Shown: one piece after another, positions 1 to 64,000 of the stretch
Layout of the letters: each line of letters starts with the position of its first letter
Numbering within the stretch: position 1 is the stretch's first letter
From: Dictyoglomus sp.
Lineage (GTDB): Bacteria > Dictyoglomota > Dictyoglomia > Dictyoglomales > Dictyoglomaceae
DNA length: 64,000 nt
Assembly: GCA_025060475.1 (NCBI GenBank)
Contig: JANXBZ010000001.1
Coordinates: forward strand, 124,001 to 188,000
Direction: 5' to 3'
Translations under genes and position numbers: made by a program
The notes under the pieces: model-generated
Seen by the model: the letters and a program-made list of their open reading frames with translations, nothing else
Databases searched by the model: none
Told to the model about the DNA's origin: nothing

Positions 1-1919
1 CTCAAGATGCAAGGGAGCAAATTAGATTAGGAATAGAATTCTTTCAAAAACATTTTGATAGATATCCTAAAGGCATGTGGCCTTCTGAGCAAGCAGTGAG
101 TCCTGAAATTGTTGAAATTTCTGCAGATTTAAATATTAAATGGCTAATAAGTGACGAAAAAATATTGTTTAAAAGCGTAAATAAAGAACTTATAAGAGAT
201 CCAGATGGATATATTATAGAACCCAATATACTATATAAACCCTACAAGATCAATATAAAGGGTAAATCTATATACATGATATTTAGAGATGCTTTTCTTT
301 CAGACAAGATTGGATTTGTTTATATGCACTACTCCTCTAAAGATGCGGTAATGGATTTTTATAATAGAATTCTAAATATAAAGAAAAAATTACCCTCAGA
401 TTATCCCTATCTTTTAACTATAGCTTTAGATGGGGAAAATTGCTGGGAGTATTATGATAATGATGGAAGAGATTTTTTAAGAAATCTTTATACTTTATTA
501 TCAGAAACCCATGAAATTGAAACTATAAAGGTAAGCGAGTATCTTGAAAGATTTCCTCCAAGAGACGAACTATACTATTTACATACAGGCTCTTGGATAG
601 AAGGAAATTTAACTACATGGATAGGAGAAAAAGAAGAAAATATTGCTTGGAATTACCTAAGAATAGTGAGAGATTTTATCGAAGATAAAATTAGGAAAAA
701 TCCTGAAATAAAAAATAAATTGGATTGGATTTCGTTATATGCAGGAGAAGGAAGTGATTGGTTTTGGTGGTTTGGAGATGATCAAGACTCAGGAAGAGAT
801 GAGATTTTTGATTACATATTTAGACTACATTTGAAAAATGTCTATTTATCTCTTAAAGAAGATCCACCTTCTTTTCTTAGTGTTCCTATAGTAATTAAAA
901 AACCTATATGGATTGAGAAAGAGCCCTTGATTATAACTCCTAATATTGATGGGATTATAACTAATGATGAGGAATGGAAATATTGTTCTTTGAATCTGAT
1001 AAAGGGAGATGGAAGAATTATTAAAGGAATTTATTACGCCTACGATTTGAATAATCTTTACCTAAGAATTGACTTAAGCATTTCTCCTTTAGAATTTTTT
1101 AATCAAGAATTCTATATTGATTTCTATTTCTCCCATCCCCAAGAAACTGCAAGAAATATTTATGCAAGAGAAGAAAAGAGAATTTTAGGATATCCCCTAG
1201 CTTTAAATATAAGAATAAAAAATGGGAAAGAATACGAACTGTGGAAAGCCATAGGGGAGGAAAGATGGAGATTAATTGATAGAAGAAGCAATATCAAGGT
1301 AAGGGATATACTTGAACTTGCAATACCTTTAAATTATTTTGATGCAAGAAAGGGAGAAAAAATTTGTTTTTCTTTTGCGGTCTTAAAAGAAAGAAAAATT
1401 ATAGAATTTTTCCCTAAAGAAAATGGATTTAATTTTATTATCCCTGGACTATTAGAAGAAATTATTACAAAAGTAATTAAAAATAAAGATAAAAATTTAG
1501 ATTTTAATATATACCTTACATCTTTTCTTATTCCCAATAAAATTAAACTCTATCATGCTTACTCTAAGATTATCATAACTAAAGACAAAAATCTTCCAGA
1601 AGAAGAGGAAAAACTATCTCCAGGATTAATTGTCAGAAAATACTTAACAATAGAAGATTTCTGGCTTATCCTTCAAGGAATAAGAGATTTAAGAAATTTT
1701 TCCATTGGGAATTATCAGGTAAGCTTTGGATTGAAAAAAGTCGAAAAAAGGAATGAAAAATATATTCTAATTCCAAGAGACACATTGAGATTTTTTACAT
1801 GTCTTTATTTATCTCAACAAAAAGTAGAAATCTTTAAAAAATTTTTAGAAATTTTAGGACGAGTTCCTAATGGAAAAGAAGACATCTCGTGGGGAGCTAT
1901 TGAAATTGTTGGATTATAA
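1..1919 (+). CDS. Glycoside hydrolase family 57 protein (5' partial)
   Basis: The reading frame is open from base 3, so the true start lies before the window. GH57 enzymes cleave or transfer alpha-glucans such as starch and glycogen. Visible family signatures are GMWPSE near base 75, a SDE motif about 23 residues later, ALDGENCWEYY about 90 residues further on, and GEGSDWFWWFGDD. By comparison with GH57 amylopullulanases the Glu of SDE is the probable nucleophile and the Asp of ALDGEN the probable acid/base (inference). The roughly 330 residues after the catalytic part look like a beta-rich accessory domain. Its last 50 bases overlap the next gene. The N-terminal HQP motif and any signal peptide cannot be seen. 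Exact substrate specificity is not resolvable. Confidence 0.88.
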   Translation, partial: QDAREQIRLGIEFFQKHFDRYPKGMWPSEQAVSPEIVEISADLNIKWLISDEKILFKSVNKELIRDPDGYIIEPNILYKPYKINIKGKSIYMIFRDAFLSDKIGFVYMHYSSKDAVMDFYNRILNIKKKLPSDYPYLLTIALDGENCWEYYDNDGRDFLRNLYTLLSETHEIETIKVSEYLERFPPRDELYYLHTGSWIEGNLTTWIGEKEENIAWNYLRIVRDFIEDKIRKNPEIKNKLDWISLYAGEGSDWFWWFGDDQDSGRDEIFDYIFRLHLKNVYLSLKEDPPSFLSVPIVIKKPIWIEKEPLIITPNIDGIITNDEEWKYCSLNLIKGDGRIIKGIYYAYDLNNLYLRIDLSISPLEFFNQEFYIDFYFSHPQETARNIYAREEKRILGYPLALNIRIKNGKEYELWKAIGEERWRLIDRRSNIKVRDILELAIPLNYFDARKGEKICFSFAVLKERKIIEFFPKENGFNFIIPGLLEEIITKVIKNKDKNLDFNIYLTSFLIPNKIKLYHAYSKIIITKDKNLPEEEEKLSPGLIVRKYLTIEDFWLILQGIRDLRNFSIGNYQVSFGLKKVEKRNEKYILIPRDTLRFFTCLYLSQQKVEIFKKFLEILGRVPNGKEDISWGAIEIVGL

Positions 1920-2592
1920 AAAGTACTTTGAATTTAGAAACATAAAAGAGGCTAAGAAGCTTCAAAAATTCTTAGCAAGTAAAATAATCCTTAGAGATAC
2001 ATTTGAAAAGATTGATCTTATAGGAGGAGCTGACACTTCTTATTCAGAGAAGGAAAAGAAAATATTAGGAGTTATTGTAGTATTAGATTTTAAAACTCTA
2101 AATATAGTAGAAATATCCTTTGATTTTCATAATGAAGCTTTTTCATATATTCCAACCTTCTTAAGTTTTCGAGAAGGGTTAGTAATAATAAATTCTTGGC
2201 TTAAGTTAAAAACTAAACCTGACATTCTCATAATAGATGGCCAGGGATACGCCCATCCAAGGAATTTAGGAATAGCATCTCATATTGGGGTAGTTTTAGA
2301 TATTCCCACAATTGGTTGTGCTAAAAAACCATTAATAGGAAAATTTATAGAACCAGGATTGAATAAAGGAGATTGGGAACCCATATATTATAAAAATAGG
2401 AAAATAGGAATTGTTTTAAGAACAAAAAATAATACAAAACCTCTTTTTATATCTCCTGGACACAGAATTTCTTTTGAAACTGCTATGCATATTGTTTTAA
2501 AAACCTCAATAAAATATAGACTTCCAGAACCTATAAGGCTTGCTCATCATTATAGTAAGATAGGTTGGCTAAAGTTTAAAGAAGAAAGATAA
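1870..2592 (+). CDS. nfi: Endonuclease V (deoxyinosine 3' endonuclease)
   Basis: Endonuclease V nicks DNA (or RNA) one base 3' of inosine produced by adenine deamination. The family motifs are present in order: GGADTSY with the first metal-binding Asp, YIPTFLSFRE, IIDGQGYAHPR with the second Asp and a conserved lesion-pocket region, and a C-terminal HRISFETA stretch. The ATG at 1870 gives 240 aa and overlaps the GH57 gene by 50 bp. TTG codons at 1906 or 1909 follow a GGGGAG at 1891-1896 and would give about 228 aa, closer to the usual family length, so the start is uncertain. The 3' end overlaps the convergent DUF763 gene by 24 bp. The family assignment is firm. Confidence 0.93.
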   Translation: MEKKTSRGELLKLLDYKKYFEFRNIKEAKKLQKFLASKIILRDTFEKIDLIGGADTSYSEKEKKILGVIVVLDFKTLNIVEISFDFHNEAFSYIPTFLSFREGLVIINSWLKLKTKPDILIIDGQGYAHPRNLGIASHIGVVLDIPTIGCAKKPLIGKFIEPGLNKGDWEPIYYKNRKIGIVLRTKNNTKPLFISPGHRISFETAMHIVLKTSIKYRLPEPIRLAHHYSKIGWLKFKEER

Positions 2593-3642
2593 TTTTTTTA
2601 AAGCCTCAATTTCTTCTTTTCTTCCTAACTGAGCTTTTTTAATTGCTTTTTCTAAAATATTAATAGAATTGTCGTAAACTTTTCTGTCAACAGGATAGGG
2701 ATAACCATCTTTTCCTCCATGAGCAAAGCTAAATCTTGCAGGATCTTTAAAACTTCCAGGTTTTCCATAAATCAATTCACTTATTAATGCTAAAGCCCTT
2801 AAAGTTTTTGCTCCAACACCTTCATATAATAATAATTCTTGAAAGGTCTTCGGTGGATTTTCATAGGTTTTTAAAAGAATGGATTTTAAATTTTCAGGTC
2901 TAATTTCTTTAATAGTAATAGGATGATATGAAGGAAGAATTAAAGACGTTTTTTCCCATAAAGACAAAACTGTGCTAGGATTTTCCGAAGTTAGAGAAGT
3001 AATTACTTCTTGAGCTGGTTTACTCTCTTTTGCTACTAAATTTAAGACAATTTTTTCTATTCTCTCTGAAATTATTCCTTTATGAGGATCCTCTACAAAA
3101 CTTTTAATTTCCTCTCCAAGCCAGTGATATCTTCTTGCATATCCAGTTTCTTCATTCATTCCTTGTTGTATTACACACCAATTTCCATCCTTTGTAAAAA
3201 CTAAAAGATGATGATAAAGCTGATATCCATCTTGCAAAGCATTATTGTCAATTCTCGCCACCAATCTACTTATATTTATCCATTTCTCCGCGTCAAATCC
3301 TATTTTATCAGCAATATTTCTTATTTCCTCAGGAGTTTTTAGAGCAGTCTTTCCTTTTCCTCCAACTATAAATAGTCCCAATTCTTCACATAATTCTCCT
3401 AAACCTTCCTTTAATGCTCCTCCAGTAGTAGTGGTTAGTCCTGAAGAATGCCAATCAAATCCTAATATACATCCTAAAGCTTGAAACCAATAAGGATCAG
3501 CTAACTTTCTTATAAAATCATTTATTCTTCCTTCAATAGCAAAAAGAAGTATGATTTCTCTGGAAAGCTTTTTCATTCTTTGAAAAAGCCAAGGAGGAGC
3601 TTTTCCAGAATGTAATGGAAGATCAGCAAATTTTCTTTGCAT
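2569..3642 (-). CDS. DUF763 family protein
   Basis: A 357-aa protein matching DUF763, a family shared by archaea and some thermophilic bacteria with no established function. Seen: the family N-terminus RKFADLPLHSGKAPPWL, a FDWHSSG stretch, a region with GVGAKTLRALALI that resembles a helix-hairpin-helix DNA-binding element (about residues 265-280), then FSFAHGGKDGYPYPVDR. The HhH-like element and the position opposite endonuclease V hint at a DNA-related role, but this is inference. No Shine-Dalgarno sequence precedes the ATG; a TATACT hexamer lies 9 nt upstream, suggesting a leaderless transcript. Confidence 0.85.
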   Translation of the reverse strand: MQRKFADLPLHSGKAPPWLFQRMKKLSREIILLFAIEGRINDFIRKLADPYWFQALGCILGFDWHSSGLTTTTGGALKEGLGELCEELGLFIVGGKGKTALKTPEEIRNIADKIGFDAEKWINISRLVARIDNNALQDGYQLYHHLLVFTKDGNWCVIQQGMNEETGYARRYHWLGEEIKSFVEDPHKGIISERIEKIVLNLVAKESKPAQEVITSLTSENPSTVLSLWEKTSLILPSYHPITIKEIRPENLKSILLKTYENPPKTFQELLLYEGVGAKTLRALALISELIYGKPGSFKDPARFSFAHGGKDGYPYPVDRKVYDNSINILEKAIKKAQLGRKEEIEALKKLSFFFKL

Positions 3643-3690
3643 ATTTTTTTTAGTATAATTATAACATTAAGATTTATAGAGGAGATTAAC

Positions 3691-4158
3691 ATGAAAAAAA
3701 CGGTTATATTTATTCTTTTGTTTTATATTTTTATTATATTCATAGCTAAGGGAACAAATACTCCCCAAATTCCAAATTTTCCTAAAGGGATTCTAAAAAT
3801 TTATCAGCAAAATAAAAGTTTAGAAATTCCAATCGAAATTGCAGATAGAGAAGAGCTCCATTCCTTTGGGTTAATGTTTAGAAGAAATATTCCTTGGAAC
3901 TTTGGAATGCTTTTTGTCTTTAAAGAAGATGTAAACTATGGATTTTGGATGAAAAATACATATATTCCATTAGAAATAGCTTTTATTGATTCTAATAAAA
4001 CTATATTTAATATCCAAAAGATGTATCCCTGCAATGAGAAGGAATGTAAGATTTACTACAGTCCTAAACCTTATAGATATGCCTTAGAAGTTAAGATGGG
4101 ATTCTTTAAAAAGTTTGGTTTCAAAGAAGGGGCAAAAATAGAATATTGGAAAAAATAA
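3691..4158 (+). CDS. DUF192 family secreted or membrane-anchored protein
   Basis: A 155-aa protein starting at the ATG at 3691, chosen because GAGGAG at 3679-3684 lies 6 nt upstream; the ORF is open to 3637 but has no ribosome site there. The N-terminus MKKTVIFILLFYIFIIFIA is a signal peptide or membrane anchor without a lipobox Cys. The rest carries the DUF192 signatures GLMFRRNIP, GMLFVF, FWMKNTYIPLEIAFID and a Cys-containing MYPCNEKEC segment. DUF192 proteins are small extracytoplasmic beta-barrels of unknown biochemical role. It is monocistronic between divergent DUF763 and argC. Confidence 0.85.
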   Translation: MKKTVIFILLFYIFIIFIAKGTNTPQIPNFPKGILKIYQQNKSLEIPIEIADREELHSFGLMFRRNIPWNFGMLFVFKEDVNYGFWMKNTYIPLEIAFIDSNKTIFNIQKMYPCNEKECKIYYSPKPYRYALEVKMGFFKKFGFKEGAKIEYWKK

Positions 4159-4229
4159 ATTGATTTTATCTATAATTAGGAGTAAAATTCTTAATTAATT
4201 TTCAACGTTGTTATAAGGTAAGTATAAGA

Positions 4230-5273
4230 ATGAAAGTAAAAGTAAGTGTATTAGGATCAACAGGATATACTGGAGTAGAACTTGTTAGGATTTTAAAGTC
4301 TCATCCTAAGGTGGATATTATATTCTTGACTTCTCAAAGTTATGTTGGGAAGCCCTTTTCAGAGGTTTATCCTCATTTTTACGGATTATTAGATCACATT
4401 TGTGAAGAAGAAAAAACAGAAGAAATAGTAGAGAAATCTGATTGTATATTCACAGCTCTTCCCCATGGACATGCTATGAATATTGCAAAAGAGGCATTTG
4501 AAAAAGATAAAGTTATAATAGACTTAGGAGCGGATTTTAGAATAAAAGATCCCCAAATATATGAAGAATGGTATAAAATAGAACATACAGCAAAAGAATT
4601 ATTACCTTATGCAGTTTATGGTCTCCCTGAAGTTTATAGAGATAAGATTAAAAAATCAAAAATTATTGCAAATCCTGGATGTTATCCTACAAGTATTGTT
4701 TTAGCTCTTTATCCTTTGCTAAAAGAAAACCTAATAGAAGAAGAAAATATAATCATAGACTCAAAATCTGGCGTATCTGGAGCAGGAAGATCTCTTTCCT
4801 TAAATACCCATTTCTGTGAAGTTAACGAAAATATAAAAGCCTATAATATTCTAAATCACCGCCATGTTCCTGAGATAGAACAAGAATTAAGTAATATTGC
4901 AAAAAAGGAGATAAAAATTTCTTTTACCCCCCATCTTATTCCAATTAATCGAGGAATCCTAAGTACTATTTATGGCAAATTAAAAAAGAAAGCTTCATAT
5001 GAAGAGATTCTAGAGATATACAAAAGCTTTTACAAAAATGAAAGATTTATAAGAATTCTACCTAAAGAAATATTACCTAACACGAAAAATGTTTTAGGCA
5101 CTAATTTTTGTGATATAGGTTTTGCAATAGACAAAAGAACAGATAGAATAATTATTGTTTCTGTTATAGATAATCTAATAAAAGGAGCTTCTGGACAGGC
5201 AGTACAAAATATGAACATAATATTTGGGTTTGAAGAAGATGAAGGTCTAAAAAATGTAAGTTTTTATCCGTAA
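4230..5273 (+). CDS. argC: N-acetyl-gamma-glutamyl-phosphate reductase
   Basis: Catalyses NADPH-dependent reduction of N-acetylglutamyl phosphate to the semialdehyde, third step of arginine synthesis. The 347-aa length is typical. Seen: N-terminal Rossmann signature VLGSTGYTGVELVRIL, FTALPHGHAM, and the active-site Cys in ANPGCYPTS. First gene of the argCJBD cluster. The start has a weak AAGG at 4215-4218. A possible promoter (TTGGAA, 19-nt spacer, TATAAT at 4171-4176) is poor and is not listed separately. Confidence 0.97.
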   Translation: MKVKVSVLGSTGYTGVELVRILKSHPKVDIIFLTSQSYVGKPFSEVYPHFYGLLDHICEEEKTEEIVEKSDCIFTALPHGHAMNIAKEAFEKDKVIIDLGADFRIKDPQIYEEWYKIEHTAKELLPYAVYGLPEVYRDKIKKSKIIANPGCYPTSIVLALYPLLKENLIEEENIIIDSKSGVSGAGRSLSLNTHFCEVNENIKAYNILNHRHVPEIEQELSNIAKKEIKISFTPHLIPINRGILSTIYGKLKKKASYEEILEIYKSFYKNERFIRILPKEILPNTKNVLGTNFCDIGFAIDKRTDRIIIVSVIDNLIKGASGQAVQNMNIIFGFEEDEGLKNVSFYP

Positions 5274-5288
5274 AGGAGGAACAACTCT

Positions 5289-6482
5289 TTGGAAGAGATA
5301 AAACTTCCAATAGGATTTTTAGCAAGTGGTATCCATTGCGGAATAAAGGAAAAAAGTGAAAAAAGAGATTTTGGAATAGTTTTTTCTGAAATTCCAGGAA
5401 GTTGTGCGGGAGTTTTTACCAAAAACAAGGTAAAAGCAGTACCTGTAATAATAACAATGGAAAGAGTAAAAAATGGGATAGCTCAAGCAATAGTTGCAAA
5501 CAGTGGAAGTGCTAACGCATGTACAGGAGAAAGAGGAATAAAAGATGCTTTATTAATCTCACAGAAAGTATCTAAGTTTTTAAATATTCCAGAAGAATAT
5601 ATATTACTTGCATCTACAGGAATAATTGGTAAACCTCTACCTATAGAAAAGATAGTTCCTAAAATTCCTCTTGCAATAGAGAACTTATCTTCTAAGGGAG
5701 GATTAGCTTTTCAAGAAGCTATAATGACTACAGATAAAAGACCTAAGTTTATTAATAAAACAATTTTTGTAGATAACAGAGAAATAACTTTTACAGGAAT
5801 TGCTAAAGGTTCAGGAATGATACATCCCCAGCTTGCTACTATGCTTTCATTTATCCTTACAGATATATCAATTTCCTCTTTCCTTCTTGATAAAGCATTG
5901 AAGGAAGTTGTAGAGGAAACTTTTAATATGATTAGTGTAGATAGAGATACTAGCACTAATGATACTGTTTTAATTATTGCAAATGGAAAAGCTAAAAATA
6001 ATGAGATTATAGATGAAAATGAAAATTATGAAATATTTAAAAATACATTAAAGGAAGTTTGTATCTATTTAGCAAAAGAAATTGCAAAAGATGGGGAAGG
6101 AGCAACAAAACTCATTGAAGTCGAGGTTATAAATGCATCAACAAAAGAATCTGCTAGAGCTCTTGCAAAATCTGTAGTATCGTCTAATTTAGTAAAGTGC
6201 GCTATATATGGACAAGATGCAAATTGGGGAAGAATTCTTTGTGCTCTTGGATATGCAGATTCTGACTTTGATCCATTTAAAGTGGATATTTATATTGGAG
6301 AGATTTTGATTGTAAAAAATGGAAACGGAATAGATTTTGAGGAAAAAGAAGTTTCAAATTTGTTATCAAGAAATTTTGTAAAAATAAAAATAGATTTAAA
6401 ATCTGGCGATTATTGCGCTACTGCCTGGGGTTGTGATCTTACCGAAGAGTATATAAGGATAAATGCTAAATATAGAACATAG
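5289..6482 (+). CDS. argJ: Glutamate N-acetyltransferase / amino-acid acetyltransferase
   Basis: ArgJ transfers acetyl from N-acetylornithine to glutamate, recycling the acetyl group; bifunctional versions also use acetyl-CoA and replace ArgA. 397 aa. The autocleavage site is visible as KGSGMIHPQLATML, where the Thr after Ala becomes the N-terminal nucleophile of the beta chain; C-terminal DANWGRILCALGYA is also conserved. It starts with TTG at 5289, 9-10 nt after a strong AAGGAGG at 5273-5279. It lies 15 bp after argC and 11 bp before argB. No argA was found in the window, consistent with, but not proof of, a bifunctional enzyme. Confidence 0.96.
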   Translation: MEEIKLPIGFLASGIHCGIKEKSEKRDFGIVFSEIPGSCAGVFTKNKVKAVPVIITMERVKNGIAQAIVANSGSANACTGERGIKDALLISQKVSKFLNIPEEYILLASTGIIGKPLPIEKIVPKIPLAIENLSSKGGLAFQEAIMTTDKRPKFINKTIFVDNREITFTGIAKGSGMIHPQLATMLSFILTDISISSFLLDKALKEVVEETFNMISVDRDTSTNDTVLIIANGKAKNNEIIDENENYEIFKNTLKEVCIYLAKEIAKDGEGATKLIEVEVINASTKESARALAKSVVSSNLVKCAIYGQDANWGRILCALGYADSDFDPFKVDIYIGEILIVKNGNGIDFEEKEVSNLLSRNFVKIKIDLKSGDYCATAWGCDLTEEYIRINAKYRT

Positions 6483-6493
6483 GAGAATGAAAA

Positions 6494-7387
6494 ATGATTC
6501 CTGAAGATGTTAAGGAAAGAGCAAAAATTTTAATTACAGCGCTTCCATATATCAAAAAATTTTATGGAAAAATAGTAGTCATAAAATATGGTGGACATGC
6601 CATGATAAATAATGAACTTAAGAAAGCAATTCTTTCTGATATTGTGCTCATGAAATTTATTGGAATAAATCCCGTAATAGTCCATGGAGGAGGACCAGAA
6701 ATAACAGATTTATCAAAAAAATTAGGATTAAAACCTGAATTTGTAGGAGGCTTAAGAGTAACAGATAAGGAAACTATGGAAATAGTTTCTATGGTTCTTG
6801 CAGGAAAAATTAATAAAGAAATTGTAAGTATAATAAATCAAATAGGTGGAAAGGCTTGCGGTATTTCAGGAATTGATGGTTTATTGTTTAATACTGTAAA
6901 AAAAATGGGAAGAATACTAAACTCCAAGGGGTCTATAGAGAATGTAGACTTAGGATATGTGGGAGAAATTAAAAATGTGAATCCTGAGATTGTTCTTCTT
7001 CTTATTAAAGAAGGTTACATACCTGTCATTGCACCATTAGGAATTGGAGAGGATGGAGAAATTTATAATATAAATGCAGATACAGCATCTGGAGAGTTGG
7101 CAGTTTCTTTGAAGGCTGAAAAACTTATTCTTTTAACAGATGTAGAAGGAGTTTTAAAGGACAAAGAAGATAGAAAATCTTTAATATCTTTAATAAGAAT
7201 AGAAGAAGCAAAAAGACTAATTGAAGATGGAACTGTAGAAGGAGGAATGATACCAAAAATAGAATGTTGTATAAATGCAGTAAAAAGTGGTGTAACCTCT
7301 GCTCACATAATAGACGGAAGAGTTCCCCATTCATTACTCTTGGAAATATTTACCGACGAAGGAATTGGTACTATGATAGTTCCATAG
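6494..7387 (+). CDS. argB: Acetylglutamate kinase
   Basis: Phosphorylates N-acetylglutamate with ATP, the second step of the pathway and usually the arginine-inhibited one. 297 aa, a typical length. Amino-acid-kinase fold signatures: VIKYGGHAM near residue 30, VIVHGGGPEI near residue 60, NINADTASGELA, and C-terminal GGMIPKIECCINAVKSGV. The N-terminal helix before the first strand (about 20 residues) is of the kind found in arginine-sensitive hexameric enzymes, so feedback inhibition is plausible (inference). Third gene of argCJBD. Confidence 0.97.
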   Translation: MIPEDVKERAKILITALPYIKKFYGKIVVIKYGGHAMINNELKKAILSDIVLMKFIGINPVIVHGGGPEITDLSKKLGLKPEFVGGLRVTDKETMEIVSMVLAGKINKEIVSIINQIGGKACGISGIDGLLFNTVKKMGRILNSKGSIENVDLGYVGEIKNVNPEIVLLLIKEGYIPVIAPLGIGEDGEIYNINADTASGELAVSLKAEKLILLTDVEGVLKDKEDRKSLISLIRIEEAKRLIEDGTVEGGMIPKIECCINAVKSGVTSAHIIDGRVPHSLLLEIFTDEGIGTMIVP

Positions 7388-7400
7388 AGGAGGAAAAGAT

Positions 7401-8591
7401 ATGAATACAAAAGAAATCATAGAACTTACTCAAAAATATGTGATGAACACCTATAACAGACTACCTATAGCAATTGTAAGAGGAAAAGGAGCAAAGGTTT
7501 GGGATGCTGAAGGTAATGAATATCTCGATTTTGTAGCAGGTATAGCAGTATGTTCCCTAGGACATTGTAATGACGAGCTTATATCTGCAATAATATCTCA
7601 AACCCAAAAGCTTATGCATATTTCAAATTTGTATTATATAGAACCACAAGGAGAACTTGCAAAAATTATAGTTGAGAACTCCTGTGGAGATAAAGTATTT
7701 TTCTGTAATAGTGGTGCTGAAGCCAATGAAGCTGCAATAAAACTTGCAAGGAAATATGGTAAACTTCATGGAGGAGAAGATAAGTACGAGATAATATCCG
7801 CCTATAGGTCTTTTCATGGAAGAACTTTAGCTACCATTACAGCCACAGGTCAACCGAAGTATCAAAGGGGTTTTGAACCTCTTCCTCAAGGATTTAAATA
7901 TATTACTTTTAATGACATTTCTGCTCTCTATGAAAATATAAATGAAAAAACATGTGCTGTAATACTAGAACCTATTCAAGGAGAAGGAGGAATATATGTA
8001 GCAGAAAAGGAATTTTTAAGAACTGCAAGGGAACTTTGTGATAAATATAATGCTCTTTTAATTTTTGATGAAGTACAATGCGGAATCGGAAGAACAGGAA
8101 AGTTCTTAGCTTATCAACATTTCGATATTGAACCTGATATTATTACCTTAGCAAAAGCCTTAGGAGGAGGTTTTCCTATTGGTGCTATGGTTGCAAATAA
8201 AAAATGTTCTAACACATTTTCTCCTGGAGATCATGCATCCACCTTTGGAGGGAATCCATTAGCCTGTTCTGCAGGAATTGCAACCCTAAATTATATCTTC
8301 AAAAATGGAATTCTTGAACATGTGGAAAGTATTGGAAACTATCTTAAAGAAAAATTAATAGAACTTACTAATAAATTTACATTTATAAAAGAAGTAAGAG
8401 GCTTAGGTCTCATGTTAGGAATGGAGCTTTCTATTGATGGAAGAAAAATTGTAGAAAGATGCCAAAGAAATGGATTATTAATAAATTGTGTAGGAGAAAA
8501 TATATTAAGATTTTTACCTCCTTTAATAATTACTAAACTTGAAGTAGACGAAGCAATAAGAATTCTTGAAAAAGTATTTAGTGAGATTTAG
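7401..8591 (+). CDS. argD: Acetylornithine aminotransferase
   Basis: Class III PLP-dependent aminotransferase converting N-acetylglutamate semialdehyde to N-acetylornithine. 396 aa. Seen: FCNSGAEANEAAIKLARK, SFHGRTLATITATGQ, PIQGEGGIYVA, FDEVQCGIGRTG, and the PLP Lys in ITLAKALGGGFPIGA. A strong AGGAGG precedes the ATG. Last gene of argCJBD; its TAG stop overlaps the convergent stop of the S4-domain gene by 4 bp, so the operon has no room for a conventional terminator before the opposing gene. Succinyldiaminopimelate activity is possible in this family, but the operon points to arginine. Confidence 0.96.
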   Translation: MNTKEIIELTQKYVMNTYNRLPIAIVRGKGAKVWDAEGNEYLDFVAGIAVCSLGHCNDELISAIISQTQKLMHISNLYYIEPQGELAKIIVENSCGDKVFFCNSGAEANEAAIKLARKYGKLHGGEDKYEIISAYRSFHGRTLATITATGQPKYQRGFEPLPQGFKYITFNDISALYENINEKTCAVILEPIQGEGGIYVAEKEFLRTARELCDKYNALLIFDEVQCGIGRTGKFLAYQHFDIEPDIITLAKALGGGFPIGAMVANKKCSNTFSPGDHASTFGGNPLACSAGIATLNYIFKNGILEHVESIGNYLKEKLIELTNKFTFIKEVRGLGLMLGMELSIDGRKIVERCQRNGLLINCVGENILRFLPPLIITKLEVDEAIRILEKVFSEI

Positions 8592-9358
8592 TATTTTTCA
8601 ATTTCAATTTGGAATTTCCCTTTGCTAGTTTTTTTTAAAGTTCTTATCTTAAAATATCCCAAATTTTTAACAGAAACTAAATCTTGCTCTTTTATTTCAT
8701 AGTAAGGATAAGTAACATTTTTATTATTTACTGTAACCGCACCATTTTTTATAATTTCTTGCACCCGAGTACGTGAAATATTAAAAGCAAAACTCACTAT
8801 TGCATCAAGCCTCAAAGAAGCCTCTACAGTTTTTAAAATCTTCACACTCTTTTTTGGAATCAAATTATTTAAAGATAAAAAATAAAATTCTATATTTAAA
8901 TCTCTTAAAACATTCTCTAAATTTTTCTCAATTTCCTTTTCACATATAAATTGTATTTTACTTTCTAAAATCCAAATATCTCCTAGTTTTTTTTCATCAA
9001 TTCCTTTTTGAGTTAAATTTTTCTTTATATAAAATGGAGAAATTTTTTCTTTTGATATGAGCTCTATACCTAAGAAATATTTTTCTAAATCAATATAATC
9101 TAACAAGTCTTTATTGTCTGTTATAAAACCTCTTTTCCTCTCACAAAGAGGAATTCCTCCTTCTAATCTAACAAATAAATTTTTAAATAAATAGCTTACC
9201 TCCTGAAAATAATGTTGTTCATATGGATTAAGGAAGTCTGTCACAAATAATCCTCCTTTATAACTCACTTTCTGGAAAACCAAGTAAAGATCTTGTATGA
9301 ACTTTTTCATTTCTTCTTCATAAGCGTTTCGAAGAATTTCATTGATACCTTTCATCAT
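8588..9358 (-). CDS. YlmH-like S4 RNA-binding domain protein
   Basis: A 256-aa protein with an N-terminal YlmH-type domain (VTDFLNPYEQHYFQ and LEGGIPLCERKRGF near residues 40-85) and a C-terminal S4 RNA-binding domain from about residue 183 (LRLDAIVSFAFNISRTRVQE, then NGAVTVNNK). YlmH relatives in Firmicutes lie in the division gene cluster and have been linked to ribosome quality control; here the context is different, next to argD and an MFS gene. The start is one of two adjacent ATGs (9358 or 9355), after a GGGAGA about 11-14 nt upstream. The family call is good; the function in this organism is inferred only. Confidence 0.8.
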   Translation of the reverse strand: MMKGINEILRNAYEEEMKKFIQDLYLVFQKVSYKGGLFVTDFLNPYEQHYFQEVSYLFKNLFVRLEGGIPLCERKRGFITDNKDLLDYIDLEKYFLGIELISKEKISPFYIKKNLTQKGIDEKKLGDIWILESKIQFICEKEIEKNLENVLRDLNIEFYFLSLNNLIPKKSVKILKTVEASLRLDAIVSFAFNISRTRVQEIIKNGAVTVNNKNVTYPYYEIKEQDLVSVKNLGYFKIRTLKKTSKGKFQIEIEKY

Positions 9359-9361
9359 GGA

Positions 9362-10717
9362 CTAATTTTCTCCCTTCTTTACTTTCTTTATAACGTCATT
9401 TTTTAATTCTTTTAAAGAATAAGCTCTATCTTCTTCTACTTTAGTTAAAAATCTCGATGAAATAAATCTCAATATTCCTGAAAATATAAAAATGTAATGA
9501 TATTCAACGAGAGATATATTAAAATTATTCTTTAAATAAAGATTTATTAAAGGAGAAATATTTTCTATTATAAATCCTCCGAGAACATATGCTAAGGCAA
9601 TACCTAAACTAGACACAAATAAATTTAATACAGCTATGTAAAAAGATCTGTGTTCATCAGGCGAAAGATTCAAAGCTAAATTGTTATAACCTAAATCCAC
9701 TGCAGGCCAAAAAATTCCTGCTAATATTTGAATTAGAATTACAATAAATAACCAATTATTAGGCGATGTAAAACACCAAAAAAAAGGTAAAAAAGATATT
9801 ACAGTAATCGAAACTAAGAGAACAGGTTTATTGCCAAACTTATCTATGATCTTCCCCCATATTCTAACAAAAAAAATTATAGTTATATTATTAATCAATT
9901 GAACATATAAAGCTATATCAAAAAAACTCATTTTTAAATACTTTATCATGTAAATATTAAAGAATGGACCAGCAATATTTAATGAAAACTGAAAAATTAC
10001 TGCAAAAATTAAAAACTTTGAGAATTTAGGATGAGTTAGAACCCTTTTAAACATTGAAGTTAATTTTTCCTTAAACTCAAAATTACCCCTCATTGGAGGA
10101 TCATAAACCTTAAAAAAACAAGCAATATCAAGAATACCTAAAATTGTTGAAAACACAAATACTATTGAAAAACCTATAATTCCAGGAATTGTATCCAAAA
10201 ACTTTCCGATAATTAATCCACTAACAAAAGAAGATATCGTTGCCAACATACTTCTCTGACTAAAAAATCTTCCTCTAATCTCTAAGGGAACTAAATCCCC
10301 CATCCATGACATAAAGGAAACATTGAGAAAAGCTCCTCCTAGAGCACTCAGAATAAGAAAGAAAACAATAAAATAAAAAAGAATAACTCTATTAGAAATA
10401 ATCAAAGGTAATATAGCAATAAAAAACCAGGGAACTCTATTAAGAAAACCACTAATAAGAAAAATTAGTTTTCTTTTTTTTGTCCTTTCCAAGACCATTG
10501 AAGCATAAAGTTGAATAGCTCCTCCTAAAACGGGTAAAGCTAACATTATGGCATAAAGTAAATCTCCAAAACCAAGTTCCTTTGCAAAACCTGCAATTGG
10601 TGTACCAACAGTGGTATTAAAGAATACAATTCCAAAGCATACACCTAATATTACAAAATTAAGGCTTTTTCTTAAAGACTCATCTTCAACAAAATCAGAA
10701 GATAAAATCTTCTTCAT
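9362..10717 (-). CDS. MFS transporter
   Basis: A 451-aa integral membrane protein with about 12 hydrophobic segments and the usual central cytoplasmic loop (near residues 210-225). The second half includes KIIDKFGNKPVLLVS, the MFS-type loop between helices, and a short motif near residue 80, ERTKKRKLIFLISGF, plays the same role in the first half. No substrate can be deduced. It lies only 3 bp from the YlmH-like gene and 21 bp from the sugar-isomerase-like gene, all on the minus strand, so the three are probably co-transcribed. A sugar or sugar derivative substrate is a guess from the neighbour. Confidence 0.82.
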   Translation of the reverse strand: MKKILSSDFVEDESLRKSLNFVILGVCFGIVFFNTTVGTPIAGFAKELGFGDLLYAIMLALPVLGGAIQLYASMVLERTKKRKLIFLISGFLNRVPWFFIAILPLIISNRVILFYFIVFFLILSALGGAFLNVSFMSWMGDLVPLEIRGRFFSQRSMLATISSFVSGLIIGKFLDTIPGIIGFSIVFVFSTILGILDIACFFKVYDPPMRGNFEFKEKLTSMFKRVLTHPKFSKFLIFAVIFQFSLNIAGPFFNIYMIKYLKMSFFDIALYVQLINNITIIFFVRIWGKIIDKFGNKPVLLVSITVISFLPFFWCFTSPNNWLFIVILIQILAGIFWPAVDLGYNNLALNLSPDEHRSFYIAVLNLFVSSLGIALAYVLGGFIIENISPLINLYLKNNFNISLVEYHYIFIFSGILRFISSRFLTKVEEDRAYSLKELKNDVIKKVKKGEN

Positions 10718-10738
10718 AAGATAAAATTATAACATAGA

Positions 10739-11530
10739 TTAAAAAACAAAAGATAGGATATTCTTTGTTTTCATAAACAATATTTTAGAAAATTCTCTTG
10801 GGTCTAATTTTTCATATTCTAATCTCCTTATCTCAGGAACTATAAAATTATTAAATCCATTCTCTTTAAGCTGAAGTAAAAGATTTGTTAGAGGAATTAC
10901 TCCATCGCCAGGAAGAATTTGATTAGACTCTTTTAAGTAGTATCGTGGTATATTTTCAGCATCTTTCAAATGTACAAACATAATTTTCGATAAATCTTTA
11001 TCTTTAAAGACATCCATTTCCTCGTTAGAAATATAAAAATGGAAAGTATCAAGAAGAAAAGTTAAACTATGAACTTCTCTAAGAATTTTCCAGGCTTTTC
11101 CAAAGGTATTTATCAAAGAAAATGCATCTATTCTAAGAGTTAAAGTAATATTATTGGGTAAAATAGATAATAGCTTTTTTAAATTTTGAGAAAAAGCAGA
11201 AGACGCAATATTAAAACTTAGCCATTCAGGCTTTCTCCCAGGATTTATCAATAAAAAGGGTATATCCAATTTTAAACTTAGATCTATAAGTTCTCTCCAT
11301 TTATATTCATTAAAGGATTCAACATCCAATCTAATATTATGATTTATCAAAACAGGCTTTAAAGAATTTTCCTCCAAAATCCTTTTTAATTCATCAATAG
11401 TCTTTTCCTTTAAAAATATTTTGATTTTTTCCTCATCTAATTCTATAAATCTACAAAATTCTTTAGATATTAAAACTTCTTCCTCTAAGGGTAGATTTAA
11501 AAAAGTATAACTACTCCAAACTAATTCCAT
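10739..11530 (-). CDS. Sugar phosphate isomerase/epimerase-like TIM-barrel protein
   Basis: A 263-aa protein with the pattern of the AP endonuclease 2 / xylose isomerase-like TIM-barrel superfamily: LLINPGRKPEW near residue 95, LTLRIDAFSLINTFGKAW, FLLDTFHFYIS, MFVHLKDAEN and LPGDGVIPLTNLL. The HLKD plus GDG pair is typical of metal-dependent ketose epimerases and isomerases of the IolE/YcjR kind. The ATG is preceded by TAGGAGG. Together with the adjacent MFS gene this may be a small sugar uptake and conversion unit (inference). The substrate is unknown. Confidence 0.75.
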   Translation of the reverse strand: MELVWSSYTFLNLPLEEEVLISKEFCRFIELDEEKIKIFLKEKTIDELKRILEENSLKPVLINHNIRLDVESFNEYKWRELIDLSLKLDIPFLLINPGRKPEWLSFNIASSAFSQNLKKLLSILPNNITLTLRIDAFSLINTFGKAWKILREVHSLTFLLDTFHFYISNEEMDVFKDKDLSKIMFVHLKDAENIPRYYLKESNQILPGDGVIPLTNLLLQLKENGFNNFIVPEIRRLEYEKLDPREFSKILFMKTKNILSFVF

Positions 11531-11580
11531 GACTTTATCCTCCTAAAAAGAAGAATTATCAATTAAATTTTAACACAAAC

Positions 11581-11609
11581 TTGCTTGAAAAAATAAACTA
11601 TGCTAAACT
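11581..11609 (+). promoter_or_regulatory. Candidate promoter for the two small genes and NrpR-type regulator
   Basis: TTGCTT at 11581-11586, a 17-nt spacer and TAAACT at 11604-11609. It overlaps the first in-frame ATG (11600) of the downstream ORF, which supports initiation at the later ATG at 11657. Pattern-based only. Confidence 0.4.
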
Positions 11610-11656
11610 TATCGGGTAAAATATATAAAGATATAAAGGAGGTAGAATCGAAAAAA

Positions 11657-11842
11657 ATGAGAAAGCCAGAAGAGATTAGACAATTAATTCAAGAATTAAG
11701 CGATTACAGACATTCTAAATTGTTAGATAGTTTTGGTCCTGAATTTATAAGAAGAGAAGTGGCTCAAAAAATGATATATATCCTTCGCTGGGTATTAGAA
11801 GATTCTTCAGTTAATATAAATTTAAGAAGGGAAAGAGAATAA
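11657..11842 (+). CDS. Small hypothetical protein (61 aa)
   Basis: Not recognised. A charged, probably helical soluble protein beginning MRKPEEIRQLIQELSDYRHS and ending in an Arg/Glu-rich tail. The frame is open from an ATG at 11600, but that ATG has no ribosome site and lies inside a candidate promoter, whereas AAAGGAGG at 11636-11643 precedes the ATG at 11657 with a rather long gap. No membrane segment, Cys motif or known domain is visible. It is followed after 11 bp by another small gene and then by an NrpR-type regulator; the three are probably one transcript. Confidence 0.55.
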   Translation: MRKPEEIRQLIQELSDYRHSKLLDSFGPEFIRREVAQKMIYILRWVLEDSSVNINLRRERE

Positions 11843-11853
11843 AGGAGGTAGCC

Positions 11854-12117
11854 TTGCCAAAGTATTCAGGAAATAAATTTGATTGGGAAGAAAAGTTAAT
11901 TTCTCTTTATTATACTGCTTTAGAAAATTATATTGATAAGATTACTCTGTCTCCAAAATTAAAGGAAGAATTAGGCGAAGAATTTGAAGAGGATGATTTC
12001 TTAATTTTAGCAGAATTTCTAGCATCTTTAACGAAAATGTTTTTACATCAACAAGGATGGCTATATCATGACGAGGAAGACTGGATTTTTCCATTTCCTT
12101 CTCCTTATATTCACTGA
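11854..12117 (+). CDS. Small hypothetical protein (87 aa)
   Basis: Not recognised. An acidic protein (EELGEEFEEDDF in the middle, HDEEDW near the end) that finishes in an aromatic/Pro stretch, FPFPSPYIH. It starts with TTG at 11854, 5-6 nt after a perfect AAAGGAGG, which makes real translation likely despite the small size. It sits between the 61-aa gene and the NrpR-type regulator (23 bp gap). No domain can be named. Confidence 0.62.
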   Translation: MPKYSGNKFDWEEKLISLYYTALENYIDKITLSPKLKEELGEEFEEDDFLILAEFLASLTKMFLHQQGWLYHDEEDWIFPFPSPYIH

Positions 12118-12140
12118 AGGCTGTAACTTTTGGAAAACTG

Positions 12141-13136
12141 ATGAATAAGGATATAGAAAGAAAAGTAATAGCAATACTAGAAATTCTTAATTCTTCTCAT
12201 GAACCCGTAGGTGCAACCTACATTTCCAATAAATTATTGGAAAAGGGAATTAATCTTTCGGAAAGAGGAGTTCGTTATCATTTAAGAATAATGGACGAAA
12301 GAGGATTAACAAAAGTGATAGGAAAAGAAGGAAGAGTAATCACCAATAAAGGAAGAGAAGAGTTAAATAATGCCTTAGTAGCAGATAAAATTGGATTCAT
12401 AATAAGTAAAATATCAAGTTTAGCTTTTCGAACCTCTCTAAACATAGATACAGGGAAGGGGGATGTTATATTAAATATCTCCTACATTCCTCGAGGTAAA
12501 TTAAAAAAAGCATTAAATATAATGAAAGAAGTGTTCAATAAAGGATACGGAATAAGTGATAGAATTATAGTCTTTGAAAAAGAAGATGAAGAAATATTTC
12601 CAGGAATTATTGTCCCCGAAAAAGAAGTAATTATCGGAACAGTTTGTAGTGTAACTATTCATGGAATTTTAATTAAACAAGGAATTCCTGTAGAAGCAAA
12701 ATTCGCAGGTATATTAGAAATTAAGGATAGAAATCCTACAAGATTTCTAGAGATAATAACCTATGAAGGAACAACCTTAGATCCTTTAGAAATTTTTATT
12801 AGAAGTAAAATGACCTCTATCTTGTCTGCAGTTAAAAATGGGAGTGGAAAAATTTTAGCAACACTAAGAGAAATTCCCTCTATTGCCCTTAGTAAAGTTG
12901 AAGAAGTATTAAAAGAAATTAGAAAAATAGGATTTCAAGGAAATATATTGTTAGGAAGACCAAACCAAGAGATATTAGGAATTCCTGTTGCTTCTGAAAA
13001 AGTTGGTTTAGTTATTGCTGGAGGCTTAAATCCTTTAGCTGCAGTGGAGGAAGCAGGAATCGAAGCTAGAAACAAAGCTATGGGAATTTTATATGAATAT
13101 TCAAAACTTATTCCTATAAAAGAGTTTCTATCTTAA
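12141..13136 (+). CDS. NrpR-type transcriptional regulator (winged helix plus one NrpR/DUF128 domain)
   Basis: A 331-aa protein. Residues about 5-75 form a winged-helix domain (ATYISNKLLEKGINLSERGV, RYHLRIMDERGL). The rest matches the NrpR (DUF128) domain: FPGIIVPEKEVIIGTVCSVT, GILIKQGIPVEAKFAG, and VGLVIAGGLNPLAAVEEAG. In methanogens NrpR represses nitrogen assimilation genes and is relieved by 2-oxoglutarate. This version has a single NrpR domain, so it probably dimerises to form the full sensor (inference). The link to nitrogen is from the family only; arginine genes flank it on both sides. The 3' end overlaps bioY by 23 bp. Confidence 0.82.
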   Translation: MNKDIERKVIAILEILNSSHEPVGATYISNKLLEKGINLSERGVRYHLRIMDERGLTKVIGKEGRVITNKGREELNNALVADKIGFIISKISSLAFRTSLNIDTGKGDVILNISYIPRGKLKKALNIMKEVFNKGYGISDRIIVFEKEDEEIFPGIIVPEKEVIIGTVCSVTIHGILIKQGIPVEAKFAGILEIKDRNPTRFLEIITYEGTTLDPLEIFIRSKMTSILSAVKNGSGKILATLREIPSIALSKVEEVLKEIRKIGFQGNILLGRPNQEILGIPVASEKVGLVIAGGLNPLAAVEEAGIEARNKAMGILYEYSKLIPIKEFLS

Positions 13137-13638
13137 ATTTAGTTAAATACTTGGAAATAATAATAGCTAAAATTCCTTTTATCAGATCAAAAGGAATAAA
13201 GGGAAAAACTCCTAGGGATAATGCTTTTGAATAATTAATTTTTAAGGAATACATTAGCCAAATACTTCCTAAAAGATAAATAATCAGTAATCCCAAAACT
13301 ATTCCTAAAATTTTCATTTTCTCTCCTTTTTTGGAAATAAAGGAAATAATAGGACTAGCAATTAAAAAACCCCATAAATAACCTCCTGTCGGCCCAAAAA
13401 GAACATTTATCCCTCCCTTTCCTCCCGCAAAAACAGGAAAGCCAATCATTCCCAAGACAAGATAACCTAAGATAATAAAAAAGCTTTCTTTAGGATTGAA
13501 TAATAAACCTATAATGAAAAGGAAAAAAACTTGTAAAGTAAAAGGTACTCTAGTAAAAGGAAGATTTATACTTAGATAACTTCCTATGATCATAAATACA
13601 ATACCCATTGCACATAGAGAAATTTTTCTTGCATTCAT
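13114..13638 (-). CDS. bioY: Biotin transporter BioY
   Basis: The substrate-binding S component of the biotin ECF transporter family, 174 aa with about six hydrophobic segments. Family signatures: NLPFTRVPFTLQVFFL, MIGFPVFAGGKGGINVLFGPTGGYLWGF. No EcfA or EcfT genes are adjacent, so it either works alone, as some BioY proteins do, or uses a shared energising module elsewhere. It lies 25 bp downstream of argH on the same strand and is probably the last gene of that operon, without an obvious metabolic link except that carbamoyl-phosphate synthesis uses bicarbonate and biotin enzymes do too (weak). The strand-opposed neighbour overlaps its end. Confidence 0.92.
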   Translation of the reverse strand: MNARKISLCAMGIVFMIIGSYLSINLPFTRVPFTLQVFFLFIIGLLFNPKESFFIILGYLVLGMIGFPVFAGGKGGINVLFGPTGGYLWGFLIASPIISFISKKGEKMKILGIVLGLLIIYLLGSIWLMYSLKINYSKALSLGVFPFIPFDLIKGILAIIISKYLTKFKIETLL

Positions 13639-13663
13639 ATTATAAAATCCCTCCTTTTAAAGA

Positions 13664-15097
13664 TTATAGATTTATTAATTTCTCTAGAGTAGGAAGAGAA
13701 TTTTTCTTGCTATTCCATTGAAACTTTTGCTCTTTTATATAACCAAATTTTTTATCTATAAGTTCTTTATTAAATAAAGGATTAGGACTTCCTAAGGTTT
13801 TTTTAGAATTTATACTCTTCTCAGGAGAGAAAATCTCCAAAATATCATCAGCAAATAAAGAAGAAAACTTCTTCCATTCTTCTAATGTTAGATTTTCTAA
13901 ATTTTTTCCCATTTCTTCGCAATATTTTACAATTTCTCCAACTATTTTATGAGCTTCTCTAAAAGGAATTCCTTTCATAACTAGATACTCTGCAATATCA
14001 GTAGAGAAGAGAAGGGAATTTTTTGCTAATTCATGCATTCTTTCTTTTTTAAACTTTAATTTTGGTAAAAATCCTATCCAAACCCTAAGAGTTAATTTTA
14101 ATTGATCAATAGCATCAAAAACTGGTTCTTTATCCTCTTGTAAATCTTTGTTATAACTTAAAGGTATACCCTTAAGAATTGCCATTATTTTAAATAAATC
14201 ACCCAAAATCCTTCCTGCTTTTCCTCTTGTTTGTTCTGCTAAGTCTGGATTTCTTTTGTGAGGCATCATACTACTTCCTGTAGAATATTCCTCAGGTAAA
14301 TCAACAAAAGAAAATTCCTTTGTTGCCCACAAAATAATTTCCTCAGAAAGTCTAGAAAGATGTAAAAAGGTTGTAGTAATAAAAAACAAAAATTCCATTA
14401 CAAAATCTCTATCTGATACCGCATCAAGACTATTTTCAGCAATCTTTGAGAATCCAAGAAGTTTAGCAGTAAATTCTCTATCTAGAGGAATATTACTTCC
14501 TGCTAGAGCTCCACATCCTAGAGGTAATACATCTATTCTTTTATAACAATCTTCAAGTCTTTCTAAATCTCTTTGAAACATTTCGTAATATGCTAAGAAG
14601 TAGTGCCCTAAAGTAACAGGTTGAGCATGTTGAAGATGAGTATATCCAGGCATTGGAGTACTAACATATGATTCAGAAAGTTTTAACAGTTCAGCCATTA
14701 AAGAAATAAGCAAATCTGCAATTTCACAAGCTTCCTTTTTTAAATATAGTTTTAAATCTAGAACTATTTGGTCGTTTCTACTTCTTCCTGTATGAATTTT
14801 TTTTCCAAAGTCTCCAGCAATTTTAGTAAGATTTTCTTCTATAAAAGTATGAATATCTTCTGCTCCTTGAATTATATCTAAATCATTTGAAATTTGTCTT
14901 TCCAATTCTAAAATACCATCTTTTATTACTTTCCATTCTTCTTCCTTAATTATTCCTATTTTTTTTAAAGTCAATAAATGAGCACAAGTTCCCACAAGAT
15001 CCTCTTTCCATAATCTTTTGTCAAAAGATAAAGAGAAAGAAAATTCTTCAAAAGTTTTGTCTAAGGGCTGTTTCCATCGATTTCCCCACAAGGACAT
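13664..15097 (-). CDS. argH: Argininosuccinate lyase
   Basis: Cleaves argininosuccinate to arginine and fumarate, the last step of the pathway. 477 aa from the ATG at 15097, which lies 7 nt after GAGGAG; an in-frame TTG at 15112 sits upstream of that site and is less likely. Seen: WGNRW at the start, [18 protein letters not shown], the [14 protein letters not shown] segment, and the superfamily signature [15 protein letters not shown]. The start lies 50 bp inside the 3' end of carB, an unusually long same-strand overlap that suggests translational coupling. Confidence 0.97.
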
Positions 15098-18000
15098 CTT
15101 TTTGCTCCTCAAAATAATCTTGTAAAGCTCTATAATCTATCTCTTCATCTATGTTCATTAACATTTTTATAATTGCATTAAAAGTATCCTCTGAAACAAT
15201 ACAAGATATTCCAAGATCATAACATGCCCTTCTCCATGCTTTATCATTTTTACCAATGCTAACTACGAGATCAAATTTTTTCTTAGTCAATGTAAAAATT
15301 TCATCTTTTTCAATATTCAAAGGTAGAAAAATATTACTTTCAGATTTATCTATAGAGTAAAGCTCAAAATTTCTTTTTAATAGATAATCCCAAGGAGCAT
15401 CAAAATAAGTAGTAATCAAAATTTTACCGTTATATAATGGAATTTTTATTCCGCTAGCAAGCAATGCCTTATATAAGGCCTTTTCCCAAGTATAGTCTAT
15501 TCCCATTACCTCACCTGTAGATCTCATCTCTGGACCTAGCTCTACTTCTGCAGACTTTATCTTAGTAAAAGAGAAAACTGGCGCTTTAACCGCAAAATGC
15601 TTAGGCATAGGATATACTTCACTTTCTATTCCAAAATCTTTAAGTTTATATCCAAGAGAAATTTTAGTAGCCCATTTTACTAAGGGTAATTTTAAAGCTT
15701 TGCTTAAAAAGGGCACTGTTCTTGATGCTCTTGGATTTGCCTCAAGTACAAAAACGTTCTCATTTTTATCAATTACAAACTGAATATTTAAAAGACCTCT
15801 AACTTTTAAAGCTAATGCTATCTTTTTTGAATATTCTATAATCTTTTCTTGGGTTTTAAAAGATAAGGAATATGGAGGATAAACAGCAATACTATCTCCC
15901 GAGTGAATTCCAGCCCTTTCGATATGTTCCATAATTCCAGGAATAAAAACATCTTCTCCATCACAAAGAAGGTCTACTTCTGCTTCCTTTCCCAATACAA
16001 ATTGGTCCATCCAAAGAGGCAATATTAAATCTCGTCTTTTGAAATAATTTTCCAATTCTTCAATATTATCTATTATATGCATTGCTCTTCCACCTAATAC
16101 GTAGGATGGTCTTAAAAGCACAGGAAAACCAATGTCTTTTACGACCTCTTTTGCTTCAATAAAACTTCTAACATAAAAACCTTTAGGTCTTGGTATTTTT
16201 AATTTTTGAAGAACCCTGTCAAATTTTTCTCTGTCTTCTGCAAGATCGATACTTTCTTGAGATGTCCCTAATAGATAGAAACCTCTCTTTACTAAGGTCT
16301 TTGATAGGTTTATAGCAGTCTGCCCCCCAAACTGAGAAAGAAAACCTAAAGGTTCTTCTTCTTCCATAACATTTGTAACATCTTCTGAGGTTAAAGGTTC
16401 AAAGTAAAGCCTATCAGATACATCAAAATCTGTACTAAGAGTCTCTGGATTATTATTTATCATAACTGAAACAAGGCCTTCCTCTTTTATGGATTTTACT
16501 GCCTGAACAGTACAATAATCAAATTCTATTCCTTGTCCAATTCTTATAGGTCCGCTACCTAAGACTACTACCGACCTCTGAGGATTTTTAACAACTTCAT
16601 TTTCTTCTTCATACGTAGAATAATAATAAGGAGTTTGAGCAGAGAATTCAGCAGCACAAGTATCAACTATTTTATAAACAGGAAATATCTTATGAATCTT
16701 TCTATATTGGAATATTTCTTCTTTTGAAGCATTAAGAATGCATGAAAGATCATAATCTCCTAATCCTAAACTTTTTAAAAATTTTAATTCTTTTGGGGTG
16801 ATTTCTGAAAGAGATTTACCTTTATATTTTAAAGATAATGCAATCAAATTATATATCTTGCTTAAGAAAAAGGGATCAATTTTCGTAAGTTCATAAACTT
16901 CTTCCACAGTAAATCCTCTTTTAAAACCTTCAGCTATAAGAAAAAGTCTTCTATCATCCGCTTTTTTCAAATAATATTTTATTTCTTCATTGGAAAGATA
17001 GGAAAATTTATCAAAAAATAAGCCTAATTCTAAATCCAAAGAACGTATAGCTTTCAGTAAGGCCTCTTCAAAAGTTCTTCCTAAAGCCATTACTTCTCCT
17101 GTTGCTTGCATTTGGGTGCCAAGACTTCTATCTTCTACTTTAAATTTTTCAAAACCCCAGCGCGGAATTTTTACTACTACATAATCAAGAGCCGGCTCAA
17201 AAGCTGCATAGGTTTCTTTAGTAACAGGATTTTTGATTTCATCTAAAGTCAACCCTATGGCAATCTTTGCAGTAAGCCTTGCAATAGGAAAACCTGTAGC
17301 CTTAGAAGCTAGGGCACTAGATCTACTTACTCTTGGATTTACTTCAATAACATAGTACTCTAAATTTTTAGGATTTAAAGCAAATTGAATATTACATCCA
17401 CCTTCAACTTTTAAACCTGATATAATTTTCAAAGATGCAGTTCTTAACATTTGATATTCACAATCATTTAGAGTTTGAGTAGGAGCCACAACAATACTAT
17501 CTCCTGTATGAATTCCCATTGGATCAAAGTTTTCCATACTACAAATAGTTATAACATTTCCTTTAGAATCTCTCATTACTTCAAACTCTATCTCTTTCCA
17601 ACCTACAACACTCTTCTCTAAAAGAGCTTGCTTTACAGGGCTAAGACTCAAACTTCTCAATAAAGCTTTTTCAAAATCCTCAATTTTTTCAACAATTCCT
17701 CCCCCTGTACCACCTAGAGTATATGCTGGTCTTATAACTAAAGGAAATCCAATCTCATCTATAGCATTTATCCCTTCTTCTAAATTATGAACAATCACAC
17801 TTTTTAAAACAGGTTCTCCAATTTCCTCCATCTTTTTCTTGAATAATTCCCTATCTTCTGCAAAATTAATAGATTCTAATGATGCACCTAAGAGAGGAAT
17901 TCCTAGTCTATCTAAGACTCCTGCAGATGCAAGTTCCATAGCTAAGTTTAAGCCTGTTTGCCCCCCCAACGTAGCGATTATTCCATCAGGTCTTTCTTTT

Positions 18001-18236
18001 TCTAAGATTCTTTCTACAACTTCTGGGATTAAAGGTTCTAGATATATTCTATCTGCCATTTCCCAATCAGTCATTATCGTGGCTGGATTCGAGTTTATCA
18101 AAACTATTTCAATTCCTTCTTCCTTTAATGCTTTACAAGCTTGAGTACCAGAATAATCAAATTCTGCTGCTTGTCCTATTATTATAGGACCTGAACCTAT
18201 AACTAAAACCTTATTAATATTTTTTTTCTTAGGCAC
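15048..18236 (-). CDS. carB: Carbamoyl-phosphate synthase large subunit
   Basis: Makes carbamoyl phosphate from bicarbonate, two ATP and ammonia supplied by CarA, for arginine and pyrimidine synthesis. 1062 aa. Two homologous ATP-grasp halves are visible: [20 protein letters not shown] at the N-terminus and [20 protein letters not shown] near residue 555. The C-terminal regulatory (MGS-like) domain from about residue 930 is present but diverged. Translation starts at GTG (18236) after a GGGTGG-type ribosome site. It lies 20 bp after carA and overlaps argH by 50 bp. Confidence 0.97.
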
Positions 18237-18256
18237 ACTTCCACCCTCTTATCTTT

Positions 18257-19333
18257 TTAATTTAATAAACTATTAAACTCCTCAAAGATAAATTTAGTAT
18301 CCTGAGGACCTGGAGAAGCCTCAGGATGAAACTGAACTGCTAATAGAGGAAGACTATTATGCTTTATGCCTTCTAAAGTTCCATCATTTAAGTTATAAAA
18401 CCATACTTCAAATCCAGAAGGTAATGTGTCTTCTCTTACTGCATAACTATGATTTTGAGAAGTTATATAAACTTTTCCTGTTTCTATATCCTTTACAGGA
18501 TGATTTGCCCCTCTATGTCCAAATTTAAGTTTATAAGTTCTTGCACCAACACTTAATGCTAATAATTGAATTCCAAGACATATTCCTAATATAGGTTTTT
18601 CTAAAGCAAGGATTTTCCTAATAGTCTCTTGAGTATATGGAACATTTGTGGGATCTCCTGGTCCATTAGATAGAACTATTCCATTAGGATTAAAATTTTT
18701 TATATCCTCAAAAGAGCTCCATGCAGGAAATATTTTTATTCTATAATTATATCTCAGAAGTTCTCTTATTATTCCCCTCTTTACTCCAAAATCTAAGAGA
18801 GCAATTCTCTTTTCTCCCTGAGGATTAAGTTCATAAGGAACAGAAGTTGTAACTTTTCTTACTAAATCTAAATAATTAAAATCAAGTCTTTCTAATTTTT
18901 TAGCAAGAACAAAAGGATCTTTTTCAATTGTTGAAATAATTGCTTTCATTGTTCCAAATTTTCTTATTTCTTTTACAATCTTTCTTGTATCAACTTTATG
19001 AATAGCAACGATATTTTGCTCACAAAAAAATTCTTTTAAAGATAAAGGACTATCCCAGTGAAACTTATAATCATTAAACTCTCTTGCTACAACTCCTTTA
19101 CAAAAGATTTTTTCATTTTCTAGTCTTTTAACATCAATTCCATAATTTCCAATTAGAGGATAAGAAAAAACAATTATTTGATTTGCATAAGAAGGATCAG
19201 TAATAACCTGAGGATAACCAACCATACTTGTATTAAAAACAATTTCCCCATAACTTTCCCCATCGGCACCAAAACTTTCTCCAATGAAACTATGTCCTGT
19301 CTCTAAGACTAATATACCCTCCGTTTTTTTCAT
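18257..19333 (-). CDS. carA: Carbamoyl-phosphate synthase small (glutaminase) subunit
   Basis: Hydrolyses glutamine and channels ammonia to CarB. 358 aa, typical. The N-terminal CarA domain includes FGADGESYGEIVFNTSMVGY; the class I glutaminase half has Cys252 in GICLGIQLLAL and His336/Glu338 in VQFHPEASPGPQD, completing the triad. The ATG follows GGGAGA by 8 nt. An excellent candidate promoter lies in the 69-bp gap after argG, so carAB-argH-bioY may be transcribed independently of pheA-argG. Confidence 0.97.
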   Translation of the reverse strand: MKKTEGILVLETGHSFIGESFGADGESYGEIVFNTSMVGYPQVITDPSYANQIIVFSYPLIGNYGIDVKRLENEKIFCKGVVAREFNDYKFHWDSPLSLKEFFCEQNIVAIHKVDTRKIVKEIRKFGTMKAIISTIEKDPFVLAKKLERLDFNYLDLVRKVTTSVPYELNPQGEKRIALLDFGVKRGIIRELLRYNYRIKIFPAWSSFEDIKNFNPNGIVLSNGPGDPTNVPYTQETIRKILALEKPILGICLGIQLLALSVGARTYKLKFGHRGANHPVKDIETGKVYITSQNHSYAVREDTLPSGFEVWFYNLNDGTLEGIKHNSLPLLAVQFHPEASPGPQDTKFIFEEFNSLLN

Positions 19334-19371
19334 CTTTTTAATCTCCCTTAAAATCCATTTTATTCCTAAGG

Positions 19372-19400
19372 ATTATATACTAAAAACTAAATTTTATCAA
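19372..19400 (-). promoter_or_regulatory. Candidate promoter upstream of carA
   Basis: On the minus strand, TTGATA (19400-19395), a 17-nt spacer and a perfect TATAAT (19377-19372). It begins 3 bp after the argG stop codon. The -10 box ends 38 bp before the carA ATG. Confidence 0.6.
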
Positions 19401-19402
19401 AA

Positions 19403-20596
19403 TCAAAAATTATTTTTATTTCCTTTTTTAGCATATAAATAAGAAGGTAATCCAAAGATTTTAATAAACCCTTCCGCAGACTCTTTAGAAAAAGTACTTT
19501 TCTTATCATAAGTCGCTAAATCATAATCATACAAAGAGTAGGGAGAATACTTTCCAACAATTGAAAAAGCCCCATAGCCAAATTTAACTCTAACTTTTCC
19601 TGTGACTCTCTCTTGAGTTTTTTCAATAAAACTTTGTAGAGCTTCCCTTAAAGGATCAAACCATAATCCGTAATAAATAATTTGAGAATATTTCTCTTCG
19701 ACTATTCTCTTAAAGTGTGATAATTCTCTATGATGAACTAAGCTCTCTATCGCAGAATGAGCTTTAATTAGAACAAGAGCAGCTGGAACTTCATAAATTT
19801 CTCTTGTTTTTATTCCTACTAACCTATTCTCGATATGATCAACTCTTCCTATCCCATATTCTCCTGCAATTTTATTAAGATTTTCTATTATTTTCAAAGG
19901 AGACATTCTTTCCCCATCTAATTCCACAGGAATTCCTTTTTCAAAGGATATTTCGATATATCTTACAGGAAGATTTGGTTTTATTTTTGTCCATTGAAAA
20001 ATATCTTCTGGAGGTTCTAACCATGGATCTTCAAGAATTCCTCCTTCAATACTTCTTCCCCAAAGATTTTCATCTATGCTGTAAGGATTTTCTTTTGATA
20101 CAGAAACAGGTATATTATTTTCTTTTGCATATTCTATCTCTTCTTCTCTAGTAAAATTCCACTCTCTTACTGGAGCTATAACCTCAAGATCAGGTGCTAG
20201 AGATTTCACAGCAATATCAAATCTTACTTGATCATTTCCTTTTCCCGTACAACCGTGGGCTACATATCTAGCATTATTTTCTCTTGCTACTTTTACTAAA
20301 TATTTTGCAATTAAAGGTCTAGAGAGAGCAGTTGATAATGGGTAAACTCCTTCATAAAGAGCATTTGCTTTTAAAGCAGGAAGAACATATTCTTCTACAA
20401 ATTCTTCCTTTAAATCCCATACATATGCCTTTTCAACCCCTAATTTCTCTGCTTTTTCTTTAACTTCATTAAGATCTATTTTTTGTCCTATATCTATTGT
20501 TAAAGTTATAACCTTTAGATTGTATTTCTGGCCTAACCATTTTATAGCTACAGATGTGTCTAAACCTCCCGAATAAGCTAAAACAACCTTCTCCAT
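19403..20596 (-). CDS. argG: Argininosuccinate synthase
   Basis: Condenses citrulline and aspartate with ATP to form argininosuccinate. 397 aa. Seen: the N-type ATP pyrophosphatase loop VVLAYSGGLDTSVAIKWL at the start, AHGCTGKGNDQVRFD near residue 115, NIPVSVSKENPYSIDENLWG, and FDPLREALQSFI. This short-form sequence is the common bacterial type. AGGAGG lies about 15 nt before the ATG, rather far, but the N-terminal motif fixes the start. 49 bp separate it from pheA. Confidence 0.97.
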   Translation of the reverse strand: MEKVVLAYSGGLDTSVAIKWLGQKYNLKVITLTIDIGQKIDLNEVKEKAEKLGVEKAYVWDLKEEFVEEYVLPALKANALYEGVYPLSTALSRPLIAKYLVKVARENNARYVAHGCTGKGNDQVRFDIAVKSLAPDLEVIAPVREWNFTREEEIEYAKENNIPVSVSKENPYSIDENLWGRSIEGGILEDPWLEPPEDIFQWTKIKPNLPVRYIEISFEKGIPVELDGERMSPLKIIENLNKIAGEYGIGRVDHIENRLVGIKTREIYEVPAALVLIKAHSAIESLVHHRELSHFKRIVEEKYSQIIYYGLWFDPLREALQSFIEKTQERVTGKVRVKFGYGAFSIVGKYSPYSLYDYDLATYDKKSTFSKESAEGFIKIFGLPSYLYAKKGNKNNF

Positions 20597-20645
20597 ATTT
20601 TCTTTTATTTTCCTCCTTATAGACTAATTTTTAAAAATTATAAAC

Positions 20646-21725
20646 TCAGAAATCATTTTCTGCTTCAGGATAAGAACCTAAAATTTTGAAAGAGAGACAT
20701 TCTTCTTTCAATAATTCTAAAGCTCTTTTAACTCTATCTTCTTCCTGATGTCCTTGAAAATCTACGAAAAATAAATATTGAAAAGGAGAAGACTTTACTG
20801 GTCTTGACTGAATCAAGGTCATATTGATATTAAAATCATAAAGAGGCTTTAAAGCCTTAAATAAAGCTCCTGCCTGATGTTTAACAGTAAAAATAATAGA
20901 AGTTTTGTCTTTACCAGAAGGCTTCAATTTTTCTCTTCCTAAAACCAGAAAACGTGTCCTATTATACCAATTATCTTGAATATTTCTTGCCAATATCTTC
21001 AAACCAAAAATCTCACTAGCTAAAGAACTTGCTATTGCTGCACCTTTAGGATCTTCCTTCGCTAAAGAAGCACCGTAAGTAGTGCTACTTGTTGAAATTT
21101 CTTTAGCTCTTGGAAGATTCTCTTTTAACCATTTTCTACACTGAGACAAGGCTTGAGGATGAGAATATACTCTCTCAATTTCATCTAGAGAATCTTGTAA
21201 AGATAAAAGACAATGCTGTATAGGTAAATATATTTCACCAATTACTTTAAGAGTTGTTTCTACTAAAAGATCCATAGTAGTACCTACAGTGCCTTCTAAA
21301 GAATTCTCTATAGGCACAACCCCATAATCAATTTCATTGTTTTCCATGGATTGAAATATATTTTCTACTGATGGAAGGGGAATAAATCTTGAGCCTTTAC
21401 CAAAAAATTTTATAGCAGCTTGATGAGTAAAGGTTCCCTCGGGCCCTAAAAAACCGATTTTAATTTCCTTTTCTAAATCTCTTATATGACTAATTATATC
21501 TTTGAAAATCTCTTCTATGGCAAAATAAGAAAGGGGTCCATTGTTTAATTTCTTTAATTTCTCGAGAATTTCTTTCTCTCTTAAAGGATCAAAGGGGAGT
21601 AAATTATTCTCTTTTTTAAGCTCACCAATTTTTAAGGCTAAATTTGCTCTTTTATTTATAAGTTCCAATATTTTTTTATCAATCTCATCTATTTCTTCTC
21701 GTAATTTTTCCAATTCATCTTTCAT
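20646..21725 (-). CDS. pheA: Bifunctional chorismate mutase / prephenate dehydratase
   Basis: A P-protein making phenylpyruvate from chorismate through prephenate. 359 aa from the ATG at 21725, chosen because GGGGGA lies 5 nt upstream; an in-frame ATG at 21749 lacks such a site. Residues 1-80 are an AroQ chorismate mutase helix bundle (LREEIDEIDKKILELINKRA). Dehydratase signatures are FLGPEGTFTHQAA, VPIENSLEGTV and WYNRTRFLVLG, whose TRF Thr is catalytic. A C-terminal ACT domain follows; its phenylalanine-binding motif, usually ESRP, reads QSRP here. First gene of the pheA-argG-carAB-argH-bioY array. Confidence 0.95.
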   Translation of the reverse strand: MKDELEKLREEIDEIDKKILELINKRANLALKIGELKKENNLLPFDPLREKEILEKLKKLNNGPLSYFAIEEIFKDIISHIRDLEKEIKIGFLGPEGTFTHQAAIKFFGKGSRFIPLPSVENIFQSMENNEIDYGVVPIENSLEGTVGTTMDLLVETTLKVIGEIYLPIQHCLLSLQDSLDEIERVYSHPQALSQCRKWLKENLPRAKEISTSSTTYGASLAKEDPKGAAIASSLASEIFGLKILARNIQDNWYNRTRFLVLGREKLKPSGKDKTSIIFTVKHQAGALFKALKPLYDFNINMTLIQSRPVKSSPFQYLFFVDFQGHQEEDRVKRALELLKEECLSFKILGSYPEAENDF

Positions 21726-21863
21726 AATTTTCCCCCATAAATTTTTCATAAATTTTAAAGAAGAATTTTTAAAAAAGCAAGAGTATAAAAGTAAAAAGTA
21801 TAGAAAGTATTGGTAATAAAGCTCAGGATTAACAAAACTCTTATCTCAAATTTCTTTTTTAGA

Positions 21864-21892
21864 TTTACATGAATGATTTTTTGTTATATTAT
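21864..21892 (+). promoter_or_regulatory. Candidate promoter of the sugar ABC transporter operon
   Basis: TTTACA at 21864-21869, 17-nt spacer, TATTAT at 21887-21892, 40 bp before the permease ATG. It lies in the 207-bp gap between divergent pheA and the transporter. No clear operator palindrome was seen. Confidence 0.5.
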
Positions 21893-21932
21893 AATTAAAG
21901 GTATCTAAAAATCAGTTGCGCAAAAGAAGGGG

Positions 21933-22895
21933 ATGATGAAAATTAAAAACTCAAGAGTTTTAAGACGAAGTATTTACTTTCGAGAATTAAACATACTCAT
22001 CGCTCTTATAATTTTAAGTACAGTAATAACTATAATCAATCCAAGGTTTTTAAGCTCCTTTAATCTCCAGATAATTGCAAGACAGATAGCAATCTTCGGA
22101 TTATTAGCCATCGGCGAAACTCTCGTTATTATTGGAGGAGGAATTGATTTATCTGTAGGCTCTCTTGTAGCTTTAACAGGAGTACTTGTAGCTTTATTCA
22201 TGAAAAATGGATTAGGTGTAACAACTTCTATATTAATAGTACTAATACTTTCTTCCCTTATTGGGCTTTGGCATGGCCTATTTGTAACTAAACTTAAAGT
22301 TCCTCCCTTTATAATCACTCTTGGCACTTTAACCGCTGCGAGAGGATTAGCATCAGTAATTACAAAAGGATGGCCAATAATTGGTCTACCTGAGAAATTT
22401 TTCTTTATTGGACAAGGAGATATCTTAGGAATACCTTTCCCTCTAATTATCCTTATTTTCTTCGCATCTATAGCCTTTTTTATTACAAAATATAGTGTCT
22501 TAGGAAGACAACTCTACGCAACAGGCGGAAATATCGAAGCAGCAAGATTATCAGGTATTGATGTAGACAAAAGAAGAATATTCACCTATGTTTCCAGTTC
22601 ATTTTTAGCAGGGATAACTGGAATAATAATAGCCTCAAGACTAAGTCAAGGACAAGCAGGAGTAGGAGGAGGATATGAGTTAAGTGCTATTGCTGCTGCA
22701 GTAATTGGAGGAACTTCTCTTTCAGGAGGCGAAGGAACAATACTAGGAACTCTAATTGGAGCTGCAATTATGAGTGTTATATATAATGGACTAATTCTTT
22801 TAGAAATATCCTCTTATTGGCATGATGTAGTCATGGGTTTAGTAATAGTTACTGCTGTGACTTTAGATATATGGAGAAAGAGAAGAAGAGTTTAA
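21933..22895 (+). CDS. Ribose/xylose-type sugar ABC transporter permease
   Basis: A 320-aa RbsC-family permease with 8-10 hydrophobic segments. Characteristic motifs: GETLVIIGGGIDLSVGSLVALTG, the VPPFIITLGTLTAARG stretch, RQLYATGGNIEAARLSGID, and [20 protein letters not shown]. The start is one of two adjacent ATGs (21933/21936) after AAGGGG. It is the first gene of a permease, binding protein, ATPase operon. The transported sugar cannot be read from the sequence; the nearby xylulokinase makes a pentose attractive but belongs to a different transcription unit. Confidence 0.93.
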   Translation: MMKIKNSRVLRRSIYFRELNILIALIILSTVITIINPRFLSSFNLQIIARQIAIFGLLAIGETLVIIGGGIDLSVGSLVALTGVLVALFMKNGLGVTTSILIVLILSSLIGLWHGLFVTKLKVPPFIITLGTLTAARGLASVITKGWPIIGLPEKFFFIGQGDILGIPFPLIILIFFASIAFFITKYSVLGRQLYATGGNIEAARLSGIDVDKRRIFTYVSSSFLAGITGIIIASRLSQGQAGVGGGYELSAIAAAVIGGTSLSGGEGTILGTLIGAAIMSVIYNGLILLEISSYWHDVVMGLVIVTAVTLDIWRKRRRV

Positions 22896-22954
22896 AAGGA
22901 GGTGAGATTAATTCTAACTTATTTCCTTAAAATTATTAAAAGGGGGTCACCTTT

Positions 22955-23971
22955 ATGAAAAAGTTTATTTTAGTCATTCTACTTTGTTCCTTTGCTTTAT
23001 TTTTCTCCGTAAGCTATTCCAAAGAAATTCATGTAGCAGTAATTGGAAAATCAGTTCATCCTTATTGGTCTGAAGTTGAGTTAGGTGTCAAAAAAGCCTC
23101 ACAAGATCTTGGTATAAAAGCAACGTTTTTTGTCCCTCTAAAAGAAGATATTCCTGCCCAAATTGCACAAATGGAATCCTTCATAGCTATGGGAGTTACT
23201 GGAATTGCAGTTGCTCCTTCTGACCCAACAGCAATTGCTCCAACTATTGAAAAGGCTTTAGCTAAAGGAATACCAGTGATTACTTTAGACACTGATGCAC
23301 CTTTAAGTAAAAGATTAGTCTATATTGGTACTGATAATTACTCTGCAGGAAAGATTGCAGGACAAGTAATGTCAGATTTATTAGGAGTAAAGGGTGGAAA
23401 GGTAGCAATAGGAACAGGATCTTTAACAGCAATGAACTCTTTAGAAAGAATGAAAGGATTCATGGATGGAATTGCAAGAAATAAAAGAATTACTGTAGTA
23501 ACAAAACCTGCCCTCTGTGATTTTGAAGATACTGGAAGAGCAGTAACCTTAGCGGAACAAGCATTACTTACTTATCCAGATCTTAGAGGATTCTTTGGAG
23601 TTTATGCCTTTAATGGACCTGCAGCTGCAAAAGCAATAAAGTCTGCTGGAAAGGTAGGGCAAGTACTAATTGTTTGTTTCGATACAACTCCCGAACATAT
23701 GCAACTTATAAAGGAAGGAGTCATTTCTGCAACTGTTGGACAAAGGCCCTATATGATGGGATATAAGAGTGTAGAAGTATTATTTAAGATGGCAACAAAA
23801 GGTATTGACGCAACTTTAAAGGAACTTCCAGCAAATAGAATTATAGATACAGGAGTAGACGTTGTTGCTGCGGATAAATACATTAAGTTAATAAAAAGTG
23901 TTCCCGCTCTTACAGTAGAACAATATAGGAAAAGATTAAATGAATTAGGAATACCTGTTCAAGGCTGGTAA
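22955..23971 (+). CDS. Sugar ABC transporter substrate-binding protein
   Basis: A 338-aa periplasmic binding protein of the ribose-binding (Peripla_BP_4) type. A signal peptide (MKKFILVILLCSFALFFSVS, cleaved before KEIHVAVIG) precedes the two-lobed domain with FIAMGVTGIAVAPSDPTAIA, GIPVITLDTDAP and YIGTDNYSAGKIAGQ. The signal peptide has no lipobox, so it may be soluble or use another anchor. A strong GGGGG ribosome site lies 8 nt upstream. It is followed by a perfect 11-bp hairpin before the ATPase gene, which could stabilise the message for high expression. Confidence 0.93.
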   Translation: MKKFILVILLCSFALFFSVSYSKEIHVAVIGKSVHPYWSEVELGVKKASQDLGIKATFFVPLKEDIPAQIAQMESFIAMGVTGIAVAPSDPTAIAPTIEKALAKGIPVITLDTDAPLSKRLVYIGTDNYSAGKIAGQVMSDLLGVKGGKVAIGTGSLTAMNSLERMKGFMDGIARNKRITVVTKPALCDFEDTGRAVTLAEQALLTYPDLRGFFGVYAFNGPAAAKAIKSAGKVGQVLIVCFDTTPEHMQLIKEGVISATVGQRPYMMGYKSVEVLFKMATKGIDATLKELPANRIIDTGVDVVAADKYIKLIKSVPALTVEQYRKRLNELGIPVQGW

Positions 23972-23973
23972 AA

Positions 23974-24000
23974 TTAAGGGGAGGCTATTCCTCCCCTTAA
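23974..24000 (+). other. Perfect 11-bp intercistronic hairpin between binding protein and ATPase genes
   Basis: Arms 23974-23984 and 23990-24000 are perfectly complementary around a 5-nt loop. It starts 2 bp after the binding-protein stop codon. The run that follows is A-rich rather than T-rich, and the next ribosome site is only about 10 nt away. A processing or 3'-end stabiliser role, possibly with partial attenuation, fits better than a full terminator. Confidence 0.75.
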
Positions 24001-24019
24001 AAAATTTCAAGGAGGCAAA

Positions 24020-25507
24020 ATGGAACAAGAATTAATATTAAAAATGGAAAAAATATCTAAAGCCTTTCCTGGTGTTCAAGCTTTATCTAAAGTAGACTTA
24101 GAAGTATACAAAGGAGAAATTTTAGCTTTAGTGGGTGAAAATGGCGCAGGAAAATCTACACTGATGAAAATACTTACAGGTGTCTATAATAAGGATGAAG
24201 GGAAAATTATTTTTAAAGGTAAAGAAATAGAACCTAAAAATCCTAATCACGCTCAAAAGTTAGGTATTTCTATGATTTATCAGGAATTCAATTTAGTTCC
24301 TAATTTGGATATAGCTACTAATATATTTTTAGGAAATGAACCTAGAAAGGGTAAATTTCTTAAAGTTTTTGATATTAAAAAAGCCTTTAAAGAATCAGAA
24401 AGATTACTAGAAATGGTTGGGCTAAATATCTCTCCAGACACTTTAGTTAAAGATCTCACGGTTGCTCAACAGCAAATGGTAGAAATTGCAAAAGCTTTAG
24501 CTTTAAAGTCAGAGTTGATAATAATGGATGAACCAACTTCTGCATTAGCGGGAAAAGAAGTCACGAAATTATTTGAGATTATGAGAAAGCTAAAAAATGA
24601 TGGCATTTCAGTAATATTTATAACTCATCGTTTAGAAGAAGTATTTCAGATAGCAGATCGAATCGTAGTCTTAAGAGATGGACAAAGAGTTGGAGAGCTT
24701 ACTTGTGAAGAAAACAAGATCGATGAAGTAATAAGATTAATGGTTGGAAGGAGTATTCGAGTATCATCAAGGATAGATTCAAGTGCTGATAATATAATTC
24801 TTGAAGTTAAAAATCTTTCTTCTCATGCTATAAAGAATGTTAGTTTCTATTTAAGAAAAGGGGAAATCTTAGGAATAGCTGGATTAGTTGGATCTGGAAG
24901 AACAGAAATTGTAAGAGCTCTTTTTGGTGCAGATACTAAAATTTCAGGAGAAATTTATCTTGATGGAAAGAAAGTTGAAATTAATTCTCCAAAAGATGCT
25001 GTTAGGTTAGGAATTGGTTTAGTTCCAGAGGATAGAAAATTACAAGGACTTATTCTTAATATGACTCTCCATGAAAATCTCTCTCTCCCAAGTATTCCCT
25101 TTATTTTTCCTAAGGGAATAATTAACTTAAAAAAAGAATATAAGTTAGTAGAAGAGTTTGTAACTAGACTAAGAATAAGAACTCCTCATATATTTCAAAT
25201 AGTTAATAATCTTTCTGGAGGAAATCAACAAAAAGTTGTAGTTGCAAAATGGTTAGCATTAAAACCCAAAATTCTTATTCTCGATGAACCTACAAGAGGT
25301 ATAGATGTAGGAGCAAAAGCAGAAATTCATAATTTAATCGGAGAATTAGCAAAGGAAGGAATAGGTATAATACTTATATCATCTGAACTTCCAGAGATTC
25401 TTGCTCTTTCTGATAGAATTCTCGTAGTATCAAAAGGAAGAATAACAGCAGAACTAAACCGCAAGGACGCTACTCAGGAAAAGATAATGCAATATGCTAT
25501 AATTTAA
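24020..25507 (+). CDS. Sugar ABC transporter ATP-binding protein (double-domain, RbsA type)
   Basis: A 495-aa protein with two fused nucleotide-binding domains, the hallmark of ribose, xylose and galactose-type importers. First domain: Walker A GENGAGKSTLMKIL, signature DLTVAQQQMVEIAKAL, Walker B LIIMDEPTSAL. Second domain: degenerate Walker A GLVGSGRTEIVRALFG, signature NNLSGGNQQKVVVAKWL, Walker B ILILDEPTRGID. The degenerate second P-loop is normal for the family. AAGGAGG precedes the ATG. Its stop overlaps the convergent DUF4388 gene by 4 bp. Confidence 0.95.
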   Translation: MEQELILKMEKISKAFPGVQALSKVDLEVYKGEILALVGENGAGKSTLMKILTGVYNKDEGKIIFKGKEIEPKNPNHAQKLGISMIYQEFNLVPNLDIATNIFLGNEPRKGKFLKVFDIKKAFKESERLLEMVGLNISPDTLVKDLTVAQQQMVEIAKALALKSELIIMDEPTSALAGKEVTKLFEIMRKLKNDGISVIFITHRLEEVFQIADRIVVLRDGQRVGELTCEENKIDEVIRLMVGRSIRVSSRIDSSADNIILEVKNLSSHAIKNVSFYLRKGEILGIAGLVGSGRTEIVRALFGADTKISGEIYLDGKKVEINSPKDAVRLGIGLVPEDRKLQGLILNMTLHENLSLPSIPFIFPKGIINLKKEYKLVEEFVTRLRIRTPHIFQIVNNLSGGNQQKVVVAKWLALKPKILILDEPTRGIDVGAKAEIHNLIGELAKEGIGIILISSELPEILALSDRILVVSKGRITAELNRKDATQEKIMQYAII

Positions 25508-26922
25508 ATCTTTCCTTTTTCTCTTTCATATAATAGTTCAATACTTTCAAAAATTGGAAATTTTCTAAGAACATTTAAGGATTCCTTCCATATATTGTCT
25601 AAGACTTGAGATTCTAAGTTTTCTTCTCCTACTTTGCGAATTATATTTGCGGAATTTTTAATAAATCCTTTTATCTCCTCCTCAGTATACTTTCCTAAAT
25701 TTTTATAAAAATATGGCCAATAAGGCTTTAAATTTCCCACTAAATTCTCGAAAATATATTTAACTTCTTGAACATTATTTTCAATGTAATCTTGCCATGA
25801 TTCTTCTAATTTCTGACTTATATTTAATCCCTTAAATCTATTATAAATTTCCATCCAAAATCTCCAAAAAGTAAATATTAAAGCTAACTTTTTGTCTTCT
25901 TCAAAAGAAACAATTTTTTTATCTCTTAACAATTTCCCAAGAATACTCTGGGTTCTTGATCTCTCGAAGATTGACTCATCAATAATTTGTTTAAAAGTTT
26001 TCTCTCCATCAAAAAACCATGAAAAAAACTCTTCTTCAAAATTTTCATATTTTCCAACAAATAGAAAGATGTGATTAAGATTATTTTCTATAAAATTGAT
26101 AAACTCAAAAATTTTTGCTGCATCAAGAACCATATCTATTCTAGTCCTGCCTAAAGAAAAGAGGAAATTTATAGCTTCTCTTGAAAACTTTTCTATAGAA
26201 TCAGGAGTAAATTCTTTTAAATGTCTATAAAAATAATGCCAAGAAACTTTCTCTTGAGAGGTTATATCTCTAAAGATTTCTTTTACTTTTTCCTCTTTTT
26301 TATTCAAAAAATTTTGCCACTCTCTTCTAAGATTTCTTTCAGTTATTGCAATTTTAGGAAATTCTTTTAAGGCATGAAGCCAATACCTCCAAAATATATA
26401 TAACCAAAATAATGAAAAATCCTCATTTATTCTTAAAAGTCGTTCTTCTTTAATTAGTTTCTTAACTAACTCTAAAGTTTTTACCTTTCCCAATGAAGAT
26501 TCATAAGCTACCTCTCTTACTGTTTTTAAACCATCAAAAGAGGAACACACTACCTCTTCTTCCAAAGATAAATCCTCAATTTTAACAGGTAATAATATTA
26601 CTTCACCAAGATAATCCATAAGATCAATATATTTTGCGGCACCTATTAATACTTCAAAGGGATCAATATCTAAAGTATAAAAAGAAGATTTCTCCTCAGG
26701 AAAGAAAATAAAATTTCCTTTATTCCATAATGCTAAATCTAATAGAGCATCCATATTTTCTAAAAGTCCTGTTTTCGCATATACAATCCTACCCTCTTTA
26801 AAAAATACTTCAGCCTTTCTCTCTCCATCTTCAACCTGAAATTTACCTGTTTTCCTTCCTGAGGAAAGAAGTTGAAGAACTTCCCATAGAGGTAAACTTA
26901 CTAAGTCTCCCCTTATTCCCAT
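25504..26922 (-). CDS. DUF4388 (PATAN-like) domain protein
   Basis: A 472-aa protein. The N-terminal 100 residues match DUF4388: LPLWEVLQLLSSGRKTGKFQ, VFFKEGRIVYAKTG, LALWNKGNFIFFP. A winged-helix-like region follows at about residues 110-165 (FDGLKTVREVAYESSLGKVK). The remaining C-terminal half is Phe/Trp/Lys-rich and appears to contain an internal repeat: YIFWRYWLHALKEFP and FTFWRFWMEIYNRFK, each followed by a 'WQ(N/D)(F/Y)' and 'YWPYFYKNL/SWHYFYRHL' block. DUF4388 proteins are linked to signalling and gliding regulators, but no function can be given here. AAGGAGG precedes the ATG. Confidence 0.75.
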   Translation of the reverse strand: MGIRGDLVSLPLWEVLQLLSSGRKTGKFQVEDGERKAEVFFKEGRIVYAKTGLLENMDALLDLALWNKGNFIFFPEEKSSFYTLDIDPFEVLIGAAKYIDLMDYLGEVILLPVKIEDLSLEEEVVCSSFDGLKTVREVAYESSLGKVKTLELVKKLIKEERLLRINEDFSLFWLYIFWRYWLHALKEFPKIAITERNLRREWQNFLNKKEEKVKEIFRDITSQEKVSWHYFYRHLKEFTPDSIEKFSREAINFLFSLGRTRIDMVLDAAKIFEFINFIENNLNHIFLFVGKYENFEEEFFSWFFDGEKTFKQIIDESIFERSRTQSILGKLLRDKKIVSFEEDKKLALIFTFWRFWMEIYNRFKGLNISQKLEESWQDYIENNVQEVKYIFENLVGNLKPYWPYFYKNLGKYTEEEIKGFIKNSANIIRKVGEENLESQVLDNIWKESLNVLRKFPIFESIELLYEREKGKI

Positions 26923-26946
26923 CCCATTTTCCTCCTTAGAGAATTT

Positions 26947-27657
26947 TTAACGGAGAAGACCCATTTTCTTTTTTCTATATTGATCAAACATTATAGCTAG
27001 AATTATTATAGCTCCTATAGCTGAAGGTTGCCAATAGGCAGGAAATCCAAGAAGAACCATTCCTGTTCTTAAGACCTGCATTATAGCAGCACCAATGAGT
27101 ACTCCTAATATGGTTCCTTCACCACCAGTAAGAGAGGTTCCCCCAATTACCGCAGAAGCAATAATATCTAATTCATATCCCAAAGCAGCAGTAGGCGCAG
27201 CAACACCAAGTCTTGCAGTCATAAGAATTCCTCCTACTGCTGTTAATAAACCACAAAGGGTATATACTAATAATTTTATTCTTCCTGTATTAATTCCGGA
27301 AAGACGAGCTGCTTGTTCGTTACCACCTACAGCATATATTCTATATCCCCAAACCGTTCTATTTAAAAATAAAGAAACTATAATACCAAGAAGTACCATA
27401 ATAATCACAGGAAGAGGAATACCAACTCCCAAAAATGGTATATCATATTGTCCCCAAAACATAAAACTTCTAGGTAATTCTCTTACTGGCCAACCACCAG
27501 TTAACCCATAACAAAATCCACGAGCAATACTCATAGTTCCTAAAGTCGCCACAAAAGGAGGAAGATTTGCTTTGCTAACTAAGAGACCATTAATAAATCC
27601 CACAAAGGCATAGATCTTCTTTTTGCAAATAATAGACATACTCCTACAAAGAACCAA
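26947..27657 (-). pseudogene. Remnant of a second sugar ABC transporter permease (N-terminus deleted)
   Basis: About 210 residues match the last two thirds of an RbsC-type permease: [55 protein letters not shown]. Compared with the intact permease at 21933 it lacks about 110 N-terminal residues including the GGIDLSVGS region. The open frame runs back to a TTG at 27657, but those first residues ([14 protein letters not shown]) are out-of-frame sequence of an adjacent binding-protein remnant, so the junction of a deletion lies near 27600-27615. No ribosome site precedes the TTG. The remaining frame is intact, so the deletion may be fairly recent. Confidence 0.85.
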
Positions 27658-28169
27658 TCTCTTAATTTAGGATATGCTTGCATAACCTCTTATAATAATT
27701 GAACTCCTTTATTTATATCATCTTAGCATTCTACAATAGTTACAATTTTTATATTTAGGATATTGTTTTATTTCATCTCTAAATCCTATCATTTTCTCTT
27801 CTAGATTAGGAGCTCAAGGAACTCCAGTAAGGAATGCTACTTTTCTTTTTGTTCCCATGCTTTTACTAAATTTCTTTATATACAGCTTTATTAATTACAT
27901 CAACCTTACGCGCAATCACATCTTCTACCACTCTTGCTTGTTCTGTAGCATCAGAGGCCACAGAACCAACATATAAAACTTCAACTTTATATGGGCCTTG
28001 CTTAGATAACTCTTCTGCTCTCTTAAAAGCCCCATCTCTTCCTGTCTCAAATACTGGATTATTTAATGCCTTTGGAATCCAAGCAAAGACAAGTTTTTTA
28101 GGAACCTGTGCAGTAGCTAAAATTAAAAGGAGAATAATCAATAAAAAGGATCAAAAAACTCTTTTTCAT
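27610..28169 (-). pseudogene. Remnant of a sugar-binding protein gene (multiple frameshifts and stops)
   Basis: Reading the minus strand from the ATG at 28169 (ribosome site GGGAAGG upstream) gives a signal peptide start that shifts frame in a T-run near 28142-28148. The next frame encodes [20 protein letters not shown] to about 27900 and stops at 27866. An internal deletion follows. Then VAFLTGVP, a TGA at 27814-27816 where Gly is expected, APNLEEKMIGFRDEIKQYPK, a further frameshift near 27755, and two more stops around GVQLL and [16 protein letters not shown]. The sequence then runs directly into the permease remnant. Order and motifs match a Peripla_BP_4 binding protein. Clearly non-functional. 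Confidence 0.88.
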
Positions 28170-28240
28170 AAGAAACCTTCCCTAAAGTAAATTTTACAAA
28201 AAACTTAAATTCTTTACCAACCCCTATTAAGTTTTAATTA

Positions 28241-28269
28241 ATTTTAACATGAAATTTTTATTTAGTCAA
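28241..28269 (-). promoter_or_regulatory. Candidate promoter of the decayed transporter operon
   Basis: Minus strand TTGACT (28269-28264), 17-nt spacer, TAAAAT (28246-28241), about 70 bp before the ATG of the binding-protein pseudogene. It lies in the 264-bp gap after xylB. The rest of that gap is A/T-rich with nothing else recognised. Confidence 0.5.
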
Positions 28270-28433
28270 AAATTAGCTTCTTTTTTAAAAATCTAAAAGT
28301 CTTTCTCTTTAAATACACTAATTAAATTTTCTAATATCCCATTCTAAAAAGAGACTTTCGTCCAAATTTAGTTAAATAAGTATCTCACTCCTTAGGACAA
28401 CAACTTTTACTCTTCTATATTAAAAAGTAAAAT

Positions 28434-29990
28434 TCATTTTTGATTTCCATAATATTTCTCTACAAAACTTGATAGTTTTCCAAAGTAATCCTTTATTAAG
28501 GGATATAAAGATCTGTATAATTCATACAATTCTCTATAAAGCTCCACATTTTCTTTTTTAGGTTCTTCTTTACTTACAACTTTTATTGCAGTTTCACATG
28601 CTAATTCTACGTTTTTATAGATTCCAACACCAACACCTGCTAGAAGCGCAGCACCGTATGCAGCTCCCTCAGTAACATTAATAGTTATTATAGGATTATT
28701 AAAAATATCTGCTAAAATCTGCCTCCAAAGAGGACTTCTTGCTCCTCCTCCAGAAACTCTAATTTCCTTAATTTCAATACCCAGATTTTTGATTAACTCT
28801 AAAGAATCCTTCAATCCAAAAGCAACTCCTTCAAGAACAGATCTTACAAAATAGGGTTTTTTATGTCTTAAAGATATTCCCATAAAAACCCCCTTTGCTC
28901 TTGGGTCAGGATAAGGAGTTCTTTCTCCTGTAAGATAGGGAAGGAATAATAATCCTTCTGCTCCAGAAGGTACCCTTTCTGCAGACATAGTTAAAAATTC
29001 ATAGGGATCCTTTCCTGTCCACTTTGAAAGTTCCATTTCAATTTCTCCAAAGGAATCTCTAAACCATCGGAAAGATCCCCCTGCTGATAGCATTACCCCC
29101 ATAGTATGCCATTTTCCTGGTACTGCATGACAAAAAGTATGAAGTCTTCCTTCCTTTTCTCCTTCAGGCTTATCTAAATGAGCAAAAACCACTCCTGATG
29201 TTCCCAGGGTTACCGATACTATACCACTTTTTACAATACCTGTTCCTACTGCTTGAGCTGCTTGATCTCCTCCTCCCCCAACTACGGGTATACCAGGCAC
29301 TAAACCTAATTCCTCCGCCACATCTGATAAGAGAGTTCCCGTAATTTCAGGAGACTCATAAACTTTTGGCATCCAATCTTCAGGAATATCAAGTAAGGAA
29401 AGCATTTCCTTAGACCATTTTCTATTTTTTACATCAAAAAGTAAAGTTCCTGAAGCATCGGAAACTTCCGAAGCATATTCTCCTGTTAAACGATAACGAA
29501 TATAGTCCTTTGGAAGAAGAACTTTTTTCACCTTTGAGTAAATCTCAGGTTCATTTTCTCGAAGCCATAATATCTTAGGAGCAGTAAAACCTGTAAGAGC
29601 AAGATTTAGAGTTAAATTAAGAAGATTTTTAACTCCTCCTACTCTTTCTATAATTTCCTCACATTGCTTTGCAGTCCTTTGATCGTTCCAAAGTATTGCC
29701 TTTCTTAAAACTTTTCCTTGAGAATCTAAAAAGACAGATCCATGCATCTGACCTGTCAGTCCAATAGCTTTAATATCCTTGGGAGATATAGCGGATAAAC
29801 TTAAAATTTTCTGAATAGATTTTTTAGTTGCTTGCCACCAATCTTCTGGATCTTGTTCAGACCAGCCTGGATAAGGAGTGTAGAGAGGATACTCTTCTGT
29901 CCATGATTGAATTACATTTCCCTCTTCATTAATAAGCAGAGCTTTCGAACCTGTAGTTCCCACATCAATTCCAATTAGCAAATTTACCAC
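28434..29990 (-). CDS. xylB: Xylulokinase (FGGY family)
   Basis: Phosphorylates D-xylulose to xylulose 5-phosphate. 518 aa. FGGY kinase features: IGIDVGTTGSKALLI, GLTGQMHGSVFLD (the MHG signature points to xylulokinase), WNDQRTAKQCEEI, GGGDQAAQAVGTG, and the C-terminal RVSGGGARSPLWRQILAD. The GTG at 29990 gives this start; a TTG three codons later (29981) is better spaced from AAGAGGTGG and is equally possible. It has its own TTGACA promoter. Downstream lies a decayed sugar ABC operon, so xylose or xylulose uptake probably depends on another transporter, perhaps the intact one at 21.9 kb (inference). Confidence 0.88.
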   Translation of the reverse strand: MVNLLIGIDVGTTGSKALLINEEGNVIQSWTEEYPLYTPYPGWSEQDPEDWWQATKKSIQKILSLSAISPKDIKAIGLTGQMHGSVFLDSQGKVLRKAILWNDQRTAKQCEEIIERVGGVKNLLNLTLNLALTGFTAPKILWLRENEPEIYSKVKKVLLPKDYIRYRLTGEYASEVSDASGTLLFDVKNRKWSKEMLSLLDIPEDWMPKVYESPEITGTLLSDVAEELGLVPGIPVVGGGGDQAAQAVGTGIVKSGIVSVTLGTSGVVFAHLDKPEGEKEGRLHTFCHAVPGKWHTMGVMLSAGGSFRWFRDSFGEIEMELSKWTGKDPYEFLTMSAERVPSGAEGLLFLPYLTGERTPYPDPRAKGVFMGISLRHKKPYFVRSVLEGVAFGLKDSLELIKNLGIEIKEIRVSGGGARSPLWRQILADIFNNPIITINVTEGAAYGAALLAGVGVGIYKNVELACETAIKVVSKEEPKKENVELYRELYELYRSLYPLIKDYFGKLSSFVEKYYGNQK

Positions 29991-30013
29991 CTCTTTCCCA
30001 TTTTTTTACTTAT

Positions 30014-30043
30014 ATTTTAGTAAATCGTTTTCTTTATTGTCAA
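30014..30043 (-). promoter_or_regulatory. Candidate promoter of xylB
   Basis: Minus strand TTGACA (30043-30038), 18-nt spacer, TAAAAT (30019-30014); the -10 box ends 23 bp before the xylB GTG. No operator recognised. Confidence 0.55.
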
Positions 30044-30077
30044 GAATAATCCTTTTGTTTAAAGTTCTCTTAATTAT

Positions 30078-31268
30078 TTAAATATACCTTTTTTCTTTTA
30101 AGGTAAAAATTGCTATAAATATACCCAGTAATCCTAAAAGAAGGAGTAGATAAAAAACATAGAAATAACTTCCCAAGATATCTCTTAATGCTCCAGAAAC
30201 TGATACTCCTATTAATGCTCCAACCCCATAAGCTGTAAAAACAATCCCGTAGTTTTTACTATAATGTCTTTGTCCGAAAAATATTATAGTAGCTGCTGGA
30301 GCAATAGCAAGCCATGCACCGAGAGTCAACCAAAAAAGACAAAAAGCTATTATATAAGTGTATAGACTATTAGGATAAATTAACATGATTACCGAAGCAA
30401 AAATTACTAATGTGTAAGATAAAACTGAGGATTTTAAAGGAGAAATTTTATCTGTTAACCAACCAAATAAAGGTCTCCCTAGAGCATTAAAAATTGCAAA
30501 TAAGGAAACTAACCCTGCAGTAAATTTGGGCTCCAATTTTATTAGTTCTTCTCCCACAGGACTTGTTATTCCAATAATCATTAAACCTATCAAAGTTCCT
30601 ATTACGTAGCATGACCATAATCCATAAAATTTTGGGCTTTTTAGCATAGCTTTGGTATCTAAATCTATAGCAGAAATATTTTTATCTTTTTTTCCTACAG
30701 AAAAATCTTTAGAAGGAAATTTAAAAAGAAGACCCAAGACTAATATGATTATTAAAAAACTAAGTCCGAAAATTCTAAAAGTATAAAAAGGACCATAAAT
30801 TTCTATTAGTTGGCGCGCTAAAGGAGCAGTAATAAGAGGAGATAAACCAAATCCTGAAATAGTAAGTCCCATAGCTAAACCTTTCTTATCAGGAAACCAT
30901 CGAGAAATTACTGCTATAGGAACACCATAAACTACTCCTACACCGCCTCCTCCTAAAACCCCATAGGTTATAGTTATAAAGTTAATATTTCGAATAAACC
31001 CAGAAAGAATCCATCCTATACCTACCAATATTCCTCCTATTGCAATTACAGTCTTAGGAGAATACTTATCTATAAACCTTCCAGAAATAGCCATTAACAA
31101 GGAAAACAAAGCTAAGAAAGTCATATAGGGCAGTCCACTTTGAACTGCGCCTATGTTTAAAATATTCTCAAGAGGTTTTCTAAATATACTCCATGAATAA
31201 ACTGTTCCTAAACATATATAAATTAAAATTCCTGCAGGAATAAGAATCCATCTTTTCTTATTTCCCAT
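30078..31268 (-). CDS. MFS transporter, oxalate/formate antiporter-like (OFA) family
   Basis: A 396-aa, 12-segment membrane protein. The start IPAGILIYICLGTVYSWSIF and VLGGGGVGVVYGVPIAVISRWFPDKKG match the OFA family, members of which exchange oxalate/formate or move lactate and pyruvate. Substrate unproven. It lies 6 bp downstream of the NuoF-like gene, with a GGAG ribosome site, and so is the last gene of the hydrogenase-related operon. A monocarboxylate such as formate, lactate or pyruvate would fit redox metabolism (inference). Confidence 0.82.
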   Translation of the reverse strand: MGNKKRWILIPAGILIYICLGTVYSWSIFRKPLENILNIGAVQSGLPYMTFLALFSLLMAISGRFIDKYSPKTVIAIGGILVGIGWILSGFIRNINFITITYGVLGGGGVGVVYGVPIAVISRWFPDKKGLAMGLTISGFGLSPLITAPLARQLIEIYGPFYTFRIFGLSFLIIILVLGLLFKFPSKDFSVGKKDKNISAIDLDTKAMLKSPKFYGLWSCYVIGTLIGLMIIGITSPVGEELIKLEPKFTAGLVSLFAIFNALGRPLFGWLTDKISPLKSSVLSYTLVIFASVIMLIYPNSLYTYIIAFCLFWLTLGAWLAIAPAATIIFFGQRHYSKNYGIVFTAYGVGALIGVSVSGALRDILGSYFYVFYLLLLLGLLGIFIAIFTLKEKRYI

Positions 31269-31274
31269 AGTCTC

Positions 31275-33065
31275 TTACTCCTTTTTAATTACTTTAAAAG
31301 GACATATTTGGAAACATATTCCACACTTAGTACACTTTTCTTGGTTAATTACATAAGTTCCATCATAATCTTTAAATATAGCTCCTACGGGACAATTTTT
31401 AAAGCATATAGAGCATTTTCTACACTTTTCTCTTATTACTTCATAATGTATTAATGCAATACATGATTTAGCTGGACATTTTTTGTCTTTTATATGAGCA
31501 ATATATTCATCTCTAAAATATTTTAAGGTAGTTAAAACAGGATTTGGAGCTCCTTTTCCAAGACCACAAAGAGAGGTATTTTTAATTACATTTGCAAGAT
31601 CCTCAAGTTCTTCTAAATCTCTTATTTCCCCATCTCCTTTAGTTATCTTATCTAAAATTTCCAGCATTCTTTTCGTTCCAACCCTACATGGTACACACTT
31701 TCCACATGATTCATCTTGAGTAAAGGATAGAAAGAATTTAGCCACATCTACCATGCAGTTATCTTCATCCATTACAATTAAACCTCCAGACCCCATAATT
31801 GCACCAAGAGATGTGATAGATTCATAATCTACTGGTGTATCTAAATACTCCGCCGGTATGCATCCACCAGCAGGTCCTCCTATTTGAACAGCCTTGAATT
31901 TCCTTCCCTCAGGAATTCCTCCACCTATATCATAAACTATCTCTCTTAGAGTAATTCCCATGGGAACTTCAATTAGCCCTGTCATATTAATCTTCCCAGC
32001 TAAAGCAAAAACTTTTGTCCCTTTACTTTTTTCTGTTCCAAGGGAAGAAAACCAATCTGCTCCTTTTAAGATAATTTCAGGAATATTTGCCCAAGTCTCT
32101 ACATTGTTAATTACAGTAGGTTTATTCCATAGTCCAGAATTTACAGGAAAAGGAGGTCTTGGCCTTGGCATTCCTCTCTTTCCCTCTACTGACGCAATAA
32201 GAGCTGTTTCTTCACCACAAACGAAAGCTCCAGCACCAATTCTAATTTCAATATCAAAAGAAAAATTCGTTCCTAAAATATTTTCTCCTAAAAGGCCATA
32301 GCTTTTTGCCTGTTCTAAAGCATAAGTTAGTCTTTTAATAGCAAGGGGATATTCAGCTCTTATGTACACAAAACCCTTTTTTGCTCCTATAGCGTAGGCT
32401 CCAATAAGCATTCCCTCTATAACTGAATGAGGATCACCTTCTAAAATACTTCTGTCCATAAAAGCTCCAGGATCTCCTTCATCTGCATTACAGATAATAT
32501 ATTTTTCATCTCCTTTTGCTTTTCTACCTAGCTCCCACTTGATACCTGTAGGAAAACCAGCTCCTCCTCTGCCTCGAAGTCCTGATTTTTTAACCTCTTC
32601 AATCACTTCTTCAGGGGTCATCTCTGTAAGTACCTTTCCCAACGCAGAATATCCTTCTCTTGCTATGTATTCTTCAATATTAAGAGGATCTATAAAACCT
32701 ACATTTCTTAAAGCAATTCTAACTTGATTTTTAAAGAAGGGAAGTTCATTAATAGTAGGAAGAAATATCTTTAACTCTGGTTCCCTTACTAAAAGCCTCT
32801 CCACAACTCTTCCTTTTAGTAAATGTTCGTTTACAATATCTCTTGCATCCTGAGGTTTTAAGCGAATATAGAATATACCTTCAGGATATATGACCATAAC
32901 AGGTCCTAAATCACAAGTTCCAAAGCATCCTGTTTCAATTATTTTAACTTCTTCGTAAATCTTAGCTTCTTTAAGTTCTTTTTCTAAAGCAGATTTAAAA
33001 CTTTCTTCTCCTGCAGATATACATGCTGCTCCTGCACATATCAATATGTGTGCTCTTTCTGGCAT
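31275..33065 (-). CDS. NuoF/HydB/HndC-type NADH-binding diaphorase subunit
   Basis: A 596-aa flavin and iron-sulfur subunit as in electron-bifurcating FeFe-hydrogenases and NADP-reducing hydrogenase. Order: N-terminal thioredoxin-like [2Fe-2S] domain (Cys10, Cys15, Cys47, Cys51), FMN/NADH region with GRGGAGFPTGIKWE and CNADEGDPGAFMDRSI, the [4Fe-4S] motif SCGKCVPCR plus SLCGLG, and a C-terminal two-cluster ferredoxin domain (CRKCSICFKNCP, CTKCGICFQICP). Length equals the HydB/HndC class. It follows the HndB-like gene by 32 bp. A catalytic HydA subunit is not present in the window. Confidence 0.93.
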   Translation of the reverse strand: MPERAHILICAGAACISAGEESFKSALEKELKEAKIYEEVKIIETGCFGTCDLGPVMVIYPEGIFYIRLKPQDARDIVNEHLLKGRVVERLLVREPELKIFLPTINELPFFKNQVRIALRNVGFIDPLNIEEYIAREGYSALGKVLTEMTPEEVIEEVKKSGLRGRGGAGFPTGIKWELGRKAKGDEKYIICNADEGDPGAFMDRSILEGDPHSVIEGMLIGAYAIGAKKGFVYIRAEYPLAIKRLTYALEQAKSYGLLGENILGTNFSFDIEIRIGAGAFVCGEETALIASVEGKRGMPRPRPPFPVNSGLWNKPTVINNVETWANIPEIILKGADWFSSLGTEKSKGTKVFALAGKINMTGLIEVPMGITLREIVYDIGGGIPEGRKFKAVQIGGPAGGCIPAEYLDTPVDYESITSLGAIMGSGGLIVMDEDNCMVDVAKFFLSFTQDESCGKCVPCRVGTKRMLEILDKITKGDGEIRDLEELEDLANVIKNTSLCGLGKGAPNPVLTTLKYFRDEYIAHIKDKKCPAKSCIALIHYEVIREKCRKCSICFKNCPVGAIFKDYDGTYVINQEKCTKCGICFQICPFKVIKKE

Positions 33066-33097
33066 TTTAGTTCATATCCCTCCTTGTGTGTTATAAA

Positions 33098-33466
33098 TTA
33101 CTCAGTAGATAAAACATCCTCTGTAACTATTTGCCCATTAATAACATGTTGTGCAATAATTCTTCTTGCCTTCTCAGGAGTAACATATTTATAAAGAACT
33201 TTGGGAGTACCTACCTTTTGCACTGAGATTATAGGTTCATATTCACATAGACCTATACATCCTGCTTGAGTTACTATCACATTTTGAAGATTCCTCTTTT
33301 CAATTTCATCAAGAATAGCAAGAAGAGTCTCCCTTGCTCCTGCTGCAATTCCACATGTTCCCATATGAACTACAATTCTATCTTTACCTTCTGGAGATCG
33401 AGCCTGAATTTCAGTCTGAGCTTTTTCTCTAATTTTTTTTAATTCCTCTATGGTTAATTTTTTCAT
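33098..33466 (-). CDS. HndB-like (2Fe-2S) ferredoxin subunit
   Basis: A 122-aa thioredoxin-like ferredoxin with VHMGTCGIAAGARE in the first part and TQAGCIGLCEYEPII in the second, the pattern of the HndB subunit of NADP-reducing hydrogenases. It probably relays electrons between the NuoE-like and NuoF-like subunits encoded on either side. The ATG overlaps the stop of the preceding GHKL ATPase gene by 4 bp (ATGA), implying tight co-translation. Confidence 0.9.
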   Translation of the reverse strand: MKKLTIEELKKIREKAQTEIQARSPEGKDRIVVHMGTCGIAAGARETLLAILDEIEKRNLQNVIVTQAGCIGLCEYEPIISVQKVGTPKVLYKYVTPEKARRIIAQHVINGQIVTEDVLSTE

Positions 33467-33999
33467 ATTCCTATACCTCCTAAGTTTTTCTCAAGATATA
33501 GACGTAAAAAAGAAAGAGCTTGAGGATGATTTATTGGAATCTCACCAAGCTCAGCTTTTAAATCTTTCGTTGAAAACTCAAAATTTTTATCATCAAAAGA
33601 AATTTTAAAGAAAAAGTCAATATCAGGACAAGTAGCTACAAGAGCATATATTGTACCAGAAATATTTCCCATTGGTGGAAGATCCAAATGAGAAGCAGGC
33701 AATATTGCAACTAGTTCTGTTCCTTCTCCTAATTTTGACTTAATTTCTAGATTTCCTCCACAACTACCAACTATCTCATTAAAAAGAGAAATTCCTAGAC
33801 CCACTCTCCGCGTTTTTCTTGTAGTTGTAAAGGGATTTTTTATCTCTTTCAGTATTTCTTCAGGAATACCTTTTCCATCATCTTTTATTCTTATTCTCAA
33901 AAATTTACTATCTTTCATTATTTCCACTAATATATTTTTTGCTCCTGCAGAAATAGAATTTTCTACTAGATCTAGAATATGAAGAGAGATTTCCTTCAT
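33463..33999 (-). CDS. Small GHKL (histidine-kinase-type) ATPase domain protein
   Basis: 178 aa. Only the ATP-binding module is present: N box LVENSISAGAKNI, G1 box IKDDGKGIPEEIL, FTTTRKTRRVGLGISLF, and G2 GEGTELVAILP. No dimerisation His domain or sensor domain precedes it, and about 65 C-terminal residues of unknown fold follow. Such stand-alone modules occur with hydrogenase clusters of clostridia and Thermotogae, where they are presumed regulatory. It overlaps both neighbours (NuoE-like and HndB-like genes) by 4 bp. Target and reaction are unknown. Confidence 0.82.
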   Translation of the reverse strand: MKEISLHILDLVENSISAGAKNILVEIMKDSKFLRIRIKDDGKGIPEEILKEIKNPFTTTRKTRRVGLGISLFNEIVGSCGGNLEIKSKLGEGTELVAILPASHLDLPPMGNISGTIYALVATCPDIDFFFKISFDDKNFEFSTKDLKAELGEIPINHPQALSFLRLYLEKNLGGIGI

Positions 34000-34484
34000 G
34001 GATTTTCCTTTTTAAAATCCTCCAAAAGCTTCTTAACTTTATTAGGAGTTAACTTTCCATAAACCTCTTCATCTATCATCAGTGCAGGTGCCATACTACA
34101 AGCCCCAATACATCTTACCAAGTCTAAAGAATAATATCCATCCTCGGAAACCTTTCCCTCCTTTAATCCCATCTGTTCTAAGGCAGTAAGAAGATCTGCT
34201 GCTCCCTTAACATAACATGCAGTTCCCATACAAAGTCTTACTACATGCTTTCCTTGAGGTTCTAATCTGAAATAAGAATAAAAGGTTGCAATTCCATATA
34301 TTTCGCTTAAAGGTATTTTTAACTTCTCAGAAAGTATTTCTAGAACTTCCTTTGGGAGAAAACCAAATTTTTCTTGAATTGCATGAAGGATCATAATTAG
34401 AGAACCCGGAACTCCCGAAAATTTCTCTAATATCTTATCTATCTCAGTCTTCGCATATTCTGATACTTTTAGCTTCACTGCCAT
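33996..34484 (-). CDS. NuoE/HydC/HndA-type [2Fe-2S] subunit
   Basis: A 162-aa subunit: an N-terminal helical part (LIMILHAIQEKFGFLPKEVL, typical of NuoE) and a thioredoxin-like [2Fe-2S] domain with CMGTACYVKG and RCIGACSMAP, giving the C-x4-C and C-x3-C ligand pairs. It is the partner of the NuoF-like subunit in NADH-dependent hydrogenases and formate dehydrogenases. It follows the PHP gene by 3 bp and overlaps the GHKL gene by 4 bp. Confidence 0.92.
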   Translation of the reverse strand: MAVKLKVSEYAKTEIDKILEKFSGVPGSLIMILHAIQEKFGFLPKEVLEILSEKLKIPLSEIYGIATFYSYFRLEPQGKHVVRLCMGTACYVKGAADLLTALEQMGLKEGKVSEDGYYSLDLVRCIGACSMAPALMIDEEVYGKLTPNKVKKLLEDFKKENP

Positions 34485-34487
34485 TTT

Positions 34488-35231
34488 TTATACCTCCACT
34501 TTGTTCTTTATATTTTTTTCTTTAAAAGCCCTTAAAAAATTATCCCATGTAAAATCGTCCAAAATTAAATAACTTTTAGGTTCCATTATATCATCAATAT
34601 AATGGGCATCAGAAGATATTATATATGGTTTTTTTTCTAAATGAGGATATTTTTCAAAAAATTTTGTTGGATTTACCTTTTTTGAAAACTCTATTATATC
34701 ATATCTCAAAGATTCGGGAATAAAACCTAAAGTTGAAACCACACTATATATAGGTTTATCAATATGAGCAAGAATGCTTATTCCCTCCATTTTTTCTATC
34801 ATTTTAAGAATCTCTTCTATAGATAAGGCCACAGAAATTGATAATAGCCTTTCTTCTATTCTTTCTACTTCATCTTTTTCATTCACTACCACCTGAACCC
34901 CGAATAAATTCTCGTTATTCTTTAAATTAGGAAGATAATTCCATAACTCTCTTTGAAATTCTAAGGCATACAAATAATCTTTAAAAATTCCAACAATATG
35001 CGCTTCCTCTCTCGATTGAATTTCAATTCCAGGTAAAGTGAAAACTCCCATTTTATCTCCCCAATATTTAACAGCAGGATAGTTTTCTACGATATGATGA
35101 TCAGTAATAGCTATAATATTAATTTTTCTCATTTTTGCCCTTTCTATTATTGCTCTTGGAGTCATACTCCAATCTCCACAGGGGGACAAAACAGTATGAA
35201 TATGTAAATCTATTCCATAGCATTTTAACAA
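34488..35231 (-). CDS. PHP domain metal-dependent phosphoesterase
   Basis: 247 aa. PHP-domain metal ligands are visible: DLHIHTVLSPCGDWSM near the start, ITDHHIVENY, GIEIQSREEAHIVG, SILAHIDKPIY, and SSDAHYIDDI. Members hydrolyse nucleotides or phosphate esters (TrpH/YciV-like), but the substrate is unknown. The gene is embedded in the hydrogenase-linked cluster and overlaps the DRTGG gene upstream by 7 bp. The same gene pairing occurs near FeFe-hydrogenase sensor genes in other anaerobes (from memory, not checked). Confidence 0.85.
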   Translation of the reverse strand: MLKCYGIDLHIHTVLSPCGDWSMTPRAIIERAKMRKINIIAITDHHIVENYPAVKYWGDKMGVFTLPGIEIQSREEAHIVGIFKDYLYALEFQRELWNYLPNLKNNENLFGVQVVVNEKDEVERIEERLLSISVALSIEEILKMIEKMEGISILAHIDKPIYSVVSTLGFIPESLRYDIIEFSKKVNPTKFFEKYPHLEKKPYIISSDAHYIDDIMEPKSYLILDDFTWDNFLRAFKEKNIKNKVEV

Positions 35232-35614
35232 TTTTTTCCTTCCTCTCTGCTTCCCTTAACTAAAGCACCTTTTATTCCATGTTGGAACAAAATTCCACTT
35301 GTTACAAAAACTATATTCTTTGTCCTAACTAAGATAATATTTTTTTCTCGTGCAAGATTTATAGTCTCATCAGGAACCAATTTTCCTCGTGCTACAATAA
35401 TCATAGGTATATCTAACATTTCTGCAGTTCTTATAATTTGAGGATTAGTAACTCCTGTAATTAAAACTACATCTTTGCTTTCACATTCCACTAAAGAAAG
35501 GACATCACTCATTAAATCTGCAGCAAATCCTCTTGTAATTTCTATTTCATCTATAAACTCTTCTCCTGATAAAATTTCTCCATTTATAAGCCTTACAATT
35601 TCTCTTGCCTTCAT
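35225..35614 (-). CDS. DRTGG domain protein
   Basis: 129 aa. Matches the DRTGG fold of small proteins: MKAREIVRLINGEILSG at the start, GFAADLMSDVLSLVE, VVLITGVTNPQIIRTAEML, and IILVRTKNIVFVTSGIL. Closely similar in layout to the 120-aa protein at 38145. Such domains bind or sense small ligands in phosphotransacetylase and CBS-DRTGG proteins, but the ligand here is unknown. Second of three tandem or near-tandem DRTGG genes in the cluster. Confidence 0.82.
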   Translation of the reverse strand: MKAREIVRLINGEILSGEEFIDEIEITRGFAADLMSDVLSLVECESKDVVLITGVTNPQIIRTAEMLDIPMIIVARGKLVPDETINLAREKNIILVRTKNIVFVTSGILFQHGIKGALVKGSREEGKNC

Positions 35615-35616
35615 AT

Positions 35617-35967
35617 TCAGATCTTTTTCTCTTCTCCCTTTATTCCCAATTTATATAGTTCTCCAGCAACATCAAAAGCAGATTTTTCTGTAGAATATAA
35701 ATTAATTTTTTCTTCTATTGCTTTTTTTATAGTTTCTTCACTAGGTTTTTGACCTGAAACGAAAACTATACTTCTTATACCAGTAAGAACTGCAACAGCA
35801 ATTGTGTTTAAATGAGTTTGAATAGTTAGCCATATAGAATCTTCAAGGGCATGAGCCATAACAAATGATAGAAGATCGCAAGAAATTCCATATTTTATCT
35901 CCGCATCTTCATTAGGAGAAGAAATTACTTGAAAATTTAAAATTTCAGCTATCTCTCTACTCTTCAT
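35617..35967 (-). CDS. DRTGG-like small protein
   Basis: 116 aa. Shares the outline of the adjacent DRTGG proteins (MKSREIAEILNFQVIS at the start, AVLTGIRSIVFVSGQKPSEE in the middle) but carries SCDLLSFVMAHALEDSIWLT instead of the ADLMSDVL motif, so it is a diverged paralogue. It overlaps the sensory-hydrogenase gene by 11 bp and is 2 bp from the next DRTGG gene. HPr-kinase-like N-terminal (anti-sigma-like) annotations exist for such proteins; function unknown. Confidence 0.75.
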   Translation of the reverse strand: MKSREIAEILNFQVISSPNEDAEIKYGISCDLLSFVMAHALEDSIWLTIQTHLNTIAVAVLTGIRSIVFVSGQKPSEETIKKAIEEKINLYSTEKSAFDVAGELYKLGIKGEEKKI

Positions 35968-37285
35968 TATCTTCTTCCTTTCTCTTTGGAGTAATTGAAA
36001 TTGATCTCCTTGAAATTTCCTCCATTTCTCGTGCCATTGTTCTTAACTTTTCTTTCAAGATAAATATACAATCATAAATTTCTGCATTTTCTCTTACTAT
36101 ATCCTCTGCCAAAGATGCACAGGTAGGAGAACCGCAAGACCCACAATCCAATCCTGGAAGTAATTTAACAATTTTTCTCATTTCTTCCATCTTCTTTAAG
36201 GCTTTACTCATATCCTCATCTAATTTCCATATAGGTCTTGGAAGAATGGCATGATTTAAAAGAATATCAGAAATATTTATTAAATTATTAATTTCTTTAA
36301 CAAAATCTTTATCTTCTTTAAGTTTTTTATTCCAATAAAAAATTCTCTTTTCTGCTAAGTACTTATTCTCAGGATTTAATACACCCCCTACACATCCCTC
36401 TTTACAAGCTCTTAATTCAAGAAACTTAATATCTCGAAATCTATTTCTCTCTAAATCTTCCAATACTCTTACTACTTCATCTATTCCTCCTACTGAAATT
36501 GCTTCTTCCTCAGAAAGGAAAGAGCTCTCTCCACCTAGTATCGCCCAAAGTATTCCTGGAGAATAAATAGGAGAGATCAAAGGACCTTCTTCTCCAAGAT
36601 TCCTTTTCACTGAAAGAAATACATTGTCTATACCTAGAACATGATTGAAATTGGATGGTCTTGAATCAATAGGATCTTTAATAGCAGAAACCTCTGCAGC
36701 ACAAGGAGCTATATATACAAGATTTGGTTCTTTATTTTGATATTTTTTCTTCCAAATTTTTTTAATAATGTCTCCCATAATTTCATAAGAGAATCTAAAA
36801 GGAGAAAGATGAGGAATCAAGGTAGGAAATCGCACTTGGACTAATTCTACTATAGCAGGACAATAAGTAGATATTAAAGGAAGATTTTCTGTGGAAAAAA
36901 TATATTGTTTTAAGGCTTGATGTAGAAAATATATTGCAAAGGTAGTATCCCATACTTCCTCTGCTAAGAAAGTTTTCTGTAAAGCTCTTTGAATCTGCTC
37001 TAAAGAGTACTTTGAAGAAAATTGAGCATAAAATTCAGGTGGAATTATAACCACCAAATTTTCTATAGAAGTGATACTTTCCAAGGTTTGAGTAAAAGTA
37101 AAGGGAGCATGATGAGGACAAACTCTAATACACTCACCACAATCAATACAGCGATAAGGAAGAATTAATGCCTTTCCATCTCTTACCCTCATAGCTTCAG
37201 TAGGACAATAACGGATACAATGTATACATCCTTTGCATTTCTGAAGATTTATTACTACAGAATGAATAAATTTATTATTATTCAT
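35957..37285 (-). CDS. Sensory FeFe-hydrogenase-like iron-sulfur protein
   Basis: 442 aa. Residues 15-60 are a two-[4Fe-4S] ferredoxin (CKGCIHCIRYCP, CIDCGECIRVCP). Residues 75-340 resemble the FeFe-hydrogenase H-domain: Cys142 (L1), Cys195 (L2), Cys294 and Cys298 (L3) can supply the four H-cluster ligands, but the proton-transfer Cys that normally precedes Cys142 is Tyr141. A C-terminal four-Cys motif (381, 384, 389, 406) adds another cluster. This layout fits the putative sensory hydrogenases (HydS/group C-D) rather than a catalytic HydA. It overlaps the CBS-ATPase gene by 4 bp, suggesting that redox or H2 state is passed to that ATPase (inference). Confidence 0.85.
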   Translation of the reverse strand: MNNNKFIHSVVINLQKCKGCIHCIRYCPTEAMRVRDGKALILPYRCIDCGECIRVCPHHAPFTFTQTLESITSIENLVVIIPPEFYAQFSSKYSLEQIQRALQKTFLAEEVWDTTFAIYFLHQALKQYIFSTENLPLISTYCPAIVELVQVRFPTLIPHLSPFRFSYEIMGDIIKKIWKKKYQNKEPNLVYIAPCAAEVSAIKDPIDSRPSNFNHVLGIDNVFLSVKRNLGEEGPLISPIYSPGILWAILGGESSFLSEEEAISVGGIDEVVRVLEDLERNRFRDIKFLELRACKEGCVGGVLNPENKYLAEKRIFYWNKKLKEDKDFVKEINNLINISDILLNHAILPRPIWKLDEDMSKALKKMEEMRKIVKLLPGLDCGSCGSPTCASLAEDIVRENAEIYDCIFILKEKLRTMAREMEEISRRSISITPKRKEEDNEE

Positions 37286-38148
37286 GATTTTTTGTTTAAA
37301 TAAATTTTCGAAATTACCTTTGTTCCCTTACCCACAATAGATTCAATCCTAAGTTCATCAGAACAATTTTTAATATTGGGAAGTCCCATTCCAGCACCAA
37401 ATCCCATTTCTCTTATGTTGTCTGGAGCAGTAGAATACCCAGGTTGCATAGCTAATTCTATATCAGGTATACCAGGTCCCTCGTCTTCAGCAATAATCTC
37501 TATAACTTCCGGTGTTAGAAATACCTTGAGTACTCCTCTATATGCATGAATAACAATATTCATTTCCGCCTCATAGGTTATTATAGCAACTCTTCTAATT
37601 ATCGAAGGATCAACTCCCAGTTGTTGTAAGGCTTTTTTAACTGTACTTGATGCCATTCCTGCAGAAGAGAAATCTCCTCCTAACACAGGATATTCTAAAA
37701 TTAGAGGTTCTAATTCTGATTTCTTTTCTATTTTTACCTCCTTCTCTTCTACTGTTAAGAGCTTAAGAACTATATCCTTTGTACTAAGTATTCCTAAAAC
37801 TTCTCCTTCATCATTTACAACGGGAAATCTTCCAAAACGATACTGTCTAAAAAGTTTTAAAGCAGTATATAAATTATCCTCAGGATTTAAACATTTTGGT
37901 TCCTTAACCATATATTTTTCACAAGGTGTCTTCAAATCTCCAGCCACTAAAGCAGATATGACATTTTCTACAGTAACTAGACCTATAATCTTTCCAAAAT
38001 CATTAATCACTGGAACCCCATCAATTCTTTTTATTCTCATTATCTCTTGAATAGACTTCATATCATGATATGGGGTCACCCTTACAATATCTGTATTCAT
38101 AATTTCTTTCACCTTAACTCCCTCAAAAAATTCCTTTGGTATCTTCAA
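37282..38148 (-). CDS. CBS-pair plus GHKL (RsbW-like) ATPase domain protein
   Basis: 288 aa. Two CBS repeats (VKEIMNTDIVRVTPYHDMKS, then CEKYMVKEPKCLNPEDN) occupy residues 10-130 and probably bind adenine nucleotides. From about residue 165 a GHKL ATPase follows with N box YEAEMNIVIHAYRG, DEGPGIPDIELAMQPGYS and GAGMGLPNIKNC, resembling anti-sigma-factor serine kinases. It may phosphorylate a regulator in response to energy and redox state (inference). ATGA overlaps join it to the genes on both sides. Confidence 0.87.
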   Translation of the reverse strand: MKIPKEFFEGVKVKEIMNTDIVRVTPYHDMKSIQEIMRIKRIDGVPVINDFGKIIGLVTVENVISALVAGDLKTPCEKYMVKEPKCLNPEDNLYTALKLFRQYRFGRFPVVNDEGEVLGILSTKDIVLKLLTVEEKEVKIEKKSELEPLILEYPVLGGDFSSAGMASSTVKKALQQLGVDPSIIRRVAIITYEAEMNIVIHAYRGVLKVFLTPEVIEIIAEDEGPGIPDIELAMQPGYSTAPDNIREMGFGAGMGLPNIKNCSDELRIESIVGKGTKVISKIYLNKKS

Positions 38149-38507
38149 AGAATCCCCTCAACTTTCTTTCCCTTTAATCCTGCACAGTAAAGCCTTCCAC
38201 ATGCTTCATACATTGGATATTTTGTTCTTAAAAGAGGAATATTTAGTTTTTTAGCAAGCTCAACTGTCTCTTTGGGAGGCATTTTACCTCTTACAAATAC
38301 TATGGCAGATAAATCTAACATTTCTGCTGTTCTTATAACTTGAGGTGTTACAAGACCTGTTAAAAGAAGAGCCCCCCCTTCTCCTAAGAGTGCTAAGGCA
38401 TCACTCATTAAATCAGTAGCACCTGCAACTTTTATTTCTCTATTTAATTCATCCTCTCCCACAATTATTTCAGCAGAAAGAATATCCTTAACTTCACTAA
38501 GTTTCAT
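38145..38507 (-). CDS. DRTGG domain protein, first gene of the hydrogenase-linked operon
   Basis: 120 aa. MKLSEVKDILSAEIIVGED, GATDLMSDALALLGE, LLLTGLVTPQVIRTAEMLDL and IPLLRTKYPMYEACGRLY match the DRTGG domain. First gene of the 11-gene minus-strand cluster that runs to 30078. A TTGACA promoter lies upstream, and a weak GGAGTAG ribosome site precedes the ATG. Ligand unknown. Confidence 0.82.
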   Translation of the reverse strand: MKLSEVKDILSAEIIVGEDELNREIKVAGATDLMSDALALLGEGGALLLTGLVTPQVIRTAEMLDLSAIVFVRGKMPPKETVELAKKLNIPLLRTKYPMYEACGRLYCAGLKGKKVEGIL

Positions 38508-38530
38508 TTTTGACTACTCCAGTCGCCATA

Positions 38531-38560
38531 ATTTAATCATGGAAATATTATTATTGTCAA
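38531..38560 (-). promoter_or_regulatory. Candidate promoter of the hydrogenase-linked operon
   Basis: Minus strand TTGACA (38560-38555), 18-nt spacer, TTAAAT (38536-38531); the -10 box ends 23 bp before the first DRTGG gene. Confidence 0.45.
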
Positions 38561-38586
38561 TTAAATTTTTATTAAAAAATCTTAGT

Positions 38587-40464
38587 TTATATACTCATAG
38601 GTATTATAGAATTAAAATCTTCTACTGTCCCATCATATAAACAACATTCTATGATTTTTCTTCCAAGAGGATCTAATCTGTCATCTAGAAATTTTTTAAC
38701 TTCTTTTTTGAAAAAGTCTTTTAATATCTTTGCTCCAATTGTATATCCTTCCTCTTGAACTTCTGGCTGTAGATCCACTTGTAATAAACCTTTTAATATA
38801 TAGTTTCCTTCAAATTTTAGAGATTCAAGAGCATAACCTAATAAAGAACATTTTGCAGGAATAAGTTGTTGGGATTTTAATCTTGCAGAACCTCTTTTAG
38901 CAAGATATTCTCTAACAATCCATTCTGGCATAAAACCAACCTTATATGCACCTATATATTGATTAGGAATTAATATATAAAGAGTATCAGTGTAAGTAAT
39001 TATTTGTTCTAAAAGTAGATTCGCATGTTTTACCATTTCCCCAGTAGCAAAGGGCCAATAAGAGCCGACACCTTCACTAGATAGAGCCTCAGTATCGGTA
39101 ATACTCGGATTTGCATGACCCCTTGGACTTACTAATCTCCATAGCCATGCAAGAGCAGGGGGAAGAACATGGAATAAACCAATAATTCCATAAGTTGGCC
39201 TTTCCCTTAAACAAGGAGGTGTTCTTACTCCAAAACTTCTAACATCTACAGTCACTGGTTCATTAACAATATTAGGTATAAATTTGCGAGGTAGTATTAC
39301 CCTTGGATTAGGACAGGGTTTATTAGGCTCATCCATAATATGTTCCCATATTAAAGCAGTTGCTCCAGGGTAAGCCTCAATATTTAAAAAAACCAGAGGC
39401 TCTGGAGGATGTGTACATATTCCTTCAAGTCTTGGATCTGTGCCATATTTGGGAATATTATCCAAACGAACAAACCATCCTTTTTCTGCATCCTTCACTA
39501 CCATTTTCTTTTTATTACTTTGGATCTTTGGATGAACTAAAGCAATATCGTCTGTAACTGGACATATCTCACAGGATTCTTTTATTTCTAAATAAATTCT
39601 TTCCTTCGTCTTAATATTTTCAGCTAATAGGACTCTATTATCTTTTTCACGATGCATCTGCTGAATCATTTCACTTTTTCCCCCACCAGAAGCTCCTTCA
39701 TGAACAATAACAAGTTCATTATCATAGGGAGTAATAATTTTTACTGTAGAAGCATGAATACTTATCCATCCTTCTGATTCTCCAATATTGAGAAGAACTC
39801 CATATACTCCTTTTTTAGCACTAGGACCGGGATAAAGATTATAGGAAAAAATCTCATGTAAATCTTTTCTTCTGTTATGAATTACTACTTGTTTCCCTGC
39901 AAAATAAGTGTGCCTGAAAGGAGGTGCAACGTATACTATTGCTCGAGGCTTAAAGTTCGCCTTTAATTTAGAGAAGGGGATAAAACCCTGAATATCTGCT
40001 AAAGCTAAGGCAAAAAAGGCAGTATTTTTAGGAGCTATAAGTAAAGCAGGATATCCTAATTCTTCTCCTCCTGCCATAAAGGGCATTAAAATAAGTTCTT
40101 GGGTTTTTAACCATTCGAGGGTTTTTTTCCTTAAGTTTTCAAAATCTTCACCATATAAATTTTTAAAACGAGGTTTATCTGTAGCTTTTTCATCTCCAAT
40201 TACCATACTATCGGGATCCCTTCTTCGCATATAAACATCAGGATAATTTACTACAATTCCATTTTTACATTTGGTTATTATGGCTTCTGTAACTTCCTTT
40301 CCTTCTTCAATTTTAAACTTTACTTCAAATAGAAAATTATTCTTTCCTCCTAAAGCCATTTCTAAAAATTCTTCTCTCTTTTCTAGTAGAATTACTTTTC
40401 TACAAGTTGAAATAATTTCTTCAATTTCATAATCAAGAACAAATTTTTCAGTTAAAAGCATCAT
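38587..40464 (-). CDS. DUF4914 protein, PEP-carboxykinase-like P-loop protein
   Basis: A 625-aa protein that I assign to DUF4914. It has a phosphate-binding loop VHEGASGGGKSEMIQQMHRE near residue 255, reminiscent of the PEP carboxykinase kinase-1 loop, followed by CEICPVTDDIALVHPKIQ and an extended region with VDVRSFGVRTPPCLRERP. Members are described as PEPCK-related with no known reaction. It is monocistronic: AGGAGG lies upstream, and its 3' end is 79 bp from the hydrogenase-linked operon. Not recognised as a true PEPCK. Confidence 0.75.
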   Translation of the reverse strand: MMLLTEKFVLDYEIEEIISTCRKVILLEKREEFLEMALGGKNNFLFEVKFKIEEGKEVTEAIITKCKNGIVVNYPDVYMRRRDPDSMVIGDEKATDKPRFKNLYGEDFENLRKKTLEWLKTQELILMPFMAGGEELGYPALLIAPKNTAFFALALADIQGFIPFSKLKANFKPRAIVYVAPPFRHTYFAGKQVVIHNRRKDLHEIFSYNLYPGPSAKKGVYGVLLNIGESEGWISIHASTVKIITPYDNELVIVHEGASGGGKSEMIQQMHREKDNRVLLAENIKTKERIYLEIKESCEICPVTDDIALVHPKIQSNKKKMVVKDAEKGWFVRLDNIPKYGTDPRLEGICTHPPEPLVFLNIEAYPGATALIWEHIMDEPNKPCPNPRVILPRKFIPNIVNEPVTVDVRSFGVRTPPCLRERPTYGIIGLFHVLPPALAWLWRLVSPRGHANPSITDTEALSSEGVGSYWPFATGEMVKHANLLLEQIITYTDTLYILIPNQYIGAYKVGFMPEWIVREYLAKRGSARLKSQQLIPAKCSLLGYALESLKFEGNYILKGLLQVDLQPEVQEEGYTIGAKILKDFFKKEVKKFLDDRLDPLGRKIIECCLYDGTVEDFNSIIPMSI

Positions 40465-40565
40465 TCTATAGACCTCCTATTGGAAAATTTTAGAGAAAGT
40501 TTTTTTCTTCGTCTTTGAAGATTTTTCGTCTTATATTAACAAAATCAAAAAGCAAATTCAATAGA

Positions 40566-41723
40566 TCAAAAATAATCCCAAGAAAAGGTTGGAAAAATTG
40601 GGAAGATCTTATCAAATTTTTCTACATCTTTATAATTTTTTATCTCTAAAAGTCCCAATTGAAAGGCTATTTTAGGAGATAAAATACCCGATGAAATCTG
40701 GGATAAGGTATTGATACTTAAAGATATATTCCAATCTTTTCCTTTTTCTATCTTTACTTTACCATCCTTCACTTCTATCTCCCATACTCCATTATTCCAT
40801 ACTCCATATAAATCCTTCACTTCTATCTTTAAAATTTCATAGAGATTTTCTGGAAAAGAAAAACTTTCCAATGCTTTTTCCAAATCTACAATCCTTATCA
40901 TAAATGTAGGTTCTATAGTACATTCTCCCCTTGGATTCGGCAAAATAAAGGGAGTAAAATCCTCCATAGGAGTAACCCATTGAACTTCATCAATATTCGT
41001 AGACTGACGAGAAAATAAACCTAAAAATCCTTTATAAGCAGAAATATTCAAGCATATCATTTCTTTAACTACTATTCTTCTTATTGGAACTGTTTCAATA
41101 TTATATAAAAGGTATCCTTGGGGTTCACCATCTTCCCATATATAAAGATAAGTGAGATCCCTTCCTCTGAAAATTAGATTTCCCCATCTTTCTTCAGTCC
41201 TTTTTAAAGGGCCTGTGAAATTTATAGCAAATCTCTCATAAATTCTTCTTATTATTTTCCAATCTTCTAATGGAATTCTTCTTACCTTTTCTATTTCATC
41301 AAATTTAGGAAAAGTAGAAGTTCTTCTAATATACTTCTTCTGAAACCCTCCTAATTCCCATCCAAAAGTTCTATAAAATTCAAAAGAGAAAGGATATAAC
41401 ATAGAAAAGATTAATCCCTTTTCCTTTGATATTCTTAAGGCCTCGGATAAGAGATGATGAATATATTTTTTCCCTCTATATTCTGGGAAAGTAGCCACAC
41501 CTCCAATCCCTGAAAGAGGAAGTACATTTCCTCTAATGTAAAAATCAAAGGGAATAATACTTAAAGCAGAAACTAATTTATTTTTCTCAAATAAACCTAT
41601 ACAATTTTGAATACTTTTTTCATCTATCCAAGAACTTACCTGATTTATAGGTAAAACAAAAGCTTGACTCCAAAGTTCAGAAAGTTCATCTATATCCTCA
41701 GAGGACAATTTTCTAATTTCCAT
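40566..41723 (-). CDS. Eis-like GNAT acetyltransferase
   Basis: 385 aa with the three-part plan of the Eis family: an N-terminal GNAT domain (residues 1-140, acetyl-CoA loop GGVATFPEYRGKKYIHHLL), a second diverged GNAT domain, and a C-terminal SCP2-like domain ending with the residues FPTFSWDYF, whose terminal aromatic and carboxylate can act in catalysis in this family. Eis enzymes acetylate amines, including aminoglycosides; the natural substrate here is unknown. The ATG overlaps the GH18 stop by 1 nt (TAATG), so the two are co-transcribed. Confidence 0.85.
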   Translation of the reverse strand: MEIRKLSSEDIDELSELWSQAFVLPINQVSSWIDEKSIQNCIGLFEKNKLVSALSIIPFDFYIRGNVLPLSGIGGVATFPEYRGKKYIHHLLSEALRISKEKGLIFSMLYPFSFEFYRTFGWELGGFQKKYIRRTSTFPKFDEIEKVRRIPLEDWKIIRRIYERFAINFTGPLKRTEERWGNLIFRGRDLTYLYIWEDGEPQGYLLYNIETVPIRRIVVKEMICLNISAYKGFLGLFSRQSTNIDEVQWVTPMEDFTPFILPNPRGECTIEPTFMIRIVDLEKALESFSFPENLYEILKIEVKDLYGVWNNGVWEIEVKDGKVKIEKGKDWNISLSINTLSQISSGILSPKIAFQLGLLEIKNYKDVEKFDKIFPIFPTFSWDYF

Positions 41724-42850
41724 TATCCACCTCTCATCTTTTCAAATATAATTGAAGTCAAGGTATACCCCTTTAGAGGGTAGTCTCCTGTAAATTCCCA
41801 GAACATTATTCCTCCCAGTCCTTTCCTGATTACATAATCACATTTTTCCTTTATAGATTCTTCATCATCATAGCTGTACATTATTTTCTTTTCAGGATTC
41901 CATATCCAAGGAACTTTTGAATACTCATCTCTAAATTTAATGAATCCTTTATCATTCTCTAATACTCCCTTTATGAAAAAGAAAGGATTTCCTCCAGAAG
42001 GTTTATCCTCATCATCAAAAATCCCACAAGGAAGGCCAGAAACCTTAGCGAACAAACCGTTTATCCCCTCATCTTCCGTAATCCATCCTCTTCCATAAAA
42101 AGGTATTCCTAAATTAATCTTTTCTTTTGGGACTCCTAATTCTAAATATTTATTTACTGCATAATCACAATTTAATTTTTCTCTACTTACAGGATCAGGA
42201 TCCATAGGATTTCCATAAAGAGGAGCAAGATGATTTGTAATTTTATCCCATGAGCCATGAAAATCATAGGTCATCAAGTTTATATAGTCTAAGTAAAAGT
42301 GATATTTATTAGGTTCAGTATTTTCAATCTCTCGAAAACCTGCAGGAGCAGCAATACTTAAGATGTAATCTCTATTATCTTCTATTCCTGCCTTATTAAG
42401 ATACAATCTTAGGGTTTTTAACAACAGTGTAAAATTTTCCTTGTCTTCTGGACGATATTTGTTAGTTGGAAGTCCTCCTTCTACTGGAAATTCCCAATCT
42501 ATGTCAATCCCATCAAAATTATATTCTCGAATAAAATCAATACAACTCTTTGCAAAAATTTCTCTATTTTCCGATGAAAAAGCAACATCTGAAAATTCTC
42601 CTGATAGAGTCCATCCTCCTACAGATATTAATACTTTTACGGAGAACTTCTCTTTATAAATTTTCAAGCTCTTTATATTTTCCCAAAATATTTCCTTATC
42701 TACTACTGATATTTCTCCATTTTCAACTTTTGCAAAGGCATAATTTAAGTGAGTTATTAAATGCCACGGAATATCTTCTATAAGATAACTTAGATATTTA
42801 TTTTTTACAGCCCACTCAGGATAATATCCAACGATTCTCTTGTTCTTCAT
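41723..42850 (-). CDS. Glycoside hydrolase family 18 protein
   Basis: 375 aa. GH18 hallmarks: IVGYYPEWAVK at the start, VKVLISVGGWT near residue 75, and FDGIDIDWEFPVEGG, whose Glu is the catalytic acid of the DxxDxDxE motif; YDFHGSWD and GLGGIMFWEFTGD complete the barrel. It probably hydrolyses chitin-like or other N-acetylglucosamine-containing chains. There is no signal peptide or binding module, so it may act inside the cell on imported oligosaccharides or turned-over glycans (inference). AAGGAGG precedes the ATG. Confidence 0.92.
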   Translation of the reverse strand: MKNKRIVGYYPEWAVKNKYLSYLIEDIPWHLITHLNYAFAKVENGEISVVDKEIFWENIKSLKIYKEKFSVKVLISVGGWTLSGEFSDVAFSSENREIFAKSCIDFIREYNFDGIDIDWEFPVEGGLPTNKYRPEDKENFTLLLKTLRLYLNKAGIEDNRDYILSIAAPAGFREIENTEPNKYHFYLDYINLMTYDFHGSWDKITNHLAPLYGNPMDPDPVSREKLNCDYAVNKYLELGVPKEKINLGIPFYGRGWITEDEGINGLFAKVSGLPCGIFDDEDKPSGGNPFFFIKGVLENDKGFIKFRDEYSKVPWIWNPEKKIMYSYDDEESIKEKCDYVIRKGLGGIMFWEFTGDYPLKGYTLTSIIFEKMRGG

Positions 42851-42876
42851 TTTAGCCTCCTTAAAATTATAAAATT

Positions 42877-42889
42877 ATTATAGTATAAT
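42877..42889. promoter_or_regulatory. Symmetrical -10 element for divergent GH18 and hydrolase genes
   Basis: A 13-bp near-perfect palindrome centred on 42883 contains TATAAT on the plus strand (42884-42889) and TATAAT on the minus strand (42882-42877). Plus -35: TTAAAA at 42861-42866 with a 17-nt spacer. The minus -35 is poor (TTTTTA). Confidence 0.45.
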
Positions 42890-42921
42890 CTATATCTATT
42901 AAAAAAGGAGAATTAAAATTT

Positions 42922-43686
42922 ATGATATACTCTTTTAAAAAAGGAAAACCTGAAAGAGGATGGATTCTCTTAGTCCATGGCTTAGGAGAACATATTGGAA
43001 GATATGAAGAATTTATCAATACACTTTTAAATAAGAATTTCGGAGTTATAGGTTTTGACTTACCTGGTCATGGAAAAAGTGGCGGAAAAAGAGGAGACAC
43101 ATCTATTGAGGAAGTAATAGAAATTATTAATAATTTAACAGAAAACATAGAAAATTTTATTATTTTTGGACATAGTCTTGGAGGACTTATAGCTATCAGA
43201 TATGCTCAAGAATATCCTGAAAAAATTAAAGCTATTATTGTCTCCGCTCCAGCTTTATATTTAAAAACAGATTATATAACAAAAGTTTTTGCTCATATTT
43301 TTGTTAAAATTTTTCCTTCGTTAACTATAGATAATAGATTAAATTTAAATTACCTTTCAAAAAACAAAATAGCTATAGAAAAATATAGAAATGACCCCTT
43401 AGTACATAGGAAGATTTCTTTGAGATTGGGAATTAGCATGATTAAAAATATAGACATAGCTCAAAAAAAAGCAGAGTTAATTTCTGTTCCTATTCTTTTT
43501 CTTATTCCATCAGAAGATAAAATTGTACCTCCTATAGGCTCGAAAGAACTTTTTAACAATATAAAAATATCAGACAAATATTATATAGAATTTCCGGGTG
43601 GATACCACGAATTATTTGAAGATGAGGAGCATTCTAAGAAATTTTACGAAGAAATTTATAACTTTTTAATTTCAAGATCAATATAG
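42922..43686 (+). CDS. Alpha/beta hydrolase, monoacylglycerol lipase-like
   Basis: 254 aa. Serine hydrolase fold with LLVHGLGEHIGRYEEFINTL (oxyanion region), FDLPGHGKSGGKRG, the nucleophile elbow FGHSLGGLIAIRYAQ, an Asp in PSEDKIVPP and a His in GGYHELFEDEE, completing the triad. The pattern is that of the Hydrolase_4 (monoacylglycerol lipase or lysophospholipase) group. No signal peptide is present, so it is cytoplasmic. GGAG precedes the ATG. The 3' end overlaps the convergent DUF89 gene by 31 bp. Confidence 0.88.
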   Translation: MIYSFKKGKPERGWILLVHGLGEHIGRYEEFINTLLNKNFGVIGFDLPGHGKSGGKRGDTSIEEVIEIINNLTENIENFIIFGHSLGGLIAIRYAQEYPEKIKAIIVSAPALYLKTDYITKVFAHIFVKIFPSLTIDNRLNLNYLSKNKIAIEKYRNDPLVHRKISLRLGISMIKNIDIAQKKAELISVPILFLIPSEDKIVPPIGSKELFNNIKISDKYYIEFPGGYHELFEDEEHSKKFYEEIYNFLISRSI

Positions 43687-44552
43687 TTTTTTTTCTTGAG
43701 AGCAGGACCATAAGCTAAAATTAAATCTCCATATTTAACCCCAAAACTCTTTGCAATAATTTCGCATTTTGCTTTCAAAAGAAAAAATATATTTAAGTCT
43801 CTATCATTTAAATTCTCATAATTCCCTTGTCCCTTTGCAATAATAAGATCTGCATTATTAAAAATTTCTTTGAACTCGGAAGATCCCAATTCAGGAATTT
43901 TACCAACGATTTGAGTCCCTGATTCTATAACTTTACAAACTTCATTTAGTTTTACTTCTAAAGCATCTTCCATTAAAGCATCATTAATTATGGGATAAGT
44001 ATTTACAACTCCAAAAATTTTCTTATCTTTTAATTCTTCGATAAATATTTTATCAAATACAATCTCGCCTGCGTTGTCCAGGAGATATACTATATTTTCT
44101 GCTCTTTTTATTTCTTCTTTAAAATGTTCAAAATGATCCAGTGCTAAGGGAATATCTAAAACCTCTTTAATATAATCTTTTAAATTTAATTTTGATATAT
44201 CTAATATTCCAAGATCAATAATGTTTCCTGAAATTGCAATCTTGATAGCAGTATATAATGGATCCTTAGAATTTTTTACGATTTCCTTTAATACTGGATA
44301 TAAATTTAAAGCTATTTTATTATATTTTCTTTTTTCTTCATAATAAGGATCAGGATTTCCTAAGATTTCATATGCTCTTTTCAAAACAAGATAGGTGTTA
44401 TATGCAGGACTATTTTCATAAGATAATTCAGGTAAGATTTTCGAAGATTCTTTTACAACAAAAATCTTCTTCTCTTCATCATCCAAGATTCTCTTTGCTG
44501 CTGATATCACCTGATTCAAAAAACAGGGAAAACACTCTACTCTCGTTTTCAT
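43656..44552 (-). CDS. DUF89 (ARMT1-like) damage-control phosphatase
   Basis: 298 aa. Matches the AF1104-like branch of DUF89: MKTRVECFPCFLNQVIS at the start with the CxxC motif, YLLDNAGEIVFDKIFIEEL, VIAKGQGNYENLND. DUF89 enzymes are metal-dependent phosphatases thought to remove damaged sugar phosphates or nucleotide metabolites. The DNAGE and GQGNYE residues are the metal and phosphate sites of the family. There is no Shine-Dalgarno sequence; a TTGACA-18-TATAAA promoter ends 10 nt before the ATG. Confidence 0.88.
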   Translation of the reverse strand: MKTRVECFPCFLNQVISAAKRILDDEEKKIFVVKESSKILPELSYENSPAYNTYLVLKRAYEILGNPDPYYEEKRKYNKIALNLYPVLKEIVKNSKDPLYTAIKIAISGNIIDLGILDISKLNLKDYIKEVLDIPLALDHFEHFKEEIKRAENIVYLLDNAGEIVFDKIFIEELKDKKIFGVVNTYPIINDALMEDALEVKLNEVCKVIESGTQIVGKIPELGSSEFKEIFNNADLIIAKGQGNYENLNDRDLNIFFLLKAKCEIIAKSFGVKYGDLILAYGPALKKKNYIDLEIKKL

Positions 44553-44562
44553 ATTGCTAAAT

Positions 44563-44592
44563 TTTATAACAAAATCTTTCTAGGTATGTCAA
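44563..44592 (-). promoter_or_regulatory. Promoter of the DUF89 gene, leaderless arrangement
   Basis: Minus strand TTGACA (44592-44587), 18-nt spacer, TATAAA (44568-44563). Only 10 nt separate the -10 box from the ATG, leaving a leader of a few nucleotides and no ribosome site. Confidence 0.6.
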
Positions 44593-44643
44593 TAGTTGAG
44601 ATTTTAGTCTATAATTAACTAAAAAGTGAGGTTAAGATGTACT

Positions 44644-45669
44644 ATGAAGTATATTGATCTAAGAAGTGACACAGTTACAAAACCCACTGAGGAAATGAGA
44701 AAGGCTATGTATGAAGCAGAAGTTGGAGATGATGGTTATGGTGAGGATCCTACTGTAAATCTTTTGGAACAAAAATCAGCGGAAATTTTAGGGAAAGAGG
44801 CAGGACTTTTTTTGGTTTCTGGTACTATGGGAAACCAAACTGCCCTTCTTTCCTGGACATCTCCAGGAGAAGAAGTAATTTTAGAGGCAGAATCTCATAT
44901 ATTCTATTATGAGGTAGGAGGAATTTCTGCAAACAGTGGTGTTCAACCTCATATTATTTATGGGGAAGAGGGAATAATGGATATAGATAAAATTGAAAGA
45001 GCAATTAGACCTAAAGGAAGAGTTTTTCCTAAAACATCATTGATTATTTTAGAAAACACACATAATAGAGCAGGAGGAAAAGTCCTTCCTTTAGATTATA
45101 TGAAGGAAGTTTATAATCTAAGTAGAAAGTATGGAATTCCTATTCATCTTGATGGAGCAAGGATATTTAATGCTGCTATTTATTTAAAAACTCCTGCAAA
45201 AGAAATAGCAAGATATGCAGATTCTGTAATGTTTTGCTTATCTAAGGGACTTTCATGTCCTATGGGTTCAGTTCTTGTAGGTCCAAAGGATTTCATTGAG
45301 AAAGCAAGAAAAAATAGACAGAGATTAGGTGGTGGATTAAGACAAGCTGGAGTAGTAGCAATTTGCGGACTTATTGCCTTAGAAAAGATGATTGATAGAC
45401 TTGAAGAAGATCATATTAAGGCTAAAAAACTATATAGTTTTATAAAGGAAATTCCTATCTTTGATTTGAAAGAGCCTGAAACAAATATTCTAAAAGTAAG
45501 AATAAAAGAAAATTACAAATCCTTTGATCTTCTTGAAAAATTTAGGAAATATGGTCTTCTTGCAACAAGTTTTGATGAAAAAACCTTAAGATTTGTAACT
45601 CATAAAGACGTATCTTTTGAAGATATAGATAAGGCTTGTGAAATTATAGCAAAAATCACAAATGAATAA
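44644..45669 (+). CDS. Low-specificity L-threonine aldolase
   Basis: A 341-aa PLP enzyme of the beta-eliminating lyase family that splits threonine or allo-threonine to glycine and acetaldehyde. Seen: IDLRSDTVTKPTEEMRKAM at the start, GEDPTVNLLE, FLVSGTMGNQTALLS, HLDGARIFNA, the PLP Lys in FCLSKGLSCPMGSVLVG, and RLGGGLRQAGV. Start chosen at the ATG at 44644, 12 nt after GTGAGG and fitting the family N-terminus. An 8-bp overlap links it to the following Cys-rich gene. Confidence 0.93.
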   Translation: MKYIDLRSDTVTKPTEEMRKAMYEAEVGDDGYGEDPTVNLLEQKSAEILGKEAGLFLVSGTMGNQTALLSWTSPGEEVILEAESHIFYYEVGGISANSGVQPHIIYGEEGIMDIDKIERAIRPKGRVFPKTSLIILENTHNRAGGKVLPLDYMKEVYNLSRKYGIPIHLDGARIFNAAIYLKTPAKEIARYADSVMFCLSKGLSCPMGSVLVGPKDFIEKARKNRQRLGGGLRQAGVVAICGLIALEKMIDRLEEDHIKAKKLYSFIKEIPIFDLKEPETNILKVRIKENYKSFDLLEKFRKYGLLATSFDEKTLRFVTHKDVSFEDIDKACEIIAKITNE

Positions 45670-46267
45670 TAAAAGACAAGGGAAAAATTTTACTCACATT
45701 GCTTGGGAGGAAGCTTTCCTTTGGGAGGGTTGTCCCTTATGTTTTCTTATTAATAAAAGCCTTTGGAAGATAGAAGATAATTTTTTATACGAATTAGTTA
45801 ATGATCCTCAGATCAGAGAAAAAATTAGAAAAGGAAATGGCTTCTGTACAGAACATACTGTTCAATTATTAAATTTTAAAGATAGTCTTGGTATATCTAT
45901 AATTTTAGACGATCTTATTAGAAATGTAATTATTCCCTCCCTTTCCAAAAAAACTTTACCTGAAAAGTTAAATTGTTTTATTTGTGAGAAAGAAGAAGAG
46001 ATATTAAATATTTATCTATCAGTATTACCAGAACTTCTAACAAACGAAAAAAGTTTCAACCTATGGAAGGAATTTGCATATAGCTTTTGTCTTCCTCATT
46101 TAGAAATTATTAGAAAAAAACTACCAGATAATATAGTCAAGATTATAGAATCCCAAGATAAAAAGAAAAAATATCCTGAATATCTATATGGAAGCCCTTT
46201 ATGGGACAGAGATTATTCAATGCTATTTTTGAAAAAAATTAGAATGAGAGAAAAGAATGAGTTTTGA
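45662..46267 (+). CDS. Cys-rich DUF6062-like protein
   Basis: 201 aa. Paired Cys/His motifs (CPLCFLI near residue 25, GFCTEHTVQLL near residue 60, CFICEKEEE near residue 107, FCLPHLEII near residue 140) look like two zinc-binding treble-clef-type repeats. I associate this layout with DUF6062, with moderate certainty. No enzymatic motif. It overlaps the threonine aldolase and the next gene (11 bp), so the three are translationally coupled. Confidence 0.65.
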   Translation: MNNKRQGKNFTHIAWEEAFLWEGCPLCFLINKSLWKIEDNFLYELVNDPQIREKIRKGNGFCTEHTVQLLNFKDSLGISIILDDLIRNVIIPSLSKKTLPEKLNCFICEKEEEILNIYLSVLPELLTNEKSFNLWKEFAYSFCLPHLEIIRKKLPDNIVKIIESQDKKKKYPEYLYGSPLWDRDYSMLFLKKIRMREKNEF

Positions 46268-46694
46268 AAAATGCCCATTATGTGAAAAAATAAAAGAAGA
46301 AAAACTAGTTATATACAATTCTATCTCGAAAAATTTTTTACCTTCTCTCTGTAAAGAACATTTTTACGAACTACTTAGAACAAAAGATTTATCTTTTATA
46401 GATTGGAGTAAGTATAAGATTGAAAAGTGTTATATATGCTCTTTAGAAGAAAAAATTGAAAAAGAGTTTTTAAAGGAATTTAAGGACTATTATAGACTTT
46501 GTATCTATCATCTAAAACAGGTACAAAACAAATTAAATAAAGAGGACTGGGAAAAATTAATTGAAAAATGGAAAAATTATCACCTTTATCTCAAAGAAAT
46601 AATAGAGAGCTATGATTATAAAAAGAAAAATATAAAATCATCTAATCTTTATTTAATCCTTGACCATCTGCTAGGAATAGGTCGAAGGATTTAG
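46257..46694 (+). CDS. Second Cys-rich zinc-finger-like protein
   Basis: 145 aa. The same building blocks as the preceding protein: CPLCEKIKEE at residue 5, LPSLCKEHFYELL, CYICSLEEK, RLCIYHLKQV. It looks like a shortened paralogue, so the pair may have come from duplication and may form a complex. Function unknown. The final 53 bp overlap the convergent transglutaminase gene. Confidence 0.62.
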   Translation: MSFEKCPLCEKIKEEKLVIYNSISKNFLPSLCKEHFYELLRTKDLSFIDWSKYKIEKCYICSLEEKIEKEFLKEFKDYYRLCIYHLKQVQNKLNKEDWEKLIEKWKNYHLYLKEIIESYDYKKKNIKSSNLYLILDHLLGIGRRI

Positions 46695-48705
46695 CTTTTA
46701 ATATTTCCTTTCCCTTTTTAATGAGTTTTTCTCTATATCTCTTTCTTTCCTCTTCTTTTAAAGGAGCAAATTTAAGAGCATAATATACGCTTACAAACTC
46801 TTTTATCTCGTCTCCTAATTTTCTTACCATTTCATAGGGAGAATTTCCAGAATCCAACAAATTTTTTCTCTTTAACATATTCATAACATTTAAAAAGATT
46901 CTATCTTCTTTTGTCAGCTGATATCTCCTAATTATTCTTACAAGAATATATATTAATAAAGCTAATAGAAAAATAAAAATAACGAAAAGATAAAAAGTGG
47001 ATAAATTATATAAAAAGTAAAATAAATTATTAAGAAGTTGAGCAAGAGAATTGAAAATCAGCCCCAAAATATTATAATTTTCCTTTACTCTTACTTCTTC
47101 AATAATAGTTCCGAATGGAGTTGGATCTATAGGAATCCATCCAATAGGTTCTAAATAAATTTCAACCCAAGCATGAGCATTTTTCATTCTTACCTCATAC
47201 ATACCAGTCCATGGATTTAATTCTCCAGGAGAAAATCCTGTTATAAATCTTGAAGGTATTCCAATAATTCTTGACATAATAGCAAAAGCTGTTGCAAATT
47301 GTTCACAATATCCTTTTTTAGTGATAAATAAGAAATCCTCCACTGCATCTACATTATCTTTTAATGGGGGTATATCTAAAGAATAAGGATAATTCTCCTC
47401 TAAGAACTTCTCAATAGCTAAAATTTTTTCCCAAGGAGTTTTATAATTTTTTGTAATATCAAGAACTAATGTTTTAATCTTTGGGGAAATATTAGGAAGT
47501 TGAAGATATCTATTAAACTTAGTCTTATCAGGAATTTTTGCCTTTAATAATATTTTTGCAGATCTTATAGAAGTATCAGAATAGAAAGAAGTATATATCA
47601 AATTTTTTGGTATCTCAAAGGGACTTCTTACCCCACCCTCAGCATCTTTATAGATAAAAGGCGCAGGAAAATATAATCTTTGAGTTCCTTGAGGGATAAA
47701 TATTATATTTCCTGTATCCTTTTCTATAAAATAAGTCGATCTAAACAGTCTTTCTTCAGGTAATGGATTTTCCGTTATTTGAAAAGGCTGAAAATCTGTA
47801 GTTATAGTATCCACTTCTTCTTCTAAACTTTGATACCAACCAAAACCATTATAAGTATCAAAAGCTAATCCTCGATGATACGTAGGAAAAGATGTAAGAA
47901 CTCGAAAAACCAAGGAAGAAGAAGGAACTCCCCTTTGCCTCAAATCAACAAAAGGGGCAAAACCAAAATAATTTTCTGGATCATAAGGAAGAGGTTCAAA
48001 TCTTCTTCCTTCAGGAAGTCGATATAAATAATAATTAGTTACTTGAACATTGGGAGTTCTTATTTCTCCTCTTAAAGCAGTAATTCTTTGAATGACTTGA
48101 GACATAATATCCTGTCTAAAAGTAAAGGGAAGGGAACGAGGAATAATAGGGAATAATAGAAATCCTATAAAAGCTATAGAAAGTATAGTACCTGAGAGGT
48201 ATTTAGAGGACGGTCTGTAATTATTCAAAAGAGATAAAGAAATTATTAATCCTATCATATAAAAAAGTAAGAAAAATAAAAATATAGATTCTCTTGCAAA
48301 AACTCCCGAGATTACCACAAGAATCAAAGATATGAAAAAAGAAAAACTAAGATCTAATTTTGTGGGAAGATCAAAACTATGAAGAGCATTTAAGTTTATT
48401 AAAAAAGTAGCTAAAGGAATTCTTGGGTCGTAAGGTTGAGACAGAAGATTTTTAAAAAAATCTCTGAGGAGATATAACATAAATAAAGTCATAATTATTT
48501 TTAGAATAATACTTGTATTATATCTATTTTTGTAACTATAAATATAGCCAACAAAAGTAATAAAGATCACTCCTAAAATATAATCAATAGAGAGATTTAG
48601 GAAATACCAAACAGAAAAAATTGCTATTAAATTAAGATAGAAGATGCTCCCTCTTAAAATCTTTGAATTCTCGATTTCTATATTTATTTTTTTCATCCTA
48701 CTCAT
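46642..48705 (-). CDS. TgpA-type membrane transglutaminase-like protein
   Basis: 687 aa. Five to six N-terminal membrane helices (residues 15-210), a large extracytoplasmic part with a transglutaminase/papain-like core, a further helix near residue 575, and a DUF4129-like C-terminal tail. Catalytic triad candidates: Cys in KKGYCEQFATAFAIMSRI, His in MKNAHAWVEIYL, Asp in WIPIDPTP. It forms an operon with MoxR and DUF58 genes (8-bp overlap upstream). Such sets are common and thought to act on cell-surface proteins; the substrate is unknown. Confidence 0.88.
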   Translation of the reverse strand: MSRMKKINIEIENSKILRGSIFYLNLIAIFSVWYFLNLSIDYILGVIFITFVGYIYSYKNRYNTSIILKIIMTLFMLYLLRDFFKNLLSQPYDPRIPLATFLINLNALHSFDLPTKLDLSFSFFISLILVVISGVFARESIFLFFLLFYMIGLIISLSLLNNYRPSSKYLSGTILSIAFIGFLLFPIIPRSLPFTFRQDIMSQVIQRITALRGEIRTPNVQVTNYYLYRLPEGRRFEPLPYDPENYFGFAPFVDLRQRGVPSSSLVFRVLTSFPTYHRGLAFDTYNGFGWYQSLEEEVDTITTDFQPFQITENPLPEERLFRSTYFIEKDTGNIIFIPQGTQRLYFPAPFIYKDAEGGVRSPFEIPKNLIYTSFYSDTSIRSAKILLKAKIPDKTKFNRYLQLPNISPKIKTLVLDITKNYKTPWEKILAIEKFLEENYPYSLDIPPLKDNVDAVEDFLFITKKGYCEQFATAFAIMSRIIGIPSRFITGFSPGELNPWTGMYEVRMKNAHAWVEIYLEPIGWIPIDPTPFGTIIEEVRVKENYNILGLIFNSLAQLLNNLFYFLYNLSTFYLFVIFIFLLALLIYILVRIIRRYQLTKEDRIFLNVMNMLKRKNLLDSGNSPYEMVRKLGDEIKEFVSVYYALKFAPLKEEERKRYREKLIKKGKEILKAKSFDLFLADGQGLNKD

Positions 48706-49792
48706 AATTTAAGCTCCATAGATTTAAAAAATCATAAGGATTATCTTCTTTTTTAAATATATATAAAGAACTTTCGATCTTTCTATTATGAAATTCTACC
48801 CCAAGAAACTTTTTCTGTGAACAATGTTTATTTTCCCAAAATTTGTAATCTAAAGAAAATATTAAATCAAAATTTTCATTTAAATTAATTTCTTTATTAT
48901 TCACTCTTTTAATCTCTAACTCTGCTAAAAAAATTTTCAGGGCATCCCAACTTTGGGGAACAAATAAATTCCATGAAGAAAAAGTTTTTATTTTCACTCT
49001 TAATCCTTGTTTTAAAGAAGAAAGAGCAATAGAATGAAGAAATCTAAGAAGTTGATCAAACTCCTCAAGAGTAGTATCATCAACTTCTTTTACACAATTA
49101 TCCAATAAAAAAATAGGTTCAAGGATAGATAATCTCTCAAATTGTTTAGATATAAGCTCTCCCTTCTTTGCAGAAATCTTCCAAGCAATAATCTTTAAAG
49201 GATCTCCCTGAACATATTTTCTTAGAGAATGAACTTCTTCTCCAGAACGAGCAAAACTAGATATAGACGTTTTAAATCCTGAATCTCCCGGAATAACAAT
49301 TTCTTTATAAATTTGATAATAAGATGGATAAATTAATGTTTTAGCATTTACCGAAAAATATTTTTTAATATAAAAAAGGCCAAAAGTTCCTGTAAACTTT
49401 ATCCATAAATCCCTGAAATTTTCAATACCTCTTTTTTCGAAAAAGAATGGAAAATTTAGATATATCTCTTCTTTGCCCTTTATACTGCAAGAAACATACT
49501 TATCTTTCAAAATAATAAAAAATCTACCCTTCGGAAGAAAACCATTGTTCTTTATCTTTATTAGAATTATATCTTCTTCCTTTTCTTCTATAAGAGAAGG
49601 GGTTTTAAGTTCTAAACTTAAAAATAGAGGCTGATAAATTAGTTCTAAAAAAGAAAAGATAAATAATCCATAAATAAAGGAGGATAAAAGAATTAATGGT
49701 ACAGAACTTACATTAATTCCAATAAAAGTTATTAGAAGATTTCCTGTAAAAAGAAAAAAACCGAGAAGAGTAAAATTTATACTTATTCTCAA
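48698..49792 (-). CDS. DUF58 domain protein
   Basis: 364 aa. Two N-terminal membrane helices, then a soluble region with the DUF58 signature SGEEVHSLRKYVQGDPLKII and WKISAKKGELISKQF (about residues 180-215), followed by a VWA-like fold (EPIFLLDNCVKEVD). Function is not established; with the MoxR ATPase and TgpA-like protein it forms a conserved trio. It has 4-bp and 8-bp overlaps with its neighbours. Confidence 0.87.
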   Translation of the reverse strand: MRISINFTLLGFFLFTGNLLITFIGINVSSVPLILLSSFIYGLFIFSFLELIYQPLFLSLELKTPSLIEEKEEDIILIKIKNNGFLPKGRFFIILKDKYVSCSIKGKEEIYLNFPFFFEKRGIENFRDLWIKFTGTFGLFYIKKYFSVNAKTLIYPSYYQIYKEIVIPGDSGFKTSISSFARSGEEVHSLRKYVQGDPLKIIAWKISAKKGELISKQFERLSILEPIFLLDNCVKEVDDTTLEEFDQLLRFLHSIALSSLKQGLRVKIKTFSSWNLFVPQSWDALKIFLAELEIKRVNNKEINLNENFDLIFSLDYKFWENKHCSQKKFLGVEFHNRKIESSLYIFKKEDNPYDFLNLWSLNYE

Positions 49793-50754
49793 GGAAGTTT
49801 TACCCTCGGAATTTTTATTTTCTCTAATATAGTTCTAATAACTTCTTCCCTTCTTTGTCGAGAACTTTCTACCTGCTCTTTAAGAACTATTCTATGGACC
49901 AAAACTGGAATAGCACATTCTAAAATATCATCTGGAATAACATAATCCCTTCCTCTTATTACTGCCATAGATTGACCTGCTCTCATTAAAGAGATAGAAC
50001 CTCTGGGACCTGCTCCAAGGGCTATTTGAGGATTCTCTCTTGTATTTCGCACAATCTGAGTTATATATTCCAAAATATCTCTATGAATATATACATGTTT
50101 AATAAAATCTTGCATAGTCAACACATCTTCTTTATCTAAAACAGGCTCCAACTTCTCTAAAGGATGGAAAATTTTTTGTTTCTCTAGCATGGAAATTTCT
50201 TCTTCTTGGGAAAGATACCCCATAGTTAAGGATATGAAAAATCTATCCATTTGAGATTCAGGAAGAGGATAGGTACCAAAATGCTCTCTTGGATTTTGAG
50301 TTGCTATAACTAAAAAGGGCTTAGGTAAAGGATAATAAACCCCATCGATGGTAACGCCACCTTCATCCATGGCTTCTAAAAGTCCTGCTTGGGTTCTTGG
50401 AGAGGTTCTATTTATCTCATCTGCAAGAAGAATATTAGTAAAAATAGGTCCCTTTTTAAATTCGAATTCTAAGGTTTTGGGATTAAAAACATTTGTTCCT
50501 AAAATATCTGATGGCATCATGTCAGGTGTAAACTGAATTCTTTTAAAGGATAGATTTATACTCTCTGCTAAAGCCCTAGCAAGGATTGTTTTTCCAACTC
50601 CTGGAACATCTTCGATTAGAATATTTCCTTGACTTAAAAGTGCACAAATTACATAGTCAATAACTTTATCTTTTCCAATAATTACTTTCTTAATATTTTC
50701 TTTTAACTCTTTTACCTTATCAAAAATTTTTTCTTTTAAAATATTTTCTTTCAT
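49789..50754 (-). CDS. MoxR-family AAA+ ATPase
   Basis: 321 aa. Walker A EDVPGVGKTILARALA, Walker B NILLADEINRTSPRTQ, sensor 1 FLVIATQNPREHFG, and the arginine-finger region PLPESQMDRFFIS are all present. MoxR ATPases act as chaperone-like activators of VWA or DUF58 partners. The ATG has no ribosome site, and a perfect TATAAT ends 6 nt upstream, so this transcript is probably leaderless. First gene of the three-gene operon. Confidence 0.93.
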   Translation of the reverse strand: MKENILKEKIFDKVKELKENIKKVIIGKDKVIDYVICALLSQGNILIEDVPGVGKTILARALAESINLSFKRIQFTPDMMPSDILGTNVFNPKTLEFEFKKGPIFTNILLADEINRTSPRTQAGLLEAMDEGGVTIDGVYYPLPKPFLVIATQNPREHFGTYPLPESQMDRFFISLTMGYLSQEEEISMLEKQKIFHPLEKLEPVLDKEDVLTMQDFIKHVYIHRDILEYITQIVRNTRENPQIALGAGPRGSISLMRAGQSMAVIRGRDYVIPDDILECAIPVLVHRIVLKEQVESSRQRREEVIRTILEKIKIPRVKLP

Positions 50755-50778
50755 ATTTCAATTATACAGCAAAAAAAA

Positions 50779-51114
50779 TTATGTTTTACTATATTTGTCT
50801 TCAGGTAAATAAGGTACTTTGATAAATACTGCTAGAAAATCTTCTGAGGGATTTATAATATTATGTTCTTCATTAGGTTCTACTCTTATTGCATCCCCAA
50901 TATTGATTTCAAATTTCTTTTCATCTACAATCATCTCTGCCTTTCCCGAAAGAACGTAAAATATTTCTTCAACTTCCTTATGATAGTGTATTCCTAACTC
51001 TTTTCCTGGGATTATTTTCACAATACCCCATTCAAGCTTTGGTCCCCTCATAAGATATTTAGGACCCCATTCTCCAAATCTAAATTCTTTATCTTTTTCA
51101 TTAACTTTTTCCAT
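50779..51114 (-). CDS. Small cupin protein
   Basis: A 111-aa single cupin domain: motif 1 GIHYHKEVEEIFYVLSGKAE (His, His and Glu metal ligands) and motif 2 GDAIRVEPNEEHNIIN. Mannose-6-phosphate-isomerase-like or regulatory cupin; reaction unknown. It lies 13 bp after the zinc dehydrogenase gene with an AAGGAGG ribosome site, and so is probably co-transcribed. Confidence 0.85.
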   Translation of the reverse strand: MEKVNEKDKEFRFGEWGPKYLMRGPKLEWGIVKIIPGKELGIHYHKEVEEIFYVLSGKAEMIVDEKKFEINIGDAIRVEPNEEHNIINPSEDFLAVFIKVPYLPEDKYSKT

Positions 51115-51127
51115 ATCAAAACCCTCC

Positions 51128-52153
51128 TTATATCTTAAGCACTTTTCCTCCTCTTATCTTTCCCTCTTTTAGATCAATAAGAGCCTTATTAGCATCTTCC
51201 AAATTATAAATTTGCACTTCTGGCTTAAGATTTAACTTCCCTGCAAGTTCTAAAAATTCTTCTAAGTCTTTTCTGGAAACATTAGCTGTAGTTTTTATTT
51301 CTTTTTCAAGCCAAAGATCCCTTTCATAACTTAATCCTAAAAGATAATTTTTATCTGATTCTTCTTTTCTTATGGCATTAATAACTAATCTTCCGCCTTT
51401 CTCAAGATTTTTGAGCACTAAAATTATAGGCCTCCATGCGGGAGTGGTATCAATAATAGCAGAGAGTTTTTCAGGAGTTTCTTCCTCAAAATCTCCTACC
51501 CAATAAGCAGAAAGCTCTTTTGCAAAATTTCTTTCTCTCTCGCTTCTTGCAAAAACGAAAATCTTAGAATTAGGATATAAAAATTGAATAATTTTAAGAA
51601 GTAAATGTCCAGAAGCACCAAAGCCAGAAAGGCCTATATTTTCTCCATCCTTTAAATTAGTAAGTTTTAAGGATCTATAACCTACTGCACCTGCACAAAG
51701 AAGAAGTGTAGACTCTTCATCAGTATAATTATCAGGAATTCTAAAAGCATAATCCTCAGAAATTAAAGTATATTCAGCATAACCCCCATCTACATCTCTT
51801 CCTGTAGCTTTAAAACTATCACAAAGGTTTTCTTTTCCCAAAAGACAAAATTTACACTTTCCACAAGAAGAATTTATCCATCCAATTCCCACTCTTTCCC
51901 CGATCTCAAATTTTTTTACCTTACTACCTTTTTCTATGACTCTTCCTACAATTTGATGTCCCAAAATTAAAGGAAATTTTGAGGGAGGAGTTCTTCCTTC
52001 TATAATATCAAGATCCGTCCTACAAACCCCACAAGCAGAAACTTTTACTAATATTTCATTTTCCTTTGGAGTAGGAACACTTACCTCCTCCATAATAAGA
52101 GGTTCTTTACATAATGAAAGATCGCACGTTTTTTTCAACAACATTGCTCTCAT
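51128..52153 (-). CDS. Zinc-dependent alcohol dehydrogenase family protein
   Basis: A 341-aa medium-chain dehydrogenase. Catalytic zinc site SACGVCRTDLDIIEG with FPLILGHQIVGRV; structural zinc CGKCKFCLLGKENLC; Rossmann loop GLSGFGASGHLLLKI (AdhP/AdhA-like). It probably interconverts an alcohol and aldehyde with NAD(P)H. No ribosome site precedes the ATG; TATAAT lies 9 nt upstream, with TTAATA 17 nt further up, a second clear leaderless-type start. Confidence 0.9.
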   Translation of the reverse strand: MRAMLLKKTCDLSLCKEPLIMEEVSVPTPKENEILVKVSACGVCRTDLDIIEGRTPPSKFPLILGHQIVGRVIEKGSKVKKFEIGERVGIGWINSSCGKCKFCLLGKENLCDSFKATGRDVDGGYAEYTLISEDYAFRIPDNYTDEESTLLLCAGAVGYRSLKLTNLKDGENIGLSGFGASGHLLLKIIQFLYPNSKIFVFARSERERNFAKELSAYWVGDFEEETPEKLSAIIDTTPAWRPIILVLKNLEKGGRLVINAIRKEESDKNYLLGLSYERDLWLEKEIKTTANVSRKDLEEFLELAGKLNLKPEVQIYNLEDANKALIDLKEGKIRGGKVLKI

Positions 52154-52248
52154 TTTTGTTTAATTATACCAAATTCTTATACTACTATTAACAATTTTAC
52201 AATCTTAAACTAAAATTAATCTAAAAAAAATTAAATTAGAGGTGATAT

Positions 52249-53472
52249 ATGAGATTTATTGCAGATTTTCATATTCATTCGAAATATAGTAGAGCAACAA
52301 GTTCTGATATGAATCTAGAAAATTTGAGTAAATGGGCAAAATTAAAGGGAATAGATTTATTAGGAACTGGTGATTTTACTCATCCTCTTTGGTTTGCAGA
52401 ACTAAGAGATAATCTGAAAGAGGATAATTACGGAATTTATAAATATAATGAAGTAAATTTCATTTTAACAACAGAGATTAGTAATATTTATAACCAAGAA
52501 GGAAAAGTAAGAAGAATTCACTCAATCATTTTTTCTCCTTCTCTTGAAATTTGTCATAAGATTAATGCCCTTTTAGGGAAAATAGGAGTTTTAAGTTCTG
52601 ATGGAAGGCCCACCTTTGGAAAAAACCTAAAAGAGCTTCTTCCTCTACTTTGGGAAATCTCCGAGGAGATTTATGTTATTCCTGCTCATGCATGGACACC
52701 ATGGTTCTCTATTTTCGGATCTAACTCCGGTTTTGATTCCTTAGAAGAAGCTTTTGGAGAATATTCAAATAAAATTTTTGCTATAGAAACAGGTCTTTCT
52801 AGTGATCCTCCTATGAATTGGAGATTAAGTAAACTTGATAATATCTGTCTCATCTCTAATTCCGATGCTCATTCTCCAAATAGATTAGGAAGAGAAGCTA
52901 ATGTTTTCAATTGCAATATGGAATATAGAGAAATTTTTAAAGCTATAAAAAATCAAGATAAAAATAGGTTCTTATTTACTATAGAATTCTTTCCAGAGGA
53001 AGGAAAATATCATTTTGATGGGCATAGAAATTGTAATATAGTATTATCTCCCAAAGAAAGTATTAAATTAAATAATCTATGTCCCTCTTGTGGAAAACCT
53101 TTAACTATTGGAGTTGCCCATAGAGTAGAAGTATTAGCAGATAGAGAGGAGGGATATATACCTGAAAATAAAATACCCTATAAAAATCTTGTACCCTTAG
53201 AAGAAATAATAGCACAAGCCATAAACAAGGATGTTTCCTCTCCTTTTGTTCAAAATGAGTATTTTAAAATAGTCTCTACCTTAGGTAATGAATTAAGTGT
53301 TTTAATGGATATTCCTTTAGATGATATAAAAAAAGTTTCCGGAGAAAAAATCGCAGAAGGAATAAAACTTATGAGAGAAGGGAAAGTCAAAGTAGAGCCT
53401 GGATATGATGGGTTATATGGAAAGATAAAAATTTTCTCTTATGAAGATAAAGGACAACTCTCTTTATTCTAA
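52249..53472 (+). CDS. Endonuclease Q (PHP-family deaminated-base endonuclease)
   Basis: 407 aa. A PHP-type nuclease core (FIADFHIHSKYSRATSSDMN, LLGTGDFTHPLWF, VIPAHAWTPWFSIFG, ISNSDAHSPNRLG) plus a C-terminal zinc-binding CPSCGKPLTIGVAHRV region match EndoQ, which nicks DNA 5' of uracil, hypoxanthine, xanthine and abasic sites in Thermococcales and a few bacteria. The last five residues (403-407) are QLSLF, identical to the consensus beta-clamp-binding pentapeptide, suggesting recruitment by the replication clamp. A GAGGTGAT site precedes the ATG. The stop overlaps the convergent ParB-like gene by 4 bp. Confidence 0.88.
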   Translation: MRFIADFHIHSKYSRATSSDMNLENLSKWAKLKGIDLLGTGDFTHPLWFAELRDNLKEDNYGIYKYNEVNFILTTEISNIYNQEGKVRRIHSIIFSPSLEICHKINALLGKIGVLSSDGRPTFGKNLKELLPLLWEISEEIYVIPAHAWTPWFSIFGSNSGFDSLEEAFGEYSNKIFAIETGLSSDPPMNWRLSKLDNICLISNSDAHSPNRLGREANVFNCNMEYREIFKAIKNQDKNRFLFTIEFFPEEGKYHFDGHRNCNIVLSPKESIKLNNLCPSCGKPLTIGVAHRVEVLADREEGYIPENKIPYKNLVPLEEIIAQAINKDVSSPFVQNEYFKIVSTLGNELSVLMDIPLDDIKKVSGEKIAEGIKLMREGKVKVEPGYDGLYGKIKIFSYEDKGQLSLF

Positions 53473-54263
53473 AAAGGTAGTTTAAATAGATCAAAAATTT
53501 TGTCCTTTAGAGATGTACCAGGAAGAAGGTTTTTAAAATCCTCAATTGCTTTATGAAATCCAATATCGTATCCCTTTTTTTGACTTTCAAGCCATTTATG
53601 ATCAGAAATATAAACATACAAATCTGCAAGAGTTCTTCCTGGAAAAGCCTCTAAAATTCTTTCTTTTTCTATAATTTTCAATATAGGAAGATAAATATTT
53701 TTATACCAATCTTTTGCTGCCTCTTTTATATTCACTTCTTTTCCTCTCTTCTCACTCATATAATATTTATGTTCCAAAATTTGATTCAAAAGTTTTTTAT
53801 ATTGACCTATTTCCGTGAGAATAATATCTTTTAATCCTGTAAGAAATTCAAAATCTGATCTTTCTCTGTAAAGAATATTCTCCACAGAATCTTCTGGAGG
53901 TAAGTATTCTATAACATGGGCATCTATTTCTTTCTGTCCTAACTTTCTTGCTATGGAAACTCTATGATTTCCATCTATTACGTAATATTCGTCTTTAATT
54001 TTATAAACTTCTATTGGAGGAAGAATTTTGCCTCTTAATATAGCATCTTCTAATTCTTTCAATCTTCGTAATGAACTTTCTTTTAAAGGTCTAAATTCCT
54101 CATCAAAATCTCTATATCTTCCAACGCTACCTACTATCTTATCTATCTCAATAGTCTGAAATCCAAGATCCCTCCATGCAATTAGTCTTTCTTCGTGGAT
54201 TTTTTCCTTGAAATTTTTAAGATATCTTCTTCTTTTAAAAATTTTCTTTAAAAGATTTTTCAT
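53469..54263 (-). CDS. ParB-like N-terminal (sulfiredoxin-fold) domain protein
   Basis: 264 aa, starting at the ATG at 54263, which forms an ATGA overlap with the upstream phosphoesterase gene; the ORF can be extended to 54290, but that is less likely. Residues 30-130 resemble a ParB/Srx-type domain: FQTIEIDKIVGSVGRYRDFD, LPPIEVYKIKDEYYVIDGNH, RVSIARKLG. The C-terminal helical part, with Arg/Trp-rich blocks such as HKWLESQKKGYDIG, is like DUF4032. There is no partner ParA and no parS motif, so it is not a partition system. Role unknown. Confidence 0.7.
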   Translation of the reverse strand: MKNLLKKIFKRRRYLKNFKEKIHEERLIAWRDLGFQTIEIDKIVGSVGRYRDFDEEFRPLKESSLRRLKELEDAILRGKILPPIEVYKIKDEYYVIDGNHRVSIARKLGQKEIDAHVIEYLPPEDSVENILYRERSDFEFLTGLKDIILTEIGQYKKLLNQILEHKYYMSEKRGKEVNIKEAAKDWYKNIYLPILKIIEKERILEAFPGRTLADLYVYISDHKWLESQKKGYDIGFHKAIEDFKNLLPGTSLKDKIFDLFKLPF

Positions 54264-54844
54264 AAATCTAAAATTATAATTCCAGAACAATTGATAATCT
54301 TTGTATTTCCATATTCTGTAACTCTTGAACTTCTAAACTTATAGTTCATATGAGTATGTCCGTGAAGAAAATAAGATGGTTTATATTTCTCAATTAACCA
54401 AATAAAACTTTTAAAACCTTTATGAGAAAAATCATCACCTTCATGAATCCCAAAAGGAGGTGAATGGGCAACTACAATATCGATTCCCTTCCTTAACTGA
54501 AAGTATAATTTTTTAATCCTCCAGTTCATCTCTCTTTCAGTATACTGAAGGGGGCCACTACTATATTTAATAGAGCCCCCTAAACCTAGTATTCTTTTAT
54601 CCTTAAACTTTATAATCCTTCCATCAATATTATCACATCCTTCTGGAGGTTCTCTAAGATATCTTTCATCATGATTCCCTAATACATAAAACACAGGAAC
54701 ATTCAGGATTGTAGTAAGATACACTAACAATTCTGGTAAAACATCTCCACAAGATATTACGGCTTCTACTCCTTTATAGGGAGTCACATCAAATTTTTCA
54801 TAAAGAATTGGCGATTCGAAGTCTGATAAAGCTAATATTCTCAA
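54260..54844 (-). CDS. Calcineurin-like metallophosphoesterase
   Basis: 194 aa. Metal-binding motifs of the family: ILALSDFESP at the N-terminus (the usual DxH reads DFE), ISCGDVLPELLVYL (GDxx), FYVLGNHDERYL (GNHD), VVAHSPP and LHGHTHMNY. The first motif lacks the canonical His, which may alter metal binding. The substrate could be a nucleotide, phosphoprotein or sugar phosphate. It overlaps the isomerase gene by 4 bp and the ParB-like gene by 4 bp, forming a tight three-gene unit. Confidence 0.87.
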   Translation of the reverse strand: MRILALSDFESPILYEKFDVTPYKGVEAVISCGDVLPELLVYLTTILNVPVFYVLGNHDERYLREPPEGCDNIDGRIIKFKDKRILGLGGSIKYSSGPLQYTEREMNWRIKKLYFQLRKGIDIVVAHSPPFGIHEGDDFSHKGFKSFIWLIEKYKPSYFLHGHTHMNYKFRSSRVTEYGNTKIINCSGIIILDL

Positions 54845-55908
54845 TTCAAACTTTGTCCTATTCTCAATTTAAGTTCATTAATAAATCCTATAGCAAAAGG
54901 ATCTTTTTCTGCAAGATATGCAAGATAAACAGAAGTGAAATCACCCAAGTATGTAAGAGAAAAAAACTTAGTTAGAGAATACTTTCCTTCTCCTTGCCAT
55001 AAAAAAACCTGTATTCCTCGATCTTCTAGTTTCTCTTTCATAAAATCAACTCTTATTTTCATTTCTCCATCTAAGGATATGTAAAGGAAAATGAGAAAGA
55101 AATTATTTATTATCTGGGAATCTGCCTCCCAAGCCATAATTTCATTATGATTTAGTTCAGGAAAGAAATGGGTAAAGGCTGGATACTTAGAATTCTCATT
55201 AAACTGGCACTTCCATCTGTACCCTGCAACTGCCCATCTTTCTTCTACCGAATATATTATAGGAATTTTCTTATTGATTCTTTCTGCCAAATCTTTTGCA
55301 GTGTTTTTAGTGATAGGAGTTTCTACTTTAAATTCCTCTCTTTTTCTCTTAAGATAATCTATGGTCTCATTTATTGCTTCTTTTTGCGAGGGAATTATTC
55401 CTAACCTATCTAATACAACTAAAGCTGGAATAGTTACATAACCTATTGCAGCTCTTGGAGCTAAACCTTTTGGAATTTTAATTAATGGAAGATTTTTTTC
55501 TTCTGCAAATTCTCCTAATTTTCCCCCAGTAGTTATAGAGACAATTCTTGCTCCTCTTTTATAAGATTCTATTGCGGAGTTTACAGTTTCTACGGTATTT
55601 CCAGAGTAACTAACCGCGATAACTAAAGTATTTTCATCTATATAGCTAGGAAGGGAATAATCTCTATTAACCAATATAGGAATCTTCGCACAATCAAAGG
55701 CAATAGCTTTTAAAATATCTCCCCCAATAGCAGAACCCCCCATACCTAAAACTAAAACTTTATTTATACTTTTTTCTTCAAATTTTAACTGAACATTGTA
55801 AGAAATATTACTTGCTTCTTCTATCTGCTCAGGAAGTTTATAAACAGAACCTAGCATATCCTGAGGATCAAGTCTTTTAAGCTCATCTATCTGATCTAAT
55901 TTCTTCAT
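54841..55908 (-). CDS. Bifunctional phosphoglucose/phosphomannose isomerase
   Basis: 355 aa. Double SIS-domain enzyme of the archaeal and thermophile type, interconverting glucose 6-phosphate, mannose 6-phosphate and fructose 6-phosphate. Seen: VLGMGGSAIGGDILKAIAF, VIAVSYSGNTVETVNS, and FPELNHNEIMAWE with the active-site Glu/His. The start is the ATG at 55908, 7 nt after GGAGG; a TTG at 55914 is nearer to the ribosome site and less likely. First gene of a unit with the phosphoesterase and ParB-like genes. Confidence 0.92.
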   Translation of the reverse strand: MKKLDQIDELKRLDPQDMLGSVYKLPEQIEEASNISYNVQLKFEEKSINKVLVLGMGGSAIGGDILKAIAFDCAKIPILVNRDYSLPSYIDENTLVIAVSYSGNTVETVNSAIESYKRGARIVSITTGGKLGEFAEEKNLPLIKIPKGLAPRAAIGYVTIPALVVLDRLGIIPSQKEAINETIDYLKRKREEFKVETPITKNTAKDLAERINKKIPIIYSVEERWAVAGYRWKCQFNENSKYPAFTHFFPELNHNEIMAWEADSQIINNFFLIFLYISLDGEMKIRVDFMKEKLEDRGIQVFLWQGEGKYSLTKFFSLTYLGDFTSVYLAYLAEKDPFAIGFINELKLRIGQSLN

Positions 55909-55962
55909 ATTCAATCCTCCTATACTTACAATTTTTGCTTATTTTAACTTATACCTTAATTA

Positions 55963-55990
55963 TTGACAACACAATAAGTCTTTGTATACT
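55963..55990 (+). promoter_or_regulatory. Near-consensus promoter upstream of the osmC gene
   Basis: TTGACA at 55963-55968, 16-nt spacer, TATACT at 55985-55990; GGAGGT at 56008-56013 precedes the ATG at 56020. Confidence 0.65.
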
Positions 55991-56019
55991 GAATAAGAAT
56001 TATAAATGGAGGTCAAAAA

Positions 56020-56430
56020 ATGGAAACAAAGATAGTTTGGAATGGAAATATGAAATTCACAGGAACAACGCCTTCAAACTTTTCTATAATCATGGATGCC
56101 TCTCCAGATCATGGTGGAGAGAATCAAGGACCAAGACCTATGGAGTTAATTTTAGTTGCTCTTGGGGGATGCACAGGAATGGATGTTATTTCTATTCTTC
56201 AAAAGATGAAAGAAAAAGTAGAAACTTTTGAAATAAAAATCTCTGCAGAGAGAGCAGAAGAACATCCCAAAGTATATAGAAAGGTACATTTAGAATATAT
56301 TTTTAAGGGAGAAAATCTAAAAGAGGAAAACATAAAAAAAGCAATTGAACTTTCTCAAACAAAATACTGTTCTGTCTCTGCAATTTTAAGAGGAACGGCA
56401 GAAGTTACTTATTCTTGGAAAATCTTATAA
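56020..56430 (+). CDS. OsmC/YhfA-family peroxiredoxin-like protein
   Basis: 136 aa. OsmC family: EFLGGCT-like helix here reads ILVALGGCTGMDVISILQKM, and the second redox Cys is in LSQTKYCSVSAIL. The two Cys can form the peroxide-reducing pair typical of OsmC/Ohr. Probably protects against organic hydroperoxides or has an unknown thiol role in an anaerobe. Strong own promoter and ribosome site; gltX follows after 15 bp, so they are likely co-transcribed. Confidence 0.87.
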   Translation: METKIVWNGNMKFTGTTPSNFSIIMDASPDHGGENQGPRPMELILVALGGCTGMDVISILQKMKEKVETFEIKISAERAEEHPKVYRKVHLEYIFKGENLKEENIKKAIELSQTKYCSVSAILRGTAEVTYSWKIL

Positions 56431-56445
56431 GAGAGGTAGAAGAAA

Positions 56446-57882
56446 ATGAAAGATCTTCGGGTAAGAATTGCTCCTAGTCCTACAGGTTATCTTCATGTAG
56501 GAACTGCTCATACAGCTCTTTTTAATTGGCTATTTGCGAGACATAATAAAGGTAAATTTATTCTAAGAATTGAAGATACTGATAGAGAGAGATCCACAAA
56601 AGAGTATGAAGAAAACATATTAGAAGGTTTAAATTGGCTTGGCTTGAACTGGGATGAGGGACCATATTATCAAACCCAGAGATTGGAATTATATCAAAAA
56701 TATGCTCAAAAACTTTTAGATTTAGGTTTTGCTTATTATTGCTATTGTACCCCTGAAGAATTAGAAGAAAGAAGGAAAATTGCTCTTCAAGAGAAAAGAG
56801 CTCCAAAATACGATAGAAAGTGTTTATATCTATCCTCAGAGGAAAGAGCGAAATATGAAAGAGAAGGAAGAAAACCTGCAATAAGGTTATTAGTTCCTCA
56901 TGGAAAAACAGTCTTTAAGGATATAATTAGGGGAGAGATTGAGTTTAATAATGAGGATATTGGAGATTTTGTAATAATGAAATCCGATGGAATTCCTACG
57001 TATAATTTTGCTGTAGTAATTGATGATTATACTATGGGAATTTCTCATGTTATTAGAGGAGAAGATCATATCTCAAATACTCCAAAACAAATCTTTATCT
57101 ATAATGCTCTTTCCTGGACACCACCAGAATTTGCTCACTTACCCTTATTACTTGGTCCTGATAGATCAAAATTAAGTAAAAGACATGGTGTAACATCAAT
57201 TTCAGAGTATAGAAAAATGGGATATCTTCCTGATGCTCTAATAAACTATCTTGCACTTTTAGGATGGACCCCCCAAGAAGGAAAAGAAATATATACTAGA
57301 GAAGAATTAATAGAGCTTTTTGATTTAAGAAAAGTTACAAAGAATCCTGGAATTTTTGATATAACAAAATTAGAGTGGATAAATACTCAACATATAAGGG
57401 GACTATCAAAAGAAAAATTAGCAGAGCTAACTTTACCATATTTGCGGGAAGCTCAATTGATAAAAGAAGATTCTATAAATTGGGATTATTATCTTAAAGT
57501 TCTTTCTCTCTTACAAGAAAGATTAAAAACCCTCTCTCAAATAAAAGATTATGGGGATTATTTCTTCTTAGAAGAATTAGAATATGATAATGAGACTGTC
57601 AAAAAAGTAATTAAACATCCTGATACTCCTAAATTTTTAGGAATTCTAAAAGAAGCATGGGAAAAACTAGAGAATTTTTATTCTTATAATTTAGAAAAAA
57701 CATTAAAAGAAATAGCAGAAAATTTAAATATATCTACAGGGATGTTAATACATCCTATAAGGGTCGCCTTAACCAACAAAACTGTAGGTCCAAGTTTATA
57801 TGAATTAGTAGAAATATTAGGAAAAGAAAAAACATTAAGAAGATTAGAAAAATTTATCAGATACATAAATGAAAACCTTTAA
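56446..57882 (+). CDS. gltX: Glutamyl-tRNA synthetase
   Basis: 478 aa, class I synthetase charging tRNA-Glu (and possibly tRNA-Gln if non-discriminating). HIGH motif region [36 protein letters not shown], and the KMSKS-like [11 protein letters not shown] Cys-rich element near residue 98 (CYCTPEEL with a later Cys) is the usual zinc-binding insert. A GAGAGGTAG ribosome site precedes the ATG. The stop overlaps the next gene by 14 bp. Confidence 0.97.
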
Positions 57883-58504
57883 AGAAATATTTGGAAATTC
57901 TCCTTATAAAATCTTTAATAAATTAGAAGAAAACTTATTAAATTCATTCTTTAAAGAAGGAGAAAAAATCTTTATCCATTATACTTTAAAACAAGCTCAA
58001 TTATCCTTTAAAGCGAATAAAAAGGTAGATTTATATCTCTCTCCTCTTCTTTTATTTTACGGCATTGTTGCCTTAGCAAAAATCATAATTTTTCTGAAAA
58101 CTTACGAGATACCAAGAGAAGTTTTACATGGCTTAACTGTTAGAGTTGCAGGAGAAAAATCTATAGATTGGAGCGAAAAATATGATCCAGGCAAGGAAAC
58201 TATTTTAATAAAAGAAAAAGGCTTATTTCCTACATTTTTCAGATGCATCTCTCCTTTTCAAGTTCCCGAAGGAGAAAAATTTACTCTAGAAGAACTTTTT
58301 AAGTATTTAAACATGAATACTTCTCTTAACCCCCTAGCAATTCATTATTTGATTCTTTTTCTTTTGAGTATGTTAGCAAGATATGAACCCCAAAAATGGG
58401 GATGGACTCTGGAAAAAAGTAATTTTTCTAAAGAGATTAAGAATTATTTAAAGGATGCAGATTTAAGGATAATTCAACTTTGGAGAGAAAATATCAAATT
58501 GTAA
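57869..58504 (+). CDS. YaaC-like protein
   Basis: 211 aa. Resembles the YaaC family ([54 protein letters not shown]), whose function is unknown. Mostly helical, no metal or catalytic motif, one or two hydrophobic helices. Its ATG lies inside the gltX 3' end, so translation is likely coupled. The 3' end overlaps the polyprenyl synthetase by 31 bp. Confidence 0.7.
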
Positions 58505-59496
58505 TAATTTTTAAGTAGTTCCTTTATTAGACTTAAATCAATTAACTCGTCATATTCCTCAAGAGCTTTATAACTTTTCTCAAAAAATCTTTCTGCAGTA
58601 TTGATAGAGGCTTCTTTCACTCTCTTTCTGTCTAACATTTCTAAAATATATAAAATATCTTGTTCTAATAACCTCTCTCTATTCCAAATTTCAAAAAGCT
58701 TCTGTTTTTCTTTTTCCGATACTTCTTGGAGAAGATAAATTATTGGAAAAGTTTTTTTCTTTTTCCATAAATCTCCCAAGGATGGTTTACCTGTTTTTTT
58801 TGGATCTCCCCATATTCCAAGAACATCATCTGCAATTTGGAAAAATAATCCAAAATCTTTGCCAATTTCAAAAAACTTTCTTGATAGATCTTCTTTGTAA
58901 TTTGCAGAAAAAGAACCCAAAAAGAAAGCAGTAGCAAAAAGTCTTGCAGTCTTCTTTTCAATCATGATCATATATTCTTTTAAATATACATCACTCCTTC
59001 TCTCAAAACTTAAATCCAAATATTGCCCCTCAATAAGTTCTTGGATAGCATTAGTAATTTCTCTAAGGCTTGTTCTCTGTAAAATTGGAGAGGAGATTTG
59101 AGTTAAAACTTGAAAACAAAGATTAAATAAAGAATCTCCCACATTAATAGCTTGTGGAATCCCCCAAAGTTTCCAAACAGTCCATCTATTATGCCTTTTT
59201 TCATCTCCATCTTGAATGTCATCATGAACTAGGGAAAAATTATGCAAAAACTCAAGAGAGGATGCTAGATTCAAAGCATCATCTAAAGGTCCATTAAAGG
59301 CTTGATTTATTAAGACACATAAAAGAGGTCTTAATCTTTTTCCTCCTTTATATTCAGTAAGAGGATTACCTTTCTCATCAACCCACCCCATATGATAAGC
59401 AGAAAAAAGATATAAGGGAAGAAAATTTGAAAACTTCTCCCAATTTTCCTGTAATTTTCTTTCTATTAACAGTAAATATTTTTGAAATTTATCCAT
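58474..59496 (-). CDS. Polyprenyl diphosphate synthase
   Basis: 340 aa. Trans-isoprenyl synthase extending prenyl chains. First Asp-rich motif LVHDDIQDGDEKRHNRWT near residue 90, preceded by GGKRLRPLLCVLI; second motif LFFQIADDVLGIWGDPKKTG. The second motif has Gly where the usual fifth position is Asp, as in some short-chain enzymes. The ATG at 59496 is preferred: a TATAAT (59511-59506) ends 9 nt upstream with TTGACT 19 nt further, and there is no ribosome site, so the mRNA is probably leaderless. An ATG at 59514 would lie upstream of that -10 box. Product chain length unknown. Confidence 0.9.
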   Translation of the reverse strand: MDKFQKYLLLIERKLQENWEKFSNFLPLYLFSAYHMGWVDEKGNPLTEYKGGKRLRPLLCVLINQAFNGPLDDALNLASSLEFLHNFSLVHDDIQDGDEKRHNRWTVWKLWGIPQAINVGDSLFNLCFQVLTQISSPILQRTSLREITNAIQELIEGQYLDLSFERRSDVYLKEYMIMIEKKTARLFATAFFLGSFSANYKEDLSRKFFEIGKDFGLFFQIADDVLGIWGDPKKTGKPSLGDLWKKKKTFPIIYLLQEVSEKEKQKLFEIWNRERLLEQDILYILEMLDRKRVKEASINTAERFFEKSYKALEEYDELIDLSLIKELLKNYYNLIFSLQS

Positions 59497-59540
59497 GGTG
59501 GATTTATTATACATTATAAAGCCTTTATAAAGTCAATTCC

Positions 59541-59568
59541 TTGACACTATTATTTATTAGATGATAAA
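59541..59568 (+). promoter_or_regulatory. Candidate promoter of the SIS-DUF212-GT-NurA-HerA operon
   Basis: TTGACA at 59541-59546, 16-nt spacer, GATAAA at 59563-59568, then GGAGGA (59597-59602) before the ATG at 59610. The -10 box is weak. Confidence 0.4.
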
Positions 59569-59609
59569 CTTTCTTACACAATTTTAAAGATTTCATGGAG
59601 GAACAATAA

Positions 59610-60641
59610 ATGGAGAAATACATGTATAAAGAAATAAAAGAAGGAGTTGAAGTTTTAGAAAAAATTGAAGAAAGAAAAGACAAAATTAAGAATATTGTTG
59701 AAGAAATAAGAGAATATAATCCTCAAAATATAATATTAGTTGCTCGAGGCACATCAGATAATGCAAGTATCTGGGGAAGATATTATATTGAATCTTATAT
59801 TAAAATCCCTGTCTCTCTTTGTGCTCCCTCTTTGTATACTATATACCATACTCCTCCGATTCTTAAAAATTCTTTAGTTATTGCTATTTCCCAATCAGGA
59901 GAAAGTGAAGACATATGCGAAGTAATAAAAGAAGCAAATAAACAAAAGGCTTTTACCTTGGGAATAACAAACAATTCCGAGAGTAAATTGGCAAAAATTT
60001 CTAAAAGACTCATCCTTTTAAATGCTGGAGAAGAAAAAAGTGTAGCAGCAACAAAAACCTATTTAGCGGAATTAGGAGTATTATATCTTTTAGTAAATTT
60101 ATGGATTAATAGAGATTATCTAAAAGAGTTTAAAGATCTTATTTCATCTTTAAAAGAGATCTTGAAAAGAGAAGAGGAAATTAGAGAAAAAACTATTCCT
60201 TATAAGTTTATGGAACATTGTGCTATCTTAGGAAGAGGTTATAATTTAGCCACTGCTCTGGAGATGGCATTAAAACTTAAAGAAACGTCCTACATTCTTG
60301 CAGAACCTTACTCTTCTGCTGATTTCTTACATGGACCATTAGCTCTCGTATCTCATGGATTTCCAGTATTTCTTTTTGCACCTAAAGGAGAAAGTATCTC
60401 CCATTCTAAAGAGGTAATTAAAATCTTAGAAGAAAAAAATGTTGACTTGTTTATTTTTTCAAATGAGGAATCTCTTTTCAATATATATAAAGGATTCTTT
60501 ATAAAGTCCAATATTCCAGAAGAAATATCTCCTTTATTATTTATATTACCTGCCCAATTCTTCTCTTATTTCTTAACAACTTTAAAGAATCTCGATCCAG
60601 ATCAACCAAGATTTTTGAAAAAAATTACAATAACTAAATAG
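59610..60641 (+). CDS. SIS-domain aminosugar-phosphate isomerase/deaminase (GlmS isomerase-like)
   Basis: 343 aa with two SIS domains like the C-terminal half of GlmS: ARGTSDNASIWGRYYIESY, ISQSGESEDICEVIKEA, VAATKTYLAELGVLYLL, LGRGYNLATALEMALKLKET and AEPYSSADFLHGPLALV. The glutaminase domain is absent, so it probably deaminates or isomerises glucosamine 6-phosphate (GlmD/NagB-II type) or a related aminosugar phosphate. The GH18 gene at 41.7 kb would release matching sugars (speculative). First gene of an operon of five or more genes. Confidence 0.88.
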   Translation: MEKYMYKEIKEGVEVLEKIEERKDKIKNIVEEIREYNPQNIILVARGTSDNASIWGRYYIESYIKIPVSLCAPSLYTIYHTPPILKNSLVIAISQSGESEDICEVIKEANKQKAFTLGITNNSESKLAKISKRLILLNAGEEKSVAATKTYLAELGVLYLLVNLWINRDYLKEFKDLISSLKEILKREEEIREKTIPYKFMEHCAILGRGYNLATALEMALKLKETSYILAEPYSSADFLHGPLALVSHGFPVFLFAPKGESISHSKEVIKILEEKNVDLFIFSNEESLFNIYKGFFIKSNIPEEISPLLFILPAQFFSYFLTTLKNLDPDQPRFLKKITITK

Positions 60642-60642
60642 T

Positions 60643-61101
60643 ATGTTTGAGATTTTACAACTTCTTAAAAATCCTATTTTCTTAATACCAATAATTTCTG
60701 CAATAATTACTCAAGGAATAAAAGGAATAATAAGAAGTATTCAAGAAAAGAAAATAATTTGGAAAGCATTTTTTGAATGGGGAGGTATGCCTAGTTCTCA
60801 TTCTGCGTTAGTAGTCTCTCTTTCTACTATTCTAGGCTTAAAAGAAGGATTTTCTTCTCCTCTATTCATCCTCTCCTTCTTTTTTGCAGGAATTGTAATT
60901 GCAGACGCTATAGGAGTTAGATTAGCAACAGAAGAACAGGCAAAAGTAATAAATAAAATTCTTCAAAAATATCCTCTAAATGAAAAGTATGATATAATTT
61001 TAAAAGAGTCAATTGGGCATACACCTTTTGAAGCAATAACAGGAGGAATATTGGGATTTATAATTTCATTAATTTACTATATAGGAATGATGTGCAAATG
61101 A
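60643..61101 (+). CDS. DUF212 membrane protein (PAP2-related)
   Basis: 152 aa, four to five hydrophobic segments. DUF212 (divergent PAP2) signature: FEWGGMPSSHSALVVSLSTIL, AIGVRLATEEQAKVINKIL, and SIGHTPFEAITGGILGF. The SSHSA and GHTPFE motifs correspond to the phosphatase-like PAP2 motifs, though activity is unproven; lipid phosphate handling is a guess. It begins 1 bp after the SIS gene stop and shares an ATGA overlap with the glycosyltransferase. Confidence 0.88.
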   Translation: MFEILQLLKNPIFLIPIISAIITQGIKGIIRSIQEKKIIWKAFFEWGGMPSSHSALVVSLSTILGLKEGFSSPLFILSFFFAGIVIADAIGVRLATEEQAKVINKILQKYPLNEKYDIILKESIGHTPFEAITGGILGFIISLIYYIGMMCK

Positions 61102-62312
61102 ATATAGCCTTTTTTAGTGACACTTATGAACCTCAAAAGAATGGTGTAGTTACAGCAATTAAAATGCAGAAGAACTTTTTAGAAAAAGAGGGACATAATG
61201 TTTATCTTTTTATTCCATACATTCCCAATTCTCCATCGGATGAAAATATATATAAATTACCATCTTTCGTTTTTCCTTTCCAAAGGGAACATAGAGTGGC
61301 AAATCCTTATTCTTTAAAATATGATCTTTTGTTTGGGAAATTGAAAGTTAATTTAGTTCATACTCATACACCTTTCTCTTTAGGAATTTTTGGATGGGGT
61401 CAGGCTAAAAAAAGAAATCTTCCCTTAATACATACCTTCCACACAATATTTGAAGAATATGCATACTACATATGGGATCATTTCCCAAAAATAATTAAAA
61501 AGAAAATAATTAAAGAAAAAGAAGCAAGAGAAATAGCAATTTGGTTAAGTAAGAGTTATTGTGAACTTTGTGATTTAATAATAGCTCCATCTACAAAGGT
61601 CAAAAAATTATTGGAAAATTATGGGGTTAAAAAACCTATTATAATCTTGCCTAATGGTTTAGATTTGAAGGACTTTAAACCCATCGATAAAAAAATTGCC
61701 CGTGAAAAAAGAAAGTTTCCTATAGATGGAATAATCCTATTATTCGTTGGAAGATTAGGAAGGGAGAAAAATATAACTTTCCTTTTAAAAGTAATGAAAT
61801 GGCTTATAAATAATTCAAATTATCCCTATTATCTTGTAATAGTTGGAGACAATCCTGATAAGAGGGTAAAAGAGGAATTAATAAAGGAAGCAGAAAAATA
61901 TAAAATTAGAGATAGAGTTATATTTACAGGATATTTAGAATATCCTCAGGTCATTGAATCCTACTATTCTGCAGATATATTTGTATTTGCTTCTTTAACA
62001 GAAACCCAAGGTATGGTAGTTGGAGAAGCCTTGTTTTCAGGACTTCCCGTGATTGCTCTAGAGGATCTTGCTATAGGTGATTTCATTAAAAATGGAGAAA
62101 ATGGATTTCTAGTTCCTTGTAATAAGAATAGTATTGAAGAATTTGGAAAAAAAATTATCCTTTTAACAGAAAATAAAGAGATTTATTACACTTTATCTCA
62201 AAATGCAAAAATAAGCGCAGAAAATATAAGTTCTGAGAAATTAAACAAAAGGTTGTTAGAAATCTATGAAAGAACAGTATTAGATTTCAAAAAAGAAAGA
62301 AAATATGCCTGA
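61098..62312 (+). CDS. GT4-family glycosyltransferase
   Basis: 404 aa from the ATG at 61098, which overlaps the DUF212 stop (ATGA); a GTG two codons upstream is possible. N-terminal Rossmann domain with FFSDTYEPQKNGVVTAI and HTHTPFSLGIFGWG, C-terminal domain LLFVGRLGREKNITFLLK and the EX7E motif in SLTETQGMVVGEAL. Similar to diacylglycerol or phosphatidylinositol-type glucosyl- and mannosyltransferases, so a membrane glycolipid product is plausible but not certain. Confidence 0.92.
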   Translation: MNIAFFSDTYEPQKNGVVTAIKMQKNFLEKEGHNVYLFIPYIPNSPSDENIYKLPSFVFPFQREHRVANPYSLKYDLLFGKLKVNLVHTHTPFSLGIFGWGQAKKRNLPLIHTFHTIFEEYAYYIWDHFPKIIKKKIIKEKEAREIAIWLSKSYCELCDLIIAPSTKVKKLLENYGVKKPIIILPNGLDLKDFKPIDKKIAREKRKFPIDGIILLFVGRLGREKNITFLLKVMKWLINNSNYPYYLVIVGDNPDKRVKEELIKEAEKYKIRDRVIFTGYLEYPQVIESYYSADIFVFASLTETQGMVVGEALFSGLPVIALEDLAIGDFIKNGENGFLVPCNKNSIEEFGKKIILLTENKEIYYTLSQNAKISAENISSEKLNKRLLEIYERTVLDFKKERKYA

Positions 62313-63405
62313 TTTTGTTTCCCTATTTTTAGAAGAAGTAAGAAAAAAGAAAAACAAATTATTAACTATACTTAATTGGGACAATATAAAAGAGGAGGCT
62401 TTTAAAAGATATTTTGAAAATCATTGGCACTCTTTTTCTGAAGAAGAATTTAATCTACCAAGCTTTGCTGTGGATGCTTCACAAAGAATTCTTTCTCTTG
62501 CTTTTGGCCCTTATCTTATTATCTCTCAAGGTTTGATTTTAGGAAGAGACAATTATGAAGAAGCAAAAGTAAATATAGAAGCTCTTCCAGGATCTATCTC
62601 TCAAAATCAATTAGAGCATATATCTGATATTATTCTTCAAGATATTGAAATAGAACTCGCATTAAAGGTTTTAGAAAAAGAAAAACCTCCTTATGTTCTT
62701 TTCATAGATGGCTCTCTTTCCGCAAGAATATCCCACATAATTTATCTGTTATCTTTAGACCTTGGGGAATATAATGAGCTTACCTTTAAAGTTCTTGAAA
62801 AGACTCTAAGACTAGTTAAATTATCAAAGGAGAAAGAAATTTATCTCATATCGATTTCAAAGATAAGTAGAGATACCTTTTTATCTCAAATAATTTTAGA
62901 GTCTGAGGGAAAAATTATAAAATCGAAATATTATCCTACAGATACAGAATTAATATCTATTATTATTCCTAATAAAACAGGCTTTTCAACACCTATTCTT
63001 TTAGGGGGAAAGAGGAGTCTTGGAAAAAAGCAAATGGAAATTATAGAAAGTAAATCTAGTATTAAAAATTTACTTGAAAATGTTTCAGCTTTCGTGAATT
63101 TTTATATAAGGCTCATTCCTAATGATTCTCCTTTGAGAGTTGATTTTCCTTGTTACCTTATAAAAAGAGAAGATTTATTTCTATCTTTAGATTATCAGAT
63201 TTTACCCCAAACGGATCTTAGAGGTATAATATCATTAATAAGAAATAATTGTGCTGGAGCTAATATATATCAGACTCATCTTTATCTTGTAGATAGATTA
63301 GTAAGAATAAGACGAGAACCTGACTTAGAAAGATATAGATTTATTTTAGAAAAGGAATTAGGAAAAATATTACCTTTAGATAGAAGTCAGAGGAGGTTCT
63401 TTTAA
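62305..63405 (+). CDS. nurA: NurA-domain nuclease
   Basis: 366 aa. NurA is a 5'-3' exonuclease of the RNase H-like fold that resects DNA ends together with HerA. The family signatures are FAVDASQRILSLAFGPYLI near residue 58, with the first catalytic Asp in VDAS, VLFIDGSLSARISHIIYLL near residue 135 with the second Asp in IDGS, and the C-terminal RIRREPDLERYR. It overlaps the glycosyltransferase by 8 bp and shares a TAATG junction with HerA, so the two partners are co-translated. Confidence 0.9.
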   Translation: MPDFVSLFLEEVRKKKNKLLTILNWDNIKEEAFKRYFENHWHSFSEEEFNLPSFAVDASQRILSLAFGPYLIISQGLILGRDNYEEAKVNIEALPGSISQNQLEHISDIILQDIEIELALKVLEKEKPPYVLFIDGSLSARISHIIYLLSLDLGEYNELTFKVLEKTLRLVKLSKEKEIYLISISKISRDTFLSQIILESEGKIIKSKYYPTDTELISIIIPNKTGFSTPILLGGKRSLGKKQMEIIESKSSIKNLLENVSAFVNFYIRLIPNDSPLRVDFPCYLIKREDLFLSLDYQILPQTDLRGIISLIRNNCAGANIYQTHLYLVDRLVRIRREPDLERYRFILEKELGKILPLDRSQRRFF

Positions 63406-64000
63406 TGGAAGAAGAAAAATGTGTTGGATATTTAGTTGGAGAAAGCTTCTGTGATAGATTTCAATTTGTAACTACACGAGAAAAAGCACCAAAAAGATTA
63501 GAATATGTAACAATAAAAGGAATAGCAACTCCTGAAGAAGAAGTAGAAGTTTTAGCCCAGGTAGAGTCTTTAAGAGCCTTCTCTGAGGTTCTGGATGAGC
63601 ATCAAGAATATGAAACAACAAATAAAATTTTAGGGTTAAATTATGTTATTCCTACCCAACTTATTGCAGAAGCAAGGGTTTTAGGATATTTAGATAAAAA
63701 TAATAATATACAGTTTCCAAGATCTGTAGCTCTTCCTGGTTCTCCTGTTTTTTTAGCTCCTGATTCTCTTCTACAAAGATTTTTTAGTCATGGTAAAAGC
63801 AATTCTATAGAAATAGGTACTCTTCTCTATCGACCTAATGTGAAGGTTACCTTAGATCCTAATGGATTAAGAAGACATCTTGCAATAATCGCTCAAACAG
63901 GAGCAGGAAAGTCTTATTTAACAGGACTTCTAATTGAAAAATTAGTAAAATTAGGCGCAACAATATTAGTTTTTGATCCAAACAGTGATTATGTACTTTT
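63405..64000 (+). CDS. herA: HerA ATPase/translocase (3' partial)
   Basis: Only the first 198 codons lie in the window. HerA is a hexameric DNA translocase that works with NurA in end resection in archaea and some bacteria. Visible are the N-terminal HAS-like barrel (about residues 1-130) and the Walker A motif AIIAQTGAGKSYLTGLLIEK followed by ILVFDPNSDY. The ATG overlaps the nurA stop by 1 nt. It continues past the window end. Confidence 0.9.
   Translation, partial: MEEEKCVGYLVGESFCDRFQFVTTREKAPKRLEYVTIKGIATPEEEVEVLAQVESLRAFSEVLDEHQEYETTNKILGLNYVIPTQLIAEARVLGYLDKNNNIQFPRSVALPGSPVFLAPDSLLQRFFSHGKSNSIEIGTLLYRPNVKVTLDPNGLRRHLAIIAQTGAGKSYLTGLLIEKLVKLGATILVFDPNSDYVL

Follow-up and report, generated by a model that had tools for sequence, protein, structure and literature searches.

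In the window, the 64,000-nucleotide stretch of Dictyoglomus DNA analyzed here, an endonuclease of the EndoQ family ends in the pentapeptide QLSLF, and it is very likely that this lesion nuclease docks its tail into the bacterial sliding clamp DnaN, by which it would be recruited and made more efficient, much as archaeal EndoQ is by PCNA. The gene lies on the forward strand at 52249..53472 (407 codons plus stop) and is preceded, directly 5' of its ATG, by the putative ribosome-binding site GAGGTGA (52239..52245, +), as read from the sequence. The translated reading frame ends in FSYEDKGQLSLF and a stop, with KIKIFSYEDKGQLSLF as the C-terminal stretch before the TAA. The earlier note had stated that the protein terminates in QLSLF, and this is exact to the last five residues (403-407; 53455..53469, +), which are encoded together with the stop as CAA CTC TCT TTA TTC TAA (53455-53472). 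A convergent gene (53469-54290, -) shares four bases with the 3' end of the EndoQ gene, as the two stop codons overlap at 53469-53472. The bacterial clamp-binding consensus has been described as QL[S/D]LF, or more generally QxxLF, and QLSLF itself is the C-terminus of PolC (PMC12309361, PMC3919608).

Among curated models, the protein matches TIGR00375 best (E=1.5e-61), which is the one covering EndoQ. The score of 208.9 bits is below the equivalog cut-off of 326.6 that NCBIfam sets, a value that few matching genomes reach (in the Bacillus-type class 4 of 140, among the archaea 9 of 239). By sequence, structures of PfuEndoQ are the only relatives in the PDB (phmmer; 5zb8, E=6.3e-62). An AlphaFold model built from 44 homologues (mean pLDDT 92.3, pTM 0.91) likewise has PfuEndoQ 5zb8 as its top Foldseek match (E=1.3e-42, TM 0.87/0.89 over 401 columns), other PHP enzymes ranking far behind, and it contains the PHP domain, the zinc-binding domain and the C-terminal helical domain of the EndoQ fold. 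The residues D6, H8, H10, D42, E76, H91, H147, E180, D206 and H208 are invariant and aligned with their PfuEndoQ equivalents. Among them, the metal-site motif D6-x-H8-x-H10 (52264..52278, +), common to PfuEndoQ, shows no variation in a family alignment of 18 sequences, and the codon of the catalytic aspartate D206 (52864..52866, +) corresponds to D193 of PfuEndoQ, a position at which PDB 7k31 has Asn in place of the D193 of 5zb8. In the zinc-knuckle region (H259-x2-C262...C278-x2-C281; 53023..53091, +), whose ligand role is suggested by the alignment with PfuEndoQ, the sequence GHRNC...CPSC has a histidine at the first place throughout the subfamily, while PfuEndoQ has CxxC...CxxC. The four-cysteine knuckle is a structural detail of the known PfuEndoQ and not an established requirement, and an HCCC zinc site is plausible from the alignments. 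We assign the protein to a separate subfamily of EndoQ enzymes, well under the TIGR00375 cut-off, which we call the GYDG type after a C-terminal PGYDGxYG where others have GGGGxYG.

The clamp peptide is carried on a flexible tail, residues 399-407 being the only stretch of the model with a pLDDT below 50. Residues 395-402 (53431..53454, +) form a variable linker, and this spacer drifts in sequence and length among relatives from the same genus and family, the C-termini of which read QLSLF, QLSLF, QISFF, QISLF, QLSLF and QLSLF. According to the earlier note, absence of the motif from the EndoQ of close relatives would speak against its proposal; instead, they keep Q[LI]S[LF]F. For a wider comparison, 245 distinct proteins were collected, made up of 80 named GTDB loci together with the members found in the sampled genomes of bacteria and archaea, and their tails were scored against shuffled tails for Qxx[LIM][FLY] as bacterial motif and Qxx[LIMV]xx[FYW] as PIP box. 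The 134 single-domain bacterial homologues comprise 88 with the bacterial motif, 5 with both, none with a PIP box alone and 41 with neither, so that 93 of 134 tails have the bacterial motif, against about 5 expected after shuffling. These 93 proteins span more than 15 named phylum-level groups, and in 84 of them the motif forms the very last residues. The 80 named loci were chosen as those most similar to the query and are biased for that reason; among the single-domain proteins of the sampled bacterial genomes, a subset not ranked by similarity, 37 of 65 have the motif. The 41 proteins that lack it (about 31%) include 13 that are almost tailless, 16 near-misses such as ELSLF and QISFF, and 12 that are neither. 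With the consensus match and its conservation in bacterial homologues, the reading of QLSLF as a clamp motif is borne out at the sequence level.

A matching partner is available in the same genome, where DnaN is encoded at G000:C7:87779-88879 (286 bits) and no PCNA was found. This DnaN keeps L155, G174, H175, R176, L177, F241, P242, N320, Y323, V360, M362, P363 and R365 (E. coli numbering), which we take to be the residues lining the peptide cleft of the E. coli clamp, and differs there in two positions, T172 being changed to V and V247 to I. The protein has features expected of a DnaN client, namely the consensus in an accessible segment, its conservation in orthologues and a partner clamp with a kept cleft.

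The archaeal homologues have a different peptide at this position. Among 73 of them (one intein-bearing), 58 have a PIP box, 2 have both motifs, 1 has only the bacterial motif and 12 have neither, which gives 60 PIP boxes in 73 tails, distributed over both subfamilies, against about 1.6 expected after shuffling. The contrast between bacteria and archaea is strong (Fisher p=1e-40), although this value ignores relatedness and is no measure of many events. In archaeal members from genomes with PCNA, the box takes the form Q-K-[GS]-L-x-[DE]-F. PCNA is present in five of the six DPANN archaeal genomes checked and DnaN above the cut-off in none of the six, the sixth (G390) showing neither clamp. It was considered that the archaeal members could be mis-binned bacterial contigs, but this is not supported, as they form one supported clade and the clamps of their genomes are those just given. 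The pairing of archaeal EndoQ with PCNA through a PIP box, which the earlier note had stated, is in agreement with these tails and with the binding reported for TkoEndoQ in PMC4858679. One archaeal EndoQ within the PIP-box clade (L277, G762) ends in QSTLFS, a bacterial-type motif. In some DPANN archaea, an intein of about 400 residues splits EndoQ at an active-site motif (PAH/C...VHN/CWTPW, slashes marking the junctions; L186, also L241, L246, L250 and L258, possibly L259). NCBIfam TIGR01443, for the C-terminal region of inteins, matches it weakly, and TIGR00375 also scores 66 bits on part of it.

The earlier note had proposed a swap of the same partnership across domains. This holds in that bacterial tails with QxxLF and archaeal PIP boxes were found within the same subfamily when the C-termini were compared, with the matching type of clamp encoded in the genomes tested, but it does not extend to all bacterial EndoQ. 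In a sample of 70 Bacillus-type proteins from the class of genome G058, the same model being checked on B. subtilis as a positive control, the median tail is only 5 residues long, and the clamp motif was found in 0 of 70, with no conserved internal substitute either. The notion that every bacterial EndoQ has the motif was therefore discarded, and as the Bacillus-type enzymes have almost no tail and no motif, EndoQ in general does not need to be tethered to the clamp. Concerning the number of swaps, trees of 240 rows (FastTree) and 90 rows (IQ-TREE quick) both require two changes of the domain label and two or three of the motif. The archaeal GYDG members form a single clade (SH-aLRT 100) that adjoins the bacteria or lies inside them, and in the TIGR00375 type, PIP tails are found on archaeal members and QRQLSLF at the end of one bacterial lineage (L018, L130). 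Judged from these sequences, the swap occurs in two subfamilies, yet only about twice. With no more than two domain changes demanded by the trees, the swap is thinly replicated, and many independent swaps find no support.

Besides the single-domain proteins, 34 bacterial members seem to run on into a PcrA/UvrD-like helicase, plus a few without a recognized core motif. This number results from 35 candidates minus L153, the long frame of which extends upstream only. The fusion was checked by profile for L102 (PF00580, PF13361, TIGR01073), and the others, among them L089, L098, L213, L218, L219, L221, L225 and L227, were assigned from length and linker. The clamp motif lies within the last 25 residues in 19 of the 30 fusions with a closed C-terminus (1.7 expected), for example as QLSLF, QLGLF, QMSLF or QLRLF, and about ten fusions have a copy in the linker between EndoQ and helicase, sometimes as a second one. 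A whole-genome pattern scan of the Dictyoglomus genome itself found no helicase gene ending in the motif. We consider it possible, if only tentatively, that clamp tethering is a selected and portable feature of EndoQ, which would be re-plugged on a change of domain, rebuilt at the C-termini of fusions and sometimes copied into the linker.

A short motif such as QLSLF can arise randomly, and one may ask whether its hydrophobic residues ended up at the C-terminus by chance and have no role in binding. Indeed, when the whole genome (1.72 Mb, 99.6% complete) was scanned for the DNA pattern Q-[LF]-x-[LF]-F-stop, 25 matches were obtained. However, just 2 of the 25 end a real gene of at least 100 aa, and both genes are of DNA-repair type, namely EndoQ and a TIGR03916 "putative DNA modification/repair radical SAM protein" with the C-terminus QLKFF. 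Together with a conservation across bacterial groups far above that of shuffles and with the other clamp motif that archaea have in its place, this count rules out a chance origin for practical purposes, and we regard it as extremely improbable. Scarcely more probable is that the tail stabilizes EndoQ or binds another partner, its likeness to clamp motifs reflecting a shared hydrophobic-tail design. Clamp motifs are short and clamp binding is here predicted from sequence, which leaves some room for such a role, but the tail is predicted to be disordered and is almost absent from Bacillus-type enzymes, and neither the position-specific conservation of Q, L and F nor the switch to Q-K-[GS]-L-x-[DE]-F in PCNA genomes would be explained.

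It is a more serious, though still rather unlikely, alternative that the clamp-bound tail tethers an EndoQ with a different substrate or role, for example one coupled to replication or recombination together with PcrA/UvrD-like helicases, and not classical repair of uracil and hypoxanthine. That the subfamily is well under the TIGR00375 cut-off, has His for Cys in the zinc knuckle and is frequently fused to a PcrA/UvrD helicase fits such a role, as does a family-4 uracil-DNA glycosylase already encoded in the genome (G000:C8:70469-70972), owing to which EndoQ is not the sole route for uracil. The close likeness of fold and catalytic residues to PfuEndoQ points the other way, and M. acetivorans has EndoQ and UDG together (PMC6202378). 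Concerning the TIGR03916 protein (G000:C7:117707-118834; L114, L375), its relatives in the same bacterial family (L372-L374) end in QLKFPI, QLSLL and QLSLL, and from its C-terminal sequence it is possibly a second clamp client.

In the preferred reading, in which an EndoQ-type nuclease is docked to DnaN, the PHP metal-dependent nuclease domain and the zinc knuckle would incise DNA on the 5' side of deaminated bases or abasic sites, these being the substrates presumed for the subfamily, and the flexible C-terminal QLSLF would dock into the peptide-binding cleft of DnaN. The clamp would thereby recruit and tether the nuclease at replicating or repairing DNA, and the docking would raise its nicking efficiency, parallel to PCNA with archaeal EndoQ and its PIP box. 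For that system, PMC4858679 reports that TkoEndoQ binds PCNA with a KD of 55 nM, and that deletion of the PIP box abolishes both the binding and the stimulation of nicking. The Thermococcus and Pyrococcus enzymes share with the Dictyoglomus protein the fold, the catalytic core, a clamp peptide at the extreme C-terminus (here predicted) and a matching clamp in the host. They differ in their PIP boxes (QRSITEFL, QRTLLQYI), in contrast to QLSLF for DnaN, and the identity in the structural alignment is about 34%, with His replacing the first zinc-knuckle Cys in Dictyoglomus. PolC has the identical pentapeptide, also in C-terminal position, and other QLSLF or QxxLF clients resemble the tail as well, but PolC is a polymerase and not a lesion endonuclease. 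With B. subtilis DnaN, the QLSLF peptide has a KD no better than micromolar (PMC12309361), so that the affinity for DnaN in Dictyoglomus cannot be assumed.

The core idea has been in print since 2016, when Shiraishi et al. described beta-clamp consensus motifs at the C-terminal region of a few bacterial EndoQ homologues and proposed to test the interaction of bacterial EndoQ with the clamp (PMC4858679, main text), so that the Dictyoglomus case is an instance of a published suggestion. The same text lists B. subtilis among the bacteria with an EndoQ gene, and the lack of the motif in the sampled Bacillus-type enzymes is at odds with its statement on bacterial homologues. The Bacillus type is the only kind of bacterial EndoQ known to have been characterized biochemically; the enzyme of Bacillus pumilus (Shiraishi 2017, cited in PMC6202378) is reported to be active on dU, dI, dX and AP sites. 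It is a bacterial EndoQ homologue like the present one, but of a different subfamily, and at the level of types its sampled relatives have next to no tail and no motif. The additions made here may be the many bacterial groups, the PIP boxes of archaeal counterparts in the same subfamily, the terminal motifs of helicase fusions and the lack of a motif in the Bacillus type; the main text of PMC4858679 is without these and without wide sampling, and some of them may already be known.

The sliding clamps of bacteria and archaea belong to distinct sequence families and have distinct docking peptides. A repair nuclease with a constant core and a peptide for the clamp of its host is a clean and testable case of a partnership that is kept by swapping the peptide. 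If clamp tethering is indeed a portable feature of EndoQ, bacteria would possess a clamp-tethered nuclease-helicase excision system, of which we found no description in the literature. The EndoQ-helicase fusions appear worth biochemical study. A nuclease with such a swapped peptide would further imply that many little-studied bacterial lineages link the incision of deaminated bases to the replication clamp.
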